DNA from: Hydrogenovibrio sp. JE_KL2
GTDB lineage: Bacteria > Pseudomonadota > Gammaproteobacteria > Thiomicrospirales > Thiomicrospiraceae
Direction: 5' to 3'
Length of the DNA stretch: 64,000 nucleotides
Assembly: GCF_009296185.1 (NCBI RefSeq)
Contig: NZ_WBJR01000001.1
Location: 310,001 to 374,000, forward strand
Shown here: positions 1-64,000 of the stretch, piece by piece
Numbering within the stretch: the first letter of the stretch is position 1
Layout: each line of letters opens with the position of its first letter
The notes under the pieces: generated by a model
The model's database searches: none
Seen by the model: the letters and a program-made list of their open reading frames with translations, nothing else
Told to the model about the DNA's origin: nothing
Position numbers and translations under genes: made by a program

Positions 1-210
1 ACACCACCAACAGAATACTTCAAGGCCAGAACCGCTTTGACGGAAGCTTTCCCTGATGTGACGCTTGAAACGGATGAAATCACATTCATTCCTCAAACCT
101 ACACTTTGCTACAAGGCGAAGAGTTGGAAACTTTTGAGAAGTTTATGGATTTGTTGAACGACCTAGATGATGTTCAAGAAATCTACCACAACGTTGAAGT
201 AGAAGATTAA
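1..210 (+). CDS. yebC: YebC/PmpR-family protein, C-terminal part
   Basis: This is the last 69 codons of a YebC-family protein; the start lies left of the window. The frame is open from base 1 to a TAA at 208-210. The acidic end with a DD-V-x-x-I-Y-x-N pattern is typical of the last YebC domain. The family contains DNA-binding regulators and relatives of the translation factor TACO1; the role here cannot be told. In many gammaproteobacteria yebC directly precedes ruvC. Here about 7.4 kb lies between them, holding a lipase pair on the other strand plus DUF502, aspS and nadA. The gene converges on the patatin gene across a repeat-rich gap. Confidence 0.85.
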   Translation, partial: TPPTEYFKARTALTEAFPDVTLETDEITFIPQTYTLLQGEELETFEKFMDLLNDLDDVQEIYHNVEVED

Positions 211-233
211 TCTCAATCTTGTCACTATTTTCA

Positions 234-349
234 CCCCAACCTGGCAGATTTTCTCGACAGTTCTTCGTGTCTCGACTTACCCTTTCAGGCGTCGAGTTCT
301 TCGTGTCTCGGCTTACCGCTTCGGTTGCATAAAATCTGCCAGGTTGGGG
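234..349. repeat. Inverted pair of the 19-bp dispersed repeat enclosing a 36-bp-period tandem repeat
   Basis: The left arm (234-252) is the reverse complement of the right arm (331-349, AAAATCTGCCAGGTTGGGG), a perfect 19-bp inverted repeat. Between the arms are two 27-bp direct repeat units, at 260-286 and 296-322 (both begin GTTCTTCGTGTCTCG), differing at about three positions. The structure fills most of the gap between the convergent yebC and patatin genes. It could act as a bidirectional terminator, although the loop is long. It is one of about 14 copies of the repeat in this window. Confidence 0.85.
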
Positions 350-407
350 GGCTTTCGTTCCACTCTCATTAAATCTCTTTAATTCTGTTTAATTCTTTTA
401 ACAAGCT

Positions 408-2696
408 CTAGTCAAAGCTCTTTCCGAAGTAGAAGTAAACCGATTGTTTGCTAGAATTGTGGTATCCATAGGCAAGGTATGCGGGCCCTAAAGGCGTGTT
501 CATGCCAAGAAAAACGCTGCCAGCCTGCTTGGTTTTATCCAAGTCAATTTTTTCCGGCGAGGTGTAGCTACCGAATACATTCCCGGCTTCCAAGGTAGCG
601 CCCAGATAAAGTGGAAAGTGAAATACCGAATTACTCTCACCTAACAGGCGGTAGAGGTACTTCAATCGGGTAAAGACGATCTGGTTTCCGATCAACTCGT
701 TTTGACGAAATCCGGACAATCTCTGGAAACCACCTAAAGTATAAAACTGACTGCTCTCAAAACCGATAGGCCCGTTCATATCGGTGTATTCCGCATAGAA
801 GTTGAAGGTGTGGCGGTGAAAAGAGCGATAGCTTGAAAGTTTGAAAACGTCAGTGTGACTTTCCAGCGAGGGTTCATATTTGCTGGAAATGCCCGAGAAT
901 CCATAATACAGCAGGCTACCGGATGTTGGGAAAGCGACTTGGTCAAGCGTGTCATGCGCAAGCCCGACTGTGGTGACGGTTTGGTGATATTTGTCGCTGA
1001 TTTCCTTTGAAGTTTTGTGGCCGATAATCAATTCACCGCTTTCGTAGTAGTATTGGGTGAACAGTCTGTTGTTGGTGGTGAGGTTAACGCCAAGTTCCAA
1101 ACCGGTTTGGGTGCGCTTTTTATCCAAGGCAATGGAGAAGGTACCGAAAGCGTCATTGTTGTAAAGATAGTTTTCTTCCTGGTAGTCGGCAAAAGGTTTG
1201 ACGTAAAAACTTTGTCCTTGGGTAATGGGTTGGTAAAACTCGGTGCGGACATGCTGAATCTCACCGATCTGTAATTCATTTCGCCATTCCGCGCCCAGAT
1301 CGTCCACAGGTTGATAGGTGTGCCTAACGCCTAAATTGAATTGAGTGTCGTCGCCAAGGTTTGAAGCCAGGTTGAATTTAAGTTTAAAGAAATTCGGCCC
1401 CCATTCAGGTTCGGTAGTGTGAATCAGCAACTTTCCCTGTCCTTTATGGTTGATGAAGTCATAACTCACGTTCTTGAAAAAGCCCAAGCCATACAGATAA
1501 GAGAGGTCTGTTTCCAGTCGTGTTCTATCCAGTGGTTGATCAATTTTCTGATGGATGTAACGGAGAACCACGCTGTTAGCAATGCCGGTCTGATTGTCCA
1601 GCGCAATTGTTTTGACTAGCAAAGAATGGCTACGATGTTGGTTAGGTGGGCTGTAGGGTTCCAGTAACGCCAATTTTTTCAGTGCGTCTTCATGTGCGGT
1701 TGCCGCTTGCTCTCCGCGTTCGATAAGTAAGGTGCTTTTGTCAAAATCAGTAGAGGTGAAACCGGTCAAGTCAGGACAAATCAGCACATCTTTCTTTGTG
1801 AGTGTCGAAAGCTGTTGCAAACTGTTGTTTAAGGTCAAACCGGTAATCAATTGGTTAGTGATGTCGACAAAACTTTTGAGTTTGTCTCGCTGTGCTCGCT
1901 CGTCATGTATGTCGGAAACAATGACAATGTCCGCGCCCATTTTGCGTACGACATCAATGGGCGTGTTGTCGGTAATGCCGCCATCCACCAAAAGGTGTTT
2001 TCCAATTTTAACCGGCGCAAAAATACCGGGTACAGACATACTCGCGCGCAACGCTTGGGAGAGGTTTCCTTCTTTTAGAACAACGCTTTGCCCTGTGGCA
2101 ATATCGGTGGCAACGGCTCGGAAGGGAATGGGAAGTTTGTCAAAGTTTTCCGACGGCGCGGCATTGAGCAGTAAGCTTTCAAGTAAGATGTCCTGTTTCT
2201 GTCCTTGAATCAAACCGTTAGGCAGGCGGAAAGTCCAGTCGTGCATACCGACTTCGCCTTTGATGTAGTAACCAAATTGTTGTTGCTTACGTCGAAACGA
2301 CTGGTAGTAACGTTTCGGATCGTCATTGAATGTTTGCTCCCAGTCGACACGAGTGGCGAATTGTTCGATCTGGTCAATGGGCAAACCTGCCGCATAGAGT
2401 CCACCTATCAAAGCGCCCATGCTGGTGCCGGCGATATAGTCGATGGGAATGTGTCTGGCTTCCAGTGCTTTGATAACTCCGATATGGGCAAGCCCTCTGG
2501 CTCCGCCGCCGGCCAGTACCAGCCCGATTTTCGGGCGGACATGCTCGGGTGACTTATCATTCTGCACTGCCGGCCCTGGTGTCGGTTGTACCGCGTTTGA
2601 GGGTGTTTGAAGCTCGCTGGCGTGAGCATAAGAAAACAACGAAACCCCTGCCATTAACAGGATAAATAGTGCGTGCTTCATTATGCTGTTTTTCAT
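408..2696 (-). CDS. Patatin-like phospholipase with POTRA and outer-membrane barrel (PlpD-like, type Vd)
   Basis: This gene encodes a predicted secreted lipase that carries its own outer-membrane transporter. I start it at the ATG at 2696 (762 aa), because a GGAAAG ribosome site lies 8 bases upstream and a signal peptide follows (about residues 1-27, ending in AHA-S). An in-frame start further upstream would lie inside the preceding gene. The patatin domain spans about residues 54-250: glycine-rich oxyanion loop GGGARG (63-68), nucleophile elbow GTSMG (Ser92) and DGG (Asp238), so the Ser-Asp dyad is complete. A POTRA-like segment follows at about 360-430, then a BamA-family barrel to the C-terminus. 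PlpD-type proteins have this order and secrete the lipase through the barrel. It lies 2 bases after the SDR gene, so the two are probably co-transcribed. Confidence 0.85.
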   Translation of the reverse strand: MKNSIMKHALFILLMAGVSLFSYAHASELQTPSNAVQPTPGPAVQNDKSPEHVRPKIGLVLAGGGARGLAHIGVIKALEARHIPIDYIAGTSMGALIGGLYAAGLPIDQIEQFATRVDWEQTFNDDPKRYYQSFRRKQQQFGYYIKGEVGMHDWTFRLPNGLIQGQKQDILLESLLLNAAPSENFDKLPIPFRAVATDIATGQSVVLKEGNLSQALRASMSVPGIFAPVKIGKHLLVDGGITDNTPIDVVRKMGADIVIVSDIHDERAQRDKLKSFVDITNQLITGLTLNNSLQQLSTLTKKDVLICPDLTGFTSTDFDKSTLLIERGEQAATAHEDALKKLALLEPYSPPNQHRSHSLLVKTIALDNQTGIANSVVLRYIHQKIDQPLDRTRLETDLSYLYGLGFFKNVSYDFINHKGQGKLLIHTTEPEWGPNFFKLKFNLASNLGDDTQFNLGVRHTYQPVDDLGAEWRNELQIGEIQHVRTEFYQPITQGQSFYVKPFADYQEENYLYNNDAFGTFSIALDKKRTQTGLELGVNLTTNNRLFTQYYYESGELIIGHKTSKEISDKYHQTVTTVGLAHDTLDQVAFPTSGSLLYYGFSGISSKYEPSLESHTDVFKLSSYRSFHRHTFNFYAEYTDMNGPIGFESSQFYTLGGFQRLSGFRQNELIGNQIVFTRLKYLYRLLGESNSVFHFPLYLGATLEAGNVFGSYTSPEKIDLDKTKQAGSVFLGMNTPLGPAYLAYGYHNSSKQSVYFYFGKSFD

Positions 2697-2698
2697 TG

Positions 2699-3574
2699 TC
2701 AGCGCTTTCCGTTGCCGCCCGCTTTGAGGAGTAGCGCATCCAACCAACGGTTTGGAAGAATGCGTTTCAGCCAAGCAAACAAGTGTGTGGGGAAGGTTAC
2801 TGGGTAGCGAATCTTGGGCTTGTTGGCGGAAATGATTTTTTCAACAACATCGCTGACAGCTTCAGGTCCAAGCGTGAAGGGGGCAGCGGCACCTTCTTTT
2901 TCAAGTCGTTGAATCATGGAGTCGTAACTGGCTTGATGAGCGCTTTGCTTGCCGGCAATCCAACGCTGATACTGCTTGAATGAGTTGGCACGGAATTCGG
3001 ATAAAATCGGCCCGGGTTCAATCAAACTGACGTGAATATTGTCTTGTTTAAGCTCAAGTCTTAGTGTGTCTGCCAAGCCTTCAATGGCGAATTTACTCGC
3101 ATTGTATGCCCCGCGGTACGCCATAGCGGCAAACCCCAGAATTGAACTGTTATAGATGATTTTGCCACCGCCGTTTTGTCGCATGACCGGTACCAGTAAA
3201 TTGGTCAATTCTTGTGTGCCGAACACATTGGTTTCAAACTGGTAGCGTAGCGCGTCTCGGGATAAATCTTCCACAGCGCCTGGTAGCCCGAAAGCACCGT
3301 TATTGAATAAGACATCAATTTTCCCCTCGGTCATTTTGAGCAATTCATCAACAGCATGATGGATAGAGTCCGAGTCGGCTAAATCCAGCTTCAAGCAGCT
3401 AATCCCCATTTGGCGGATTTTGGCGACATCTGCTTCCTGTCGGCAACTGCCGATAACGTGATAGCCTTTGGCATGAAGGGTTTTAAGGGTGTAATGACCG
3501 ATGCCGGTTGAGCAGCCGGTAATGAAAATAGTGAGGTTTGCGTGTGATGTCATCTTGATGTGTTTGTTGGTCAT
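2699..3574 (-). CDS. Short-chain dehydrogenase/reductase (SDR)
   Basis: This is a 291-aa classical SDR oxidoreductase. It has the nucleotide-binding motif TGCSTGIG near residue 20, an acidic residue and DLAD-type segment for the cofactor pocket, a NNGAF version of the NNAG motif near 91, and the catalytic pattern Ser followed by YNASK near residue 158. The substrate is not predictable; proteins of this shape act on steroids, retinoids or fatty alcohols. The region before the first ATG has only a weak ribosome site, and a second Met eight codons in is possible. It is the first gene of a pair with the patatin-barrel lipase, so a role in lipid turnover is a reasonable guess but not shown. Confidence 0.85.
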   Translation of the reverse strand: MTNKHIKMTSHANLTIFITGCSTGIGHYTLKTLHAKGYHVIGSCRQEADVAKIRQMGISCLKLDLADSDSIHHAVDELLKMTEGKIDVLFNNGAFGLPGAVEDLSRDALRYQFETNVFGTQELTNLLVPVMRQNGGGKIIYNSSILGFAAMAYRGAYNASKFAIEGLADTLRLELKQDNIHVSLIEPGPILSEFRANSFKQYQRWIAGKQSAHQASYDSMIQRLEKEGAAAPFTLGPEAVSDVVEKIISANKPKIRYPVTFPTHLFAWLKRILPNRWLDALLLKAGGNGKR

Positions 3575-3661
3575 TTTGCCAGATTTCGTTTATGAATCTT
3601 AATGCTTGCCATCTTAGAATATTTCAGTTGGATGCCCAAGCCATAAATGAATGCTTTAATT

Positions 3662-3690
3662 TCGATAAAACCATTCAATTCTTATATAAT
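3662..3690 (+). promoter_or_regulatory. Candidate promoter for the DUF502 gene
   Basis: A good -10 box (TATAAT, 3685-3690) sits in the 169-bp divergent gap between the SDR gene (minus) and the DUF502 gene (plus). The -35 region, about TCGATA at 3662-3667, is poor. It would place the transcript start about 45 bases before the DUF502 ATG. Confidence 0.4.
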
Positions 3691-3743
3691 AAGCCATTCT
3701 TTTTATTTCGAGTTTTGTTTTCGGGTTTTGAATTCATTTAGCC

Positions 3744-4427
3744 ATGTCTCTGATTAAACGTTACTTAATTGCTGGATTGCTTGTGTGGCTGCCTTTGGGT
3801 GTCACCATCGCGGCGTTGATTTTTCTCGTCAACCTGTTTGATAAGAGTTTAGTGCTTTTACCGAGACACCTTCGCCCGGAATATTGGCTAGGATATGAAA
3901 TTCCTGGGTTCGGCGTCATCCTATCCTTTTTGTTGATTCTGATTACCGGGATGCTGGTCGCCAACTTCTTTGGACGTTACCTTTATGGCTGGTGGGAAAA
4001 GTTTCTAGCGAGAATTCCGCTAGTGCGCTCGATTTACATGGCTGTCAAACAGATTGCGGAAGCATTGTTTGGCTCTGGCGCGGAAACCTTTCAAAAGGTG
4101 TATTTGATTCAGTACCCGCGTGAAGGCTTGTGGACACTGGCATTTCAAACAAGCCGTACCCATGGTGAAGCGCAGCTGAAAACTGGGCTGATTGATGCGG
4201 TGAATCTGTTTGTGCCGACCACGCCAAACCCGACTTCAGGATTCTTTCTGATTGCCTCGCGACATGAAATTATCGAACTGGATATGAGTGTTGATAATGC
4301 ATTGAAAATGGTGATTTCAGGCGGGGTGGTCGTTCCGCCGTGGAAGAAGGTGCCAGAAGTTGTACCAGACGTCGCGCCGGAAGTTGCCATCCCTGAACAG
4401 AATCTGGCGCCGACAAGCGAAAAATAA
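3744..4427 (+). CDS. DUF502 family inner-membrane protein
   Basis: This is a 227-aa protein of the DUF502 family. The N-terminus holds a membrane segment at about residues 7-29 and a second at about 52-75, followed by the family signature around WWEKFLARIPLVRSIY. The rest is a soluble domain that ends in a Pro/Val-rich acidic tail unlike the conserved part. The family is widespread in bacteria and often lies beside aspS, as here. Its function is unknown, though members are membrane-associated. The TAA is followed after 15 bases by a 160-bp repeat element that separates it from aspS. Confidence 0.85.
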   Translation: MSLIKRYLIAGLLVWLPLGVTIAALIFLVNLFDKSLVLLPRHLRPEYWLGYEIPGFGVILSFLLILITGMLVANFFGRYLYGWWEKFLARIPLVRSIYMAVKQIAEALFGSGAETFQKVYLIQYPREGLWTLAFQTSRTHGEAQLKTGLIDAVNLFVPTTPNPTSGFFLIASRHEIIELDMSVDNALKMVISGGVVVPPWKKVPEVVPDVAPEVAIPEQNLAPTSEK

Positions 4428-4442
4428 ATTTTATTAAAACAG

Positions 4443-4602
4443 GAGAGCTTTGCACGAGTGGGGTACGAGGTAAAAATGAAATAAAATTTTTCTGAATTAG
4501 GCGAAAAACGCAGCTAATAGCTGGCTATTGGCAAGTTTTTCAACAACATTCAGGTGGATTTTAGCCATTTTTAGCCGTGCATCCATCTCGTACAAAGCTC
4601 TC
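4443..4602. mobile_element. 160-bp MITE-like element, copy 1
   Basis: The element is bounded by 16-bp inverted ends, GAGAGCTTTGCACGAG at 4443-4458 and its complement with one mismatch at 4587-4602. It contains no reading frame, and an internal hairpin at 4513-4532 has 8-bp arms. A second copy in opposite orientation lies at 49895-50054. My hand alignment is gap-free with about 130 of 160 identical positions. The size, ends and lack of coding capacity fit a non-autonomous transposable element. I see no convincing target duplication, and no transposase with these ends lies in the window. It forms most of the aspS upstream region. Confidence 0.8.
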
Positions 4603-4630
4603 CATTATTCAATTCAAAGGTAAAAAACAC

Positions 4631-6409
4631 ATGATGCGTACACACTACTGTGGACAAGTTACAGAAGTCTTAGAAAGTCAAAAAGTCACAGTTGCCGGCT
4701 GGGTGCACAGACGCCGAGATCATGGTGGCGTTATTTTTATCGACTTACGTGACCGTGACGGCTTGGTTCAAGTAGTGGTCAATCCTGATGACGCTGACAA
4801 GTTCGCCAAAGCGGAAAGAGTGCGTTCAGAGTATGTGTTGAAAGTGGAAGGTCAGGTTTGTGCGAGAACGCCGGAAACCATCAACCCTAAGATGGTGACA
4901 GGAAAGGTTGAGATTGTTGCGGAAAGCATCGAAATCCTAAGCGCATCTGATCCGATTCCTTTCCAGTTGGATGATAAAAACATTTCTGAAGAAGTGCGTT
5001 TGACTTACCGTTATTTGGATTTGCGTCGCGATGAAATGCAGCAAGCGATGAAAACCCGTTATAAGGTGACACGTTCTATGCGTCGTTACTTGGATGATAA
5101 CGGCTTTATGGATATGGAAACACCTATCCTAACCAAATCTACACCGGAAGGGGCGCGTGACTATTTGGTGCCTAGCCGTACCCATCCAAATAAATTCTTT
5201 GCATTGCCTCAGTCTCCTCAGTTGTTCAAGCAATTGTTGATGATGTCTGGTTTTGACCGTTACTACCAAATCACGCGTTGTTTCCGTGATGAAGACTTGC
5301 GTGCAGACCGTCAGCCAGAATTCACGCAGTTGGATATCGAAACCTCTTTCATGTCCGAAGAAGAAGTCATGGACATGATGGAAGGCTTGGCGAAAACAAT
5401 TTTCCGTGAAGCGGTAGATGTGAATTTCGACTATGACTTCCCTCGCATGCCGTATTCTGAAGCCATCGAGAAGTACGGTATTGACCGTCCTGATTTACGT
5501 ATCCCTTTGCAGTTGGTGGACGTAGCTGACTTGTTGCAAGATATTGAGTTCAAAGTATTCTCTGGTCCTGCAAAAGATCCTATGGGTCGTGTCGCGGCTT
5601 TGCGTGTGCCACAAGGCGGTACACTTTCTCGTAAGGAAATTGACGATTACACCAAGTTTGTCAGTATCTACGGTGCGAAAGGTTTGGCGTATATCAAAGT
5701 CAACGATCTAGCGGCAGGCTTGGATGGTTTACAGTCTCCAATCGTTAAATTCTTCCCTGATCAGGTCATGGAAATCATGCAGCGTGTGGGCGCGGAAGAC
5801 GGTGATATTGTCTTCTTCGGCGCGGACAATGCGAAGATCGTTAACGAAGCGTTGGGTGCATTGCGTTGCAAGCTGGGTGAAGACCTCGGCATGATCGAAA
5901 AAGAATGGGCGCCAGTTTGGGTGGTTGATTTCCCAATGTTTGAAATGGATGAGAAAACAGCTAGATTGACTGCCATTCACCATCCATTTACGCAGCCTAA
6001 AGCAACAACGGAAGAAATTTTGAATCATGACAAGCCGGAGCAAATGTTATCTCGCGCTTATGACTTGGTTATCAATGGTATCGAAGTTGGTGGTGGTTCA
6101 GTGCGTATCCATGACACCAAAATGCAAGCAGCCGTCTTGAAGATGTTGGGTATCTCCGATGAAGAGGCCAACGATAAATTCGGTTTCCTACTGAACGCTT
6201 TGAAATACGGTTGTCCTCCGCATGCTGGTATGGCATTCGGTTTGGATCGTTTGGTCATGTTGATGGCAAATCGTGATTCGATTCGTGATGTTATTGCCTT
6301 CCCGAAAACGCAATCTGCTGCCTGTATGCTGACCGAAGCGCCAGGTGTGGTTGATGATGGGCAATTGGCAGATTTGGATTTGCGTTTCCGTAAGCCAGCA
6401 CGCGATTAA
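4631..6409 (+). CDS. aspS: Aspartyl-tRNA synthetase
   Basis: This is a class II aminoacyl-tRNA synthetase of 592 aa, close to the 590 aa of E. coli AspRS, that charges tRNA-Asp in the cytoplasm. The anticodon-binding OB fold covers about residues 15-105. Class II motif 2 (FRDED...R) lies near 217-225, the bacterial GAD insertion at about 290-420, and motif 3 (GMAFGLDR) at 533-540. I chose the ATG at 4631 because the protein then begins MMRTHYCGQ, matching the family start MRT-YCG. An ATG 18 codons upstream lies inside the repeat element. Whether the enzyme also charges tRNA-Asn cannot be decided from the sequence. The element at 4443-4602 probably supplies part of the leader or promoter. Confidence 0.97.
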
Positions 6410-6470
6410 GCGCGCAATAGCGTTATCTAAAAACCTCTCCAAATCACGGAAAAGGGCATACAATAAATCA

Positions 6471-6495
6471 AAGGCGTGAATGGCATTTACGCCTT
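6471..6495 (+). terminator. Hairpin between aspS and nadA
   Basis: AAGGCGTGAAT pairs with ATTTACGCCTT around a GGC loop (11 pairs including one G-T). No strong T-run follows, so it may be a weak terminator or a processing hairpin in the nadA leader. Confidence 0.45.
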
Positions 6496-6518
6496 AAGTT
6501 TATTCACTTGGAAGAACC

Positions 6519-7622
6519 ATGTCGGAATTATCTCCTACGCAACAAGCCTCAGGCTTGGCAAAATCTGTTCCGCTTGAATTGGTTAACAGCATTAACCAAC
6601 TAGCGCAGTCCGCTACGCCTGCAAAACATCTCAGTGAAGCAGATCGCGACTCTCTCAAAACCAAAATCAAAGCTTTGTTGAAAGAGAAGAATGCTCAAAT
6701 CGTTGCGCATTATTATGTCGATGCCGAGTTGCAAGCTTTGGCGGAAGAAACAGGCGGGAAAGTCGCAGATTCTTTGGAAATGGCGAATTTTGGCGCGCAA
6801 TCTAATGCCGATATTTTGGTGGTTTGCGGTGTGCGTTTCATGGGTGAAACAGCAAAAATGTTGAGCCCGGAAAAAACGATTTTAATGCCGGATTTAGAGG
6901 CAAACTGTTCTTTGGATATCGGCTGTCCGGCAAAAGAGTTTGCCGGGTTCTGTAAACAATATCCTGACCGTAAAGTAGTGGTGTATGCCAACACCAGTGT
7001 TGAAGTTAAAGCGATTGCTGACTGGGTGGTGACATCGGGCAATGCATTGAATATCGTGAACCACCTGAAAGAGCAGGGCGAAAAGATTATCTGGGCGCCT
7101 GACCGTCATTTAGGGCACTGGATTCAGAAAGAAACCGGCATGGATATGATTCTGTGGCAGGGACAGTGTATCGTTCACAACGAATTCCAGGTCTACGAAC
7201 TGAAAAGTCTGAAAGAAAAACACCCGAACGCCAAGGTATTGGTACACCCGGAGTCGCCTGAAGAAGTAGTTGATTTGGCGGATGTGGTTGGCTCGACGCG
7301 CGTGATGATTGAAGCGGTGAGAGATTTGCCCGATCAAGAGTTTATCGTCGCGACGGACTTGGGCATTTTCTACAAAATGCAGCAGTTGGCGCCTGAGAAG
7401 AAACTGATTGTCGCGCCGACTGCGGGTAAAGATGGGCACTGTATCAGTTGTGCACATTGTCCGTGGATGGCTATGAACGGCTTGGAAAATCTTTATCATT
7501 GCCTTCGTGATGGCACAGGCGAAATCCTGATCGAAGAGAACATTCGCCAAAAAGCTTTGGCATCGGTAAACCGTATGCTAGAGTTTTCCAGACAAGCAGG
7601 TTTGGTGAAGGCGAACAAATAG
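6519..7622 (+). CDS. nadA: Quinolinate synthase A
   Basis: NadA condenses iminoaspartate with dihydroxyacetone phosphate to quinolinate, the second step of de novo NAD synthesis, and uses a [4Fe-4S] cluster. At 367 aa it is about 20 residues longer than E. coli NadA. The probable cluster ligands are Cys130 (in EANCSLD), Cys217 (in GQCIVH) and Cys314 in a [10 protein letters not shown] motif, where extra cysteines at 308 and 311 are also present. A GGAAG ribosome site precedes the ATG. NadC, the next enzyme, is encoded about 36 kb away in this window, and nadE lies between them. The gene is followed 18 bases later by ruvC. Confidence 0.96.
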
Positions 7623-7640
7623 TCTTAAACAGGAGAATAA

Positions 7641-8159
7641 GTGCCGAAGATTCAACGTATACTAGGTGTCGACCCAGGATCACGCAAAGCGGGATTCGGA
7701 CTCATTGAATCAGGGCGCTATCATCCTAACTATCTGATTAGCGGTGTCATCCGTGTCGAAAAGCTCTCAGGTGCAGAGCGATTGAAAACCATTTTTGAGT
7801 CAGTCATGCAGATTCTCGATCAATACCAGCCAGATGTGATGGCGATCGAGAAGGTTTTTGTATACAAAAACCCCAACTCTGCGATCAAGCTCGGTCAGGC
7901 GAGAGGGGTGATACTCTGCGCGGCGGCGATGAAAAATGTGCCGATTATGGAATATACACCGACTCAGATCAAAAGTACCGTGGTTGGTAACGGTCACGCT
8001 AACAAAGATCAGGTTCAATACATGGTGAAGACCTTGTTGAAACTCTCGGAAACGCCTCAGGAAGATGCGGCGGATGCCTTGGCAGCGGCCTTGTGTCATG
8101 ATCGCTACCTGACGTTAGGCATTAATCCCGAAGATATTTCCAAGGGAACGAAATTTTAA
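7641..8159 (+). CDS. ruvC: Holliday junction endonuclease RuvC
   Basis: RuvC cuts Holliday junctions during recombinational repair, together with RuvAB. The product has 172 aa, the usual length. The four acidic active-site residues are visible: Asp11 in GVDPG, Glu70 in AIEKVF, and Asp142 and Asp145 in EDAADAL. Translation starts at GTG (7641) behind an AGGAGAATAA ribosome site. The next gene, ruvA, begins 35 bases after the stop, so ruvC and ruvA are likely one transcript. Confidence 0.97.
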   Translation: MPKIQRILGVDPGSRKAGFGLIESGRYHPNYLISGVIRVEKLSGAERLKTIFESVMQILDQYQPDVMAIEKVFVYKNPNSAIKLGQARGVILCAAAMKNVPIMEYTPTQIKSTVVGNGHANKDQVQYMVKTLLKLSETPQEDAADALAAALCHDRYLTLGINPEDISKGTKF

Positions 8160-8194
8160 GAGTAAGATTCCAGGATTAAATTTTAGGAATAGAT

Positions 8195-8809
8195 ATGATT
8201 GGCTTTTTATCCGGCAAACTCCATGCGAAACAACCCCCAATGCTGTTGATTGATGTCAATGGTGTTGGTTATGAGGTTGAAGCCCCTATGTCAACTTTCT
8301 ACGCACTGGGTGAACTTGGCGCACAGGTTACGGTAGTCACGCATATGCATGTGCGTGAAGACGCTATGTTGCTGTTCGGCTTTGCGACGGAGTTGGAAAG
8401 AAGCTTGTTCAGAGAGCTGATTAAAGTTAATGGTATTGGCGCTAAGATGGCAATTGGCATCTTGTCGGCGATGACGGTTAACGAATTTGTCGGATTGGTG
8501 GAAGTCGCTGATACCGCTGCATTGACGAAGATTCCAGGGGTTGGAAAAAAGACAGCGGAACGTTTGGTGATTGAAATGCGCGATCGTTTGAAAGGCTGGC
8601 AGGGTGATGCTTGGATGGGCTTGGCAAAATCCAGTGCTTCTGTCGCCGCGGCATCGACGCAAACAAACAGTGCTACATCTACGGCGGTACAAGCACTGAT
8701 TACGCTTGGGTATAAACCTGTGCAAGCAGAACAAATGGTCAAAGCCGTTCCAGAAGGGCTGAGTACGGAAGAAACAATCCGTAAAGCATTACAGTCCATC
8801 AAGCTTTAA
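8195..8809 (+). CDS. ruvA: Holliday junction branch-migration subunit RuvA
   Basis: RuvA binds the four-way junction and loads the RuvB motor. The 204-aa protein shows the N-terminal OB fold (about 1-62), two helix-hairpin-helix motifs (VNGIGAKMA and [12 protein letters not shown]), a Ser/Thr/Ala-rich linker and the C-terminal domain III (from about 155) that contacts RuvB. A TAGGAAT ribosome site precedes the ATG. A dispersed repeat copy lies directly after the stop, and ruvB follows after 189 bases, a larger gap than in the usual ruvAB operon. Confidence 0.97.
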
Positions 8810-8820
8810 TCTTTTTTGAT

Positions 8821-8840
8821 AAAAATCTGCCAGGTTGGGG
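8821..8840 (+). repeat. Dispersed repeat, single copy
   Basis: A full copy, AAAAATCTGCCAGGTTGGGG, lies 12 bases after the ruvA stop, with no inverted partner nearby. It is in the same orientation as ruvA. Confidence 0.85.
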
Positions 8841-8998
8841 TATGGAAAAGATAGGTTTTACTACCTATTCTTAGGCTTGTCTTCATTTTTTTGTCATAAA
8901 ATTCGCCTCAAATATCACGGCATAAATGTTTATAATTGATGCCTGTTAAATGAGAATCAACACGCAAAAGAGAAGACGGAATAAAGGACTCATTACGA

Positions 8999-10018
8999 AT
9001 GATTGAAACGGATCGAATTGTCGGAGGTCAGGCTCAAGAAGAAGACATGTATGTGTCTCCAAGTGTCCGCCCTCAAATTATCTCCGACTATATCGGCCAG
9101 CAAGCCGTTCGTGATCAACTTCAACTGTCTATTTCCGCGGCAAAAATGCGCGGCGAGCACTTGGATCACGTGTTACTTTATGGTCCGCCAGGGTTAGGAA
9201 AAACCACACTTTCGCATATCATCGCTCAGGAAATGGGCGTGACATTACGTCAAACTTCAGGGCCTGTTATTGAAAAGCCGGGCGACTTAGCGGCGATCTT
9301 AACGCGCTTAGAGCCACATGATGTCTTGTTTGTGGATGAAATCCACCGTCTGAGCCCGATTGTTGAAGAAGTGCTTTATCCTGCGATGGAAGATTTTCAG
9401 ATCGATATCGTCATCGGCGACGGCCCCGCTGCGCAAAGCGTCAAAATTGATATTCCCCCGTTTACCTTGGTTGGTGCTACCACGCGCGCAGGGTTGCTGA
9501 CGTCTCCGCTGAGAGATCGTTTCGGTATCGTACAACGTTTGGAATTTTATTCGGTGGATGAGCTGTCTCAAATCATCCGTCGCTCTGCGAATATCTTAGG
9601 GATTGAATCCGACGATAGAGGAGCGATTGAAATCGCCAAGCGTTCCAGAGGAACACCTCGTATCGCCAACCGCTTGTTGCGCCGTGTGCGTGATTATGCA
9701 CAGGTGAAGGGCGACGGCATCGTTACCGCGGAGATTGCCGATGCCGCATTGAATTTGCTCGAAGTCGATCCATTGGGGTTGGATAAGATGGATCGCCGTC
9801 TTCTGGAATTGTTGATTCATAAATTTGAAGGGCGTCCGGTAGGCATCGACAGTATCTCGACAGCGTTGGGAGAAGAACGTGGCACCATCGAAGACGTGAT
9901 AGAGCCGTTTTTGGTTCAGCATGGTTTTTTAGTGAGAACACCGCGTGGTCGTGTGGTCACAGGTCATGCTTATACCCACTTGGGGTTGGAAAACCCGGAA
10001 AAAGAATTGTTTGAGTAA
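8999..10018 (+). CDS. ruvB: Holliday junction helicase RuvB
   Basis: RuvB is the AAA+ ATPase ring that drives branch migration. The 339-aa product has Walker [10 protein letters not shown] (62-70), Walker B DEIHR (113-117), the sensor segment GATTRAG and the C-terminal winged-helix DNA-binding domain ending in the conserved GR-x-x-T region. Start: ATG with AAAGGA upstream. A -10-like TATAAT at 8931-8936 suggests that ruvB may have its own promoter in the 189-bp gap after ruvA. Tol genes follow after 43 bases. Confidence 0.97.
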
Positions 10019-10061
10019 CGCATTATTCGAAACGCATTAGTTTGAAAAAGGATTGGATTGA

Positions 10062-10760
10062 ATGAGTGATAGTTTGTCTTTAACAGAATTGGTTTTTAAT
10101 GCCAGCCCGGTCGTACAAGGTGTCATGGCATTGTTGCTGGCGATGTCGATTATGTCTTGGGCGATTATCTTTGCGAAATCTTTTCAGTTGAAAAAAGCCA
10201 GAGAAGCCGCTGACGAGTTTGACGAGTTGTTTTGGAACACGCCAGAACTGTCGACACTTTATACCCAGTTGAATAACGGTGAAGTGCCGATGACCGGTTC
10301 GTCATTGATTTTTGATGCCGGTTTCAAAGAATTTGTGCGTCTTAAAAAACAAGGTGTGACCGACACTTCAGATTTGGTGACCGGAACACAGCGTGTGATG
10401 AAAGTCGCTTTTACCAAGCAGGCTGAGATTTTGGAAAACCGCATTGCTTCTTTGGCAACGGTTGGGTCTTCTTCACCTTATATCGGTCTTTTCGGAACGG
10501 TATGGGGGGTTATGCATGCCTTCGCTTCATTGGGCGATGTGCAGAACGCTACACTGTCAACCGTTGCACCGGGGATTTCCGAGGCATTGATTGCGACGGC
10601 AATCGGTTTGTTTGCCGCGATTCCAGCATCGGTCGCTTTTAACCGACTGACAGTCAAAGCGGATAAATTGATCACGCAATATGAAAACTTTGCCGAAGGG
10701 TTCTTGACGATTATCCAACGTCAGGCACATATGGCTGAACACGCAAAAGACAAGGAATAA
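10062..10760 (+). CDS. tolQ: Tol-Pal proton channel subunit TolQ
   Basis: TolQ is an inner-membrane MotA/ExbB-family protein that forms the proton channel energising TolA. The 232-aa product has a first membrane helix at about 17-40, a long cytoplasmic loop, and two C-terminal helices (about 135-165 and 170-195) with the conserved SSPYIGLFGTVWG region. It begins the tolQ-tolR-tolA-tolB-pal-cpoB cluster, which keeps the outer membrane tied to the cell wall during division. The thioesterase gene ybgC, often found just before tolQ, is missing here. Confidence 0.96.
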   Translation: MSDSLSLTELVFNASPVVQGVMALLLAMSIMSWAIIFAKSFQLKKAREAADEFDELFWNTPELSTLYTQLNNGEVPMTGSSLIFDAGFKEFVRLKKQGVTDTSDLVTGTQRVMKVAFTKQAEILENRIASLATVGSSSPYIGLFGTVWGVMHAFASLGDVQNATLSTVAPGISEALIATAIGLFAAIPASVAFNRLTVKADKLITQYENFAEGFLTIIQRQAHMAEHAKDKE

Positions 10761-10770
10761 CGGAGTTATT

Positions 10771-11214
10771 ATGTCAATGCGTTCAAGTCTAAGAGGCGGT
10801 AACCGTAAAAAATTGATGTCAGAGATGAACGTCGTACCTTATATCGACGTGACATTGATTCTGCTGATTATTTTTATGATTACGGCGCCAATCGTACAGC
10901 AAGCGGTGACGGTGGATTTGCCACAGACGCCGAAGATCGTCAACAAAAGCAAAAACAAGGTTTCCAATCAGGTGCCTTTCGTCATTACTGTGACCAAAGA
11001 AGGGTATTACAAAACTTCGGATGACACGAAAACGCTTTTGAGTTTTGATGAGATCGCAGCACAAATCGTCGCTCGATCACAGCTGCACCCAGACCAACTA
11101 TTTACCATTCAAGGTGACAAATTAACACCATACCAAAACGTCATGCGATTGTTCGTGACGTTGAAAGCCAATGGGGTTAATAAGGTCTCCTTGGTGACGC
11201 AACCTGAACAATAA
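10771..11214 (+). CDS. tolR: Tol-Pal protein TolR
   Basis: TolR is the ExbD-family partner of TolQ. The 147-aa protein has one N-terminal membrane helix (about 24-43, VPYIDVTLILLIIFMITAP) carrying the conserved Asp essential for proton coupling, then a periplasmic domain of about 100 residues. It begins 10 bases after tolQ with its own GGAG site. Together with TolQ it drives TolA. Confidence 0.95.
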   Translation: MSMRSSLRGGNRKKLMSEMNVVPYIDVTLILLIIFMITAPIVQQAVTVDLPQTPKIVNKSKNKVSNQVPFVITVTKEGYYKTSDDTKTLLSFDEIAAQIVARSQLHPDQLFTIQGDKLTPYQNVMRLFVTLKANGVNKVSLVTQPEQ

Positions 11215-11242
11215 TTGTGTATAGGTTTCTGAAAACAACATT

Positions 11243-12259
11243 ATGATTCGATTTATTTCACGACACCCGGTAGCTTTTTCATTAGCGATATTGCTACATA
11301 TCATTATTTTGCTAGGACTTTCCTATCAAAACTTCATGACCCCCGATGACAACACCATCAAGGTAACTTTGACGTCTCCTGATGAAAATGCAGTAGACCA
11401 AAAAAACACGGTTGAAAAAATGCAGCCGATGAAAACAACCTTGTTGGATGCGAAAACCGTGCAGGCAGCTTTGGATAAGGTCAAACAGCAGGAAGCTGAT
11501 AAGAAACGCCAGCAGCAAGAATTGGCTGCACAAACAAAAGAAGAAAAACGTCGTATTGCCTTATTGCAGCAACAAAAAGACGCCGAGCGCAAGAAGATAG
11601 AGCAGGCGAAACTTCAAGCGGAAGCTGAGAAGCGTAAAGCGGAAGAAGCAGCTAAATTGGCGGAAATCCAAAAACAGAAAGTCGAAGCGGAAAAGCAACG
11701 AGCCATTGCTGAAGCAGAAAAAGCAGATAAAGCCAAACAGCAAGCAATGCTAGCGGAAAAGCAACGTCAGGAAGCTGCGAAACTTGTCGCGCAGGCTGAG
11801 TCTCAAAAAGCAGCGTTACAAGAGCAAATCAAGAAACATTCAGAAGAGAAAAAGCTGCTGGAACAAGAAGCTTTGAAAGCACGTTTGCTAAAAGAGCAAG
11901 AAGAGCAGGAAGCACAAATTCAACAGCAGATCGCTGCTGAAGAATCCAAAAAACGTGAGCAAGCCAAGGCTAAGGAATTGCAGAACCTGAAAGAAGTTTA
12001 TGTTAATTCCATTGCCTCAAACGTTAGACAAAACTGGCGTACGGCTGCCAGAATTTCCGATAAAGCAGAGTGTGTTATCAGCATTACGCAAACGCCAAAT
12101 GGTATGGTGAGTAGTGTAAAGGTCGATCACTGTAATCAGTTTGCAAATGCGCAGTTCAGAAAGGATGCTGAAAGTGCCGTGTTGCGTTCACAACCTTTGC
12201 CACAGCCGCCTGTAAAAGAAGTGTTTGACCGCAACATCCAGTTTAAATTCAAACCCTAA
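11243..12259 (+). CDS. tolA: Cell envelope protein TolA
   Basis: TolA spans the periplasm and links the TolQR motor to Pal and TolB. The 338-aa product has an N-terminal anchor (about 12-30) and a long helical domain of Lys/Glu/Ala/Gln repeats (about 70-250). The C-terminal globular TonB-like domain (about 250-338) contains a conserved Cys pair. Its length and order match the family, although conservation outside the C-terminal domain is only compositional. The ribosome site is weak (AGG 15 bases upstream). Confidence 0.93.
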   Translation: MIRFISRHPVAFSLAILLHIIILLGLSYQNFMTPDDNTIKVTLTSPDENAVDQKNTVEKMQPMKTTLLDAKTVQAALDKVKQQEADKKRQQQELAAQTKEEKRRIALLQQQKDAERKKIEQAKLQAEAEKRKAEEAAKLAEIQKQKVEAEKQRAIAEAEKADKAKQQAMLAEKQRQEAAKLVAQAESQKAALQEQIKKHSEEKKLLEQEALKARLLKEQEEQEAQIQQQIAAEESKKREQAKAKELQNLKEVYVNSIASNVRQNWRTAARISDKAECVISITQTPNGMVSSVKVDHCNQFANAQFRKDAESAVLRSQPLPQPPVKEVFDRNIQFKFKP

Positions 12260-12301
12260 AATCTGTTAAGAACCATTATCAGAACAGTTTAAGAGAGTGT
12301 T

Positions 12302-13633
12302 ATGTCCTTGTACCGCATAAATCGTCCATATCGTTTTATTACATTTGCCTTTCTATTCGCTTGGTTTTCTATCGCCAGAGCGGATTTGACAATCGAAATC
12401 GACCACAGTTCCGACAACGCGACACCGATTGCGATAGTGCCTTTCGAATGGAATGATCCGAACGATGCGCCACCTCAGAATTTGGCTCAGATTGTCGGTG
12501 CTGATCTTTATCGAAGCGGAAAGTTTCGTCCGATTGACGATGCAAAACTGCCAGCGAGACCTTCAAAATTAGAAGACATTAATTACCCGGATTGGCGAGC
12601 ACTGGGTGCCGACAATATGTTGATTGGCAGTATCAAGAAGAATGCTCAGGGCAACTATGACATTGAAATGCGTTTTGTCGATATCCTGCGCCAAGAACAG
12701 GTGATCGGTAAGAAGTGGACGAATATCCCTGCAAGATTGTTGCGTCAGGTCGCCCATGTGATCAGCGATATGTTGTATAAGGAGTTGACGGGAATTCGCG
12801 GCGCTTATAACACTAAGATTGCTTATGTCACGCTTAGAAAAGTCGATGGCAAAAAACAATATAGTTTGGAAATTGCCGATTCTGATGGCTACAACGCACA
12901 ACCGATTTTGAAGTCTTCAGAACCGATTATGTCGCCAAGCTGGTCGCCGGACGGTAAGAAACTCGCTTATGTTTCATTTGAAAACGGGCGCTCTGAAATT
13001 GTTTTACAAAGTCTTGACGGCAAGATGCGTAAGATTATTGCCCAATTTAAAGGCATTAATGGTGCCCCTGCTTGGTCGCCGGACGGTAAACAGTTAGCGT
13101 TGACGTTATCCAAAGACGGTTCTGCGGATATTTATGTTATGAACATGCAAACCGGCAAGCTAAGACGACTCACTCGTAACTTGGCCATCGAAACTGAATC
13201 TGCTTGGGCACCGAACGGTCATTCGTTGTTCTTTAACTCGGATCGCAGAGGTAAGCCGCAAATTTTCCAAGTGTTCTTGGATACCGGAGAGATTCGCCGA
13301 ATTTCTTTTGTCGGTAGCTATAATGCTAACCCGGCAGTCTCTCCGGATGGACGTTATGTCGCCATGGTCAATGGCGGTAATAGTGATACCAACGGTTTTA
13401 AAATAGGCTTGTTGGATCTTTACACCAATGATTTCCGTGTGATCACCAAAACATACCTGGACGAGTCGCCAAGCTTTTCACCGAATGGTGAGATGATTCT
13501 TTATGCGATGAATAAAAACGACAAGGCTCGTTTGGCAGTCGTTTCCATCGATAACAGCGTGACGCAGGTATTGAGCGTTAAAGACGGAGAAGTAAGAGCG
13601 CCTTCATGGGGGCCTTACCTTGATAGCGAATAG
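12302..13633 (+). CDS. tolB: Tol-Pal periplasmic protein TolB
   Basis: TolB is a periplasmic protein that shuttles between Pal and the TolA system. The 443-aa product has a signal peptide (about 1-27, cut near SIARA-D), an N-terminal alpha/beta domain (about 28-165) and a C-terminal six-bladed beta-propeller with repeated SWSPDGK, AWSPDGK and SFSPNGE blades. AAGAGAG precedes the ATG. It is followed 50 bases later by pal. Confidence 0.96.
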   Translation: MSLYRINRPYRFITFAFLFAWFSIARADLTIEIDHSSDNATPIAIVPFEWNDPNDAPPQNLAQIVGADLYRSGKFRPIDDAKLPARPSKLEDINYPDWRALGADNMLIGSIKKNAQGNYDIEMRFVDILRQEQVIGKKWTNIPARLLRQVAHVISDMLYKELTGIRGAYNTKIAYVTLRKVDGKKQYSLEIADSDGYNAQPILKSSEPIMSPSWSPDGKKLAYVSFENGRSEIVLQSLDGKMRKIIAQFKGINGAPAWSPDGKQLALTLSKDGSADIYVMNMQTGKLRRLTRNLAIETESAWAPNGHSLFFNSDRRGKPQIFQVFLDTGEIRRISFVGSYNANPAVSPDGRYVAMVNGGNSDTNGFKIGLLDLYTNDFRVITKTYLDESPSFSPNGEMILYAMNKNDKARLAVVSIDNSVTQVLSVKDGEVRAPSWGPYLDSE

Positions 13634-13683
13634 CAACGAATAACCGCCGACAATAGTCGAAGAAGATGAAACGGGAGAACAGT

Positions 13684-14337
13684 ATGCAAACACAATTGAT
13701 GACAAAAATTTTTGGTGCGAAGTCCACTAGTAAAACCTTAATGACAATTGGTGCTTTATCCATTTTCTCGGTCATGTCTTTAAGTGGTTGTAGCACCATG
13801 CCTAAAAAATCGTCGGACGCCGGTGATGAAACTGCAACTTCTCAAACAGAAGGGGGTGCAGCGGGTTCTTCAGCAGCCGATGAAAAGAAGAAAGGCGTTG
13901 AGGTGATTGGTGCCAGCGGTGCGAATGGTCTAAACGGTCAAGACATCAACGGCTCAAACCTAAACGGTGAGCAAGCAGGTCAAAACGGCGCAGAGCAAGA
14001 AAAGGTTTATGAACCCATTATCTATTTCGGTTACGACCAGTCCGAAGTGGATGACACCGGGGTGGATATTGCCAAGTACTATGCAAAAATTCTGGTGGAT
14101 AACCCGCAGGAATCTGTAAAATTAATCGGTAATACCGATGAGCGTGGCACGCCGGGTTATAACCTGGCATTAGGGGAAAAACGTGCCAAAGCGGTGGCGC
14201 AAATCATGATGCTTTATGGCGTGTCACAAGCGCAAATTGATGTGGTCTCCATGGGGGAAGAACAACCGGCAGTTGATGGTCATACCGAAGCTGCATGGCA
14301 GAAAAACCGTCGCGTTCAAATTGAAATAAAACAATAA
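13684..14337 (+). CDS. pal: Peptidoglycan-associated lipoprotein Pal
   Basis: Pal is an outer-membrane lipoprotein whose OmpA-like domain binds peptidoglycan. I start it at the ATG at 13684, which has GGGAGA 7 bases upstream; an ATG six codons earlier is possible. A signal peptide ends in lipobox LSGC (Cys36). The OmpA-like domain covers about 110-217 with the conserved NTDERG...YN..LG..RA motif that binds diaminopimelate. Between Cys36 and the domain lies a 70-residue linker that is first Ser/Ala/Asp-rich, then rich in Asn-Gly pairs (for example LNGQDINGSNLNG). That stretch is longer than in E. coli Pal. Confidence 0.95.
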   Translation: MQTQLMTKIFGAKSTSKTLMTIGALSIFSVMSLSGCSTMPKKSSDAGDETATSQTEGGAAGSSAADEKKKGVEVIGASGANGLNGQDINGSNLNGEQAGQNGAEQEKVYEPIIYFGYDQSEVDDTGVDIAKYYAKILVDNPQESVKLIGNTDERGTPGYNLALGEKRAKAVAQIMMLYGVSQAQIDVVSMGEEQPAVDGHTEAAWQKNRRVQIEIKQ

Positions 14338-14370
14338 ACGTTAATCGTTTGACAGCAGGATAGGAACAGA

Positions 14371-15324
14371 ATGATGGGTAAAAAAGGGAATGCTTTAGTC
14401 TTAGGTGGTTTAGGAGTTGTACTGCTTTCTCTGTTTTCCGTACAAGCCTTTGCCAAGGAACAATCTCTTGAAGATCGTGTGGCGCGTTTAGAACGTATGG
14501 CGAACAACCCGGTTCTGATTCAACTCAGCCGACAGCTTGGTGAGCAAGAGCGTGAAATTCAGGATTTGCATGATCTGATTGATCGTATGAATTATAAAAT
14601 GGATCAACTCACCAAAAAGCAGGATGAGCGATATAAAGAAACCGATGACCGCTTGAGTAAGTTGGAGTCAACCGCTCAGCAGCAGGCGCAAGGTGCTCAA
14701 GCCGATAGCGATGAAGACGTTGGTGTCGATGTCGGAGCGGGTGTTGCGGCTAGCCAACCGCAAGCTGCGGCATCAACGGCTGCCCCTGCAACGAGTGCGC
14801 CTGCTACAGATGCTAAGTCTAAGCCAACGGCGAAAGCGGCAGCACCGGTTGCTGCGGCAAATGCTCAGAATGCTAAACCAGCGGTTGAATCGACTAAAAA
14901 GACGGCTGATACCTCTGCTAAACCGATTGTGACTCATGCAGCAACCAAAGCGGAAAGTGCAGCTTATCAGGATGCTTTTGCCATGATTAAGTCATCTCAA
15001 TACAAAGGGGCGGCAAAAGCCTTTACGGACTTCCGTAACAAATACCCTAAAAGCGCCTTAGCCAGTAACGCGTCTTATTGGGCGGCGGAATCTTATCTGG
15101 TGCTGGAGCAAAATGATAAAGCCATTAAGGCGTTTCAGGATGTGACGGCAAGTTATCCAGACTCCTCAAAGGCACCTGCGGCATTGTTGCGATTGGGTGA
15201 CACTTATGCCAATCAGTCCAAACCTGCGGATGCAAAAACGGCTTATCAGCAACTGATCAAGCAATACCCTAAGTCGAAAATGGCGGCAAAAGCGAAGAAA
15301 CGTCTAGAGACGCTTGGTAAATAA
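14371..15324 (+). CDS. cpoB: Cell division coordinator CpoB (YbgF)
   Basis: CpoB is a periplasmic protein that coordinates Tol action with peptidoglycan synthesis at the septum. The 317-aa product has a signal peptide (about 1-27, cut after AFA), a coiled-coil trimerisation segment (about 30-100), a low-complexity Ala/Pro/Thr/Lys linker (about 110-190) and three TPR-like repeats (about 195-317, [12 protein letters not shown]). A second Met follows the first directly. It is the last gene of the tol cluster, and queC follows with a 28-base gap. Confidence 0.92.
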
Positions 15325-15352
15325 AAACATCAACAAATTTTACAGATTAAAC

Positions 15353-16054
15353 ATGGAACCAACGACACCCAACAAGCGCGCGGTTGTTTTATTATCCGGC
15401 GGCCTTGATTCAACCACTGTTCTAGCCATTGCTCAATCACAGGGCTATGAATGTCATGCTTTGAGTTTTGATTATGGCCAGCGCCATCAAGTGGAGCTGC
15501 AAGCTGCCGTTCGCATTGCGGAAACGTGTCAAGTGGCCTCGCATCGTGTCATGCAAATGAATATGAACGCGATAGGAGGCTCAGCACTGACCGATAACAG
15601 TATTGATGTACCAACAGGGGGTGTTGAAGAAAATACCATTCCGGTGACCTATGTACCGGCGCGTAATACCATTTTCCTATCCTATGCACTGGGGTTGGCG
15701 GAAGTTATTGATGCCGACACCATCTTTATCGGTGTGAATGCGGTGGATTACTCCGGTTATCCGGATTGTCGCCCTGAATACATCGAAGCCTTCGAGAAGA
15801 TGGCTAATCTGGCGACCAAGAAAGGGGTTGAGGGGCATAAGATTCATATCGAAACGCCTTTGATTTCGATGACCAAAGCCGAAATCATTCAAACCGGTAC
15901 TTCACTAGGTGTGGATTATGGCTTAACCGTCTCTTGCTACCAAGCGAATGATAAGGGTGAAGCTTGTGGTGTTTGTGACTCTTGTCGTCTAAGAAAGCAA
16001 GGCTTTGCAGACGCTGGCGTAGCAGACCCGACGCATTATTATTCCGCGCAATAA
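15353..16054 (+). CDS. queC: 7-cyano-7-deazaguanine synthase QueC
   Basis: QueC converts 7-carboxy-7-deazaguanine to preQ0 with ammonia and ATP in queuosine biosynthesis. From the ATG at 15353 it has 233 aa (E. coli 231). A TTG 13 codons earlier overlaps cpoB and is less likely. The PP-loop motif SGGLDSTT lies near residues 16-23, and the C-terminal zinc site has four cysteines in the CYQAN...CGVCDSC region. queC next to tol-pal is a common gammaproteobacterial arrangement. No preQ1 riboswitch is visible in the short gap before it. Confidence 0.95.
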
Positions 16055-16079
16055 TCTGCTGCTCAGATGTTTGCGGATT

Positions 16080-16096
16080 TTGTCTGAAACAGACAA
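16080..16096 (+). terminator. Hairpin after queC
   Basis: TTGTCTG pairs perfectly with CAGACAA around an AAA loop. The downstream GCCTTTGATTT is only moderately T-rich, so it is a candidate terminator for the tol-queC run. Confidence 0.4.
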
Positions 16097-16151
16097 GCCT
16101 TTGATTTCACATTGAATCAAAAAAAGATTGTTAAAAGATGGCTAAAATGTC

Positions 16152-16179
16152 TTGCCAATTCCTTTTCAGCTTGTATAAT
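16152..16179 (+). promoter_or_regulatory. Sigma-70 promoter for the tRNA-Lys genes
   Basis: TTGCCA (16152-16157) and TATAAT (16174-16179) are separated by 16 bases and lie about 18 bases before the first tRNA-Lys. The near-consensus match and position fit a strong stable-RNA promoter. Confidence 0.7.
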
Positions 16180-16196
16180 ACGCCCCATTCCAGAGA

Positions 16197-16272
16197 GGGT
16201 CGTTAGCTCAGCTGGTAGAGCAGTTGGCTTTTAACCAATTGGTCGCGCGTTCGAATCGCGCACGACCCACCA
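16197..16272 (+). tRNA. tRNA-Lys (anticodon TTT), copy 1
   Basis: This 76-nt gene forms a full cloverleaf: acceptor GGGTCGT/ACGACCC, anticodon loop CTTTTAA (anticodon TTT), T loop TTCGAAT and encoded CCA. It is identical to the second copy 47 bases downstream, and both probably come from one transcript. Confidence 0.97.
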
Positions 16273-16319
16273 TTCACCTGGAATCACACTTTCTTTATGC
16301 TCTCGCATAATTTCAAAAT

Positions 16320-16395
16320 GGGTCGTTAGCTCAGCTGGTAGAGCAGTTGGCTTTTAACCAATTGGTCGCGCGTTCGAATCGCGCACGACCCACCA
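16320..16395 (+). tRNA. tRNA-Lys (anticodon TTT), copy 2
   Basis: An exact 76-nt duplicate of the tRNA-Lys at 16197-16272, with encoded CCA. The spacer between the copies differs from the flanks, so only the mature gene is duplicated. Confidence 0.97.
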
Positions 16396-16714
16396 TTTAC
16401 TCTCCCAAACTTCTAATATTTCACAAGTTGCTTAACCGCAAAGATTTGTTTGTGCTTGACGCAAAAAAATCTACCAGGTTGGGATATACAAGCTTAAAAA
16501 GAGCGGCATAATAAGATGATGAATGATGAGAGAAACGGAATGCAAAATACAGAGAATAGTAAGAATCAATCGAGTCTGACCCCATTGATTTACGACAAGC
16601 AGTAAAACTTAATTATAAAAAATGGTTAAGATGTTTAGAGTTAAAAAGTACCGTTGGTACCCTTGAGTTGGATGACCTTAAATCCATGACATCAAGTCTG
16701 ATAGGATTCAATAC
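16396..16714 (+). other. Gap after tRNA-Lys with a repeat copy and a broken reading frame
   Basis: This 319-bp stretch holds one dispersed repeat (16465-16483) and a left boundary motif (16568-16583, see the cassette entry). A frame open from 16564 encodes about 50 residues (including DLRQAVKLNYKKWLRC) with no plausible early start. It ends in a TGA that overlaps the ATG of the next gene (ATGA). This could be the tail of a lost upstream partner gene. I recognise no family in it. Confidence 0.5.
16465..16483 (+). repeat. Dispersed repeat, CTACC variant
   Basis: AAAAATCTACCAGGTTGGG lies 70 bases after the second tRNA-Lys and differs from the main form by A instead of G in CTRCC. It has no inverted partner. 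Confidence 0.8.
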
Positions 16715-17471
16715 ATGAAAACAATAGAAGAATTTGAACTTGTAGAAGAGTTAACAAGATACTATTGGAGAACTGACAAGTTTATAAAACACTTTTTTAC
16801 TAGTGTTTTCCGTACTTTTACGCCAGTGTCTTTACTAGCCGTATTTATGTTCATGGACTTCTTGATGTCATTTTGGCTTGGTATTCAAATTAAGGGGAAT
16901 GTTTCTGCCTTTCATTGGATGCTCGTCTTTGAAGCAATATTGTTAATTTGTGTATTTTATTTAATGTATCAATATGCAAAAAAACTATACGAAGTTCATT
17001 TATCGCCGTATGAAGAAGAGTATGACATACAGAAAATCATAGGAGTTAATTATAGGGTGGTTTTTCATCTTTATAATTTTATAGAACAGTGTAAAAAATC
17101 AGAAAAAATTATGAATAGCACATTTTTGGATGAGGCGATTAATAACCAACTTAAAACAATAATATCTTCTTTACAAGAGTCAAATATCACAATTATTTCT
17201 AAGTTTGAAAGAGTACTTAGAGATCCTGTTTTTTGGGGCGTAATAGGTATAATCTCAGCTCTTATCTTATCCTCTCTAACATTTGTTCCAACATTAAAAA
17301 ATGACTACGTTATTCAAATTCAAAGAATTTTGTGGATTTTTTCTGTGGTACTTATATTTCCACTCATTTATAGGGCGTTTGCCGTAGCGACATTAGATGA
17401 AGTTTTGCAAAAAAAGAAAGCATTTTTAGCGTTCTATTTTTTGAAAAAAATCAATAAGGTCAGGCTCGATT
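16568..17471. repeat. Inverted boundary motifs around the orphan membrane gene
   Basis: AATCGAGTCTGACCCC (16568-16583) is matched in inverted form by GGTCAGGCTCGATT (17458-17471): 13 of 14 bases agree after complementing. The right motif overlaps the stop codon of the gene inside. The block between is AT-richer than its neighbours. Similar GGGGTCAGACTCGAAT-type motifs are, from memory, frequent around mobile or RAYT-like genes, but no transposase is present here. Confidence 0.5.
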
Positions 17472-17473
17472 GA
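16715..17473 (+). CDS. Hypothetical four-helix membrane protein
   Basis: I do not recognise this 252-aa protein. It has four likely membrane segments in two pairs (about 36-58, 65-87, 170-192 and 205-225). The central part (about 90-165) is soluble and rich in Glu, Asn and Ile, and may form coiled coil. The base composition is clearly AT-richer than the surrounding core genes, with many AAT/ATA/AAA codons, which suggests transfer. An AGGA ribosome site precedes the ATG, which overlaps the TGA of a short open frame upstream. It lies between two inverted copies of a CGAGTCTGACC-type motif. Confidence 0.6.
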   Translation: MKTIEEFELVEELTRYYWRTDKFIKHFFTSVFRTFTPVSLLAVFMFMDFLMSFWLGIQIKGNVSAFHWMLVFEAILLICVFYLMYQYAKKLYEVHLSPYEEEYDIQKIIGVNYRVVFHLYNFIEQCKKSEKIMNSTFLDEAINNQLKTIISSLQESNITIISKFERVLRDPVFWGVIGIISALILSSLTFVPTLKNDYVIQIQRILWIFSVVLIFPLIYRAFAVATLDEVLQKKKAFLAFYFLKKINKVRLD

Positions 17474-17490
17474 TTTTTAATCATTTGTGA

Positions 17491-17542
17491 AAAATCTTCC
17501 AGGCTCAGGTATAGGGCTTTTGCCCCAACCTGATAGATTTTT
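17491..17542. terminator. Imperfect inverted pair of the dispersed repeat (bidirectional terminator candidate)
   Basis: A degenerate copy (AAAATCTTCCAGGCTCAGG, 17491-17509) faces a copy on the other strand (17523-17542). The arms pair over about 14 bases with a few mismatches, and the hairpin ends in A-run and T-run. It fills the gap between the convergent membrane-protein gene and the Rossmann-protein gene. Confidence 0.55.
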
Positions 17543-17546
17543 ATAG

Positions 17547-18311
17547 TTAGATTGAAGCTTGAATATCTCTTAGCGTAGGAACTGCAAGTTTTGCTTCATC
17601 AGCAATCCCTAGCGCGCGTTTCAACCGAGCTGGGGCAGAGCGTCCCATGCAGCCATGCTGTGGATCGCCCTCAAAGGCTTCCAGCATACCTTCAATCAAT
17701 TTTTCTCTAGTCTGTTTAGACTGGGTTAGGGTGTCTTGAATATCCAAAACATCTTGCGCAACGGCATTCATCACATCCGCATGGTCTTCGGCCAATTCAG
17801 CAACGTTCCCACCGACTTTCAGACCAGCGATATTGGTTGTCAGAATATATAGATTTTTTCTCACCAATTCGTACAGCAGTTCATCTTCAGAGTCGAGTTG
17901 CACGCTAGGTAGATCCAAGGTTGCCAGTGCATCGAACACCAGCTTGGCATGTTGGCCAAACACAGGCGAAGGAAGCACCACTTTGCTGTCCATGCCTTTT
18001 TTCTTTTCAAACCAGACAGAAATAACGGTTGGATTTTTGATGTCAGTTGCTTCCCAATCACGAGGCAAAAGCTCATTTTGTAGCAGGATGGTTTTTTCTT
18101 GCCATTGTGCAGGGCAGTCAGCCAAAGTTTGGTGGATGTCAGCTTCACCAACAGCAATTAAAACCGCGACAGGATTGGGGATGCTTTCAGCAATGTCTTG
18201 CATGGATTGCTGACGGTTAACGGCTTGTACCGGGTAACCGAGTTTTAGAAACCCGCGAGCGAAGACGCTCCCTAGCTCTCCCATGCCGACAACAATGATT
18301 GGATTTTGCAT
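17547..18311 (-). CDS. NAD(P)-binding Rossmann protein, reductase-like
   Basis: This 254-aa protein begins MQNPIIVVGMGELGSVFARG, a classic Rossmann nucleotide-binding start of the 6-phosphogluconate dehydrogenase / ketopantoate reductase superfamily. The start at 18311 is supported by AAAGGGG five bases upstream; a start 14 codons earlier has no such site. The C-terminal half is helical (about 150-254), as in that superfamily. The substrate is unknown. It is a lone minus-strand gene divergent from the small membrane-protein gene. Confidence 0.7.
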   Translation of the reverse strand: MQNPIIVVGMGELGSVFARGFLKLGYPVQAVNRQQSMQDIAESIPNPVAVLIAVGEADIHQTLADCPAQWQEKTILLQNELLPRDWEATDIKNPTVISVWFEKKKGMDSKVVLPSPVFGQHAKLVFDALATLDLPSVQLDSEDELLYELVRKNLYILTTNIAGLKVGGNVAELAEDHADVMNAVAQDVLDIQDTLTQSKQTREKLIEGMLEAFEGDPQHGCMGRSAPARLKRALGIADEAKLAVPTLRDIQASI

Positions 18312-18440
18312 AAATGCCCCTTTTTTGAATAACTTTGTTTTAAAATAGTGCACAGTGTTTAAACTTCCCGTATTACCGCTGGTTGCAGCGGCTACCTATT
18401 GGTTCGGGAAATCGTCATAATTTGGGAAAGGATATTACCA

Positions 18441-18704
18441 ATGAATGCCCAAAAAGCAAAATTTACATGGCATTATTATTTCATGGCTTTCGGCGCGCTG
18501 ATGGCGATGCTGGCAGCCACTTTGTCCGCTTGGGGTGGGGTTATTAGTGCGCTTGGGTTTGCGGTTATGTCGCATCCTGCCATTCGCTTTGCAGGCGTGG
18601 GACGATTCGTTTTTTTGATCCTATTCGCGGTGCTGTATGCGTTTGCCTTTCCTGACCCTTCGGTGGTGAAATCCATGATGGCAAGCGATGTGGCGCATTC
18701 CTAG
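18441..18704 (+). CDS. Small two-helix inner-membrane protein
   Basis: From the ATG at 18441 (AAAGGA 8 bases upstream) this encodes 87 aa with two or three hydrophobic helices (about 12-35, 37-48 and 55-73), ending in a short polar tail. I recognise no family. It lies 29 bases before a DtxR/MntR-like regulator in the same direction, so a link to metal homeostasis is possible but unproven. Confidence 0.65.
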   Translation: MNAQKAKFTWHYYFMAFGALMAMLAATLSAWGGVISALGFAVMSHPAIRFAGVGRFVFLILFAVLYAFAFPDPSVVKSMMASDVAHS

Positions 18705-18733
18705 CTTATGCTGTTATTTGGTGGGAGATTGCT

Positions 18734-19396
18734 TTGACCAGCAAAGCCTTTGAAGATTACTTGAAAATCATTTACAAGCTAGAAGAGTCCTTACCGGAAA
18801 ACGCCGACAAGGGGGTTAGCACGACGGCCATCGCCGAGCGTTTGGCAATTTCAAAGGCTTCCGTTTCCAATATGCTGAAGAAACTCGCAGATAAAGCGCT
18901 CATTCGTTATGAGCCGTATTATGGCGTGATGCTGACGGAAGAAGGCAATAAGATTGCGCTGAATATGATTCGTAAACATCGGATATTGGAGCAATATCTG
19001 GTGGAAAAGCTTGGTTACTCCTGGGATGAGGTTGATGCGGAAGCAGAAGTGCTTGAGCATGCCGTGTCCAACCGTCTGACAAATCGTATGTGGGATGCTT
19101 TGGGTCGACCGACTCGAGACCCTCATGGTTCACCCATTCCGAATGAAGAAGGTGAAATGTCTGGTGAAAGCGGTGAAAGCTTGTCGGATGTGACGGTTGG
19201 GGTGTTGAAGACGGTGGTACGTATTCAAAACCGAACGCCTGAAGAATTAAGGTATCTGTCTGCCATTGGATTGACTCGCAATGCTAAGGTCAAAGTACAT
19301 GAAAAAGCACCATTCGATGGTCCGCTTTCGGTAGAGGTGGGAGGCGACTCCCATGCATTGGATTTTCGTTTGGCACAGTCCATTTTTGTACGCTAA
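18734..19396 (+). CDS. DtxR/MntR-family metal-dependent regulator
   Basis: This is a 220-aa iron- or manganese-dependent repressor-type protein. The N-terminal winged helix covers about residues 1-75, with recognition region AIAERLAISKASVSNMLKKL. The dimerisation and metal domain (about 76-145) contains the typical HRILE...E...LEHAVS pattern with conserved His and Glu ligands. The C-terminal SH3-like (FeoA-like) domain covers about 155-220. Translation starts at TTG behind GGGAG. The size and C-terminal domain fit the DtxR/IdeR form better than the short MntR form. ntrB follows 20 bases later, so metal and nitrogen regulators may share a transcript. Confidence 0.85.
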   Translation: MTSKAFEDYLKIIYKLEESLPENADKGVSTTAIAERLAISKASVSNMLKKLADKALIRYEPYYGVMLTEEGNKIALNMIRKHRILEQYLVEKLGYSWDEVDAEAEVLEHAVSNRLTNRMWDALGRPTRDPHGSPIPNEEGEMSGESGESLSDVTVGVLKTVVRIQNRTPEELRYLSAIGLTRNAKVKVHEKAPFDGPLSVEVGGDSHALDFRLAQSIFVR

Positions 19397-19415
19397 TTTT
19401 TAGGAGTGGTGTGCT

Positions 19416-20516
19416 TTGAATCACAATATTATTGAGCAACAGGTTTCCGAATCGGAAATACTCGCTGGTTTGACGACAGCGGTGGTATGGATCGATAAGA
19501 ATGAAAACATCGGTTTTATCAATCTTGCGGCGGCGGAATTACTTCAATTGAGTCAGTATCGTGTTATCGGTGTAAACTGGCGTTATATCCTGCCGAAATT
19601 ATTGGACGATATTCATGCTTGTGGAACAGGGCGTTTAACTATCCACGAATACAGCATTCGCTTGCCGGACGGACAGAAGTCTCATGTCACCTGTACTATC
19701 TCCTACTATGAGATGGATGGTGAAGATGGTTGGTTGATTGAGCTTTATGATACCGAGCGTCATTACCGCATTGCGGAAGAAGACGAGCGTTGGCATCAAT
19801 ATGAAGCCGGAAACCTGTTGGTTAGAACGCTGGCGCACGAAATCAAAAATCCTTTGGCTGGGATTTATGGCTCAACGCAGTTGCTCAGAAAGCGCTTTCC
19901 CGACAATGAAAAGGCTGAGAAATTTTTGGACGTCATTTCAAATGAGGTCAATCGCCTTAAGAGTTTGGTTGACCGCATGCTTGGACCAAAAGGTAATGAC
20001 GAGCAAGAGCCTCACAATATCCATGAGTTGATTGCTTATGTATTGGAAGTCGTCAACGGCGAGAAGCCGGATAATATCGCGATAAAGCTGGATTACGATC
20101 CCAGTATTCCAGAAATATCGATGGATTTTGGTGCCATGGTGCAGGCGTTGTTGAACTTGGTGAAGAACGGTATTCAAGCGATGGAAGATCATGGCGGTCT
20201 GTTGACTATCAGAACGCGGGTTGAGTCGAAATTTACCTTGGGAACCAAAACCTATCCGTTGGTCGCGGTCATCAGTGTGATAGACGAAGGGGTCGGGATT
20301 GACCCTGAAGTCTTCGACGCGATTTTCTACCCAATGGTCAGCAGTAAGAAAGAGGGGACAGGGCTAGGGTTGCCGGTCTCTCAGAACATCGTTCGTCAAC
20401 ATGGCGGCTTAATCGTTGCGCAGAGCGAACCCGGAAATACGGTTTTTAATATTTATTTGCCTTTCGATCATAATAGAGAAGAAGCACAAAGAATCAGTCA
20501 TCAGGAAAAACTATGA
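19416..20516 (+). CDS. ntrB: Nitrogen regulation sensor kinase NtrB (GlnL)
   Basis: NtrB phosphorylates or dephosphorylates NtrC according to P-II state. The 366-aa soluble protein has an N-terminal PAS domain (about 12-120) and a His-kinase dimerisation box TLAHEIKNPLAG with the phosphorylated His at about 141. The HATPase domain (about 235-350) has N box LVKNGIQAM, DEGVGI and GTGLGLPVS. It starts at TTG with AGGAG about 10 bases upstream. Its TGA overlaps the ATG of ntrC, giving tight coupling. A P-II gene lies at 27.7-28.1 kb. Confidence 0.93.
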   Translation: MNHNIIEQQVSESEILAGLTTAVVWIDKNENIGFINLAAAELLQLSQYRVIGVNWRYILPKLLDDIHACGTGRLTIHEYSIRLPDGQKSHVTCTISYYEMDGEDGWLIELYDTERHYRIAEEDERWHQYEAGNLLVRTLAHEIKNPLAGIYGSTQLLRKRFPDNEKAEKFLDVISNEVNRLKSLVDRMLGPKGNDEQEPHNIHELIAYVLEVVNGEKPDNIAIKLDYDPSIPEISMDFGAMVQALLNLVKNGIQAMEDHGGLLTIRTRVESKFTLGTKTYPLVAVISVIDEGVGIDPEVFDAIFYPMVSSKKEGTGLGLPVSQNIVRQHGGLIVAQSEPGNTVFNIYLPFDHNREEAQRISHQEKL

Positions 20517-21973
20517 ATCATCAAAATACGCCTGAATTTCAAGAACCCGTTGTTTGGATTGTCGATGATGACGCATCGATTCGTTGGGTGTTGAATGAAG
20601 CCCTAGAAGATCGGTCTTACGAGGTTCATGCCTTTGAATCTCCTCTGGAAGCGTTGAAAAATATCGATAGGGCACCGCCAACAGTCGTTATCTCGGACGT
20701 TCGTATGCCGGAAATGAGCGGTTTGGAATTCATGGAAGAGATTCATCAGATTGATAAGTCGATTCCTGTGATTATTATGACCGCCCATGCTGACTTGAAT
20801 ACAGCTGTGCGCTCTTTGCAAAGCAGTGCTTTTGAATATTTGCCGAAACCGTTTGAGATTGATGATGCCTTAACGGTTATTGATCGTGCGATTAAACGTC
20901 ATTTATCGGGTGGCAAAAAACCAAGAAAAACGAAAACGACTAAGCAGCCTTTGAATATCATCGGTTCTGCACCGTCGATGCAGGAAGTATTCCGTATTTT
21001 GGGACGTGTCTCCCAGTTGGACGTAACCGTTTTGATTAACGGGGAAACCGGTACAGGGAAAGAGCTGGTTGCCAGAGCACTGTATGAATTGAGTAGCCGA
21101 GCCAACCAACCTTTTGTTGCCATCAATACCGCGGCGATTCCGCGTGACTTGTTGGAGTCCGAGCTTTTCGGTCATGAAAAAGGTGCCTTTACCGGTGCTT
21201 TGACGCAACGTGTTGGACGCTTTGAAGAAGCGAATGGCGGTACGTTGTTCCTAGATGAAATCGGTGATATGCCGGTAGACTTGCAAACGCGTCTATTGCG
21301 TGTTCTGAATGATGGTACTTTCTATCGTGTGGGTGGTAAAACACCAATCAAAACCGATGTACGTATCATCGCGGCGACTCACCAAAATATGCGCGAGTTG
21401 GTTAAGCAAGGGCGTTTCCGTGAAGATTTACTGTATCGTTTGAACGTTATTCGCATTAAGGTTCCGGCATTGCGCGAGCGTCGTGAAGATATTATTCCTA
21501 TCTTGCGTTATTACCTGTCTGAAGAAGCCAAAACCTATGGCTTGGAAGAAAAACAGCTGAGTCGTCCGGTAGAAAAATACCTTGAAGGCTTACCATGGCC
21601 GGGTAACGTGCGTCAAATTCGCAGCTTGTGTACTTGGTTGACGATTATGGCACCAGATAAAACTGTGCACATGGAAGACCTGCCATTGGAGTTGAAATCC
21701 GGTACTTTTACAGAGTCTGCTTCCGGTAGTAATGGTACAGACGATTGGCAAACGCCATTACAGCATTGGGCAGAAGCATTTCTTGCATCCGGCAAGAGTG
21801 GATTACATACCGAAGCTGAACCGATGTTTGAGAAGGTGCTGATTGATGCCGCGATGCGTGCCAGCATGAATCATCGTCAGAAAGCGGCGCAATTGCTGGG
21901 TTGGGGTCGAAATACTTTGACCAGAAAAACGCAAGCATTGGAAGAGCGCGACGAGCTGCCATCTTCTGATTAA
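20513..21973 (+). CDS. ntrC: Nitrogen regulator NtrC (GlnG)
   Basis: NtrC is a sigma-54 activator for nitrogen assimilation genes. The 486-aa product has a receiver domain (about 12-125, phosphorylated Asp62 in [10 protein letters not shown]) and a sigma-54 AAA+ domain (about 150-390). That domain has Walker A GETGTGKE, the sigma-contact loop [11 protein letters not shown] and Walker [12 protein letters not shown]. The C-terminal Fis-type helix-turn-helix (about 440-482) ends in [14 protein letters not shown]. It overlaps ntrB by four bases. Confidence 0.95.
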
Positions 21974-21975
21974 CG

Positions 21976-21995
21976 GCTTGCCGTTGTCGGCAAGC
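21976..21995 (+). terminator. Hairpin after ntrC
   Basis: GCTTGCCG and CGGCAAGC form a perfect 8-bp stem around TTGT, directly after the ntrC stop. There is no T-run, and the next gene starts only 17 bases later, so it may attenuate rather than end transcription. Confidence 0.5.
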
Positions 21996-22012
21996 ATACG
22001 TAAAGGCCTAGT

Positions 22013-22789
22013 GTGTTAAAAGCGCTGTTTCAATTCTTTACCACCCCATATTTTGCCCCTTGGGTTCGAAAAATGGGGTTTCTCTATGAAGCCATTGCCA
22101 TGGATGGACGCTACCATCGGTGTAAGCGTCAATGGCAACCGCACTTCGAATATTGCCAGCAGGCGATTTTAAAAGCCATTACCCTGTGCGAGCAAAAACG
22201 CAGCATTCTTATCTTGGGGGCAGGCTCGCTTAAAGACATTCCATTACCAACGCTATCGGAGCAATTTGAGCAGGTGTATCTTGTTGATCTGGTATTTCTA
22301 AAGTCTGCCAGAAAACAGGCGGCCGCCTTTGGTAATGTTGCGCTGATTGAAGCAGATGTGACCGGATGTCTGGAGCATGTTTTCCAAGGGAAAATGCATT
22401 GTGATAGTACATTGCCTTGGCTGGAGAAAATTGGGGATGTCGACTGTGTTGTTTCTTTGAATCTCACGACCCAATTGCCCTTGATACCCATCAGTTGGTT
22501 GATGAAGAAGTATAACCTTCAAACCGAAGCGGCAGGAAAGTTCGGCACTAAAATGGTCGAGCAACATCTAGCCTGGTTGAATGGTTTTTCTGGCGTTAAG
22601 TGCTTAATTTCCGACCGTTGGATAACAGAATATGATGTTTCAGGCAACCAGGTTGATGGATTTGATCCAGCATGGGATGTGCCATTACCCGAAGCAGAAA
22701 TGTCATGGGATTGGGAAGTGATTCCTTTGGCAGAGTCCACCAATAGAACCTCTCAAATCAATCAAGTCGGCGCGACTATTTGGTGCTGA
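22013..22789 (+). CDS. Unknown protein with methyltransferase-like fold
   Basis: This 258-aa protein is not assigned to a family I can name. A glycine-containing ILILGAGSLKDIPL segment near residue 65 followed by VYLVDLVF near 90 and EADVT near 112 resembles motif I, the acidic post-I residue and motif II of class I SAM-dependent methyltransferases. The glycine motif is degenerate. No membrane segment is seen. Translation starts at GTG behind AAAGG. It follows ntrC closely and converges on the beta-barrel gene with only a 5-bp gap. Confidence 0.6.
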   Translation: MLKALFQFFTTPYFAPWVRKMGFLYEAIAMDGRYHRCKRQWQPHFEYCQQAILKAITLCEQKRSILILGAGSLKDIPLPTLSEQFEQVYLVDLVFLKSARKQAAAFGNVALIEADVTGCLEHVFQGKMHCDSTLPWLEKIGDVDCVVSLNLTTQLPLIPISWLMKKYNLQTEAAGKFGTKMVEQHLAWLNGFSGVKCLISDRWITEYDVSGNQVDGFDPAWDVPLPEAEMSWDWEVIPLAESTNRTSQINQVGATIWC

Positions 22790-22794
22790 TTCGA

Positions 22795-23520
22795 TTACTG
22801 CAGAAGCTGTAGGCTAAAGTTGATGCCGAATTGATAGTTTTTAGATGAGTCATAGGAACCACTGAAAAAAAGCTGGCGACGCTTATCCACTTGAACACCT
22901 GAAAAAACAGTTACGCCGGTAGTGTCTGACACACTTTTATAAATACTCTGATTGTAACCCAAAGAGGCGCCGATATAAGTGCTGTCGGAAATGGATTGGC
23001 TTAATCCCACGCTTGCGAAAATGGGGTCTTTCATATCGACCCCATCCACTTTCCCCGTTACCTTGTAGCTTAGAGATGAAAAGATTGACTGCGTATCGTT
23101 CAGGCTACTGAAATAATCCAATTGCACACCCGTGTCTGATTTACCGGTACTGGTACCATCATCTACCGAACCTGTCGGCAGTTTATGGTTGAGGCTCAAA
23201 GTCACCCACGGGGCTTGCATCAAGTCATAACCTAACGATAAAAAAGTGTCGCCTATGCCTGAAACGGGTTTGTTCAATTTCACCTGATCATAGCGGTAGG
23301 TTCTCAAGTAACTGGTAAATACACTCGCAGACCAACGGTTATCTTGATAGCTTAATCCCACTGGAAACCCGATGATTTCACTATTGGTGGTAGAAACGGA
23401 TTCGTTTTGTCCATTGCTGTAAAACGCGCCGAACATCAGTTGTGCCTGCGGCTGAGCAGACGCGTAGCTAGGGAAGGCACCCATAATTAGGGCGCCGCAA
23501 AAAAGGAAAAATGTTTTCAT
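22795..23520 (-). CDS. Exported beta-barrel-like outer-membrane protein
   Basis: The 241-aa product has a signal peptide (about 1-22, cut near SYASA-Q). It continues as alternating amphipathic strands with aromatic girdles (for example SLGYDLMQ, SLSYKVTG, SLGYNQS) and ends in QFGINFSLQLLQ. These features fit an outer-membrane beta-barrel of about ten strands. I recognise no named family. The start lacks a Shine-Dalgarno sequence, so translation is probably coupled to the lipoprotein gene whose stop lies 9 bases upstream. It is the last gene of the DUF6502-DUF5666 locus. Confidence 0.7.
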   Translation of the reverse strand: MKTFFLFCGALIMGAFPSYASAQPQAQLMFGAFYSNGQNESVSTTNSEIIGFPVGLSYQDNRWSASVFTSYLRTYRYDQVKLNKPVSGIGDTFLSLGYDLMQAPWVTLSLNHKLPTGSVDDGTSTGKSDTGVQLDYFSSLNDTQSIFSSLSYKVTGKVDGVDMKDPIFASVGLSQSISDSTYIGASLGYNQSIYKSVSDTTGVTVFSGVQVDKRRQLFFSGSYDSSKNYQFGINFSLQLLQ

Positions 23521-23529
23521 GGAGGTGTT

Positions 23530-24486
23530 TTATGGATGGTTCAATTTAATTTGATTAATCGAAGGGCGCTGCTGTTTCATCAGCTCTTTTTGCATCTGCT
23601 GTTGCGTTTGGCGCATTTGCTTGATTTGTTGCTGTTGCTGCATCATTTGTCGTTGTGGCGCTTCCGTTTTTGGCGGCAGTTGTTGATGTTGTACCTGATA
23701 AGCTTTTAGCGGGACTGCGGTTTGCGCGATGTCTCTTAACACCAGGTGTTGTGTGTGGATTTGACGTTCTTCCAACAGACGGCTCAAGCCTCGCTGCATA
23801 ACGATGGTACGCGTCGTTACGTTGAAATGCGTTTGCATGGACGGCAATGTCCAAGTGACATGATTCGGGTTGGCATTCAGGCGGGTCGCCGTCCATTCGC
23901 CATTGGCTGATTGGTAAGCATTGACTGCAATATACTGACCTAGAGTGGCATTTAAGCCGTTATCAACATGAGTGAATTCATTGGTGTTGATCCAGGTGTT
24001 GTTGACCTGAATGCGGTTTTTCTCGGTTTTTTGTACTTGCCCGGCAAAAGGATAGTAAATCTCGATTTCGCTGGTGACAGGGGCTTCCTGATTACGTGTT
24101 TTGAGAATGACTTGTTGTCCCAGCTTCAGAGCAGTTGGGGTAGCTTGGGCATTCAATAGATCTGAATTAACACGAGCATTTTTAGGGTATTGGACCTCAA
24201 CGCCATTTACCCAAATACTACCGAATCCAGTAATGGTTCCAATAAACAATGCATGGTCATAGTTGCCCGGCAAACTGTAATGTCTAATGCCAGTGCCACC
24301 GAACCCACTGGTGGGGGCCTGTTCTTCCTGAACAAGAATGATTTTGTCTGTTCCCCCTGTGCCAGAGGATTCTTCACTCGGTGCTGTACGTGTAGGGGTG
24401 GATTGACAGCTGGCAATCAGCATTATCGAAAAAGCCACGAGTAAACGGGGAAATAAAGTTTGAATAGGGGGTATGAAGTTACGCAT
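23530..24486 (-). CDS. DUF5666-type lipoprotein with Met/Gln-rich tail
   Basis: This 318-aa exported lipoprotein has a signal peptide ending in lipobox LIASC (Cys near residue 27) and a Ser/Thr/Gly linker. A repeated small beta-domain follows (about 75-225): segments such as FIGTITGFGSIWVNGVEV and AGQVQKTEKNRIQVNNTWI match the DUF5666 pattern. The C-terminus (about 270-318) is a polar stretch dominated by Gln, Met, Lys and Arg (QMMQQQQQIKQMRQ). GGAG precedes the ATG. The start overlaps the end of the DUF6502 gene by 8 bases. The function is unknown; the Met-rich tail could bind metal or form a helix. Confidence 0.75.
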   Translation of the reverse strand: MRNFIPPIQTLFPRLLVAFSIMLIASCQSTPTRTAPSEESSGTGGTDKIILVQEEQAPTSGFGGTGIRHYSLPGNYDHALFIGTITGFGSIWVNGVEVQYPKNARVNSDLLNAQATPTALKLGQQVILKTRNQEAPVTSEIEIYYPFAGQVQKTEKNRIQVNNTWINTNEFTHVDNGLNATLGQYIAVNAYQSANGEWTATRLNANPNHVTWTLPSMQTHFNVTTRTIVMQRGLSRLLEERQIHTQHLVLRDIAQTAVPLKAYQVQHQQLPPKTEAPQRQMMQQQQQIKQMRQTQQQMQKELMKQQRPSINQIKLNHP

Positions 24487-25318
24487 CTTTATTCTCCGTG
24501 TTCTCGGTTTTGTCGTCGCGTAAGAAGTAACTGCCGAAATGAAATTCAGAAGTAGCGGTTTTGTCTGGTTGGTCTTGTTGCTGCAGTTCTAGTCCAAGCA
24601 TATTGATTTCTGTCAGTAGGGCAAGACTCTTGTCACGAGCGGTTTGCTCAATCTTCTGGAGAGAGTCTTCTGAAAGGTTTTTGTAAAACACAGCGCGGTC
24701 AAACATGGCTCGATCATCACCGGAAAGGTTGTGGGCAACGACAGTCAGGTGAGCATTGATGTTCTTACCGGCAAAAAATAGTTTTTCCTCAAGGTTGTCC
24801 TGAGGAACAAATCCCGCCTCGTTCAGGTGGACAAAATTTTTCTCATCCAAGGTTACGATGCCTTGGTTAATCCAATCATCTAGAACAGAACGGGGATGTT
24901 TGTCTTTGGAGACGCGGAAAACCAAGTCTTCAAAAGAAGGAGAGAGGCCTTGCTTTGGTAAGGCAGAGGGAGAGCCATCGGCGTTAAGAAAATCAGGGTG
25001 TCCAGTCCAGGTCGCCATGATTTGCGCACTGATCCCTGCCTTGATTTCTTGAGCGGAAAGAGAGGTGTCTGTTTCTCTTAAACGTTTTACTTCTTTTCTG
25101 TGTACGCCGGTCAGCAAGCTGATTCGGCTATCGGTTTGTTTTTTGTTGGCTAAAGGGAACGACTCTTCCGCCACTTCTACAAAAATCTGTTTCAGCGGTT
25201 CCACAAGCGCGGTATAGGTAATGCCTTGTTGTAAAAGCAACTTGACCAAAGGTTTAAGCATGGTCTTGATGGTTTTGTACAAGGCTTTATCCAAAGTTGA
25301 AGAGTCGTTTTGAATCAT
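24479..25318 (-). CDS. DUF6502 family protein, possible DNA-binding regulator
   Basis: This 279-aa soluble protein starts with a conserved helical segment (TMLKPLVKLLLQQGITYTALVEPLK). It then shows a helix-turn-helix-like region near residues 62-82 (SRISLLTGVHRKEVKRLRE). I recognise it as the DUF6502 family, whose members often neighbour DUF5666 genes; the DNA-binding role is my inference from that segment. The C-terminus ends in a polar acidic stretch. It overlaps the lipoprotein gene by 8 bases, and the exported Met/Gln-rich gene lies 30 bases upstream on the same strand. Confidence 0.7.
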   Translation of the reverse strand: MIQNDSSTLDKALYKTIKTMLKPLVKLLLQQGITYTALVEPLKQIFVEVAEESFPLANKKQTDSRISLLTGVHRKEVKRLRETDTSLSAQEIKAGISAQIMATWTGHPDFLNADGSPSALPKQGLSPSFEDLVFRVSKDKHPRSVLDDWINQGIVTLDEKNFVHLNEAGFVPQDNLEEKLFFAGKNINAHLTVVAHNLSGDDRAMFDRAVFYKNLSEDSLQKIEQTARDKSLALLTEINMLGLELQQQDQPDKTATSEFHFGSYFLRDDKTENTENKDA

Positions 25319-25348
25319 AACTAACTAACAATAAAACTACAGGGTTGA

Positions 25349-25669
25349 TTAATGAGCGCCTTTAAATTGTCCTTGAGCTTTTTGTTGAGCTTGGACGTTA
25401 CGCATTTGCTGGGATTGATCCTTGACTTGCATGGCGTTGTTGCGCATTTGCATCGCTTGGTTACGAACTTGAGCAGCTTGCTGTTCGTTTACACGGTTGC
25501 GAATCTGTTCTTGAGATTGTAATTGATTATCTCCTTTAGCATTCGGCTTTGTAGGACCTTCAGCTTGATTAGGGGTGGTTTTTGTCGCTGCAAATGTTGA
25601 AAAGCTTGCGAAACCAAGTGTAACAAGTAAAACAGCAGAAGCAGTAAAGGTTTTACGTTGAGTTTTCAT
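25349..25669 (-). CDS. Small exported Met/Gln/Asn-rich protein
   Basis: This 106-aa protein has a signal peptide (about 1-27, cut after TFAA). Its mature part is low-complexity and polar: Gln, Asn, Arg and Met in a loose heptad-like pattern (VRNQAMQMRNNAMQVKDQ, then QQMRN). It may be a disordered or helical periplasmic protein, and the spaced Met residues could bind copper(I) as in other Met-rich periplasmic proteins. A strong AAGGAGA site precedes the ATG. It heads the minus-strand locus, directly downstream of the two palindromes at 25729-25811. Confidence 0.7.
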   Translation of the reverse strand: MKTQRKTFTASAVLLVTLGFASFSTFAATKTTPNQAEGPTKPNAKGDNQLQSQEQIRNRVNEQQAAQVRNQAMQMRNNAMQVKDQSQQMRNVQAQQKAQGQFKGAH

Positions 25670-25728
25670 AAGGAATCTCCTTGTAGATATCGTTAAGTAT
25701 AGGTTAAGTAAAAAGCACTCATTAGTAA

Positions 25729-25749
25729 AAATGTAAAAAAATCACATTT
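25729..25749. promoter_or_regulatory. Operator-like palindrome 1
   Basis: Arms AAATGT and ACATTT flank an A-rich centre (21 bp). It matches palindrome 2 at 20 of 21 positions. The position, about 60 bases upstream of the Met/Gln-rich gene start, suits a transcription-factor site. The protein that binds is unknown; the DUF6502 product is a candidate. Confidence 0.5.
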
Positions 25750-25790
25750 GTTGAGCTGAAGTTTAATGGTTTTGAGAGAGTTGTCAATAA

Positions 25791-25811
25791 AAATGTAAAA
25801 AAATTACATTT
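25791..25811. promoter_or_regulatory. Operator-like palindrome 2
   Basis: Arms AAATGTAA and TTACATTT flank an A-rich centre. Its centre is 62 bp from that of palindrome 1, close to six helical turns, so both sites face the same side of the DNA. It overlaps a possible plus-strand promoter (TTGTCA at 25781-25786 and TTACAT at 25804-25809). Confidence 0.5.
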
Positions 25812-25815
25812 ATTT

Positions 25816-25940
25816 TGGAGTCTTCATGATTGAAACAGCATAAAAATCTGGAGGAATATTTGAGATTAATGCCTTGCGACAAGGCCTGTGTAAGCAGAAA
25901 GCTAGGCGGGTCAAAGCCTGTAGAAAATATCAGGCTTTTG
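25816..25940 (+). ncRNA. Candidate small RNA in the divergent region
   Basis: If the promoter overlapping palindrome 2 is used, a transcript of about 125 nt would contain a GCCTTG-CGA-CAAGGC hairpin (25871-25885). It would end at a hairpin with 8-bp arms (AAAGCCTG 25913-25920, CAGGCTTT 25931-25938) followed by TGTATTT. No known RNA family is recognised. Promoter and terminator are both only moderate matches. Confidence 0.25.
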
Positions 25941-25999
25941 TATTTCGCAAAATAAAAATTATTGATTAGTTTTTTTACGGAATCGCCTTAAACTGGCGC

Positions 26000-26013
26000 T
26001 TGATCTATATCAA
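26000..26013. promoter_or_regulatory. FNR/Anr-type box upstream of the cytochrome gene
   Basis: TTGATCTATATCAA is an exact match to the FNR consensus TTGAT-N4-ATCAA, centred about 45 bases before the GTG start. A T/A-rich -10-like stretch lies at 26025-26032. Regulation by an oxygen-responsive FNR/Anr protein is the natural reading; a Crp-type site would use TGTGA arms instead. Confidence 0.7.
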
Positions 26014-26051
26014 CTAATAATAATTATTTAATACTTCGGGAGAGAGGATAA

Positions 26052-26816
26052 GTGGAAAAAACTTCATGGCTCAATTTGCCTAGTTTATCGTTTCCTGTAA
26101 AAACATTGTTTACAGGGTACTTAATGGTCACCGGTCTAGGGTTGTTGATGGCTGGCGCGCAAATCATGTTGACGCACGGGATGGCGGATGGAAAATTCGG
26201 TTTGTCGGTGAATGATATTGTTTACAGCTATTACGGAAATCGTACCGGTTCAACACTGGAAGCTAAGCTAAACGGTTCGATGAAAGTGAATGCGCCGCCG
26301 CAGGCACGTTTTACTTTGATTCAGTGGGCACGTGACGGAGCGCCAAAGTCGCAATGGGAACCTAAAATCAAGCCGATCGTCGACCAATATTGTGCGAAGT
26401 GTCACGGTAAATTGGCTGGGATTCCTGATCTTCCGAAGTATGATGTCATTAAGATTTTCGCGAAAGTGGATCATGGTGCAACGGAAGCATCAATGGTTCG
26501 TGTCGCACATATTCATTTGTTCGGGATTTCATTTATTTTCTTCTTCGTGGGGCTGATTTTTTCCATGTCTGTTGGCTGGAATCGTTGGGTGAAGGGTACG
26601 TTGATCTTCATTCCATTTGCCTTCTTGGTGGTGGATGTGGCGTCTTGGTGGCTAACCAAGTGGAATCCTGAATTTGCATGGCTTGTAATCATTGGTGGTT
26701 TTGGCTACAGTTTGGCGTCAACCATTATGATTTTCACTTCTTTGTATCAGATGTGGATTATGCCTTGGCGAGGAAAATCCTCTGATGAAAACACTTGGCA
26801 TGTGGATGCTGCCTAG
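26052..26816 (+). CDS. Membrane-anchored cytochrome c-type protein
   Basis: This 254-aa protein has a first membrane helix at about 18-40 and a periplasmic segment with a single haem c site CAKCH (in DQYCAKCHGK, near residue 115). Three more membrane helices follow (about 153-177, 183-204 and 211-235). His residues in the second helix (VAHIHLFG) could ligate a haem b. I do not recognise a named family. Translation starts at GTG behind GAGAGGATAA. The FNR box upstream suggests expression under low oxygen, and the combination suggests an electron-transfer role in the cytoplasmic membrane. Confidence 0.75.
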   Translation: MEKTSWLNLPSLSFPVKTLFTGYLMVTGLGLLMAGAQIMLTHGMADGKFGLSVNDIVYSYYGNRTGSTLEAKLNGSMKVNAPPQARFTLIQWARDGAPKSQWEPKIKPIVDQYCAKCHGKLAGIPDLPKYDVIKIFAKVDHGATEASMVRVAHIHLFGISFIFFFVGLIFSMSVGWNRWVKGTLIFIPFAFLVVDVASWWLTKWNPEFAWLVIIGGFGYSLASTIMIFTSLYQMWIMPWRGKSSDENTWHVDAA

Positions 26817-26830
26817 TAGTTAATAAACCT

Positions 26831-26886
26831 TAAAATCTGCCAGGTTGGGTAAACGATTTACTCAGCCCCCAACCTGGTAGATTTTT
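26831..26886. terminator. Inverted pair of the dispersed repeat after the cytochrome gene
   Basis: TAAAATCTGCCAGGTTGGG (26832-26850 region) faces CCCCAACCTGGTAGATTTTT (26867-26886). The arms pair almost fully (one G-T) with a 16-base loop, and a T-run follows. It lies 14 bases after the stop, where a terminator is expected. Confidence 0.65.
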
Positions 26887-27008
26887 ATTATCTTTTTGCG
26901 CTATCAACGGCATTTTTTCATAGCTTTTTTTTAATCATTTCCAGTAAACTTTGCACATTCTGATACTGCCCAATTTCTGTCTAAAGGGCTTTTGTGTGAG
27001 GTGTTTCA

Positions 27009-27650
27009 ATGCATTTGGTCTTTGCCAAAACTTCTTGGGTGTATAAAGTCTTTCCTTATTTCAAGTGGACGGTTTATGCGTTGCTGTCGATTAACGTCTA
27101 TCTGTTTTTCACGGAGCAAACTCTGGTTGAAGGTATCGATTCTTTGGCATGGGTGGTGTTACTGCTATTGTTCGAGTGGGAAACCTCTCAAATGGGCAAG
27201 CCAGCGCAGTCTAAGTGGAAGAAGTATGGCATTCACCTAGTCAGGTTGATCGCCTATGTGTTTGTGGTGGTGTCTGCTATCGAATACAGCACTGCAAGCT
27301 ATATCGCTGAAAATGGTCGTCTGGATATGTATAACAGCTGGATATGGTTAGGCGTGGTTATTGCGTTGGAATATGATGTCTACTTCCCGGGTTATTACCG
27401 CAAGTGGGAGTGGTGGCTGAGAAATGCCTTAAAGATTGTTATGTACGCTGCTTTGATTGTAATTGCCTTGCTGTGGGGGATGGAAAGCTACGAAGGCGCA
27501 TGGCTGGATTTTTATGATGCGTTATTGTGGATACTGTGTTTCTTTGCGATTGAGTTAAATGTGTTTCGCTTTGAAGAGGAGATACCTTTTCAGGAAGAAG
27601 TGGAGGCTAACCCTGAGTTGGCAAAAGAATTTGATGAAATTGTTCATTAG
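27009..27650 (+). CDS. Hypothetical multi-pass membrane protein
   Basis: This 213-aa protein is rich in Trp, Tyr and Phe, with six likely membrane segments (about 13-36, 45-60, 75-97, 108-125, 140-160 and 168-185) and an acidic cytoplasmic tail (EEEIPFQEEVEANPE). The pattern of Glu/Asp inside helices (FEWETSQ, ALEYDVYFPGYYRKWEWW) recalls the membrane part of voltage-gated-channel-like proteins, but I cannot assign a family. The ribosome site is weak (GAGGTG). It converges on the P-II gene across a strong terminator. Confidence 0.65.
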   Translation: MHLVFAKTSWVYKVFPYFKWTVYALLSINVYLFFTEQTLVEGIDSLAWVVLLLLFEWETSQMGKPAQSKWKKYGIHLVRLIAYVFVVVSAIEYSTASYIAENGRLDMYNSWIWLGVVIALEYDVYFPGYYRKWEWWLRNALKIVMYAALIVIALLWGMESYEGAWLDFYDALLWILCFFAIELNVFRFEEEIPFQEEVEANPELAKEFDEIVH

Positions 27651-27676
27651 AAGTCATGAACAAAAAACAGACAAAC

Positions 27677-27703
27677 AAAAAAGCCCGCATAAGCGGGCTT
27701 TTT
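27677..27703. terminator. Bidirectional intrinsic terminator
   Basis: GCCCGC and GCGGGC form a GC stem around a four-base loop (27683-27698), flanked by an A-run on the left and a T-run on the right. It serves the convergent membrane-protein gene and the P-II gene. Confidence 0.9.
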
Positions 27704-27722
27704 GACAGGTGTTGATTGCGAA

Positions 27723-28984
<1,262 letters not shown>

Positions 28985-29027
28985 TCTGTCATCTTTGTTG
29001 GTAAACCCGGTTAATCATTCCAGGTAA

Positions 29028-29058
29028 TTGAGAAAATAAACCGATTTTAATGTATAAT
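29028..29058 (+). promoter_or_regulatory. Candidate argG promoter
   Basis: TATAAT at 29053-29058 is a perfect -10, and TTGAGA at 29028-29033 is a fair -35 with a long 19-base spacer. No ArgR-type box is obvious. Confidence 0.45.
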
Positions 29059-29110
29059 TCGCGCGTTTAACAGAACTATATATTTCGCAGGGATTTCAAA
29101 GGAAAACAAA

Positions 29111-30322
29111 ATGTCGCAAGTTAAAAAAGTCGTTTTAGCTTATTCAGGTGGTTTGGATACTTCAATTATCGCCAAGTGGTTGCAAGAAGAATATCAGTGT
29201 GAGGTGGTTACCTTCACCGCGGATATCGGGCAAGGTGAAGAAGTGGAGCCAGCACGTGCAAAAGCTGAAGCGATGGGAATCAAGGAAATCTACATTGAAG
29301 ATTTGCGTGAGGAATTTGCCCGTGACTTTGTTTTCCCTATGATGCGCGCCAACGCCATTTACGAGGGTGAGTACCGTTTAGGAACGTCTATCGCACGTCC
29401 GTTGATTTCAAAACGTTTGGTTGAAATCGCGAGAGAAACCGGTGCGGATGCGATTTCTCATGGGGCGACAGGTAAAGGAAATGACCAGGTACGTTTTGAG
29501 TTGAATGCCTATGCTTTGATGCCGGATGTCAAGGTCATTGCGCCATGGCGTGAGTGGGATTTGTTGTCTCGTGAAAAATTGATGGCTTATGCTGAAGAGC
29601 ACAACATTTCCATTGAGAAGAAAAAAGGCAAGAAATCACCTTATTCAATGGATGCCAACTTGCTGCACATCTCGTATGAAGGTGGCATTATCGAAAACCC
29701 TGAAAACGAACCTGAAGAAGATATGTGGTTGTGGACGGTTTCTCCTGAGAATGCGCCAGATGAACCGACTTACCTAACCATTGGGTTTGAAAAAGGCGAC
29801 ATCGTTTCAATCAATGGTGAAAAAATGTCACCTGCGATCGTGATGGAATATTTGAATAAAGTGGGCGGTGCAAACGGTATTGGCCGTGATGACATCGTTG
29901 AAAACCGTTTTGTTGGGATGAAAGCGCGTGGTTGTTATGAAACGCCTGCGGGAACCATTATGCTGAAAGCGCACCGTGCGATGGAGTCTTTGACTTTGGA
30001 TCGTAACGCGGCACACTTGAAAGACGAGTTGATGCCTAAGTATGCGGAAATGATTTATAACGGTTTCTGGTTTACACCAGAGCGTGAAATGCTTCAGGCA
30101 TTGATTGATGCATCACAAAAATTCGTTACGGGTGAAGTTCGCTTGAAACTTTATAAAGGTAACGTTGTTGTAGTGGGTCGTTCATCTGAGTATAGTTTGT
30201 TCGATGAAGCAATTGCCACTTTCGAAGAAGATGGTGGCGCTTACAACCATAAAGATGCAGAAGGTTTCATCAAGCTGAATGCACTACGTTTGAGAACGGC
30301 TGCTAAAAGACGTTTGAAATAA
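29111..30322 (+). CDS. argG: Argininosuccinate synthase
   Basis: ArgG joins citrulline and aspartate with ATP, the penultimate step of arginine synthesis. The 403-aa product belongs to the short bacterial type. It has the N-terminal PP-loop AYSGGLDTS (about 10-18), the citrulline-binding stretch [15 protein letters not shown] and the conserved [13 protein letters not shown] region. AAAGGA precedes the ATG. It is a single-gene unit with a terminator downstream. Confidence 0.97.
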
Positions 30323-30340
30323 TTATTTAAATTTGAAAAG

Positions 30341-30379
30341 ACCGCTTGTTTATCTCATGGGATAACAGGCGGTTTTTTT
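30341..30379 (+). terminator. Intrinsic terminator of argG
   Basis: ACCGCTTGTTTATC pairs with GATAACAGGCGGT around TCATGG with one bulge, followed by TTTTTTT. Confidence 0.85.
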
Positions 30380-30422
30380 ATATGAGGCTTTTAGTAAAGG
30401 CTCAAAAGAAAAGGTGCTGTCG

Positions 30423-30908
30423 ATGACTCGAACCCCGACTTTTAAAGACTTGATGAAACATCCTGTGTTGTTTTTAGGTTTCGGATTGGGGTCAGGTTTA
30501 TCTTCCAAAGCGCCGGGTACAGTCGGGACACTGTTTGGTGGTTTGATTTTCTTGCCACTCATGCTGTGGAGTCAAGAAATAGCTTGGGCACTGACCATTG
30601 TTGGTTTGTTGTTGGGAAGTCGAATTTGCGGTCAATCTGCTGACTGGTCTGGTGTTCATGACCACGGCGGGATTGTCTGGGATGAGTTTGTTGCCATGTG
30701 GCTGGTACTGCTTTGTTTGCCCGAACAAAACTGGCAGTATTGGTTGCTGGCGTTTGTGACGTTTCGCTTCTTCGATATCGTAAAACCCTGGCCGATAAGC
30801 TGGGCAGATAGAAAGGTGGCGGGCGGCCTCGGGATTATGTTGGATGACATAATCGCAGCTTGTTATAGCATAATCATTATTTGGGCAGTGTTTCGCTTGT
30901 TTGCCTAG
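30423..30908 (+). CDS. pgpA: Phosphatidylglycerophosphatase A
   Basis: PgpA dephosphorylates phosphatidylglycerophosphate to phosphatidylglycerol in the inner membrane. The 161-aa product has the family core GSGLSSKAPGTVGTLFG (about 24-40), the acidic HDHGGIVWDEFVAMW motif and the FRFFDIVKPWPI motif, with four hydrophobic segments. I use the ATG at 30423 with AAGG eight bases upstream; a GTG three codons earlier is possible. It stands alone, without the usual thiL neighbour. Confidence 0.92.
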   Translation: MTRTPTFKDLMKHPVLFLGFGLGSGLSSKAPGTVGTLFGGLIFLPLMLWSQEIAWALTIVGLLLGSRICGQSADWSGVHDHGGIVWDEFVAMWLVLLCLPEQNWQYWLLAFVTFRFFDIVKPWPISWADRKVAGGLGIMLDDIIAACYSIIIIWAVFRLFA

Positions 30909-30998
30909 TTTTTTATAGGCGGATAAGGGATAATTTTGCAAATAATCAAAGCATTAAAAAATTAAATAAAAAAATAAAAGTAGGTTGGAGACGTAAAA

Positions 30999-31295
30999 AT
31001 GTTTATTTCGTGTGAAGACGCCAAGCGACTCATTAAAGAAAAGAGTGCACAATTTGTCGATGTAAGAACACCGGAAGAGTTTTCTATGAGCAAGTTGCCT
31101 GGTGCGGTCAACATTCCTTTGCAGGACATTGATCAAGTTGGTGACAGCATGTTGGATAAAGATATGCCGGTTATCGTATTCTGCCGTTCTGGGCAACGTT
31201 CGCATATGGCAATGCAAATTTTGTTGTCACTTGGGTTTGACGAAGTCTATAACTTGGGGCCTTACCAAGCTTGGTATCAATGCCCTGATATGTAA
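30999..31295 (+). CDS. Single-domain rhodanese-like protein
   Basis: This 98-aa cytoplasmic protein is one rhodanese domain with the DVRTPEEF motif (about 21-28) and active-site loop CRSGQRS with catalytic Cys62, as in GlpE and PspE. It probably carries persulfide sulfur. In a sulfur-oxidising organism such a carrier may feed sulfur metabolism, but nothing nearby shows this. TTGGAGA precedes the ATG. Confidence 0.9.
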   Translation: MFISCEDAKRLIKEKSAQFVDVRTPEEFSMSKLPGAVNIPLQDIDQVGDSMLDKDMPVIVFCRSGQRSHMAMQILLSLGFDEVYNLGPYQAWYQCPDM

Positions 31296-31347
31296 GCATG
31301 GGTTCTGTAAAGCTTGTTTGCAACGAAGTGGCAAGTTAATATTGTTG

Positions 31348-31376
31348 AAAAAAGTACCTTAGGGTACTTTTTTTTT
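31348..31376 (+). terminator. Intrinsic terminator after the rhodanese gene
   Basis: AAAAAAGTACC pairs with GGTACTTTTTT around a TTAG loop. The right arm is a long T-run, so the hairpin could also work for the other strand. Confidence 0.8.
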
Positions 31377-31402
31377 AAGAGCGAAATTGTTCGGAGAAAA
31401 GT

Positions 31403-32665
31403 ATGAAAATCGCATTACATTGGCAAATCCTGATTGCATTGATTTTTGCCGCACTAATGGGGGGGTGGGCAGGAACGGATAAAGCGATTTTCGGTGTGCT
31501 GTGGCTGTCGATTTTCACTTTTATCGGTACCTTGTTCTTGAATGCATTGAAAATGATTGTGGTGCCTTTGGTGGTGTCAGCAATTATCACCGGTGTGGCA
31601 AACATCGGTTCACAAGGTGGTTTTGGGCGCTTGGGAGCGAAAACCATTGGTTATTATCTCATGACATCATCCATCGCCATTATTGTGGGGTTGACGTTGG
31701 TGAACCTGATTCATCCGGGCGTTTCTGGAAACGGCGTTCCCGTTCTTCACACCGATGCGGCGGTTATGCAGGCTGTTCAAGGCAAATCAGCAGGTGACAT
31801 TGTTGAAGTCTTTTTGCGCATGATTCCTGTAAATGTCGTTAATGCTGCGGCAACAGGGCAAATGCTCGGCCTGATCTTTTTCAGTTTGTTGTTCGGTTAT
31901 TTTATGACGCGAATTCAGTCGGACTTCAAGCAAACCCTGTCACAATTCTGGAATGGTGTGTTTGAAGTAATGATGTTGATCACCCAATGGGTCATGAAGT
32001 TCGCACCCCTTGGGGTGTTTGGCTTGGTGGCTGCGTCTATCGCGAAAACCGGATTCGATCAGTTTGAAAACCTTGCCATGTTCTTCCTAACTGTGACCTT
32101 AGCGCTGGGTGTGCATTTGTTTGTGGTGATGCCGATTCTATTGAAAACAATCGGCAAGGTACAGAACCCTTGGCTGCATTATCAAGCTATGGCGCCAGTG
32201 TTATTGACAGCGTTTTCAACCAGCTCGTCTTCATCGACCTTGCCGGTGACGATTGAGTCCGTCGAAAAACGCGCAGGGGTTTCCAACCGGATTTCGAGTT
32301 TTGTATTGCCGCTGGGGGCAACGGTCAATATGGATGGGACGGCACTTTATGAATGTGTCGCGGCTATCTTTATCGCGCAAATGTTTGGCATCAATTTGGA
32401 TTGGTCAACGCAGTTGTTGATTGTGATTGTCGCTCTGACAACCTCTATCGGTGTTGCCGGGATTCCTTCTGCAAGCTTGGTGGCAATCAGTATTATCCTT
32501 GTAGCGGTAGGGCTGCCAGCGGAGGCGATAGGGTTGCTGTTGGTGGTGGATCGTTTGTTGGATATGATGCGAACGGCCGTCAATGTTTTCAGCGATTCCG
32601 TCGGTGCGGTGATTATTGCGCGTTCCGAAGGTGAAACAAACGTTCTTACAGAAAAACATTTCTAA
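31403..32665 (+). CDS. Dicarboxylate/amino acid:cation symporter (SDF family)
   Basis: This 420-aa inner-membrane transporter of the DAACS (GltP/DctA) family has about eight membrane helices. The serine-rich hairpin STSSSSTLPVT lies near residue 273, and the NMDGTALYE motif in the helix near 310 binds cation and substrate. The C-terminal VDRLLDMMRTAVNVFSD segment carries the conserved Asp and Arg. The length is typical. Glutamate, aspartate or C4-dicarboxylates are likely substrates, and the motif set does not separate them. GGAGAAA precedes the ATG. Confidence 0.9.
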   Translation: MKIALHWQILIALIFAALMGGWAGTDKAIFGVLWLSIFTFIGTLFLNALKMIVVPLVVSAIITGVANIGSQGGFGRLGAKTIGYYLMTSSIAIIVGLTLVNLIHPGVSGNGVPVLHTDAAVMQAVQGKSAGDIVEVFLRMIPVNVVNAAATGQMLGLIFFSLLFGYFMTRIQSDFKQTLSQFWNGVFEVMMLITQWVMKFAPLGVFGLVAASIAKTGFDQFENLAMFFLTVTLALGVHLFVVMPILLKTIGKVQNPWLHYQAMAPVLLTAFSTSSSSSTLPVTIESVEKRAGVSNRISSFVLPLGATVNMDGTALYECVAAIFIAQMFGINLDWSTQLLIVIVALTTSIGVAGIPSASLVAISIILVAVGLPAEAIGLLLVVDRLLDMMRTAVNVFSDSVGAVIIARSEGETNVLTEKHF

Positions 32666-32691
32666 GGATGACCTGTTGGTCAAAATAGCTT

Positions 32692-32712
32692 AAAAATCTG
32701 CCAGGTTGGGGG
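32692..32712 (+). repeat. Dispersed repeat, single copy
   Basis: AAAAATCTGCCAGGTTGGGGG lies 27 bases after the symporter stop and reads in the same direction. No inverted partner is present. Confidence 0.85.
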
Positions 32713-32883
32713 TGATGTAACGCTTGGCGCTGGCTATTTTTAATGCAATTTTCCTATAAAAACTTTAAAATGGCCTGCTAGATTTAAACATTACAAAACG
32801 GCTTTCAATTGGTTATGGTAAGTAATCGTATCAAGGAAGTCGTCAGCTATTTTTAATTGGCTATTATTGGATTAAGGCACCGA

Positions 32884-34071
32884 ATGAACTTACACGAATA
32901 CCAAGCAAAATCTTTGTTTTCCGATTACCGAATCCCCATTCCTCAAGGCGTTATGATTTCGAGCATGGCTCAGCTTGATGCAGCACTGACTAAAGTTGAC
33001 GGAGATCAGTGGGTTGTGAAAGCGCAGATCCATGCCGGTGCGCGTGGTAAAGCAGGTGGTGTGAAGCTGGTAGCCTCTAGAGAAGAAGCACATCAAGTTG
33101 CTGAGCAGTTATTAGGCGGTTCGCTTGCAACGATTCAAACAGCAGGTAAAGCGCTTCCTATTCATTCATTGCTGATTGAGCAAACGCTTAATATCCAAAC
33201 AGAACTGTATTTGAGTTTATTGGTGGATCGTGTCACCAAAACCCATACATTCATTATTTCTGAAGCAGGCGGGATGGATATTGAAGCCGTTGCTGAGGCA
33301 GCGCCAGAAAAGATTTTGACGGTTCATGTTGACCCAACCGTTGGCTTGATGCCTTATCAGTGTCGAGAAGTCGGTTTTGCGTTAGGGCTCCAAGGTACGG
33401 CTTTCAAGCAATTGATGGCCGTGATGCAAGGGTTGTATCGTTTGGCGTTGGACAAAGACATTGCGCTACTTGAAATTAACCCTCTAGTGGTGACTGCAGA
33501 AAACAACCTGATTGCATTGGATGCGAAAATCAATATTGACTCAAATGCGTTGTATCGTCAGCCCGCATTGGTTGCGATGCGCGATGCAACTCAAGAAGAC
33601 GAACGCGAAGCCAAAGCCGCCGATCATCAGTTGAACTATATTGCTTTGGACGGCGATATCGGTTGTATGGTAAACGGTGCCGGCTTGGCGATGGCAACCA
33701 TGGATTTGATTAAGCTGAATGGCGGAGAGCCAGCGAACTTCTTGGATGTTGGCGGCGGAGCGACGCCAGAGCGCGTGTCAGAAGCTTTTAAATTGATTTT
33801 GTCTTCTCCAGACGTGAAGTCTATCTTGGTGAATATTTTTGGCGGTATCGTCCGTTGTGACTTGATTGCGGAGGGTATCATTCAAGCGGTGCAGGAAGTT
33901 GGCTTAACCATTCCTGTGGTCGTACGCTTGGAAGGAACGAATGTGGAATTAGGAAAAGAAAAACTGGCGAAAAGCGGTTTAAGCATTATTACAGCAGACG
34001 GTTTGGCGGATGCGGCGCAAAAAGTGGTTGCCGTAGCGAATGAGAGAACAATCAACGGAGGCGCTATCTAA
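32884..34071 (+). CDS. sucC: Succinyl-CoA ligase, beta subunit
   Basis: SucC with SucD interconverts succinyl-CoA and succinate with nucleotide phosphorylation in the citric acid cycle. The 395-aa product begins [12 protein letters not shown], the family start, with AAGG seven bases upstream. An ATP-grasp domain fills the N-terminal half ([19 protein letters not shown]). The C-terminal CoA-ligase domain has [11 protein letters not shown] and [13 protein letters not shown]. Its TAA overlaps the sucD ATG by one base. The family also includes malate-CoA ligase, but the lengths fit sucCD. Confidence 0.93.
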
Positions 34072-34952
34072 TGAGTATTTTGATTGATAGCAACACGAAA
34101 GTCATCTGCCAAGGCTTCACAGGAAAACAAGGATCTTTCCATTCCGAACAGGCGATTGCCTATGGAACCAAAATGGTTGGCGGTGTGACACCAGGCAAAG
34201 GTGGAACGACACACTTGGATTTGCCGGTTTTCAACACGGTCAAAGAAGCGGTTGCACAAACAGGCGCTGAGGCGTCGATGATTTATGTGCCGCCAGCGTT
34301 TGCTGCGGACTCGATTATTGAAGCCATTGATGCAGGCATCAAGGTGATTACCTGTATTACTGAAGGGATTCCGGTGAATGATATGCTGAAGGTTCGCGCG
34401 GTATTGGATAAGTCTGACGCTTACCTGATTGGACCAAACTGCCCTGGCTTGATTACGCCTGGCGATGGTAAAGAAGGGTGTAAGATCGGTATTATGCCTG
34501 GGCATATTCACCTTCCAGGTAAGATTGGTATTGTTTCCCGTTCAGGTACTTTGACCTATGAAGCGGTTCATCAAACCACGCAAAACGGTTTGGGTCAGTC
34601 AACTTGTGTGGGGATTGGCGGAGATCCGATTCAAGGCATGAACTTTATCGACTGTCTGCATTTGTTTGAACAAGACCCTCAAACCGAAGGTATTATCTTA
34701 GTCGGCGAAATTGGTGGTCAAGCAGAAGAAGATGCGGCACAATTCATTCAAGAACATGTCACCAAGCCGGTTGTTGCCTATATTGCCGGTGTCACGGCGC
34801 CCGCGGGTAAACGTATGGGGCATGCAGGTGCTATTGTCAGTGGTGGCAAAGGTACCGCGGAGGCTAAGTTTGCGGCGTTGGAAGCAGCGGGTGTGACCGT
34901 GGTACGATCCCCTGCGGACTTGGGAACGGCAATTGAACAACGATTGGCTTAA
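34071..34952 (+). CDS. sucD: Succinyl-CoA ligase, alpha subunit
   Basis: The 293-aa alpha subunit binds CoA through an N-terminal Rossmann domain ([16 protein letters not shown]). It carries the phosphorylated His251 in [16 protein letters not shown] and has the GPNCPG loop at 121-126. It overlaps sucC by one base and is surely co-translated. The sucAB genes that usually precede sucCD are absent here, as in organisms that run an incomplete or branched citric acid cycle; the window is too small to decide that. Confidence 0.94.
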
Positions 34953-34986
34953 TTGAATTAAGTGTCGGTATTTATGAGGCAAAGCG

Positions 34987-36618
34987 ATGTCTGAACAAAT
35001 CAAGATTGTCATGGCACAAATTAACCCGGTAGTCGGGGATATTGATGGCAACGTGCACATGATTATCGATGCTGCTCAGCAAGCAAAGCAACAACATGAA
35101 GCTGATATTGTCGTGTTCCCAGAGTTGACCATTACGGGGTATCCACCAGAAGACTTGTTGTTTAGGCAAGCGCTTTACAGTCAGGTTGATGCGGCGCTGT
35201 CTACAATCTGTGAGGCGGTGAAAGAGGTTGTCGTGGTAATCGGATACCCGATGATGGATGATTTGGGTGAACGCTTCAACATGGCTGCGTGGATTGAGAA
35301 CGGGCAAATCCAAGCCAGCTATATCAAACAAAGCCTTCCTAACTATAGCGTATTTGACGAAAAACGTTACTTCGAATCCGGCGACCAATCTTGTGTCGTG
35401 ACTTACAAAGGGGTGTCCTTTGGTTTATTGATTTGTGAAGACATTTGGAAAATTTCACCCGCTAGCCAAGCAGTGGCTTCTGGCGCGGAAGCATTGTTGA
35501 TTTTGAATGCTTCACCATTCTTTTCTGAAAAGCACCAAGACCGAATCGATGTTGTGAAACGTCGCATTTCCGAAGTATCTGTACCCGTGATTTATGTTAA
35601 CCAAATCGGCGGGCAAGACGAGCTGGTATTTGACGGTGGCTCTTTTGCAACCTGTGCAGAAGGGGAAGTGCAAGTTCAAGCCCCCGAGTTTAAAGAAGCG
35701 TTGACCCCCGTTACCTTGTTGAAACAAGGTAACTCTGTTGCGATTATGCCAGGTGAGCAAGCGGAGCTTTATGAAGATGAAGCGCGTGTTTATCAGGCAT
35801 TGGTGATGGGAGTGCGTGATTACATTCAAAAAAATGGATTTAATGGTGCGCTTCTTGGATTATCAGGTGGTATTGACTCCGCATTGACGCTTACGATTGC
35901 AGTCGATGCATTGGGCGCAGATAAAGTTGAGGCTGTGATGATGCCTTTCCGTTACACTGCCGATATCAGTATTGAAGATGCAAAATGGGAAGCAGATGCG
36001 CTCGGTGTGCACTATCATTCAATCCCAATCGAAGACATGTACAACGCGTTTGAGTCGGCATTGGCGCCTCGCTTTGAAGGGTATGATGCGGATTTGACCG
36101 AAGAGAATCTTCAAGCGCGAATTCGTGGAACCGTGTTGATGTCGATTTCTAATAAAGTCGGTAAGTTGGTGCTGGCAACCAGCAACAAGTCTGAAGTAGC
36201 GGTGGGCTACTCTACTCTGTATGGCGATATGGTTGGCGGCTTCTCACCACTGAAAGATGTTCCAAAGACTCTGGTTTATCGTTTAGCGAAATATCGAAAC
36301 ACTTTATCTCAAGTGATCCCGGAAAGGGTCATTACTCGTCCACCTTCCGCAGAGCTTCGCCCAGACCAAAAAGATCAAGACTCGCTTCCAGACTATGATA
36401 TTCTTGATTCAATCATTGAGAACTATGTAAAATACGATAAATCACCTACAAAAATTGTAGAAGAGTTTGGCTTTGATGCCAAACAAGTGGAGTCAGTCGT
36501 TAGAATGATTAATCGTAGCGAATATAAAAGGCGGCAAGCGGCGCCTGGCGTGAAGATTACCAAAAGAGCTTTTGGCAGAGACAGGCGTTATCCCATCACA
36601 AATCAATACCGGGAGTAA
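34987..36618 (+). CDS. nadE: Glutamine-dependent NAD+ synthetase
   Basis: NadE amidates nicotinic acid adenine dinucleotide to NAD+. The 543-aa protein is the two-domain form. The N-terminal nitrilase-like glutaminase (about 1-260) has catalytic Glu46, Lys114 and Cys150. The C-terminal synthetase has PP-loop SGGIDS (293-298) and the ATSNKSEVAVGY motif. It therefore uses glutamine rather than free ammonia. AGGCAAAG precedes the ATG, 34 bases after sucD. nadA and nadC are also in the window, giving three of the late NAD steps. Confidence 0.96.
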   Translation: MSEQIKIVMAQINPVVGDIDGNVHMIIDAAQQAKQQHEADIVVFPELTITGYPPEDLLFRQALYSQVDAALSTICEAVKEVVVVIGYPMMDDLGERFNMAAWIENGQIQASYIKQSLPNYSVFDEKRYFESGDQSCVVTYKGVSFGLLICEDIWKISPASQAVASGAEALLILNASPFFSEKHQDRIDVVKRRISEVSVPVIYVNQIGGQDELVFDGGSFATCAEGEVQVQAPEFKEALTPVTLLKQGNSVAIMPGEQAELYEDEARVYQALVMGVRDYIQKNGFNGALLGLSGGIDSALTLTIAVDALGADKVEAVMMPFRYTADISIEDAKWEADALGVHYHSIPIEDMYNAFESALAPRFEGYDADLTEENLQARIRGTVLMSISNKVGKLVLATSNKSEVAVGYSTLYGDMVGGFSPLKDVPKTLVYRLAKYRNTLSQVIPERVITRPPSAELRPDQKDQDSLPDYDILDSIIENYVKYDKSPTKIVEEFGFDAKQVESVVRMINRSEYKRRQAAPGVKITKRAFGRDRRYPITNQYRE

Positions 36619-36627
36619 GATTTTGTT

Positions 36628-38507
36628 ATGATCGACCAGATGGTTTCTAAGAGAACAATTCAGTATCTTAATGATCCACAGTGTCCGATCAATCCATCGG
36701 ATTCGGTATCTCTAGAGCAAACAGAGCTGTTGTTACAGTTGCAACGTGATGTGCTCGAAGATATTGTCATAACCAGAAATGCTTACGAAGTAGTCGATAA
36801 AATCTGCAGGCTTGCAGAAGAAATCCTACCGAATTCGGTTGCTTCCGTAATGTTGTTAAAGCATGGCGAACTGTTTGTTTATTGTGCGCCTAGTGTTCCC
36901 CCAGAAGGTATTCGACGTCTGAATGGCTTGAAACCAGGACCAAATCGGGGTCTTGCGGAAACGTAGTCTATAGAGAAAAACCCGCCTTTGTAACCGATAC
37001 CTTTACCGATGATCGCTGGAAAGATCTAATGCCTATTGCTCAAGATTTCGGCTTAAGAGCTTGCTGGTCAGTTCCTTTGAGAATTGAAAAAGATGAGTTG
37101 GTGGGAACCTTTGCACTAACCAGTTTCGAAACCCGTTCACCTTCGCTGTTTCATCGTCGCCTGCTCGATACCTGTAGTTTTTTAGTTAGTATTATTTTAA
37201 AACGCGAAAAGCTTGAAAAGCGCTTGGTTGATGCCGCCTATTTTGATTCTTTAACCAAATTATCCAACCGTGAAAAGTTGCAGGTGGATTTAAATACCTT
37301 CATGACACAAGGAAAAGAATTTGTTCTGGTTTTTGTTGGTTTGGATCGCTTCAAGTCGGTGAATGATACTTATGGTCATGAGACAGGGGACTATGTTTTA
37401 TCACAAGTGGCCAAGCGTCTGTCCTCAAGTTGTAATATCGCGCTAGGTGTTTACCGCATTACAGGGGATGAGTTTGCCATTGCAATTGAAAGCCCTAGAA
37501 GCCTTCAGGCTTGTGAAGCCTTGGCTCAACAAATTGAAATCGTACTAAATCCTTCATTCAGTTTTAACGATGCAGAGTTTTTTATACGGGCATGTGCTGG
37601 GTTTGCTTATCCATTGGGCCCTGAAGATACGGTTTCCGAGTTGATGAGACGTGCCGATACGGCAATGTATGCAGCCAAAGAATGCAAAGATAAAAATTTT
37701 GCGGTATTTACGCCTGAAATGGCGGATAAGGTACAAGAGCAAGTTCAGCTTGAAAGGGATTTGCATAGAGCCATTAGAGATGATGAGTTTGAAGTGTTTT
37801 ATCAACCTGTCATGGGCGGAGATGGTCAGTCTATCCATTCTATGGAAGCGTTGATTCGTTGGCACCATCCTCAGAAAGGATTGATTGCGCCAAACGTATT
37901 TATTCCCTTGGCAGAAGAAGCAGGTTTAATCCCTCAAATTTCTTGTTTAGTGGTTGAGCATGCGTTGAAGTTCATGAGCAACCTTAAGGCTAAAAACCTA
38001 CCTTTACACCGTGTTTCAATTAACCTGTCAGGTCGAGAGTTTAATCATAAGCATATCAATGAATTGATGAGTTTGATCGAGGATCAAGGTTTGACGGGAT
38101 ACTTTGAATTCGAATTGTTGGAAAGTTATTTGATGGAAAATGCGGAGGAGGTTATCTCCTTGCTGGATTCTGTCAGAAAACGTGGCATCAGCATTGCGAT
38201 TGACGATTTTGGAACAGGGTATTCATCCCTCAGTTACTTGAAGAAGTTTCCGGTAGATAAAATTAAAATTGATCAGTCTTTGGTGAAGGATATTGTATTT
38301 GACCATAACGACCTGGAAATCAGTAAGGCAGTTGTTGCCATGGCGCGAAGCTTGGGCTTAAGCGTGGTTGCAGAAGGGGTGGAGACTGAGGCACATAGCC
38401 TGTTATTGTCTGAGCTGGGGGTTGATTATCTTCAGGGCTACTTCTTTTCGAAGCCGGTTCCTGCTTCTGAAATGGAAGTCTTTCTTCACAATTCAAAAAC
38501 CATCTAA
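36628..38507 (+). pseudogene. GAF-GGDEF-EAL cyclic-di-GMP protein, broken by a frameshift
   Basis: Two frames together make one protein. The first (36628-36966, 112 aa) is the start of a GAF domain and stops at a TAG. The second is open across the junction and continues as the rest of GAF, a GGDEF domain and an EAL domain to 38507. Restoring one base near 36950 would give the expected GPNxGSCGNVVYREKPAFV joint, so a single T appears missing. The cyclase motif is TGDEF rather than GGDEF. The EAL motif (EALIRW) and DDFGTGYSSL are intact, so the ancestral protein was more likely a phosphodiesterase. An internal start (ATG 37029) could still give a GGDEF-EAL product. Confidence 0.85.
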
Positions 38508-38516
38508 GTACGGCGT

Positions 38517-39323
38517 TTAGCTGTCGTCTTGACCCGCGTTATCTTGCGCTGAATTTTTATCGCGCTGACGGTTAAAGTCGATGACTTTTTGGACGTCATC
38601 CATATTGGTTTTCATGCCCAGTTTTTGGTAACTGTCTCTCATGAGAACCAAAGAATCCATGTTAACCATTGATCTGGGGTAGTTGGAGATAACCAGCCTT
38701 GCGCGGTTCGCTGCAGCCAAGTAAGCCTTACGCTTGTAGTAATAAGTGGCTACCTGATATTCGTGGCGCGCTAAGCGGTTGCGTAGAATAATCAAACGTT
38801 TTCTGGAGGCAGCTGCGTATTTGCTGGTTGGAAAGCGGCTAATCAACTCCATGTAATCTTGATAAGCATCTTCAGTTGAAGCCATGTCTCGATAAGCCGG
38901 GTCGGTCAACCAGCTATCAAACCAACTTTTATTGATGGAATCTGCTGCTAGCGCTTTCAGGTAAAGTGCATAGGGAATAGCGCGATGTTTAGGGTATAGG
39001 CGAATGAATTCGCTTAATTCACGTTTAGCGGATTCTGGTTCATCATATTTATAGTAAGCATAGGCAAGCTCTAGGTAAGACTGCTCAGCATATTTTCCGT
39101 AAGGGAAGTAGGACTGCAATTTCTCATAATACTTGATTGCGGTTTCCCACTGCTCGCTGTTATAGGCTTCTTTTGCGTGGTCGTAGAACTCTTTAACCGT
39201 CCACTGGGATTCGTCTTTTTCAACTAATGAAGAGCAACCGTTTAGTGTAAAAACGGAAAGCAACAGAGAAAGAATGAGAAAATTTTTCAACGGTCTGCGG
39301 AAACGCATCGATAGTGAGTTCAT
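38517..39323 (-). CDS. bamD: Outer-membrane assembly lipoprotein BamD
   Basis: BamD is the essential lipoprotein of the BAM complex that inserts beta-barrels. The 268-aa product has a signal peptide with lipobox LNGC (Cys30) followed by five TPR-like repeats (for example YDHAKEAYNSEQWETAIKYY, and AYYKYDEPESAKRELSEFI) to about residue 245. The tail is polar. The start may be the second Met (MRFRRP) because neither has a clear ribosome site. Divergent rluD-pgeF is the same arrangement as in E. coli. Confidence 0.94.
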   Translation of the reverse strand: MNSLSMRFRRPLKNFLILSLLLSVFTLNGCSSLVEKDESQWTVKEFYDHAKEAYNSEQWETAIKYYEKLQSYFPYGKYAEQSYLELAYAYYKYDEPESAKRELSEFIRLYPKHRAIPYALYLKALAADSINKSWFDSWLTDPAYRDMASTEDAYQDYMELISRFPTSKYAAASRKRLIILRNRLARHEYQVATYYYKRKAYLAAANRARLVISNYPRSMVNMDSLVLMRDSYQKLGMKTNMDDVQKVIDFNRQRDKNSAQDNAGQDDS

Positions 39324-39385
39324 TTAGTCTAGTTGGTTAGAATTCGGTTAGAATATGCAAAACACAAATTATAGCACAGGCTAAA

Positions 39386-39402
39386 AATAGTCATAGACTA
39401 TT
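39386..39402. promoter_or_regulatory. Perfect palindrome in the bamD-rluD divergent gap
   Basis: AATAGTC-ATA-GACTATT (17 bp) lies about 65 bases from each start codon. The position suits an operator for either promoter. No known regulator site is matched. Confidence 0.35.
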
Positions 39403-39470
39403 CGGTGCCTCTTAATAACTTTGTCATGATGTATCGAATAATAAGCTATTGGATGTAAGAAGGAACGACT

Positions 39471-40520
39471 TTGACGCAACAAGAATTGACAACCACCATT
39501 CCGTTAGACAAGATTTCATCCCGTTTGGATGCGGTGCTTGCGGAGCTGTATCCAGATTATTCTCGTAATAGAATTCAGGATTGGATCAAAGCAGGTAATG
39601 TAACTTTGGATGGCACTATTCAGAAGAAGCCGAATTTCAAAGTATTGGGTGGCGAAAAGGTCGTTTTGCAGGCAGAACTGGACGATGAAGTTGTTTATGA
39701 AGCTCAAGAAATGGAGCTGGATATTGTTTACGAAGATAACGATATCCTAGTCATCAACAAGCCAGTAGGCATGGTAGTTCATCCCGGCGCAGGCAATCCA
39801 GACGGTACTTTGTTGAATGGCTTGCTGTTTTACGCACCAGCGCTGCGAGAAGTGCCAAGGGCGGGGATTGTCCACCGCTTGGACAAAGATACATCCGGCC
39901 TGATGGTGGTGGCAAAAACAGTGCCTGCCCAGACGCACTTGGTTGAACAGCTTCAACGACATGCGGTGGAGCGCGTTTATGATGCCGTTGTGGTTGGAAA
40001 GGTTATTTCCGGTGGAAAAGTAACCAAAAACATTGGTAGACACCCAACTGATCGTAAGCGTATGGCTGCTTTGAATGTTGGGGGGAAAACAGCGGTCTCT
40101 CATTATCGCGTGTTGGAACGTTTTCGAGAGCATACCCATGTTCGCGTTCAATTAGAAACAGGTCGCACTCACCAGATTCGTGTTCATATGTCTTCCATCG
40201 GTTTCCCTTTGGTGGGTGATCCGGTTTATGGTGGGCGCCTTCGCATTCCAAAAAGCATGATGCCGGAGTTTGTCGATTATCTTCGTAATTTCAAACGTCA
40301 GGCATTGCATGCAGGAATGCTGAGTTTGACTCATCCGATTAGCGGTAAGCTGATGAAGTGGAAAGCGCAGATGCCTGACGATATGCTGGATCTGATCGAT
40401 ATGCTTCGGGATGATATGGATGACTTCCAAGCTCAGTTTCATGGTTATGACGAATATGATTACGACTATGATAACGGTGTAGAGGTTGAGTGGGTCACCG
40501 ATGCCGATATTGCAGATTGA
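39471..40520 (+). CDS. rluD: 23S rRNA pseudouridine synthase RluD
   Basis: RluD makes pseudouridines 1911, 1915 and 1917 in helix 69 of 23S rRNA. The 349-aa product has an N-terminal S4 domain (about 17-75) and the RluA-type catalytic domain with HRLDKDTSG (135-143, catalytic Asp138) and RTHQIRVH. Translation starts at TTG with AGGAA upstream. The C-terminus has an Asp/Tyr-rich tail (YDEYDYDYDN) not usual in E. coli RluD. It overlaps pgeF by 20 bases. Confidence 0.94.
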   Translation: MTQQELTTTIPLDKISSRLDAVLAELYPDYSRNRIQDWIKAGNVTLDGTIQKKPNFKVLGGEKVVLQAELDDEVVYEAQEMELDIVYEDNDILVINKPVGMVVHPGAGNPDGTLLNGLLFYAPALREVPRAGIVHRLDKDTSGLMVVAKTVPAQTHLVEQLQRHAVERVYDAVVVGKVISGGKVTKNIGRHPTDRKRMAALNVGGKTAVSHYRVLERFREHTHVRVQLETGRTHQIRVHMSSIGFPLVGDPVYGGRLRIPKSMMPEFVDYLRNFKRQALHAGMLSLTHPISGKLMKWKAQMPDDMLDLIDMLRDDMDDFQAQFHGYDEYDYDYDNGVEVEWVTDADIAD

Positions 40521-41265
40521 GCATTTAACGCTTGTCCAACCAAATTGGACAGTTTCCCATAAAGTAAAAGCTTTCTGCACCACTCGCTTGTCCGGGCGTA
40601 GCGAAGGCGTTTACGACTCTTTTAATCTCGCAACCCATGTCGATGACGATGTAGCCGCTGTGCAAGCGAATCGTCAAACACTAAAAGAAACACTCAATCT
40701 TCCTTCAAAGCCCTTTTGGCTAGATCAGCAACATACAACTGTAGCAGTCGCATTTTCAGAAGAACTAAGCGCACAGAAGCCAGTAGCCGACGCAGCTTGG
40801 ACACAGAAAAAGGGGCAAGTGTTAACGGTGATGACAGCCGACTGTTTGCCAATTATCCTGGCAGATCATGATGCTTCAATTGTGGTTGCCATTCATGCCG
40901 GTTGGCGAGGCTTGGCAGAGGGTGTTATTGAGAAAACCCTAGCAAAACTCCCTGTTAAACCTGAAAGCTTGCAGGCATGGATAGGGCCTGCCATTTCACA
41001 GCGTTTTTTTGAGGTGGGTGGAGAAGTCTTGGATGCTTTCGTTGAAAAGCGAGTGGCTACATTGGACTTCTTCAAACAATCGGAATCAGATTCATCAAAG
41101 TACTTTGCAGATTTACCCAACCTGGCAGATTTTATCCTGCGTGAGTGTGGTGTCCGTGAAGTTTCTTTCAGTGGGTTGTGCAGCTATGATCAGCCGGAAC
41201 TCTTTTACTCTTATCGCAGAGATGGTGAAACGGGTCGCATGGCGACCCTGATTTGGTTAGATTGA
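40501..41265 (+). CDS. pgeF: Peptidoglycan editing factor PgeF / YfiH-type oxidase
   Basis: PgeF proteins remove wrongly incorporated residues from peptidoglycan precursors; the family was long called polyphenol oxidase or laccase-like. The 254-aa product has the metal-binding pattern TADCLPII, VVAIHAGWRGLAEG and the C-terminal CSYDQPELFYSYRRDG. I choose the ATG at 40501, inside the end of rluD. The rluD-pgeF order is conserved in gammaproteobacteria. A copy of the dispersed repeat, in inverted orientation, forms codons for PNLADF at 41116-41133. Confidence 0.92.
   Translation: MPILQIEHLTLVQPNWTVSHKVKAFCTTRLSGRSEGVYDSFNLATHVDDDVAAVQANRQTLKETLNLPSKPFWLDQQHTTVAVAFSEELSAQKPVADAAWTQKKGQVLTVMTADCLPIILADHDASIVVAIHAGWRGLAEGVIEKTLAKLPVKPESLQAWIGPAISQRFFEVGGEVLDAFVEKRVATLDFFKQSESDSSKYFADLPNLADFILRECGVREVSFSGLCSYDQPELFYSYRRDGETGRMATLIWLD
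41116..41133 (-). repeat. Dispersed repeat inside the pgeF reading frame
   Basis: CCCAACCTGGCAGATTTT is identical to the reverse complement of the intergenic repeat and encodes PNLADF in frame. The flanking protein remains family-like, so the match causes no visible disruption. Confidence 0.7.
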
Positions 41266-41283
41266 TTACAGCTTGATTAAGCC

Positions 41284-43275
41284 TTATTTCAGGCCACTAT
41301 TGATAAAGCTTTCACAACGTTCAATTTCTTCAGGAAGACCTTGAATAATTAAGGCATCGCCCACTCTGACCTTGGTTTTCGGATCAGGGTCGTCACCACG
41401 AACGTGTCCACGTTTGACGGATTTCAACATGACATTGAAGCTCTCACAATCCAATTCCTCAAGCGTCTTGCCGATCGCATAAGCAGATTCGTTGATATAA
41501 ACCGACTGGATGATCTGTCCAGCTTGAGATTGATCAAAAGAGGGGATGTCTGTTTCACCCGGATAAAGCCCTTCTAATAGACCGTAGCGATTTTTGCGTG
41601 CTTCTCTGGTTTGTCTAATGACTTGGCTAGGTGGGTGACCTAGCATTAGCAGCAAGTGTGAGGCGAACATGATGCTGGACTCGAAGGTATCTGGAATAAC
41701 CTCGGTGGCACCTGCGGCAATCAACTCCTGTAAATGCGTGTCATCCTGCGTTCTTACCAATACTGGCAGGTCTGGCGCGACATGCTTCAATGTCTTAAGC
41801 GTTTTGATGACTGCATGGTAGTCATGAAAACTGATGATCGCGACTTTAGCATTGTGAATGTTGGTGGCATGCAGCACGCTTTCTTTAGCGGAATCTCCGA
41901 AATAAACCGGCTCACCACTTTGCGCGGCTTCCTGCACTCGACGTATATCCATGTCCAGCGCAACGAAAGGCTGGTGAGACTTTTCCAAAAATTTAGCGGT
42001 GGTTTGTCCCACGCGTCCAAAGCCCAAAATCACGACGTGATCCTTAAGGAATTTGGAGTCTTCCTCGATGGTTTTTTCGATGTCCGCGAAGTTGGAGCTG
42101 TAACTTTCCTTACAAACGGTTTTGGCAATGGTACCGTTGAATTTGATGATGAAAGGCGAGGCGATCATGCTCAATACGGCAGAGGTCAGTACAATCTGAC
42201 TGAGCTCCAAAGGAAGTAGGTTGTTGGATAGGGCTAGCGTAACCAACACCAAACCGAACTCGCCAACTTGTCCCAGTGAAAGCGCTGTTCTTAAAGCAAC
42301 ACCTTCAGGGTGTTTTGCATACTTCATGACAAAGAAGATCGCAGTCACTTTTAGCAGGATGATACCAAACGTGATTAGAACGACGGAAACAAAATGCTCC
42401 AATACCAGCTCTGGAGAAATAATCATCCCCACGGTAATGAAGAACAATCCAAGTAAAATGTCTTGGAACGGGCGAATGTCAGCCTCTATTTGGTGGCGAT
42501 ACTCGGTCTCGCCCAGCATCATCCCCGCCATGAATGCACCCAGGGTCATGGAGATACCCATCTCTTCGGTAAAAGCTGCGGCAGCCAGTACCATGGTCAA
42601 AACCGTTAGCGTGAACAGCTCTTGTGATTTTGACGACGCCACTTCATGAAAAATAGGGCGCAGGATATAGCGTCCCACTAATAGAATGACAACAACAACG
42701 ATCAAGCCTTTTACTAGCGCAACACCCAGTTCCGCAGCCAAGCCATCACCCGTTGCTGACGCCAATGCTGGAATCAATATCAGTAAAGGAATGGCCATGA
42801 TGTCTTGAAAGATCAAGATACCAACCGTTGCTCGACCATGACGTGTTTGAATTTCGGATTGCTCTGTGAGCTGCTTGATGACAATTGCGGTTGAAGATAG
42901 TGCGAAGGCACTGGCAATAACGAAGCTGGCCTCAAAATTCAGTCCAAAACCGAAGTGAGACACCAGATAAACCACGAGACCCGTCACGAAAACCTGCATC
43001 GCGCCCAACCCGAAAACGGCTTTTCGCATCGCGATCATCTGCGACAAAGAGAATTCCAATCCTATGGCGAACAACAGGAAAACCACCCCGAACTCGGCGA
43101 GAAACTTAACGTTCTCTTCGCTGTGGATAAACCCAAGTCCAAAAGGACCGACGACCACACCGACGGCAATATAGTTCAGAATTGCCGGGATATGGGCTCT
43201 GCGGGAAATAGAAATCAGCACGACCGTTAAAATCAGAATCGAGACGATTTTAACGAACATATGTTGATCGGCCAT
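41284..43275 (-). CDS. Kef-type monovalent cation:proton antiporter (CPA2)
   Basis: This 663-aa protein has an N-terminal Na+/H+ exchanger membrane domain with about 12 helices (about 5-380), including the LFAIGLEFSL segment and GEFGLVLVTLA. A cytoplasmic TrkA-N (RCK) Rossmann domain begins at about 410 (VVILGFGRVGQTTAKFL), and a TrkA-C domain covers about 570-655. This order matches YbaL/KefB-like K+ or Na+ efflux systems. No KefF/KefG-type ancillary oxidoreductase gene lies beside it, so gating by glutathione adducts cannot be inferred. Confidence 0.9.
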   Translation of the reverse strand: MADQHMFVKIVSILILTVVLISISRRAHIPAILNYIAVGVVVGPFGLGFIHSEENVKFLAEFGVVFLLFAIGLEFSLSQMIAMRKAVFGLGAMQVFVTGLVVYLVSHFGFGLNFEASFVIASAFALSSTAIVIKQLTEQSEIQTRHGRATVGILIFQDIMAIPLLILIPALASATGDGLAAELGVALVKGLIVVVVILLVGRYILRPIFHEVASSKSQELFTLTVLTMVLAAAAFTEEMGISMTLGAFMAGMMLGETEYRHQIEADIRPFQDILLGLFFITVGMIISPELVLEHFVSVVLITFGIILLKVTAIFFVMKYAKHPEGVALRTALSLGQVGEFGLVLVTLALSNNLLPLELSQIVLTSAVLSMIASPFIIKFNGTIAKTVCKESYSSNFADIEKTIEEDSKFLKDHVVILGFGRVGQTTAKFLEKSHQPFVALDMDIRRVQEAAQSGEPVYFGDSAKESVLHATNIHNAKVAIISFHDYHAVIKTLKTLKHVAPDLPVLVRTQDDTHLQELIAAGATEVIPDTFESSIMFASHLLLMLGHPPSQVIRQTREARKNRYGLLEGLYPGETDIPSFDQSQAGQIIQSVYINESAYAIGKTLEELDCESFNVMLKSVKRGHVRGDDPDPKTKVRVGDALIIQGLPEEIERCESFINSGLK

Positions 43276-43442
43276 AAAGATGTTTTTCCTAGTTTAATGG
43301 TTTGCAAATGTAATTAAGCTGATTTTAACTTTATCACTTAATGTATTGATTACTAAAGATAATGTCAAAAATTACCGTCTTGGAACGGTTTATATTGTGC
43401 TAAGTTAGGTCTGTGCGTTAAGTATTTATCAGTAAGAATGAG

Positions 43443-44285
43443 TTACAAGAACTCGAATCGCATAGATAAATCCACGGCACGAATATTTTTTGTAATGGCA
43501 CCGGTAGAAATAAAATCAACTTGCGTACTGGCAAGTGTAGACAGTTGTTCCAACTCGACATTGCCCGAAACTTCCAGTTTGGCTTGCCCGTGGTTTATTT
43601 GAACCGCCTCGTGAATCATCTCAACATTGAAGTTATCCAGCATGATGATATCCGCGCCTGCTTCCAAGGCTTGCTTGACCTCATCCAATGTCTCGGTTTC
43701 AACTTCGACTGTGGTGTTTGGGTATAACTGCTTGGCGGAGCGCACCGCGTTTTGAATGCCATGTGCTGCCATGATATGGTTTTCTTTCAATAAGATAGCA
43801 TCATACAATCCAATTCTATGGTTTCTACCACCGCCACAGTGTACCGCATATTTTTGCGCCAATCGTAAGCCCGGTAGTGTTTTTCGTGTATCCAATAATT
43901 GTGTACGAGAGCCGTTTAGTTTTTCAACATAACGCGCAGTTTCCGTCGCCGTTGCTGAAAGTGTTTGCAAAAAGTTCAAAGCACTTCGTTCGCCGGATAG
44001 TAAGATTCTGGCATTGCCATTCAACTCGCACAATAGACTACCGGCCTTAACAGAGTCGCCTTCTTTACAATGCCAAACGATTTCGGTTGCCGGGTCCAGG
44101 TGCTTGAAAACGGCATCAAACCAAGGTCTTCCACAAATAACGGCATCTTCCTTGGTGATGATGCGTGCCTTGGCTTGTTGCAGTTCATCAATGAGAGAAG
44201 CACTTAAATCGCCGGTGGCAATGTCTTCTTTTAATGCTGTTTCAATATTTAGCTCAAGGTGTTGGAAGTAATCTAATTCTGACAT
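43443..44285 (-). CDS. nadC: Nicotinate-nucleotide diphosphorylase (quinolinate PRTase)
   Basis: NadC converts quinolinate and PRPP to nicotinate mononucleotide, the step after NadA. The 280-aa product has the family motifs LLSGERSALNFLQTLS, DTRKTLPGLR..K.AV.CGGG..HR and the barrel-end segment SGNVELEQLS. The gene is divergent from ampD across 193 bases, as in E. coli. No NadR or NrtR-like site was recognised upstream. Confidence 0.96.
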   Translation of the reverse strand: MSELDYFQHLELNIETALKEDIATGDLSASLIDELQQAKARIITKEDAVICGRPWFDAVFKHLDPATEIVWHCKEGDSVKAGSLLCELNGNARILLSGERSALNFLQTLSATATETARYVEKLNGSRTQLLDTRKTLPGLRLAQKYAVHCGGGRNHRIGLYDAILLKENHIMAAHGIQNAVRSAKQLYPNTTVEVETETLDEVKQALEAGADIIMLDNFNVEMIHEAVQINHGQAKLEVSGNVELEQLSTLASTQVDFISTGAITKNIRAVDLSMRFEFL

Positions 44286-44478
44286 GAAGTTATTGTGTGT
44301 AAGTTGTTTTGGATTATTGTACCTGAGAAGGACGATGAATACTGATTTTGAGCACGGGAAGCCGAAAATATTTTACATTTAAATGAATCCGTTTTTTTGC
44401 ATGTAAAGTAAAAGTGTGAACCGCGTTGTGCAAGTGGTGAATCAGTGAAAGTTACCAAAGAAAACAACTCTGTGTAAA

Positions 44479-45075
44479 ATGGATGTTTTAAATCCTGTAT
44501 CTAAAAAGTTTGGAATGGTATTGAAAGTAGACTTGGAAACCGGCTTGTTAAATCAGGCCAATTTTGTTCCCAGCCCGAATTGCGATGAGCGTCCGGAAGG
44601 CACAGCTATTGAGCTGGTCGTGGTTCATGGAATCAGTCTGCCGCCTAGGCAATTTGGTGGGCAAGGTGTAGAGCAACTCTTTACCAATCAATTGAATCCA
44701 GAAGATGACCCTTATTACAAAACAATAGAGGGGTTGAAGGTTTCCGCTCATCTTTTCATTAATCGCAAAGGGGAGGTGACACAGTTTGTGCCTTTTCATC
44801 TGCGAGCATGGCATGCCGGGGTTTCTCGTTACCAAGCGCGAGATAAATGTAATGATTTTTCGATAGGCATTGAGCTGGAAGGGACGGATCACACCCCTTA
44901 TACCGCATCGCAGTATTCTGCGCTGAAACAGGCGGTTCAGGCGATTATGGAAGCCTATCCCTCTATCCCTAAAGATGCAGTGACAGGGCATGAACATATC
45001 GCGCCCGGCAGAAAGACCGATCCGGGGCCTTATTTTATGTGGGCGGCAATACGGTCTTCAGGCGGAAAAGCTTAA
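44479..45075 (+). CDS. ampD: 1,6-anhydro-MurNAc-L-alanine amidase AmpD
   Basis: AmpD cleaves anhydromuropeptides during cell-wall recycling in the cytoplasm. The 198-aa product has the amidase_2 fold with zinc ligands His50 (VVVHGIS), His171 (TGHEHIAPGRKTDPGP) and Asp181. No signal peptide is present, in agreement with AmpD rather than AmiD. The ribosome site before the ATG is weak. In enterics AmpD loss induces AmpC, but no ampC/ampR lies in view. Confidence 0.94.
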   Translation: MDVLNPVSKKFGMVLKVDLETGLLNQANFVPSPNCDERPEGTAIELVVVHGISLPPRQFGGQGVEQLFTNQLNPEDDPYYKTIEGLKVSAHLFINRKGEVTQFVPFHLRAWHAGVSRYQARDKCNDFSIGIELEGTDHTPYTASQYSALKQAVQAIMEAYPSIPKDAVTGHEHIAPGRKTDPGPYFMWAAIRSSGGKA

Positions 45076-45079
45076 AATA

Positions 45080-45325
45080 TTAAGCGATCCAGCCGCCGTT
45101 GTTGTTTTTCTTTGATGGCGTGGAAGGCGGGTTGTCCTGCTTCGATTCAAACCGCATACAGGGTTCTCCCGAAGTTTCGTAGACCACGACGCTTGGCAAT
45201 CTTTGGGTTTTAAACCCGAACGCACGACACCCCTTGGGTTTAGCAGTATCCCAAGTGACAAAAAAGTGTCGGCATTTAAAACAATCTACCGGCTCAAAGT
45301 TTGAATCTGGATTAACCTTACTCAT
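45080..45325 (-). CDS. Conserved small Cys-rich (zinc-ribbon-like) protein
   Basis: This 81-aa protein has four cysteines in a CFKCRHFFVTWD...GCRAFGF...GEPCMRFE pattern, a compact arrangement suited to one zinc ion or iron-sulfur site. I recognise it as a small conserved proteobacterial protein often mislabelled as uracil-DNA glycosylase. It is much too short for that enzyme. The C-terminus is a polar Asn/Lys/Ser tail. It converges on ampD with a 4-base gap and is divergent from flavodoxin. Confidence 0.75.
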   Translation of the reverse strand: MSKVNPDSNFEPVDCFKCRHFFVTWDTAKPKGCRAFGFKTQRLPSVVVYETSGEPCMRFESKQDNPPSTPSKKNNNGGWIA

Positions 45326-45501
45326 TCTGTGGTATAAATTTTTTTAAGTCGCAATTAATAATTGTTATGCTAATATTCTGCAAAATTTGAAAGAAATGCT
45401 TTTAAATTAAATTCTAAAGCAAAGATTAAACACTGTGCATTGCTTATTGCATTTTATATTGTTTAAATTGAAATAATCTTAAATAAAAAAAGGGATTGAT
45501 T

Positions 45502-46017
45502 ATGGCTCAAGTCGGTCTTTTCTACGGTACTGATACTGGAAACACTGAACGTGTCGCGGATATGATTAAAGACAAAATCGGTGCAGACAAGGTTGATGTC
45601 TACGATATCGCTTCTGCAAGTGCTGCGGATTTTGCAAAATACGACAAAATTATTCTAGGTCAGCCGACTTGGTACTATGGTGAACTACAAAGTAGTTGGG
45701 ATGACTTCTGGGAAGACTTCAAATCAGTCGATTTTACCAACAAGCAAGTGGCTTGTTTTGGTTTGGGTGACCAAGCCGACTACGCCGAATACTTCTTGGA
45801 TGCGATGGGGCTGATGCATGATGTTGCATTAGAAAACGGCTCGATTCCAGCTGGTTATTGGTCAACTGACGGTTATCAGTTCGATGAATCAAAAGCGGTT
45901 ACCGATGATGGTGAGTTCTTCGTTGGCTTGGCGATTGATGAAGATCAGCAGCCAGAAAAGACTGCTGAACGTGTTGACCAATGGGTTGATCAAATTAAGG
46001 AAGAAATGGCGCTTTAA
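45502..46017 (+). CDS. fldA: Flavodoxin (long-chain)
   Basis: This FMN electron carrier has 171 aa. The phosphate-binding loop GTDTGNTER lies at about 8-16, the first flavin loop is QPTWYYGELQSSW near 55-67, and the second is GLGDQADYAEYF near 91-102. The long insert typical of FldA/NifF-type flavodoxins is present. The start at 45502 has AAGGG seven bases upstream. It may replace ferredoxin under iron limitation or serve biosynthetic reductases; no Fur box was recognised. It is a single gene ended by a perfect repeat-derived hairpin. Confidence 0.93.
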   Translation: MAQVGLFYGTDTGNTERVADMIKDKIGADKVDVYDIASASAADFAKYDKIILGQPTWYYGELQSSWDDFWEDFKSVDFTNKQVACFGLGDQADYAEYFLDAMGLMHDVALENGSIPAGYWSTDGYQFDESKAVTDDGEFFVGLAIDEDQQPEKTAERVDQWVDQIKEEMAL

Positions 46018-46032
46018 GCGTTCATTCTTATG

Positions 46033-46065
46033 AAAATCTACCAGACCCCAACCTGGTAGATTTTT
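46033..46065 (+). terminator. Flavodoxin terminator built from the dispersed repeat
   Basis: AAAATCTACCAG (46033-46044) and CTGGTAGATTTT (46053-46064) form a perfect 12-bp stem around ACCCCAAC, followed by T and G-CTTTT. It is a compact form of the inverted repeat pair: a full copy on the minus strand (46046-46065) plus a half copy. It lies 15 bases after the flavodoxin stop. Confidence 0.8.
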
Positions 46066-46145
46066 GCTTTTACCCATCGGTATCAAATTTCCCTTTCCTA
46101 TAATCACTATCTTCTTGTTTTTTCTTAAAAAGCAGTGATTTTCGC

Positions 46146-46173
46146 TTGTTATTCCAATAAAAAGTCGTATAAT
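46146..46173 (+). promoter_or_regulatory. Promoter of the rpsF operon
   Basis: TTGTTA (46146-46151) and TATAAT (46168-46173) are 16 bases apart, giving a leader of about 105 nt before rpsF. An S6-S18-binding leader hairpin is known for many rpsF operons; I could not confirm one by eye. Confidence 0.6.
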
Positions 46174-46282
46174 TTCGCCCTTTCAGAGCATACTTATCTG
46201 AATTTCCTTGCTTCACTGGCCTGAATCCACATTGATTCGTGAGTTGGGAGGCTTTTTTATTAATCCATAAGGAGATCCATTA

Positions 46283-46636
46283 ATGCGTCATTATGAAGTC
46301 GTGTTTTTAGTGCACCCTGATCAGAGTGAACAGGTGCCAGCAATGATCGAACGTTACCGTGCTCTAATCGAAGAAAAGGGTGGTGCTATCCACCGTTTGG
46401 AAGATTGGGGTCGTCGTCAACTAGCTTACCTTATCAACAAAGTCCACAAAGCGCATTACGTTCTAATGAACATCGAGTGTGATCAAGAGACTCTTAACGA
46501 GTTAGAAAACTTGTTCTACTACAACGATGCAGTTCTTCGTAATATGTTTATCAAGCGTAACGAAGCAGTTACAGAGCCTTCTGTAATGGCTAACTACAAA
46601 GAAGACAAGCGTAGAGGAGTTGAAAACAATGGCTAG
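46283..46636 (+). CDS. rpsF: 30S ribosomal protein S6
   Basis: S6 binds 16S rRNA together with S18 in the platform. The 117-aa product begins [18 protein letters not shown], the family start, and has the conserved [15 protein letters not shown] region and an acidic C-terminal tail. AAGGAGA precedes the ATG. It overlaps rpsR by 8 bases. Confidence 0.97.
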
Positions 46637-46856
46637 AAATTTCGGAAGAAAAAAATTCTGTCGTTTTACTGCAGAAGGCGTTAAAGAAATCGACTACAAA
46701 GATTTAGATACTTTAAAAAGCTATATTACTGAAACAGGTAAAATCGTTCCAAGTCGTATCACTGGAACAAGCGCAAAATACCAACGTCAGCTTGCTACTG
46801 CTATCAAGCGTGCTCGTTACATTGCGTTGTTACCTTACACAGATCAGCATAAATAA
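46629..46856 (+). CDS. rpsR: 30S ribosomal protein S18
   Basis: This 75-aa ribosomal protein has the classic core RRKKFCRF-like start ([12 protein letters not shown]) and [23 protein letters not shown] use the ATG at 46629 (MARNFGRKK) with AGGAG upstream; it overlaps the rpsF end by 8 bases. The priB gene often found between rpsF and rpsR is absent. Confidence 0.97.
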
Positions 46857-46887
46857 GTTTGGCTGAAAGGAAACAATAGGAAGTCCT

Positions 46888-47775
46888 ATGCTATTTATTG
46901 CTAACTATGTCATGAAGGGTCAACTTCCGGCCTACATAGCGACAGCAATTTTAGCGCTTTTGACCGTTTGGTTCGGTCCGGTGGGAATGTTACTTGGTGC
47001 GGTTATTGCACTGGTAACCTTGAGAGTCGGTTCTGGCGAAGGGTTAAAAGTTTTAACCGCAGCGGTAGCGATTAACTTGGTGGCAACACAAGCCTTTTTA
47101 GGCGCATCCTTGCCGGCGATAGTCTCTATTGCGGAGTATATGGTGCCGGTTTGGTTGATGGCGTGGGTGTTGAGAAGCACCAACTCATTGGCATCGGCAC
47201 TGAGCTTAGGTATGTTAATGACCGGTGCAGTGGTCATCGCTTTCCATATGATGGTGGGTGATACAACTGCTTGGTGGTCGAACATGATGAATACGGCGTT
47301 ATTGCCCTACGTGAAAGAAGCGGGGGTGGCTGCGCCGGCAGACTTGATTGCAACCATGTCAGAAGTGGCGACCATGTTGCTGGCCATGTTTATGGTCGTA
47401 CTGTGGTTCTCTATCCTGCTATTGGGTAGATGGTGGCAAGGAAGGTTGTATCATCCTGGTCAATTTCAACAGGATTTTTATCAGGTTCGACTGCCTAAGA
47501 ACTTGGCGTATTTGGCAGTGGTTTTGGCGATTGCTGGACTCGTGTTCAAGTCAGGAATGGTTCAGGACTTGTCCGGCGTGATGATGGCAGGGTTAATGTT
47601 CCCCGGCCTAGCGATTGCACACCATGCGGTAGCGGTTAAGAAAATGGGAAGTGGCTGGTTAGTTGGCCTTTACGTATTATTGTTTCTGTTTCCACAAACG
47701 ATTTTGATTTTGGCGACAATAGGCTTGATAGATACTTGGTTAGATATCAGAAGCCGTTGGTCGCAAGATAGTTAA
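46888..47775 (+). CDS. Membrane protein between rpsR and rplI (DUF2232-like)
   Basis: This 295-aa protein has about eight membrane helices from residue 12 onward and no large soluble domain. A YybS-like DUF2232 membrane gene at this position, between S18 and L9, is common in gammaproteobacteria, and the composition and topology fit it. The function is unknown. A GGAAGTCCT stretch precedes the ATG. The genes on either side are separated by only 31 and 21 bases, so it is part of the ribosomal operon. Confidence 0.75.
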   Translation: MLFIANYVMKGQLPAYIATAILALLTVWFGPVGMLLGAVIALVTLRVGSGEGLKVLTAAVAINLVATQAFLGASLPAIVSIAEYMVPVWLMAWVLRSTNSLASALSLGMLMTGAVVIAFHMMVGDTTAWWSNMMNTALLPYVKEAGVAAPADLIATMSEVATMLLAMFMVVLWFSILLLGRWWQGRLYHPGQFQQDFYQVRLPKNLAYLAVVLAIAGLVFKSGMVQDLSGVMMAGLMFPGLAIAHHAVAVKKMGSGWLVGLYVLLFLFPQTILILATIGLIDTWLDIRSRWSQDS

Positions 47776-47796
47776 GATTAAATAGAGGTTTGAGCG

Positions 47797-48249
47797 ATGA
47801 ACGTTATTCTGCTTGAAAAAGTACAAAAACTAGGTGGCTTGGGTGACCAAGTGACTGTTAAATCTGGTTACGCGCGTAACTTCCTAATTCCACAAGGAAA
47901 AGCGAAGCCAGCAACTAAAGAAAACATTGCTGAGTTTGAAGCAATTCGTGCTGAGCTTGAAAAACAAGCTGCAGAAGCACTAGCTGCTGCACAAGCAATT
48001 TTCGAAAAAATGAACGGAACAGTTGTTTCTATCGAATCTGTTGCAGGTGACGAAGGGAAACTATTCGGTTCTGTTGGTACGGCTGACATTGCTGATGCAT
48101 TGAAAGCAGCTGGTTTCGAAGTTGAGCGTAAAGCGGTACGTATGCCTGAGGGTTCACTACGTCACGTTGGTACTTTCGAAATCGATGTTGAGCTGCACTC
48201 TGATGTAGTTGCATCTATCACTGTTGAAGTTAAAGCTTCTGAAGCTTAA
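47797..48249 (+). CDS. rplI: 50S ribosomal protein L9
   Basis: L9 has 150 aa with an N-terminal rRNA-binding domain ([19 protein letters not shown]), the long connecting helix (about 45-75, Glu/Ala-rich) and the C-terminal domain containing [15 protein letters not shown]. It ends the rpsF operon, just before an intrinsic terminator. Confidence 0.97.
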
Positions 48250-48272
48250 TCTTTAATCAGTTGGTGATAAAG

Positions 48273-48298
48273 AAGCGAGGCATGTCCTCGCTTTTTTT
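48273..48298 (+). terminator. Intrinsic terminator of the rpsF-rplI operon
   Basis: AAGCGAGG and CCTCGCTT form an 8-bp stem around CATGT, followed by TTTTTT. Confidence 0.9.
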
Positions 48299-48324
48299 AT
48301 GTCTGAAATCCAGAGATCATTGCA

Positions 48325-48346
48325 AAAATCTGCCAGGTTGGGGGGC
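48325..48346 (+). repeat. Dispersed repeat, single copy
   Basis: AAAAATCTGCCAGGTTGGGG followed by GG lies 27 bases after the rplI terminator in the dnaB upstream region. Confidence 0.85.
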
Positions 48347-48368
48347 TGTCATGATGCAGTGCAAAATT

Positions 48369-48400
48369 CGGTAACAAGAGTCTCAAATTTTTTGTTACCG
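48369..48400. promoter_or_regulatory. Inverted repeat in the dnaB upstream region
   Basis: CGGTAACAA and TTGTTACCG are perfect 9-bp arms separated by 14 bases, directly before a TATAAT (48405-48410). The location over the -35 area suggests an operator, or else a hairpin. No known regulator site is matched. Confidence 0.4.
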
Positions 48401-48469
48401 CGGTTATAATAGATTTTCTTTTTTATCCTCGAAATGGGATATATAAACCTATAGTAATTTTCAGAATCG

Positions 48470-49894
48470 ATGGCAGAAGAATCCTTATTTAAAACCCCAC
48501 CTCATTCCATAGAGTCAGAGCAGTCCGTTATCGGCGGCTTGATGCTTGATAATGAGAAGTATGAGGATGTTGCCGTCCAGTTGCATGAGCAGGATTTCTA
48601 CACTCAGCAACACCAAATTATCTATGCGGCGATTACCCAGCTACATCAAGCCGGTAAGCCATTTGATTTGGTAACGGTTCTGGAAAAACTGCACTCCACT
48701 GGCAAGTTACAGGATGCGGGTGATAAGCAGTATTTGATGGACTTGGTGACGAATACGCCAGGTGCCGTTAATATTCATTTCTATGCGGATATTGTGCGTG
48801 AGAAAGCCATTCTCCGTTCATTGATTCACGCCTCCAATGAAATTTCCGAAGCCAGCTATTTTCCACAAGGTCGTGATGTTCGCGAGATATTGGATTTGTC
48901 CGAACGCAAAATCATGGGCATTGCCGAGCATGGTGCTGGTGAACAAAGAGAATACCAAACCCTTCCTTCCTTATTGAGTTCAGCGGTCAATACCATTGAC
49001 CAGCGTTTCAATTCCGATGGTTCGATTACCGGTTTAGAAACCCATTTGGCTGAGTTTGACGGTGTGACGTCCGGTTTGCAAAATGGTGATTTGATTATCG
49101 TTGCCGGACGTCCTTCGATGGGTAAAACCACGTTTTCCATGAACCTCGCTGAAAATGCGGCGGTAAAAAGTGGCGCGCCAGTAGCGGTGTTCAGTATGGA
49201 GATGCCCGCTGAACAGTTGGTGCTGCGTATGATCAGCTCCATCGGGCATATCGATGCGGAAAGAATTCGTAAAGGGAATTTTGAGCCGGAAGATTTCACC
49301 AGCCTGAACCGCGCGGTGACGGTATTGTCGCAAGCCAAAATGTACATTGATGATACCCCTGCACTGATGATTACCGACCTAAGAGCGCGTGCCCGTCGCA
49401 TTGATAAAGATATTCGTGACGAACAGTACAAACAGGCAGTAGCCGAAGGCAAAGAGAACCCGGAGAGTCATGTCACTGGGCTGGGTTTGGTGGTGATCGA
49501 TTACTTGCAGCTGATGAGAGGTTCAACCAATACCGACAACCGAGTCAATGAGATTTCCGAAATTTCGCGTGGTTTAAAAGCCATTGCCAAAGAGCTGAAT
49601 GTCCCTGTGATTGCCTTGTCCCAGTTGAGTCGTAACTTGGAGAACCGCCCGGACAAACGTCCAAAAATGGCGGATTTGAGGGAGTCGGGAGCCATCGAGC
49701 AGGATGCGGATTTGATCATCTTCATCTACCGTGATGAAGTCTATAATCCTGATACCCAAGACAAAGGTACCGCAGAAATTATCCTGGGCAAACACCGTAA
49801 TGGTGCTTTGGCAAACGTGCGCTTGGCATTCCTTGGTAAGTACACCAAGTTCGAGAATTTCGCGCATATGGATTTGGATGATGACCCTTACTAA
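48470..49894 (+). CDS. dnaB: Replicative DNA helicase DnaB
   Basis: DnaB is the hexameric helicase of the replication fork. The 474-aa product has the N-terminal primase-interacting domain (about 15-120) and a RecA-like ATPase domain. That domain has Walker A GRPSMGKTT (near 208-216), Walker B VIDYLQLM and the ALSQLSRNLE motif. The length matches E. coli DnaB (471) and no intein is present. A TAA ends the gene, and the very next base begins the second 160-bp element. Confidence 0.97.
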   Translation: MAEESLFKTPPHSIESEQSVIGGLMLDNEKYEDVAVQLHEQDFYTQQHQIIYAAITQLHQAGKPFDLVTVLEKLHSTGKLQDAGDKQYLMDLVTNTPGAVNIHFYADIVREKAILRSLIHASNEISEASYFPQGRDVREILDLSERKIMGIAEHGAGEQREYQTLPSLLSSAVNTIDQRFNSDGSITGLETHLAEFDGVTSGLQNGDLIIVAGRPSMGKTTFSMNLAENAAVKSGAPVAVFSMEMPAEQLVLRMISSIGHIDAERIRKGNFEPEDFTSLNRAVTVLSQAKMYIDDTPALMITDLRARARRIDKDIRDEQYKQAVAEGKENPESHVTGLGLVVIDYLQLMRGSTNTDNRVNEISEISRGLKAIAKELNVPVIALSQLSRNLENRPDKRPKMADLRESGAIEQDADLIIFIYRDEVYNPDTQDKGTAEIILGKHRNGALANVRLAFLGKYTKFENFAHMDLDDDPY

Positions 49895-50054
49895 GAGAGC
49901 TTTGCACGAGATGGGTTCACAAATAAAAATGGTTAAAATTCACCTAGTTTTTGTTGCAAAACTTGCTAATAGCCAGCTATCAGCTGCGTTTTGCGTCTCA
50001 ACCAGGCAAATTTTTCCTCATTTTTCTTTCGCGCCCCACTCGTGCAAAGCTCTC
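49895..50054. mobile_element. 160-bp MITE-like element, copy 2 (inverted relative to copy 1)
   Basis: The ends are perfect 16-bp inverted repeats (GAGAGCTTTGCACGAG at 49895-49910 and its complement at 50039-50054). It starts directly after the dnaB stop and ends 50 bases before alr. Its reverse complement aligns to copy 1 over all 160 bases with no gap. Differences cluster in short internal blocks, while the ends and the central GCAGCTNATAGCTGGCTATT stretch are conserved. Confidence 0.8.
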
Positions 50055-50104
50055 ATTAAGTTAGCGATTCTTAAGTCAAACGCTTCAAAAACTTGGATAG
50101 TGAT

Positions 50105-51190
50105 ATGACGCTTTATCGTCCTGCGCAAGCCATCATCAATTTAGCCGCCTTGAAACATAATTTGCAGCAGGTGAGAAAGCTGGCGCCTAGCTCCAAGGTA
50201 ATGGCAGTCATCAAAGCCAATGGTTACGGTCATGGTATCCAACGTGCGGCAAATGCACTTTCTGCCTGTGATGCCTATGGGGTCGCCTCTATTGATGAAG
50301 CGATTACGTTGCGTCAAGCCGGTTTCTTGCATCGCATTGTGTTACTGGAAGGGCTATTTTCCGAAGCGGAAGTCGTGCAAGCCATTAACCACCGACTGGA
50401 CATTGCGGTACACGCATTTCATCAGTTGGACTGGTTGAAAACGTTGGATGCATCGCAACACATTTCCATTTGGTTGAAGTTTGATACCGGCATGCATCGC
50501 CTTGGATTTTATCCCGAAGACAGTGATGCGATTGCCGAGCGTTTATCTCAGTTGAAGTGTTCAAAGCAAATCCACTTGATGTCGCATTTCTCAAGTGCGG
50601 ACACAGACGAAGCTTTTACCTTGAAGCAGTTTAATCGCCTGTTAGAAATTGATAAGCGTTTTCAAGCGCCCAAAAGCATTGCCAACTCTGCCGGCATACA
50701 ACGCTTTCCTCAAACGCACATGGACTGGGTTCGCCCGGGCATTATGCTGTATGGCGGCAGCGCGGGTCTTGAAGGTTCAGATGAAACGGTAAATTTGAAA
50801 CCGGCGATGGTACTTAAATCAAAAGTAATGAACCTGAAGTGGGTGGATGCTGGAGAAACCGTCGGTTACGGCAATACCTGGCAGGCAGAACAAAAAACAC
50901 TTTTGGCGGTGGTCGCCGTTGGCTATGGCGACGGTTATCCAAGACATGCGCCGGCCGGAACACCAGTGTGGATTTGCGGCCGCAAAGTTCCGTTAGCCGG
51001 TAGGGTGTCGATGGATATGATTACCGTTGATGTCACCGAGATTGCCGACCAGATTCGCATGGGGGATGAAGCCATTCTTTGGGGTGAGGGCGTCACCGTT
51101 GATGAAGTGGCTGAAAAATGCGGCACCATCGGTTATGAGTTGTTATGTCAGGTAACGCCTCGTGTACCGCGCATAGAAATTGAAGCTTAA
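50105..51190 (+). CDS. alr: Alanine racemase
   Basis: Alr makes D-alanine for peptidoglycan with PLP. The 361-aa product has the PLP-binding Lys37 in VIKANGYGHG, the barrel domain to about residue 235, and the C-terminal beta domain with GYGDGYPR and GRVSMDMITVD. The catalytic Tyr lies in the TVGYGNTW stretch. I choose the ATG at 50105; a TTG four codons earlier is possible and neither has a strong ribosome site. dnaB-alr is a conserved order. Confidence 0.95.
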   Translation: MTLYRPAQAIINLAALKHNLQQVRKLAPSSKVMAVIKANGYGHGIQRAANALSACDAYGVASIDEAITLRQAGFLHRIVLLEGLFSEAEVVQAINHRLDIAVHAFHQLDWLKTLDASQHISIWLKFDTGMHRLGFYPEDSDAIAERLSQLKCSKQIHLMSHFSSADTDEAFTLKQFNRLLEIDKRFQAPKSIANSAGIQRFPQTHMDWVRPGIMLYGGSAGLEGSDETVNLKPAMVLKSKVMNLKWVDAGETVGYGNTWQAEQKTLLAVVAVGYGDGYPRHAPAGTPVWICGRKVPLAGRVSMDMITVDVTEIADQIRMGDEAILWGEGVTVDEVAEKCGTIGYELLCQVTPRVPRIEIEA

Positions 51191-51227
51191 AAAAATTGAA
51201 GTTTAAAAAATAATAAAAGAGCACAGC

Positions 51228-51842
51228 ATGACAAAACAGCTTGAGTTGATTTCCGAAAGTCGTCATTTCGATGGCTTTTTCAAAATAGATGAAATCACTT
51301 TTCGCCACACGCTTTACCGTGGTGGTTGGTCACCTGTGTTGAAAAGAGAGTTGTTTGGTCGTGGCGAAGCGGTCATTGTGCTGCTTTATGATTCCAAAGC
51401 GGAAAAGGTCGTGTTGATTGAGCAATGCCGAGCCGGTGCGTTGGGGAGAGCCGGGCTAGGACGCGAGGCCGAGAAATCCCATACAGCCTGGTTGATTGAA
51501 CCGGTTGCGGGCATGATTGACGAAGGCGAAAAGGCTTTGGATGCCTGCCAACGCGAAGCGCAAGAAGAAGCGGGGGTTGAGTCGGCAGAGTTCGAGTTTG
51601 TTTGCCGTTTTTATCCAAGTCCGGGTGGCAGTGATGAGATTCTGCACCTTTATGCCGCCGACATTGATTCAACCAAATTGCCAGAGTACGCCGGTTTGGA
51701 ACACGAAGGTGAAGATATCCGCATCGTCCAGTATTCTTTTGAAGAAGCGAAGCAAAAACTCAAGAAAGCCGAGTTCAATGTTGCCAGTACCATTATTGCC
51801 CTGCAATGGTTGTTTTTTCAGAAACTGAATCCCTTATTTTGA
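51228..51842 (+). CDS. nudF: ADP-ribose pyrophosphatase (Nudix)
   Basis: This enzyme hydrolyses ADP-ribose to AMP and ribose phosphate. The 204-aa product has the Nudix box GMIDEGEKALDACQREAQEEAGV (about 92-114), with the REAQEE core and the Pro located about 15 residues downstream (FYPSPGGSDE), which marks the ADP-ribose subfamily. AGAGCACAGC precedes the ATG. It lies 37 bases after alr and 24 before the next membrane gene, so the three may be one unit. Confidence 0.9.
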   Translation: MTKQLELISESRHFDGFFKIDEITFRHTLYRGGWSPVLKRELFGRGEAVIVLLYDSKAEKVVLIEQCRAGALGRAGLGREAEKSHTAWLIEPVAGMIDEGEKALDACQREAQEEAGVESAEFEFVCRFYPSPGGSDEILHLYAADIDSTKLPEYAGLEHEGEDIRIVQYSFEEAKQKLKKAEFNVASTIIALQWLFFQKLNPLF

Positions 51843-51866
51843 TTTTTAGCGATTGGTAAAGAAGCC

Positions 51867-52271
51867 ATGTTTTGTTTATTTCGTAACTCCAAAATCCTCT
51901 ACCCTCTGAACCTTTGGGTATGGCTGGCAAGTATGGCACCGGTTGTTTATTGGCTCTATTTCGCATTCGTTGAAAAATCCTTCCTGCAAAACTTCTTAAG
52001 CGGTCAATCGTTGTTTATTGACTTGTTGTTGGGGTTGCCGATTGTCTTGATATTCGGCATTGTCATTTACGCCATGATTTATTGGTTGCTTAAGTTCATT
52101 GTGATTATGTTCTGGCCGCAAATGATTGAAAAGCTCGACAATACTTCAGAAGAAGATCAAATGCCGGATCCTAGTCTAGGTGAAAATTACTGGATGGAAG
52201 CGCATGACGAAGAGCCTCATTCCGATAAGCACGATTCTCGCAAGCACGACTCTGACAAACCACATTCTTAA
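51867..52271 (+). CDS. Small two-helix membrane protein with His/Asp-rich tail
   Basis: I do not recognise this 134-aa protein. Two strong membrane helices (about 17-35 and 48-78) are followed by a cytoplasmic or periplasmic tail. The last 25 residues are rich in His, Asp, Ser and Lys (HSDKHDSRKHDSDKPHS), a pattern that could bind divalent metal. It sits between nudF and a MATE exporter with short gaps, so a shared transcript is likely. Confidence 0.65.
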   Translation: MFCLFRNSKILYPLNLWVWLASMAPVVYWLYFAFVEKSFLQNFLSGQSLFIDLLLGLPIVLIFGIVIYAMIYWLLKFIVIMFWPQMIEKLDNTSEEDQMPDPSLGENYWMEAHDEEPHSDKHDSRKHDSDKPHS

Positions 52272-52288
52272 TCCTTCTTGAGGTTTAC

Positions 52289-53686
52289 ATGAAAGGGATA
52301 CTGCCTTTTTCCTTTGATGCCTTTTTGAAGGAAACCCGAAAACTCATCACGATTTTCGTTCCTATCCTGATTGCGCAACTCGCTGTGACGGGGTTGGGCG
52401 TTGTCGATACCATTATGTCCGGGCGTGTTGGTACCAACGACCTTGCCGCAATAGGGTTGGGTAGTAGTGTCTTATTCCCGGTGATGATGATTGCCATCGG
52501 CACCTTGATGTCGTTGACTTCTTTGGTTGCCAAGCAGGAAGCCCAAGGCGATTTTCAATCTCTGGGAGAGTACCTTTCGCAAGGCATCTGGTTGGCAATC
52601 CCTATAGGGCTGCTGATGTGGGGCGTGCTGACCTATGCAGACCTGTTCTTAAAGTTTCTGCCGTTATCACAACCTGTGTTTCACCTAACCGATGATTATC
52701 TCGATTACATTGCATGGGGGCTTCCGGGATTAGGCTTTTATTTTGCCTATCGTTTCTTTTGGGAAGGGCTCAGCCTAACTGTGCCGACAATGGTGATTAG
52801 TCTGGGCGCATTGGTGTTGAACATTCCGCTGAACGCCATTTTCATCTATGGCTGGGGGCCGATAAAAGCTTACGGTGCGGCAGGGTGCGGTATTGCCTCT
52901 TCAATCGTCATGTGGAGTATGTTGCTCGCAGCGTTATGGTTTGTTTACCGACGTTTGGCGCGCAGTCCAGAACGACAGGAGATGGATTTAAGTAAATTTC
53001 ACCCGCCCAAGTGGCAAGCCCGTATTCAGCCCATGCTGGCGATGGGGATACCAAACTCTTTAGCGCTATTGTTTGAAGCCAGTTTGTTCAGCTTAATCGC
53101 CATTTTGATAGTCAAACTCGGCACCTTGGCGATTGCCGCACACCAAGTCGCCCTGAGTTATTCCTCTTTGGCGTTTATGTTGCCCATCAGTATCTCATTG
53201 GCCGCGACGATTAGAAGTGGACAGGCATATGGCAAAGGCAGTCGGCTGGAAGTGGAGACTAGAGTCTATTCTGCGGTGATTTTCGCCATACTCGTTGCGA
53301 TTGCGACAGCCCTATTCACTTACTTCTTAAGGCAACCCATTGTTGAACTCTACACAGAAAATACTCAGGTACTCCAGTTAGCCATGAGTTTGTTGGTCAT
53401 TGCTGCTTTGTATCAAGTGTTTGATGCCATTCAGGTGACCACTGCCGGCGCGCTGAGAGGGCTGCACTCAACGCATACCACCATGTGGGTGACCTTGTTT
53501 GGCTACTGGGTTGTTGGGCTTGGTGGTGGTTATCTGTTAACGTTTGGTTCTCCCTATAACCCACCGATGGGCGTTGCTGGGTTCTGGATAGGCATTTTGC
53601 TCGGGTTCGTCTTCTCGGCCGTTGCCTTGCAAATCAAAATGGCGCACTTGATTCGTCACCTGAATAGAAAAGGAGAGCTGGTATGA
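52289..53686 (+). CDS. MATE-family multidrug/Na+ antiporter (NorM-like)
   Basis: This 465-aa protein has 12 predicted membrane helices, with two MatE domains (about 20-180 and 245-410). The first helix pair contains the family segment PILIAQLAVTGLGVVDTIMSGRVG. NorM-type members export cationic drugs or dyes in exchange for Na+ or H+. The substrate is unknown. GAGG precedes the ATG. The stop overlaps the start of ychJ (ATGA). Confidence 0.92.
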   Translation: MKGILPFSFDAFLKETRKLITIFVPILIAQLAVTGLGVVDTIMSGRVGTNDLAAIGLGSSVLFPVMMIAIGTLMSLTSLVAKQEAQGDFQSLGEYLSQGIWLAIPIGLLMWGVLTYADLFLKFLPLSQPVFHLTDDYLDYIAWGLPGLGFYFAYRFFWEGLSLTVPTMVISLGALVLNIPLNAIFIYGWGPIKAYGAAGCGIASSIVMWSMLLAALWFVYRRLARSPERQEMDLSKFHPPKWQARIQPMLAMGIPNSLALLFEASLFSLIAILIVKLGTLAIAAHQVALSYSSLAFMLPISISLAATIRSGQAYGKGSRLEVETRVYSAVIFAILVAIATALFTYFLRQPIVELYTENTQVLQLAMSLLVIAALYQVFDAIQVTTAGALRGLHSTHTTMWVTLFGYWVVGLGGGYLLTFGSPYNPPMGVAGFWIGILLGFVFSAVALQIKMAHLIRHLNRKGELV

Positions 53687-54108
53687 GCAAGTTGGATGAT
53701 TTAATCGGCAAGGCATGCCTTTGTGGTTCCGGGCAACTTTATGAAAACTGCTGTCAGCCTTATCATTTATCTCAAAGCTGGCCGGCAACCGCAGAGCAGT
53801 TGATGCGTTCCCGTTACGTTGCTTATGCCTTAGGACTGACGGACTATCTGCAAAACACTTGGGCAAAATCTACCAGGTTGGGGTCACTGGATTTAGAGTC
53901 AAATCTCGTTTGGACAGGACTTGAAATCGTCGCGACACAACAGGGCATGCCATTTGATGCCACTGGAAAGGTACATTTCAAAGCACATTATCAAGTGAAA
54001 GATCACTCTGGAAAGGTGTTGGAGTCGGGTGTGATGGAAGAAGTGAGTGACTTTGTGCGTGATGATGCGCATCACTGGGTGTATCTGGATGGTGCAGTGA
54101 AAGGGTGA
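53683..54108 (+). CDS. YchJ-family SEC-C protein (UPF0225)
   Basis: This 141-aa protein has an N-terminal SEC-C zinc motif (ACLCGSGQLYENCCQPYH) and the YchJ core (MRSRYVAYALGLTDYLQNTW...). The C-terminal second SEC-C motif of E. coli YchJ is missing, since the frame ends after HHWVYLDGAVKG. A copy of the dispersed repeat, AAAATCTACCAGGTTGGGG, lies in frame at 53865-53883 and encodes KSTRLG. The start overlaps the MATE stop by four bases. The function is unknown. Confidence 0.85.
   Translation: MSKLDDLIGKACLCGSGQLYENCCQPYHLSQSWPATAEQLMRSRYVAYALGLTDYLQNTWAKSTRLGSLDLESNLVWTGLEIVATQQGMPFDATGKVHFKAHYQVKDHSGKVLESGVMEEVSDFVRDDAHHWVYLDGAVKG
53865..53883 (+). repeat. Dispersed repeat inside ychJ
   Basis: This 19-bp copy (CTACC variant) lies wholly within codons for AKSTRLG. 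The family usually has TWHPSTR here, so the codons fit the protein and no frameshift results. Confidence 0.7.
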
Positions 54109-54114
54109 TGGGGT

Positions 54115-54137
54115 TAAAGCGATCAAAGACCGCTTTA
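54115..54137. terminator. Hairpin between ychJ and the small minus-strand gene
   Basis: TAAAGCG pairs with CGCTTTA around a nine-base loop. It lies between convergent genes and is a weak bidirectional terminator candidate. Confidence 0.45.
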
Positions 54138-54140
54138 GTC

Positions 54141-54293
54141 TTAATCTTCTTTAGTCTTATCGGCCATCTCTTCTTCGATGTCGTCTTTGTTCTTAAAGAC
54201 GCGGTATAGCCACCAAACTGACCCGCCAACAATAATAATTGATGCGATCAATAGGCCAAACATAATGCCCAATGCGGAAGTGACTTCTTCCAT
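54141..54293 (-). CDS. Small single-helix membrane protein (50 aa)
   Basis: A short frame on the minus strand encodes MEEVTSALGIMFG..., a membrane helix (about 8-30) rich in Ile, Val and Gly with a WWLYRVFKNK positive border, and an acidic tail ending in ADKTKED. This topology (short N-terminus, one helix, charged C-terminus) is typical of real small membrane proteins, and the gene faces ychJ with a hairpin between. The ribosome site is poor. I recognise no family. Confidence 0.55.
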   Translation of the reverse strand: MEEVTSALGIMFGLLIASIIIVGGSVWWLYRVFKNKDDIEEEMADKTKED

Positions 54294-54482
54294 TCCTATA
54301 CTGTGCACAAAAACACCTCTATTCTTATGACTAAACGGCGCGAAGGTTTCTGCCGAAATCTTTTAATGGCTTGAAATACGAAGAAATCGTAAAGAAAGTT
54401 TTTCTTCTATTTCCATTGATTAAAATCTTTGGTACATTCTACAATAGTTGCAGTTAATTCAATATAGAAGTTTTGAACATCA

Positions 54483-55649
54483 ATGGCCCAAACCATCTCT
54501 GAGCTCGAAAAAGAACGAGCCGAATTGCTCAAAGCAATCGAAACCCAAGCGCAGACCATGTCATCAACACGTGGTGGCGGTGAAGACTCCCCAGAACATA
54601 CATTACAAGATTGGCTAAACGCCGCAGAGGAAGTTATGCCGAATAATCCAAGAACCCGTACCTCACAATCCCAGCAATCTGCTCCGGCTTCAGGAAAAGA
54701 CAATAAAGCCAACCAAACCAAAAACAATCGCGCATCGTTTTTCGGCGTGATTATCATGTTGGCGTTGTTATTGACGATTCTCGGCGTGCTATATATCGCC
54801 TACACCAGCATCCATAACGAGCTAAAAACCGTTATGGCAAATAAAGTCGATGCGGTGAAAGAGATCAAAGAACTCAAGACTTCTGTTGAGAAACTACAGA
54901 CAGACGTAGCCGCAAGCGGCAAAGGTCAAATGTTTGAAGACTTGCAGAAACGTGTAGCACTATTGGAAAAAGAGCTTAAGTCCCTTCAAGAGAAGATGTC
55001 AAAGCAAAGCGTTGCGCTGGTCGGCACGGCTCAGTTGCCGAACAATGTCGTCACCACTGATGTGCTCGATGCCAAGCTGAAAGAGTACACCAAAGGTATT
55101 GATGCCAAACTGGAGAAAATCCTCAAGCACCTGAACCTGACAATGAACGATGATGCAACACCTGCGAAAGCCAAAGATGCGGAAACCCAGTCAAAAGTCA
55201 CTGTTAGTAAAGAAGAAGCGGATGAACAGGTTGCTGAACCTAAAGCGCCAAGCGTCAAACCAATGGATCAACCAGTGGTTCGCTTAGTGCAAAAAGCACC
55301 TGAGCCAAAACAGCCATCAGCACCTGAGAAGCCAAAAGCCGCCGCAGCCCCACTGAAAAACTACACGCAAGACGTCAAATGGTTGATGTCACAACCTGCA
55401 TTTAACTTTACCCTTCAGTTAGCCAGTATGGGGGATCGTGCTTCGATTCAAAAGGTTGTTGAGAACAAAGGGTTGCAGGGCACCAAAATCATTCCTCAGG
55501 AACGAAATGGTGAGCAAAACTATGTCTTGGTGAGTGGCAGCTATGCCACGCGTCAGCAAGCAGAAAATGCCGCGAGTACCTATAAATCGAAATTTAGTAT
55601 TTCGCCATGGATTCGCAAAATCAAAGACTTAAGTTCAAGAGTCAAATAA
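54483..55649 (+). CDS. SPOR-domain membrane protein (DamX-like)
   Basis: The 388-aa product has a charged N-terminal helix, a disordered Gln/Ser segment, one membrane helix (about 86-107), a coiled-coil region (about 110-180), and a Pro/Lys/Ala linker. A C-terminal SPOR domain (about 304-388: NFTLQLASMGDRASIQK, then NYVLVSGSYATRQQAE) follows. SPOR domains bind denuded glycan at the septum, so a cell-division role is likely. The N-terminal coil is longer than in DamX and could interact with division proteins. It precedes two tRNA genes. Confidence 0.8.
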   Translation: MAQTISELEKERAELLKAIETQAQTMSSTRGGGEDSPEHTLQDWLNAAEEVMPNNPRTRTSQSQQSAPASGKDNKANQTKNNRASFFGVIIMLALLLTILGVLYIAYTSIHNELKTVMANKVDAVKEIKELKTSVEKLQTDVAASGKGQMFEDLQKRVALLEKELKSLQEKMSKQSVALVGTAQLPNNVVTTDVLDAKLKEYTKGIDAKLEKILKHLNLTMNDDATPAKAKDAETQSKVTVSKEEADEQVAEPKAPSVKPMDQPVVRLVQKAPEPKQPSAPEKPKAAAAPLKNYTQDVKWLMSQPAFNFTLQLASMGDRASIQKVVENKGLQGTKIIPQERNGEQNYVLVSGSYATRQQAENAASTYKSKFSISPWIRKIKDLSSRVK

Positions 55650-55685
55650 ATTCCCGAAAATGGCGAGGAGAGTGCGAATAATCGT

Positions 55686-55714
55686 TTGACTTCATGTCTT
55701 AGACTCTCTATAAT
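55686..55714 (+). promoter_or_regulatory. Sigma-70 promoter for tRNA-Leu and tRNA-Val
   Basis: TTGACT (55686-55691) and TATAAT (55709-55714) with a 17-base spacer are an almost perfect consensus promoter, ending 18 bases before tRNA-Leu. Confidence 0.85.
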
Positions 55715-55732
55715 TCGCTCCATTCTTTACAT

Positions 55733-55819
55733 GCCAGTGTGATGAAATTGGTAGACATGACGGATTCAAAATCCGTTGGTGGTGACACCGTGGCGGTTCG
55801 AGTCCGCCCACTGGTACCA
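55733..55819 (+). tRNA. tRNA-Leu (anticodon CAA)
   Basis: The 87-nt gene has a class II variable arm (GGTGGTGACACCGTG), anticodon loop TTCAAAA (CAA) and encoded CCA. The acceptor stem ends with a G-T pair. It lies 17 bases before tRNA-Val. Confidence 0.95.
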
Positions 55820-55836
55820 TTTATTTTTCCCTCTAT

Positions 55837-55913
55837 ACGACCGTAGCTCAGTTGGTTAGAGCACCACCTTGACATGGTGGGGGTCGGTGGTTCGAGTCCA
55901 CTCGGTCGTACCA
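55837..55913 (+). tRNA. tRNA-Val (anticodon GAC)
   Basis: The 77-nt gene has acceptor ACGACCG/CGGTCGT, anticodon loop CTTGACA (GAC), T loop TTCGAGT and encoded CCA. It directly precedes an AT-rich accessory region. Confidence 0.95.
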
Positions 55914-56290
55914 ATTTACCCTTTAAAATCAATGCTTTATAGCATTTTTCTTATGCTTATTTTTCCTTGCATTTTGCGAGGTGTCATATAGGTGTCAAAG
56001 AATGCTTTATCTACACAAGTTTACTAGGTATTTTAATTTTTAACTTATTGATTTTACTTTCTTTTTTATATCTAAGTTTTAAATCTATTTCTACTTTAGA
56101 AAGTAACATTGGTCGTTTTATAAAAAAATATATTTAAAATCATATGCTTAATTTATTTCTTAACACTACCTTTTGTGATCTAAGTATAGTGGGGGGCAGT
56201 GAATAGATTTAGCAGTTAAATATGGTGCTTATAAACTACTATTAGCTTGTGATAGTGTTGTTGGGTGGAGTATAAATTTAGTGCTTTGTA
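55914..56290. other. AT-rich gap after tRNA-Val
   Basis: This 377-bp stretch carries no gene that I can support. It holds a short hairpin (AATGC/GCATT, 55931-55946) and a direct repeat AGGTGTCA at 55979-55986 and 55990-55997. The rest is strongly AT-rich, unlike the core genes. The position after a tRNA is a common integration point, but I found no repeat of the tRNA end further right. Confidence 0.6.
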
Positions 56291-56782
56291 TTAAGAGCCA
56301 AGTACGAATTTAGCATTGAGCGCTCTTAGTAATTCATGTGTACTAATACAAGGTACAGCAAATTCTTGGCATATATTTGGAACTTTAACCTTTTTGGTGT
56401 TAGGTTCTAAACGGGATTCGTGACTGACTACAGTCGCACCGATTGATTTTGCTTTAGCAATGATCCAAGGGTCAGCTTTTGCAAGAAAATGGTCTCTATT
56501 ACCACTGTTATAGTTTCCAGCCATAACAAAAGCAGCAATTTGAGTAAAAATTTGTTGTGTGGGGTTATCATCGTTTGTTATGAAATGATCTGGACGGTCT
56601 TTTGCCCATTCTGCTAATTCATCATCTCCCGCTTTTAGTTCTTCTCCGATCATATTAATGCTGCCAAGCTCTCCGTATGCAAATTGCTGATCCAGCCATT
56701 CCCAATAAGCTGGACATATATCCATTCCGTAATATTGGTTTTTTGCTTGTATATATGTGTTGGAGTCTAGTAAATACTTCAA
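56291..56782 (-). CDS. PIN-type nuclease toxin candidate (DUF4411)
   Basis: The 163-aa protein begins MKYLLDSNTYIQAK, with the early Asp of PIN-domain RNases (Asp6), and contains DPWIIAKAKSIGATVVSHE, typical of the DUF4411 branch. It starts at a TTG that overlaps the TGA of the HTH gene (TTGA), so translation is coupled. The pairing with an HTH-ImmA/IrrE protein is a known toxin-antitoxin arrangement. Toxicity here is inferred, not shown. Confidence 0.8.
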   Translation of the reverse strand: MKYLLDSNTYIQAKNQYYGMDICPAYWEWLDQQFAYGELGSINMIGEELKAGDDELAEWAKDRPDHFITNDDNPTQQIFTQIAAFVMAGNYNSGNRDHFLAKADPWIIAKAKSIGATVVSHESRLEPNTKKVKVPNICQEFAVPCISTHELLRALNAKFVLGS

Positions 56783-57921
56783 ATTTGCAACTCCTTAGCA
56801 AATTTGGAGATGTTGCTAGGTTTCATCCCTAATAACTGACCCGCTTCTCGCAAAAGAACTTGGCCATTTAATGCTTGGCTAACAACAGCTCTAGAAAAGT
56901 TTTGGCTGATTTGTGCTTTTTTCGTTCTGTAATAATTTGGGCCTCCGTTTCCAGAACGTTCTCGGTTTTTATATGCTTCTTTTTCATCATTAATATAAGA
57001 GACATAGTCTTGATGAGAAATAAAATGACACGTTAGTGCGCGTCTAGCTAAAGCCCATTTGCTTACATGGAAATGGGATTCTAAAACGGGCAAGTTTTCA
57101 CGCCAATTATCCAAGTCTGCTTGCCAGAGTTGAATAAATTCAGCTTCGGGAACTAAAAACTCAGCTGCGACGGCATTGCATAAAATCTCTTCATTTCTGT
57201 GTGTTTGTGGGTCACCATTAGATATGCCTGATTGGCCGATCCAAATATGGCAAAGTTCGTGGATCAGGGTAAATAAGCGAGCCCCTGGAGCATCAGCATG
57301 GTTAATAAAAATCATAGGTGCGTATTCATCAGCAATGGCAAACCCTCTGAACTCGCTAACTTGTAGAGGGCGGGTAAAATGTCCTAAGTCCGCTTGCCGC
57401 ATAACCAATATGCCAATGGATTCAATTTTAGCTACTAGTTCTCGATAATAATTTTCCCAATCACCTCGAACAGGGTGGATAGCGACTTGTAGTTTTTCTC
57501 GCATATCAGAAACAATTTCTGAAACATCATGTCGATTAGAAAAGCTATTAACAATTTGATTAGGTTCGGCAAATTGCTGCTTTAAATAATCTTTATACCA
57601 ATCTTGTCGTTGCAACATTAGCTTGATTAAATCAAAAAGCTCTGCGCTTGGACGACTTACTCCTTGCCCATCGAGTGTTCTGAGATCAGGAATAGGAAGC
57701 TCTTCCATAGGAGGAGCTTCTAAGAAAAGATATCCGAAAGGGATGTGTGCTCTATGAGCAAAAGTAATAGCTTGTTTAAATGTTAAAGCCCGTTGACCTG
57801 TTTCCCACTGTGTTAGGCGATCTTCAGGTTTTTGCAGCGTCCTAGCAAATTCAGATACAGAAAAACCTAAGCGCTCACGCGCCCAAATCAGAATTTCAGG
57901 ATTGATATTTGCTGTAGACAT
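56779..57921 (-). CDS. XRE-HTH / ImmA-IrrE metallopeptidase (antitoxin-like)
   Basis: The 380-aa protein has an N-terminal XRE helix-turn-helix (about 10-62) and a central ImmA/IrrE zinc-peptidase domain with HELCH (221-225), plus a further acidic ligand near 254 (ILCNAVAAEFLVPE). The C-terminus ends in a short helix-turn-helix-like stretch (REAGQLLGMKPSNISKFAKEL). Such proteins act as repressors and proteases of partner toxins in COG2856-type modules. AAGGAA precedes the ATG. The coding style is AT-rich compared with the core genes. Confidence 0.85.
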   Translation of the reverse strand: MSTANINPEILIWARERLGFSVSEFARTLQKPEDRLTQWETGQRALTFKQAITFAHRAHIPFGYLFLEAPPMEELPIPDLRTLDGQGVSRPSAELFDLIKLMLQRQDWYKDYLKQQFAEPNQIVNSFSNRHDVSEIVSDMREKLQVAIHPVRGDWENYYRELVAKIESIGILVMRQADLGHFTRPLQVSEFRGFAIADEYAPMIFINHADAPGARLFTLIHELCHIWIGQSGISNGDPQTHRNEEILCNAVAAEFLVPEAEFIQLWQADLDNWRENLPVLESHFHVSKWALARRALTCHFISHQDYVSYINDEKEAYKNRERSGNGGPNYYRTKKAQISQNFSRAVVSQALNGQVLLREAGQLLGMKPSNISKFAKELQI

Positions 57922-58112
57922 TTCCTTAACTCATTAAAAAAATATTAAAAATTTTATCAGTTATAGTGCCTTATAGGTTATTTTTTGAAAAGCTTTATTT
58001 TTGATTGTAAGTTTAATGTTATATGATTTTTTGTTCAGTAATGTTTAAAGGTCAATTGAGTTTTTGGCGCACATTGTTGAGTGCTCGCTATCAAAACGGA
58101 AATAGCAGGTTT

Positions 58113-59183
58113 ATGTCCAAAACTAAGCTCTTAGTATTCGCTTTTCTTGTCAGTCTGATTGCTGCCTTTTTCTTTGATAACCGTGTCACTGCAGATAAGG
58201 TAGAGCAAGCGCATATTGACGGGTTATTAAAGCAAACCGTCTCCGCCGATTACATTGAAGAACAGGTTCAAAATGCCTTGAAAACCGATGACTTGGACTC
58301 CGCAAAATCCTATTTGTCTCTAGCGGAATCAATGAACCTATCCGTCTCTCCAAACCTAATACAACAAGTTGAAGAGCAAGATACGCTTTTGGCAACTGGC
58401 TACCGCACTACAGCGGACTTTCTGACGGGTGCTTTTACCGGAGATGGCGATTCGACTTCATCATTGGCGGGGAGTGTCTTTGCGGATTTTACGGTGATCG
58501 GTGATATTAGAGATTTAAGCATTGAGGCAAAGCATTACGCCACCGACGAGCCTGTAGATGAGTTGGTGGCAGGGTTGTCCGCTGTTGGGCTGGCATTGTC
58601 GGCAGGAACGGTTATCTCATGGGGGACGGCTTCTATGGTGACCTTACCCGCTAAGTTTTCTGTGTCTATTGTTAAGTATGCTGCCAAGACATCCCGTTTG
58701 ACTAAACAGTTCAGAGCTTATTTATCTAAAACCTTGTCGAAATCTGTTTCGCTTGATCCCATCTATAAAAAAGTTTCTGACTTGAGGACAGCAGACAAGT
58801 GGAGCCTACAAGGCTTAAAAGAGCTGGAGAAAGTCGCTAAAGACAATGTGCATTTGGATGAAATAGAAAAGCTGAGTCTGTCGGTTTCAAATATTCGTAC
58901 GGCAACAGGCGGAACCAAAGGTACATTGGATTTACTGGGACATGTAAAGTCGGAAAAAGATTTACAGAACCTAGAGAAGTTTTCAGCTATTTATGGCACA
59001 CGTTCGATGGTGATATTGAAGGTATTGGGTAAAAAAGCGTTGAGAGTAACCAAGTTTTCCGTCAAACAATTTGCGAAAATGTTTTTAATGATTTTGTCTG
59101 GGCTTTATTCGCTTTTAGGGTTGTGGTTTTCTCGCGTCTTTTTCGGGAAAATAGTCTCTTGGATGAAAGGTCGTCAGAATTAG
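58113..59183 (+). CDS. Hypothetical membrane-anchored protein
   Basis: I do not recognise this 356-aa product. It has an N-terminal membrane anchor (about 4-20, KLLVFAFLVSLIAAFFF) and a charged helical region, with weak hydrophobic segments near 150-170. Two more membrane helices lie at the C-terminus (about 318-350). I choose the ATG at 58113 because it gives a proper anchor; an in-frame ATG 30 codons upstream adds a polar stretch. It is probably part of the accessory segment, although its composition is closer to the core than that of the toxin-antitoxin genes. It ends 27 bases before the deaminase. Confidence 0.6.
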   Translation: MSKTKLLVFAFLVSLIAAFFFDNRVTADKVEQAHIDGLLKQTVSADYIEEQVQNALKTDDLDSAKSYLSLAESMNLSVSPNLIQQVEEQDTLLATGYRTTADFLTGAFTGDGDSTSSLAGSVFADFTVIGDIRDLSIEAKHYATDEPVDELVAGLSAVGLALSAGTVISWGTASMVTLPAKFSVSIVKYAAKTSRLTKQFRAYLSKTLSKSVSLDPIYKKVSDLRTADKWSLQGLKELEKVAKDNVHLDEIEKLSLSVSNIRTATGGTKGTLDLLGHVKSEKDLQNLEKFSAIYGTRSMVILKVLGKKALRVTKFSVKQFAKMFLMILSGLYSLLGLWFSRVFFGKIVSWMKGRQN

Positions 59184-59210
59184 TCATAAAGGAATTGGGA
59201 AAGAGAATAT

Positions 59211-59708
59211 ATGTGTAAATGTGAGCATGAGTTTAGTGCCTCCGAACAGTCATTGATGCGAAAGGCGATTCAGCTATCCGCAGAAAAGATGGAAGCAGGG
59301 TTTGGCGGACCTTTTGGTGCGGTTGTGGTAAAAGATGGTGAAGTCATTGCAGAAGGCTTTAACCAAGTGACGTCAAGCAATGACCCGACGGCGCACGCCG
59401 AGGTGGATGCCATTCGCAAGGCTTGCCAGAAACTGGAAACATTCGATTTGTCCGGTTGTGAAATCTACACCAGTTGTGAACCTTGCCCGATGTGCTTGAG
59501 TGCGATTTACTGGGCGAGGTTGGATAAGATTTACTACGCCAATTCCCGTGAGGATGCTGCGGATATCGGCTTTGACGATGAAATGCTTTACCGAGAGATT
59601 ACCAAACCGGTTGAAGAAAGAGCCATTCCAACATTAAGACTGTTGGCGGATGAGGCCATCAAGCCTTTTGAAGAGTGGAAGCAAAAATCCGATAAGACTC
59701 CTTACTAA
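59211..59708 (+). CDS. Nucleoside/guanine deaminase (cytidine deaminase fold)
   Basis: The 165-aa enzyme has the zinc site of the CDA superfamily: HAE (His62, Glu64) and CEPCPMC (Cys92 and Cys95 bind zinc). The length and the SAIYWARLDKIYYAN segment match guanine deaminase (GuaD-like) or related nucleoside deaminases rather than TadA. GAGAATATATG precedes the start. It converts guanine to xanthine if GuaD; other purines or pyrimidines are possible. Confidence 0.88.
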   Translation: MCKCEHEFSASEQSLMRKAIQLSAEKMEAGFGGPFGAVVVKDGEVIAEGFNQVTSSNDPTAHAEVDAIRKACQKLETFDLSGCEIYTSCEPCPMCLSAIYWARLDKIYYANSREDAADIGFDDEMLYREITKPVEERAIPTLRLLADEAIKPFEEWKQKSDKTPY

Positions 59709-59847
59709 AAGGCGTTTAAATCGGGTAAATTCAATTTCTGGTCATCATCTTGTCGTAATTTTGCGGTAGACTGTGCCAAATGCTACAACGCCGTAGTGCT
59801 TGCTCAACCTACATTTAACCTTCATATAAAGAATTTCATTCATAACT

Positions 59848-60492
59848 ATGTCTTTAACGTCTCTTATTTCGGAATATGGCTATTGGGCCATTCTCGTGGG
59901 TACTTTTCTGGAAGGTGAAACCATTCTTGTATTAGGTGGTTTGGCTGCCCATAGTGGTTATCTGGATCTGACAACCGTCATCGCGGTGGCATTTGTCGGC
60001 TCTTTGAGTGGTGACCAGCTTTACTTTTATATCGGCCGGGCAAAGGGCATGGATTTTATCGAGAAACGCCCACGCTGGCACAAACCAACTCAAAAGGTCT
60101 TTGATTTATTACACCGTCATCAGGTGCCATTGATTTTAGGCTTCCGTTTTTTGTATGGGTTGAGAAGTGTGACGCCTTTTGCGATAGGTGCCAGCGGCAT
60201 CTCGCCAGTACGTTTTTTGATTTTGAATGCCATCGGTGCTTTGATTTGGGCGATTACCGTTGGTACTTTGGGCTACTTGTTCGGTCAGGTCGTTGAAAGT
60301 GTGATGGGCGAAATCAAGAAGTACGAAATGTGGCTGTTGGGCGGCATTGCGATTTTGGCAGTTTTGGCCTGGTTAGCACGCTATGTCTGGACGGGCAAAC
60401 AAGCCAAGAAAGAAGCGGTTGTGGATGAAGTTGACGCTGATGCTGATGCGGCGCAAGCGCCCAATTCCACTCAGCAAAACTCAGTTAAATAA
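59848..60492 (+). CDS. DedA-family membrane protein
   Basis: The 214-aa protein is a DedA (SNARE-associated) inner-membrane protein. Members flip or scramble lipids such as undecaprenyl phosphate or phosphatidylethanolamine. Visible motifs are FLEGETILVLGG, GDQLYFYIGR near 50-60 and FRFLYGLRSVTPFAIG near 92-107 with the conserved Arg residues. About five membrane segments are predicted. The C-terminal tail is acidic and low-complexity. It is followed by the minus-strand lipid-like cluster. Confidence 0.9.
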   Translation: MSLTSLISEYGYWAILVGTFLEGETILVLGGLAAHSGYLDLTTVIAVAFVGSLSGDQLYFYIGRAKGMDFIEKRPRWHKPTQKVFDLLHRHQVPLILGFRFLYGLRSVTPFAIGASGISPVRFLILNAIGALIWAITVGTLGYLFGQVVESVMGEIKKYEMWLLGGIAILAVLAWLARYVWTGKQAKKEAVVDEVDADADAAQAPNSTQQNSVK

Positions 60493-60498
60493 TCTGTT

Positions 60499-61710
60499 TT
60501 AAATCTGGTGCTGCTCGAACATTTTCGGCGCGTAACGGTTTACCAGCCAAGAAAAGCTTGCATGAATGGCTTTACGATGCCAAGGCAAGTGGCGGCAATA
60601 AAAAGCGGTGTATTCCAGTGTTGGTTCACCGCCTCGTGCTCTTTTGAAGCCACCCGCGCCAGAACTCAAATTCATCGGTTGCTTGCGCTCATGCGTTAAG
60701 CGCAATAAAACCGCTATCAGCAATCTGTAAAGTCCTAACTCCTGCGGTAAATCCGTGTCGTAGCCAACAATCGGTGTGGTGATGATGTTCTGTTGAGTAA
60801 ACAATCCGATGGAAGCAACAATGCGTCCGGTTTCATCGGTAAAGCTGTGGAATTCAACCATTTCATTGTCGTGCAAGGCTTTTAAGAAATCCGCGCTAAA
60901 CTGCGGGTTATAGCGCGAGTGTTTTTCGATAAACAGTTGATGAAAACACTGTGAGATTTCTGCAAAGTGTTGCGGTTTCAAACGCTCTGGCTTTAGCCAG
61001 CTTAAAGACGTTTTGCCCGCTTCAACTTTGCGCAGTAAGGATTGATCTTTCTTGGTGTGATTACGTTTCCACCAAGTTTGATGCGTTTCAAACAAATAGA
61101 CCTGACGAGCGGGAATCAACAGCCAACCTTGGTCGGACAATGTTTGCATCAGCTCTGTGTTATGAGTGGCGTTCAAGGAACGGATACTCAGCGAATGGGT
61201 AGGGAAATCTTTAACGAGACGTTGCGTGGTTTTGTTCAACTCATAAGGGTTGAGTTTGGGTAATAGGTTGGTCGATACCAGCCAATTATTCAGTGACAGG
61301 GTGCGGTTGAGCTTTGCGAGTTTCAGAAAACTGCCGGCTATAGTCATGCCTGCGCCAATTAGGCTTTGCAATACGCGGTTATTGAGAAGTCCCAGCTCGT
61401 CTTTCGCATAGCTGATATAAGCGGTGTAAGGCGAGCAGACATAGCTGTTTTCATACTCGGTGTCATTGATGCTCATTGGCAAGATGGTATTGCCCACCGT
61501 CACCAGTTTATAGTTGGTTTGAATATTGTCTATTGGTGCTTGGCGAAAGAGGTCGACATACCTTTCAGCCTGAACGCTCGATAGGAACTCAAGGGCTGAG
61601 GTATTTAACTCAGGTTTATGATCTGCGCTGCCTTGGTGAGAAGTCAGCGCGGCATCATGTTTGTCGTTCAGAAGAGGGTGCTTACTGGTGATAATAGACA
61701 TGGACACCAC
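60499..61710 (-). CDS. GNAT-like acyltransferase, unknown substrate
   Basis: The 403-aa protein has an N-terminal region without an obvious fold. The C-terminal half resembles GNAT/BioF2-type transferases: FHSFTDETGRIVASIGLF and the conserved GLYRLLIAVLL helix and SSGAGGFKRARGG loop. I cannot name the substrate. The start overlaps the DUF3419 gene by 29 bases (a Met three codons later gives 20 bases), so the two are translationally coupled. The gene partner suggests modification of a lipid or amino-acid headgroup; this is inference only. Confidence 0.65.
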   Translation of the reverse strand: MVSMSIITSKHPLLNDKHDAALTSHQGSADHKPELNTSALEFLSSVQAERYVDLFRQAPIDNIQTNYKLVTVGNTILPMSINDTEYENSYVCSPYTAYISYAKDELGLLNNRVLQSLIGAGMTIAGSFLKLAKLNRTLSLNNWLVSTNLLPKLNPYELNKTTQRLVKDFPTHSLSIRSLNATHNTELMQTLSDQGWLLIPARQVYLFETHQTWWKRNHTKKDQSLLRKVEAGKTSLSWLKPERLKPQHFAEISQCFHQLFIEKHSRYNPQFSADFLKALHDNEMVEFHSFTDETGRIVASIGLFTQQNIITTPIVGYDTDLPQELGLYRLLIAVLLRLTHERKQPMNLSSGAGGFKRARGGEPTLEYTAFYCRHLPWHRKAIHASFSWLVNRYAPKMFEQHQI

Positions 61711-62986
61711 CGTAGATTGCTGAACGATCTTTTAATGTCCAAGCACGGTTTTGTTCAATGTCAGTTTGCCATGGCGCAAGAATGTGCTCTGGGAGTTTAT
61801 CTTCTAATGGAGAGACTTCGCCCGCAGTTCTAAAGACCACACGTGCACCTGGCTTGGCAGTACGATTTACTTCTTGCCAAAGTTCGGTCAATTGGTTTTC
61901 GTCCATCCAGTCTTGCGCGTCCAAGAACAAGTAAGCGTTCAGGCTGTTATCTGGCATGGCTTTGAGCCTGTCTGTCATCGACTGATGAAAGACTTCAACA
62001 TGGTCTTGATTCTGTTTTAGCGTCCCAAAGTGTTCTGCCATTAAATATCTTGGAACTGCAAGGCGACGTTTTACGTCATAGCTTCTATTGAAAGCCTGCC
62101 ATGCGAAATAGTTGGTTTCTAGAGGAAAGTCACATGCTAGACGGCGAGCCCGCTCTTTCATCAACTCATGCATCCCCAGTTTCATTTGCTTGGATTCCTT
62201 GTCCATCTCATCAAATTGAGCGGGCGGAATCCCCAAGCTGTACATGACAATCGAACGGCTACACAGGAATTTCAATAGACGTGTTTCAAATACTGGTGCG
62301 ACGTGTTCGTTGAATAGCGCTTGCTGTTCTTCAGCAGTGTGTGCCAGCATCACTTTGCTGATGTCATAACCATAGAGTTTGCACACCCAGTGAATCAAAC
62401 CGATAAAACGCCCCAACAAGCCGTGGCGGTAAAAGCCGTCAGTAAAATAGTGAATGCGCGGTTTTGACCAGAAGTTTTCCTTGGTTTCCCAATATTGGCG
62501 AGTCTTTTCATCCAAATGTTGGGAAAGTTTGCCGTAGTAGGTATCTAGGTTTTTGGTAAGGTCGGCTTTACCGAAGAAGTCAAAAAATGCTTCCTGTTCC
62601 AAATGTTGGATTGCAGCCAGCTTTAGTTTGATTAACGCGATATGTGCTTCGTTCAGGTCAACCACTGTAATGGATTCTGGTTTTACCGTCAGGTAGTTCA
62701 ATGCATTACAACCACCGGAAGAAATGGTGAAAACGTGAGAGTGTTCGTCTAGCCCGAGTGCTTGAATATCGACTTCAGGGTCTTCCCAGATTTGAGGGTA
62801 AACCAAACGATCGAACCATTTGGTAAACAGTCTGTCCAACAAGCCTTTGCGGCTGAAAATGGAGGTGTTGTTGACAGCGGACTTGAGTAATTCTTTGGTC
62901 GCTTTGGTTGGTTGTTCATTTTCAGGGTTGGTTTCTAAGCCGGTTTCAACGGTTGGGCTGGATAAGCTCATGGTTCTCACTTTCAT
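61682..62986 (-). CDS. DUF3419 protein, BtaA-like amino-carboxypropyl transferase
   Basis: This 434-aa protein belongs to DUF3419. BtaA of this family transfers the 3-amino-3-carboxypropyl group of SAM to diacylglycerol in betaine-lipid synthesis. Motifs include YPQIWEDPEVD near 68, SSGGCNALNYL near 90 for SAM binding and TVVDLNEAH near 106. The C-terminal part contains DAQDWM and FRTAGE. The usual BtaB methyltransferase is absent next to it, and the neighbour is a GNAT-like protein instead. A second Met five codons in has a better ribosome site (GTGAGA). Confidence 0.8.
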   Translation of the reverse strand: MKVRTMSLSSPTVETGLETNPENEQPTKATKELLKSAVNNTSIFSRKGLLDRLFTKWFDRLVYPQIWEDPEVDIQALGLDEHSHVFTISSGGCNALNYLTVKPESITVVDLNEAHIALIKLKLAAIQHLEQEAFFDFFGKADLTKNLDTYYGKLSQHLDEKTRQYWETKENFWSKPRIHYFTDGFYRHGLLGRFIGLIHWVCKLYGYDISKVMLAHTAEEQQALFNEHVAPVFETRLLKFLCSRSIVMYSLGIPPAQFDEMDKESKQMKLGMHELMKERARRLACDFPLETNYFAWQAFNRSYDVKRRLAVPRYLMAEHFGTLKQNQDHVEVFHQSMTDRLKAMPDNSLNAYLFLDAQDWMDENQLTELWQEVNRTAKPGARVVFRTAGEVSPLEDKLPEHILAPWQTDIEQNRAWTLKDRSAIYGGVHVYYHQ

Positions 62987-63084
62987 CTAAATTGCATTAG
63001 ACAATAACTTAACCGTCAAATATGAAGAAACCATGACCAAAACAAAGAAGTTATGTGACGAATTTGTGATGGGATTATGACAGT

Positions 63085-63106
63085 AAAACCGAAGAAACAT
63101 CTTCGG
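63085..63106 (-). terminator. Hairpin after the glycosyltransferase gene
   Basis: On the minus strand CCGAAG pairs with CTTCGG around ATGTTT and is followed by TTTTAC. It lies 18 bases after the glycosyltransferase stop, so the DUF3419 gene probably has its own promoter in the 137-bp gap. Confidence 0.6.
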
Positions 63107-63123
63107 CTTGCACTAATAAAAAC

Positions 63124-64000
63124 TCAGTCTTCGTTCCAATCAATATAGCTCAGGTTACCGAGGAACTGGTCTGCCGCTTCATCCCAAGTTAAACCACCGA
63201 TAGAGTCCGCAACCAGGCTACGATCCAACGTTAAACATTGCTCAACGGCGACTTTGAGGTCGTCGTCCATCCAGCCGTTCAGTCCTTGGGTGATGATGTC
63301 TTTTGGGCCAGTCACAGGGAAGGCGGCAACCGGTAAACCACAGGCAATGGCTTCAATGTTTACCACCCCATAAGTGTCGGTTAGGGAAGGGAAGACAAAG
63401 ACATCTGCACTGGCGTAGTAGGTCGCCAATTCTTCTCCGAATTTAGCGCCGACAAAAACCGCATCAGGATAGCGTTCTTGCAGTTCTTCCAGTAGTGGTC
63501 CACGACCAACAACCACCTTGGTGCCGGGTAAGTCTAAGTCTAAAAAGGTTTCCAGATTTTTTTCCGGTGCAACGCGTCCAACCGATAGATAGATGGGTTT
63601 CGGAAAGTCCATTTCAATACGGCGGTTTGGGTTAAAGGTGTCGGTATCGACGCCACGGGTGACAACCGTCAAAGACTTGAAGCCATGTTCTTTCAGCTCT
63701 TTAAGCGTCGACTCCGAAGGCACATAAGTCATCTGCCCTTTGTTGTGGAAGCGTCTTAATAAGGAGTAAATCCAACTCGCAGGCACGGGAAAACGCTGAT
63801 GAATGTACTCAGGATATTTGGTGTGGTAACCCGTGGTGAACGGCAGTTTGTGTTTCAAGCAAATGTTGCGAGCACGCCATCCCAAACCACCTTCAGTAGC
63901 GATATGAATGGCATCAGGAAGAAAATCCAATAGGCGTCTTTCAAGGTTCTCTGCTGACCAGACGACTGGGATTTCAGGGTAGGTCGGCATGGGGAAGAAT
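63124..64000 (-). CDS. GT4 glycosyltransferase, partial (N-terminus outside window)
   Basis: The gene is open to the right edge. The codons before the first visible ATG read FFP, and the family has a similar FPLPxYP stretch there, so the true start lies beyond 64000. About 290 residues are visible. They include the donor-binding domain with SVGRVAPEKNLE, VVVGRGPLLEELQ and the PSLTDTYGVVNIEAIACGLP loop, and the N-terminal-domain segment GLGWRARNICLKHKLPF. The closest known types are SqdX/MgtA-like and the Agt glycosyltransferases that make glycolipids under phosphate limitation. Its lipid role here is inferred from the DUF3419 neighbour. Confidence 0.85.
   Translation of the reverse strand, partial: FFPMPTYPEIPVVWSAENLERRLLDFLPDAIHIATEGGLGWRARNICLKHKLPFTTGYHTKYPEYIHQRFPVPASWIYSLLRRFHNKGQMTYVPSESTLKELKEHGFKSLTVVTRGVDTDTFNPNRRIEMDFPKPIYLSVGRVAPEKNLETFLDLDLPGTKVVVGRGPLLEELQERYPDAVFVGAKFGEELATYYASADVFVFPSLTDTYGVVNIEAIACGLPVAAFPVTGPKDIITQGLNGWMDDDLKVAVEQCLTLDRSLVADSIGGLTWDEAADQFLGNLSYIDWNED

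Follow-up and report, generated by a model that had tools for sequence, protein, structure and literature searches.

A predicted tandem-GNAT transferase in the place of BtaB in a putative Pho-regulated lipid remodelling locus of Hydrogenovibrio

The btaA locus of the Hydrogenovibrio genome studied here (2.44 Mb; the window, i.e., the whole stretch of 64,000 nucleotides that was analysed, covers bases 310001-374000 of contig 1) is a variation on the known BtaA pathway, with a GNAT-like gene in the slot of btaB. The genomic evidence supports well the view that BtaB was exchanged for a predicted tandem-GNAT transferase in the same slot and was not displaced elsewhere. As to the whole proposal, in which a Pho-controlled gene set would have a tandem GNAT replacing BtaB and aminoacylating diacylglyceryl-homoserine, we consider its chances to be evenly balanced. 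No report of a BtaA-GNAT pair was found in the open-licence literature, and the literature searched held no lipid or enzyme data on these bacteria.

Gene content and putative Pho control of the locus

On the minus strand, the gene order is a GT4 glycosyltransferase gene, a 137-bp gap, btaA and the GNAT-like gene. The product of btaA (61682..62986, 434 aa), predicted to be an S-adenosylmethionine:diacylglycerol 3-amino-3-carboxypropyl transferase, is the only DUF3419 protein of the source genome and matches PF11899 over its full length (E 1.7e-106, 357 bits, positions 4-383 of 385). It is 41% identical to BtaA of R. leguminosarum, whose gene adjoins a BtaB, and shares ~41-52% identity with BtaA proteins partnered by BtaB; a sequence search of solved structures with BtaA gave no relatives. 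The GNAT-like gene (60499..61701; 400 aa from ATG, or 403 aa from a GTG at 61710) occupies the BtaB position, and its start overlaps the btaA stop by 20 nt. This overlap is present in the closest relatives, and most other relatives have short gaps. According to the ORFs and domain matches at the locus, no methyltransferase gene adjoins btaA. Thus, the sequence-only reading was correct in describing a BtaA-like gene with adjoining GNAT-like and GT4 genes and no btaB beside it, as the PF11899 match, the overlapping ORFs and the GT4 Pfam models show.

The Agt-like GT4 gene (PF13692/PF00534/PF13439) extends from 63124 to the window end at 64000 and on to window-equivalent position 64212 (L002:5125-6213), so that its start lies 212 bases beyond the window. 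Its product, likened earlier to glycolipid enzymes of phosphate starvation, is 46-47% identical to the GT4 proteins encoded between plcP and btaA in two other loci, L182 and L183. Just outside the window, adjoining the GT4 gene and divergent from it, lies the gene of a PlcP-type metallophosphatase (L002:6249-7259). This LpxH-like protein reaches 57.7 bits, far below the LpxH cut-off of 134, and is distinct from the true LpxH, encoded ~0.5 kb past its end (L002:7747-8496). PlcP is also encoded near btaA in relatives; the named organisms carrying the locus belong to Hydrogenovibrio, Thiomicrorhabdus and Thiomicrospira. Because the metallophosphatase, GT4 and BtaA stand together, the locus is assigned, on grounds of sequence, to the known plcP/agt/btaA phosphate-starvation set described in phosphorus-starved marine bacteria (PMC4796936), the putative BtaA, PlcP and Agt activities being deduced from family membership. 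With the BtaA-BtaB (DGTS) pathway and the plcP neighbourhoods of types 1 and 2 of Sebastian et al. (PMC4796936) it has in common BtaA, PlcP, the Agt-like GT4 and Pho boxes, and its layout is the same as in L182 and L183 (plcP-agt-btaA-btaB); however, it lacks BtaB and has the tandem-GNAT transferase in its place.

Upstream of btaA, a candidate Pho box (63051..63083, minus strand) consists of three 11-bp repeats, CTGTCATAATC, CCATCACAAAT and TCGTCACATAA, and matches the 18-mer consensus at 12/14, being one of two such matches in the 64 kb; a weaker repeat, TTGTCATCTAACCGACATTTAACTGTGAT, is located between the GT4 and plcP genes. When the btaA upstream regions of relatives (24 distinct ones) were compared with 500 shuffled sets and with the other strand, the mean best score on the coding strand was 11.58/14 versus 8.63 in the shuffles (9.21 in the highest of the 500 sets) and 9.0 on the other strand. 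Scores of at least 11 were reached in 21/24 regions on the coding strand versus 1/24 on the other. The upstream regions of plcP, mostly operon-internal and used as the negative control, also had a mean score of 9.0. PhoB is encoded in the source genome above the family cut-off. By consensus and conservation of the putative Pho box, and with PhoB present, this appears to be a Pho-regulated plcP/agt lipid remodelling locus. The PlcP neighbour, the Agt-like GT4, the Pho-box repeats and PhoB all bear out the earlier suggestion of a locus for phosphorus-free lipids.

Distribution of btaB and of the GNAT-like family

A search of the rest of the genome for btaB, named beforehand as a check able to refute the sequence-only reading, found none: with R. 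leguminosarum BtaB as the query, the best matches were only UbiE, BioC, PrmA and one further, unassigned methyltransferase (L037). Neither the source genome nor 18 close relatives carrying the btaA-GNAT pair contain a btaB ortholog, and a BtaB profile built from 18 sequences scored ~44-54 bits in the btaA-carrying genomes of family f1, no higher than in the btaA-less ones. In this family, to which the source genome belongs, 19/35 genomes contain the two genes, btaA and the GNAT-like one, and the other 16 contain neither. Since the DUF3419 and GNAT genes are adjacent and on the same strand in all 19 genomes holding either of them, the arrangement is not due to chance. One genome from a different family (G091) has a further pair, again with a GT4 gene upstream (L139).

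The neighbours of BtaA were surveyed in 369 genomes of the class and 398 of the phylum (Pseudomonadota), with a threshold of at least 320 bits for a full-length BtaA. In the 49 distinct genomes retained, the partner adjoining BtaA is btaB in 46 and the GNAT-like gene in three; no genome has both or lacks both. In L182 and L183, btaB occupies the very slot of the GNAT-like gene. A broad GNAT search among the 369 class genomes retrieved only G000, G013 and G091, where the gene lies beside DUF3419; beyond these, G061, a genome without a match to DUF3419, gave scattered fragments. As for the weak DUF3419 proteins (~200-250 bits, L148-L154), which have neither btaB nor the GNAT-like gene adjacent, they probably represent another subfamily.

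The GNAT-like family itself extends far beyond the BtaA context. Most of the 80 loci considered, from many phyla, lie in clusters encoding KASIII, an OleD-like reductase, a metallo-beta-lactamase-fold protein and a TIGR02304 adenylating enzyme, nearly always together with an ATP-grasp protein. On Shinella and Rhizobium plasmids, the place of ATP-grasp, directly before the GNAT-like gene, is taken by a divergent DUF3419, only 23% identical in Shinella to the window BtaA. In the tree of the family, the members linked to BtaA group in one clade with moderate support (86/79), the Shinella/Rhizobium pair being apart; the link to DUF3419 may still have arisen only once. Lone GNAT-like genes accompanied by neither DUF3419 nor ATP-grasp are exceptions (L042, on a MAG contig labelled Synechococcaceae, and L066). 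We suppose that the common thread is a partner enzyme supplying an amino-acid-like group on which the GNAT-like enzyme would act.

Predicted fold and donor of the GNAT-like protein

By sequence alone the GNAT-like protein is only weakly recognisable (PF13480, E 0.018, below the gathering score), and a sequence search of solved structures with the protein and its profile yielded no relatives. The AlphaFold2 model, built with 45 relatives (pLDDT 90.4, pTM 0.87), consists of two GNAT-like halves, which makes the predicted fold clearly a tandem GNAT; this reading of the model rests on its PDB structure matches. The best of these are Sbb17/Sba18 (Z 16.6-16.3), FemX (16.5-15.8) and MprF (14.4), and the 12 top VIA-align matches are without exception transferases dependent on aminoacyl-tRNA. 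CoA-dependent tandem GNATs, namely mycothiol synthase, VipF and N-myristoyltransferase, also match, with Z 12-14, and a viral structure library gave generic GNAT/FemAB/NMT matches only. A shared fold by itself shows no function for the protein.

Late in the second domain, the 45 aligned members all have Lys353, and nearly all have Phe352. In FemX and DhpH, such a lysine serves in catalysis (PMC12945691), and FemAB proteins align with FemX at an F-K; the equivalence of F352-K353 to the FemX-type F-K (FemX Lys305) is one of motif, not of residue-level superposition. At the usual place of the CoA loop, where Gly or Ala is expected, all 45 members have an invariant Tyr (G323-L-Y325), and no canonical CoA pyrophosphate loop was found at the expected site. 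Counted by pattern, the loop motif occurs in the C-terminal half of 6/45 members, at SSGA and RGG motifs and not at the loop. The Fem/MprF/Sbb17-type transferases share with the GNAT-like protein the tandem GNAT fold over ~250 residues (Z ~13-17) and, as a motif, a Phe-Lys late in the second domain, but the identity is 8-16%, the MprF membrane domain is lacking and PF02388 (FemAB) is matched by none of the 45 members at E up to 1. The related PF04339 (FemAB_like) is matched by two of the 45, and a profile comparison with FemAB, represented by two sequences only, produced no meaningful alignment. Because of the closest solved folds, the F-K motif and the missing canonical CoA loop, aminoacyl-tRNA is the favoured donor.

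The sequence-only reading had found an N-acylated homoserine lipid attractive. In this case the locus and the target would be the same, but the donor would be acyl-CoA or acyl-ACP (or acetyl-CoA), giving an N-acyl derivative of diacylglyceryl-homoserine, possibly with three chains. Tandem GNATs are known that use CoA donors, including the long-chain N-myristoyltransferase, whose match to our model has Z 12.0, and the ATP-grasp clusters also hold fatty-chain enzymes (KASIII, OleD-like). Bacterial ceramide synthesis offers a precedent for an N-acyltransferase devoted to acylating the amine of a lipid (PMC11324152, PMC11087976); this enzyme (CC_1154/bCerS) and the GNAT-like protein are alike as soluble or peripheral enzymes with a presumed action on the amino group of a lipid precursor, but the acceptor and the gene context are different. 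Against this donor speak the expected site without the canonical CoA loop, the aminoacyl-tRNA dependence of the closest folds and the lack of a match to PF13444, the domain common to the known aminolipid N-acyltransferases (PMC11631085). The OlsB/GlsB/OlsF proteins, which carry PF13444 and serve amino-acid-containing phosphorus-free lipids, belong to the same GNAT superfamily, but the GNAT-like protein differs from them in its tandem fold and in being linked to BtaA, not to an O-acyltransferase. We regard N-acylation as possible but rather unlikely, and the aminoacylated homoserine lipid as at least as likely a product.

Proposed lipid and its meaning

In the proposed scheme, PhoB would control the lipid-remodelling set, and under phosphate starvation PlcP would remove the phospholipid head group to give diacylglycerol. 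The latter could be glycosylated by the Agt-like GT4 or could receive a 3-amino-3-carboxypropyl group from SAM by the action of BtaA, yielding diacylglyceryl-homoserine. The usual next step, N-trimethylation by BtaB, would be absent. We infer that, instead, the free alpha-amino group of this lipid is the target of the tandem-GNAT transferase and that the donor is most likely aminoacyl-tRNA, with amide bond formation of the Fem/MprF/Sbb17 kind leading to an aminoacyl- (dipeptide-like) homoserine lipid and with Phe352-Lys353 as the candidate catalytic pair. We rank this product before the N-acyl-homoserine lipid, with ordinary DGTS an unlikely third.

DGTS would still be made if an unrelated methyltransferase encoded elsewhere performed the BtaB step and the GNAT-like protein were an accessory one. 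The genome does encode several class I methyltransferases, and non-orthologous ones may go unrecognised by sequence; however, besides UbiE, BioC and PrmA, the search offered L037 alone, which we rejected as a hidden BtaB, since it is missing from five genomes with btaA and present in six without it, and, because btaB and the GNAT-like gene strictly exclude each other, an accessory function is unlikely. On the whole, this explanation is improbable. Still more doubtful is that DUF3419 acts on another acceptor and that the product of the pair is not a membrane lipid but a metabolite for secretion or signalling, as the natural-product-like KASIII/OleD/MBL/adenylase cluster of the Shinella/Rhizobium plasmids might suggest: the window BtaA is full length, close to BtaB-partnered BtaA and distant from the Shinella DUF3419, and is encoded beside PlcP and Agt-like genes under candidate Pho boxes.

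A separate OlsF, scoring above the cut-off, is the only PF13444 protein of the source genome; therefore, ornithine lipid is probably made as well, and lipid analyses must separate it from the product of the btaA locus.

Hydrogenovibrio-type sulphur-oxidising bacteria thus probably make an undescribed membrane lipid. Somewhat more tentatively, we suggest that this chemolithoautotroph lineage makes a new phosphorus-free aminoacylated (dipeptide-head-group) diacylglyceryl-homoserine by means of an aminoacyl-tRNA-dependent GNAT that replaces BtaB, and that, in partnership with an ATP-grasp ligase, the same family serves a biosynthetic cluster, as yet uncharacterised, that occurs across many bacterial phyla. 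To our knowledge, a tRNA-dependent step in the lipid remodelling of phosphate starvation would be new, and nothing on such a step was found in the open-licence literature. Genomes are scored for the betaine lipid DGTS with BtaA as the marker; should there be BtaA genes whose product goes to another enzyme, such genomes are misread. Cultivated strains of Hydrogenovibrio and Thiomicrorhabdus allow a direct test of the system and, if the proposal is true, a lipid class is missing from the lipidomic libraries of vent and sediment bacteria.

Neighbours of the GNAT-like gene in the window

A DedA/VTT-domain membrane protein, recognized by domain match, is encoded at 59848-60492 (+), convergently with the GNAT-like gene that stands beside btaA, with 6 bp between them; in the neighbourhood comparison this arrangement was found only in the closest relatives. 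Further off, at 56291-57921 (-), lie two genes that, judged from sequence, read like a type II toxin-antitoxin pair. One product is a helix-turn-helix protein in which a zinc-peptidase-like motif occurs (LIHELCHIW); the other, 163 aa long, is PIN-like in appearance.

GNAT-like and DUF3419 genes in other genomes

Among the loci compared, the gene cluster KASIII / OleD-like / MBL / TIGR02304 adenylase / ATP-grasp (PRK06849) / GNAT-like is widely distributed (L048-L117, for example L048:2466-9029, as well as L022, L023, L025, L029, and L030), its hosts being Paenibacillaceae, Shewanella, Planctomycetota, Opitutaceae, Ralstonia, and others, and a Rieske protein frequently accompanies it. Two GNAT-like genes lack the usual partners, neither DUF3419 nor ATP-grasp being found in the surrounding loci: L042:5979-7184, from a MAG labelled Synechococcaceae, whose product is 53% identical to the GNAT-like protein of the window, and L066:7923-9083.

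As to DUF3419 itself, a subfamily of lower score (about 200-250 bits, mostly ~375 aa; L148-L154) occurs in other Gammaproteobacteria, and in these loci neither btaB nor the GNAT-like gene adjoins it.

A predicted ornithine lipid route

Contig 2 of the same Hydrogenovibrio genome carries, at about 152,400-154,100 (L185:520-2244), a gene for a predicted bifunctional ornithine lipid synthase, OlsF, scoring 815.8 bits against the family model cut-off of 620. By prediction, this gene gives the organism another route to phosphorus-free lipid besides that of the btaA locus.
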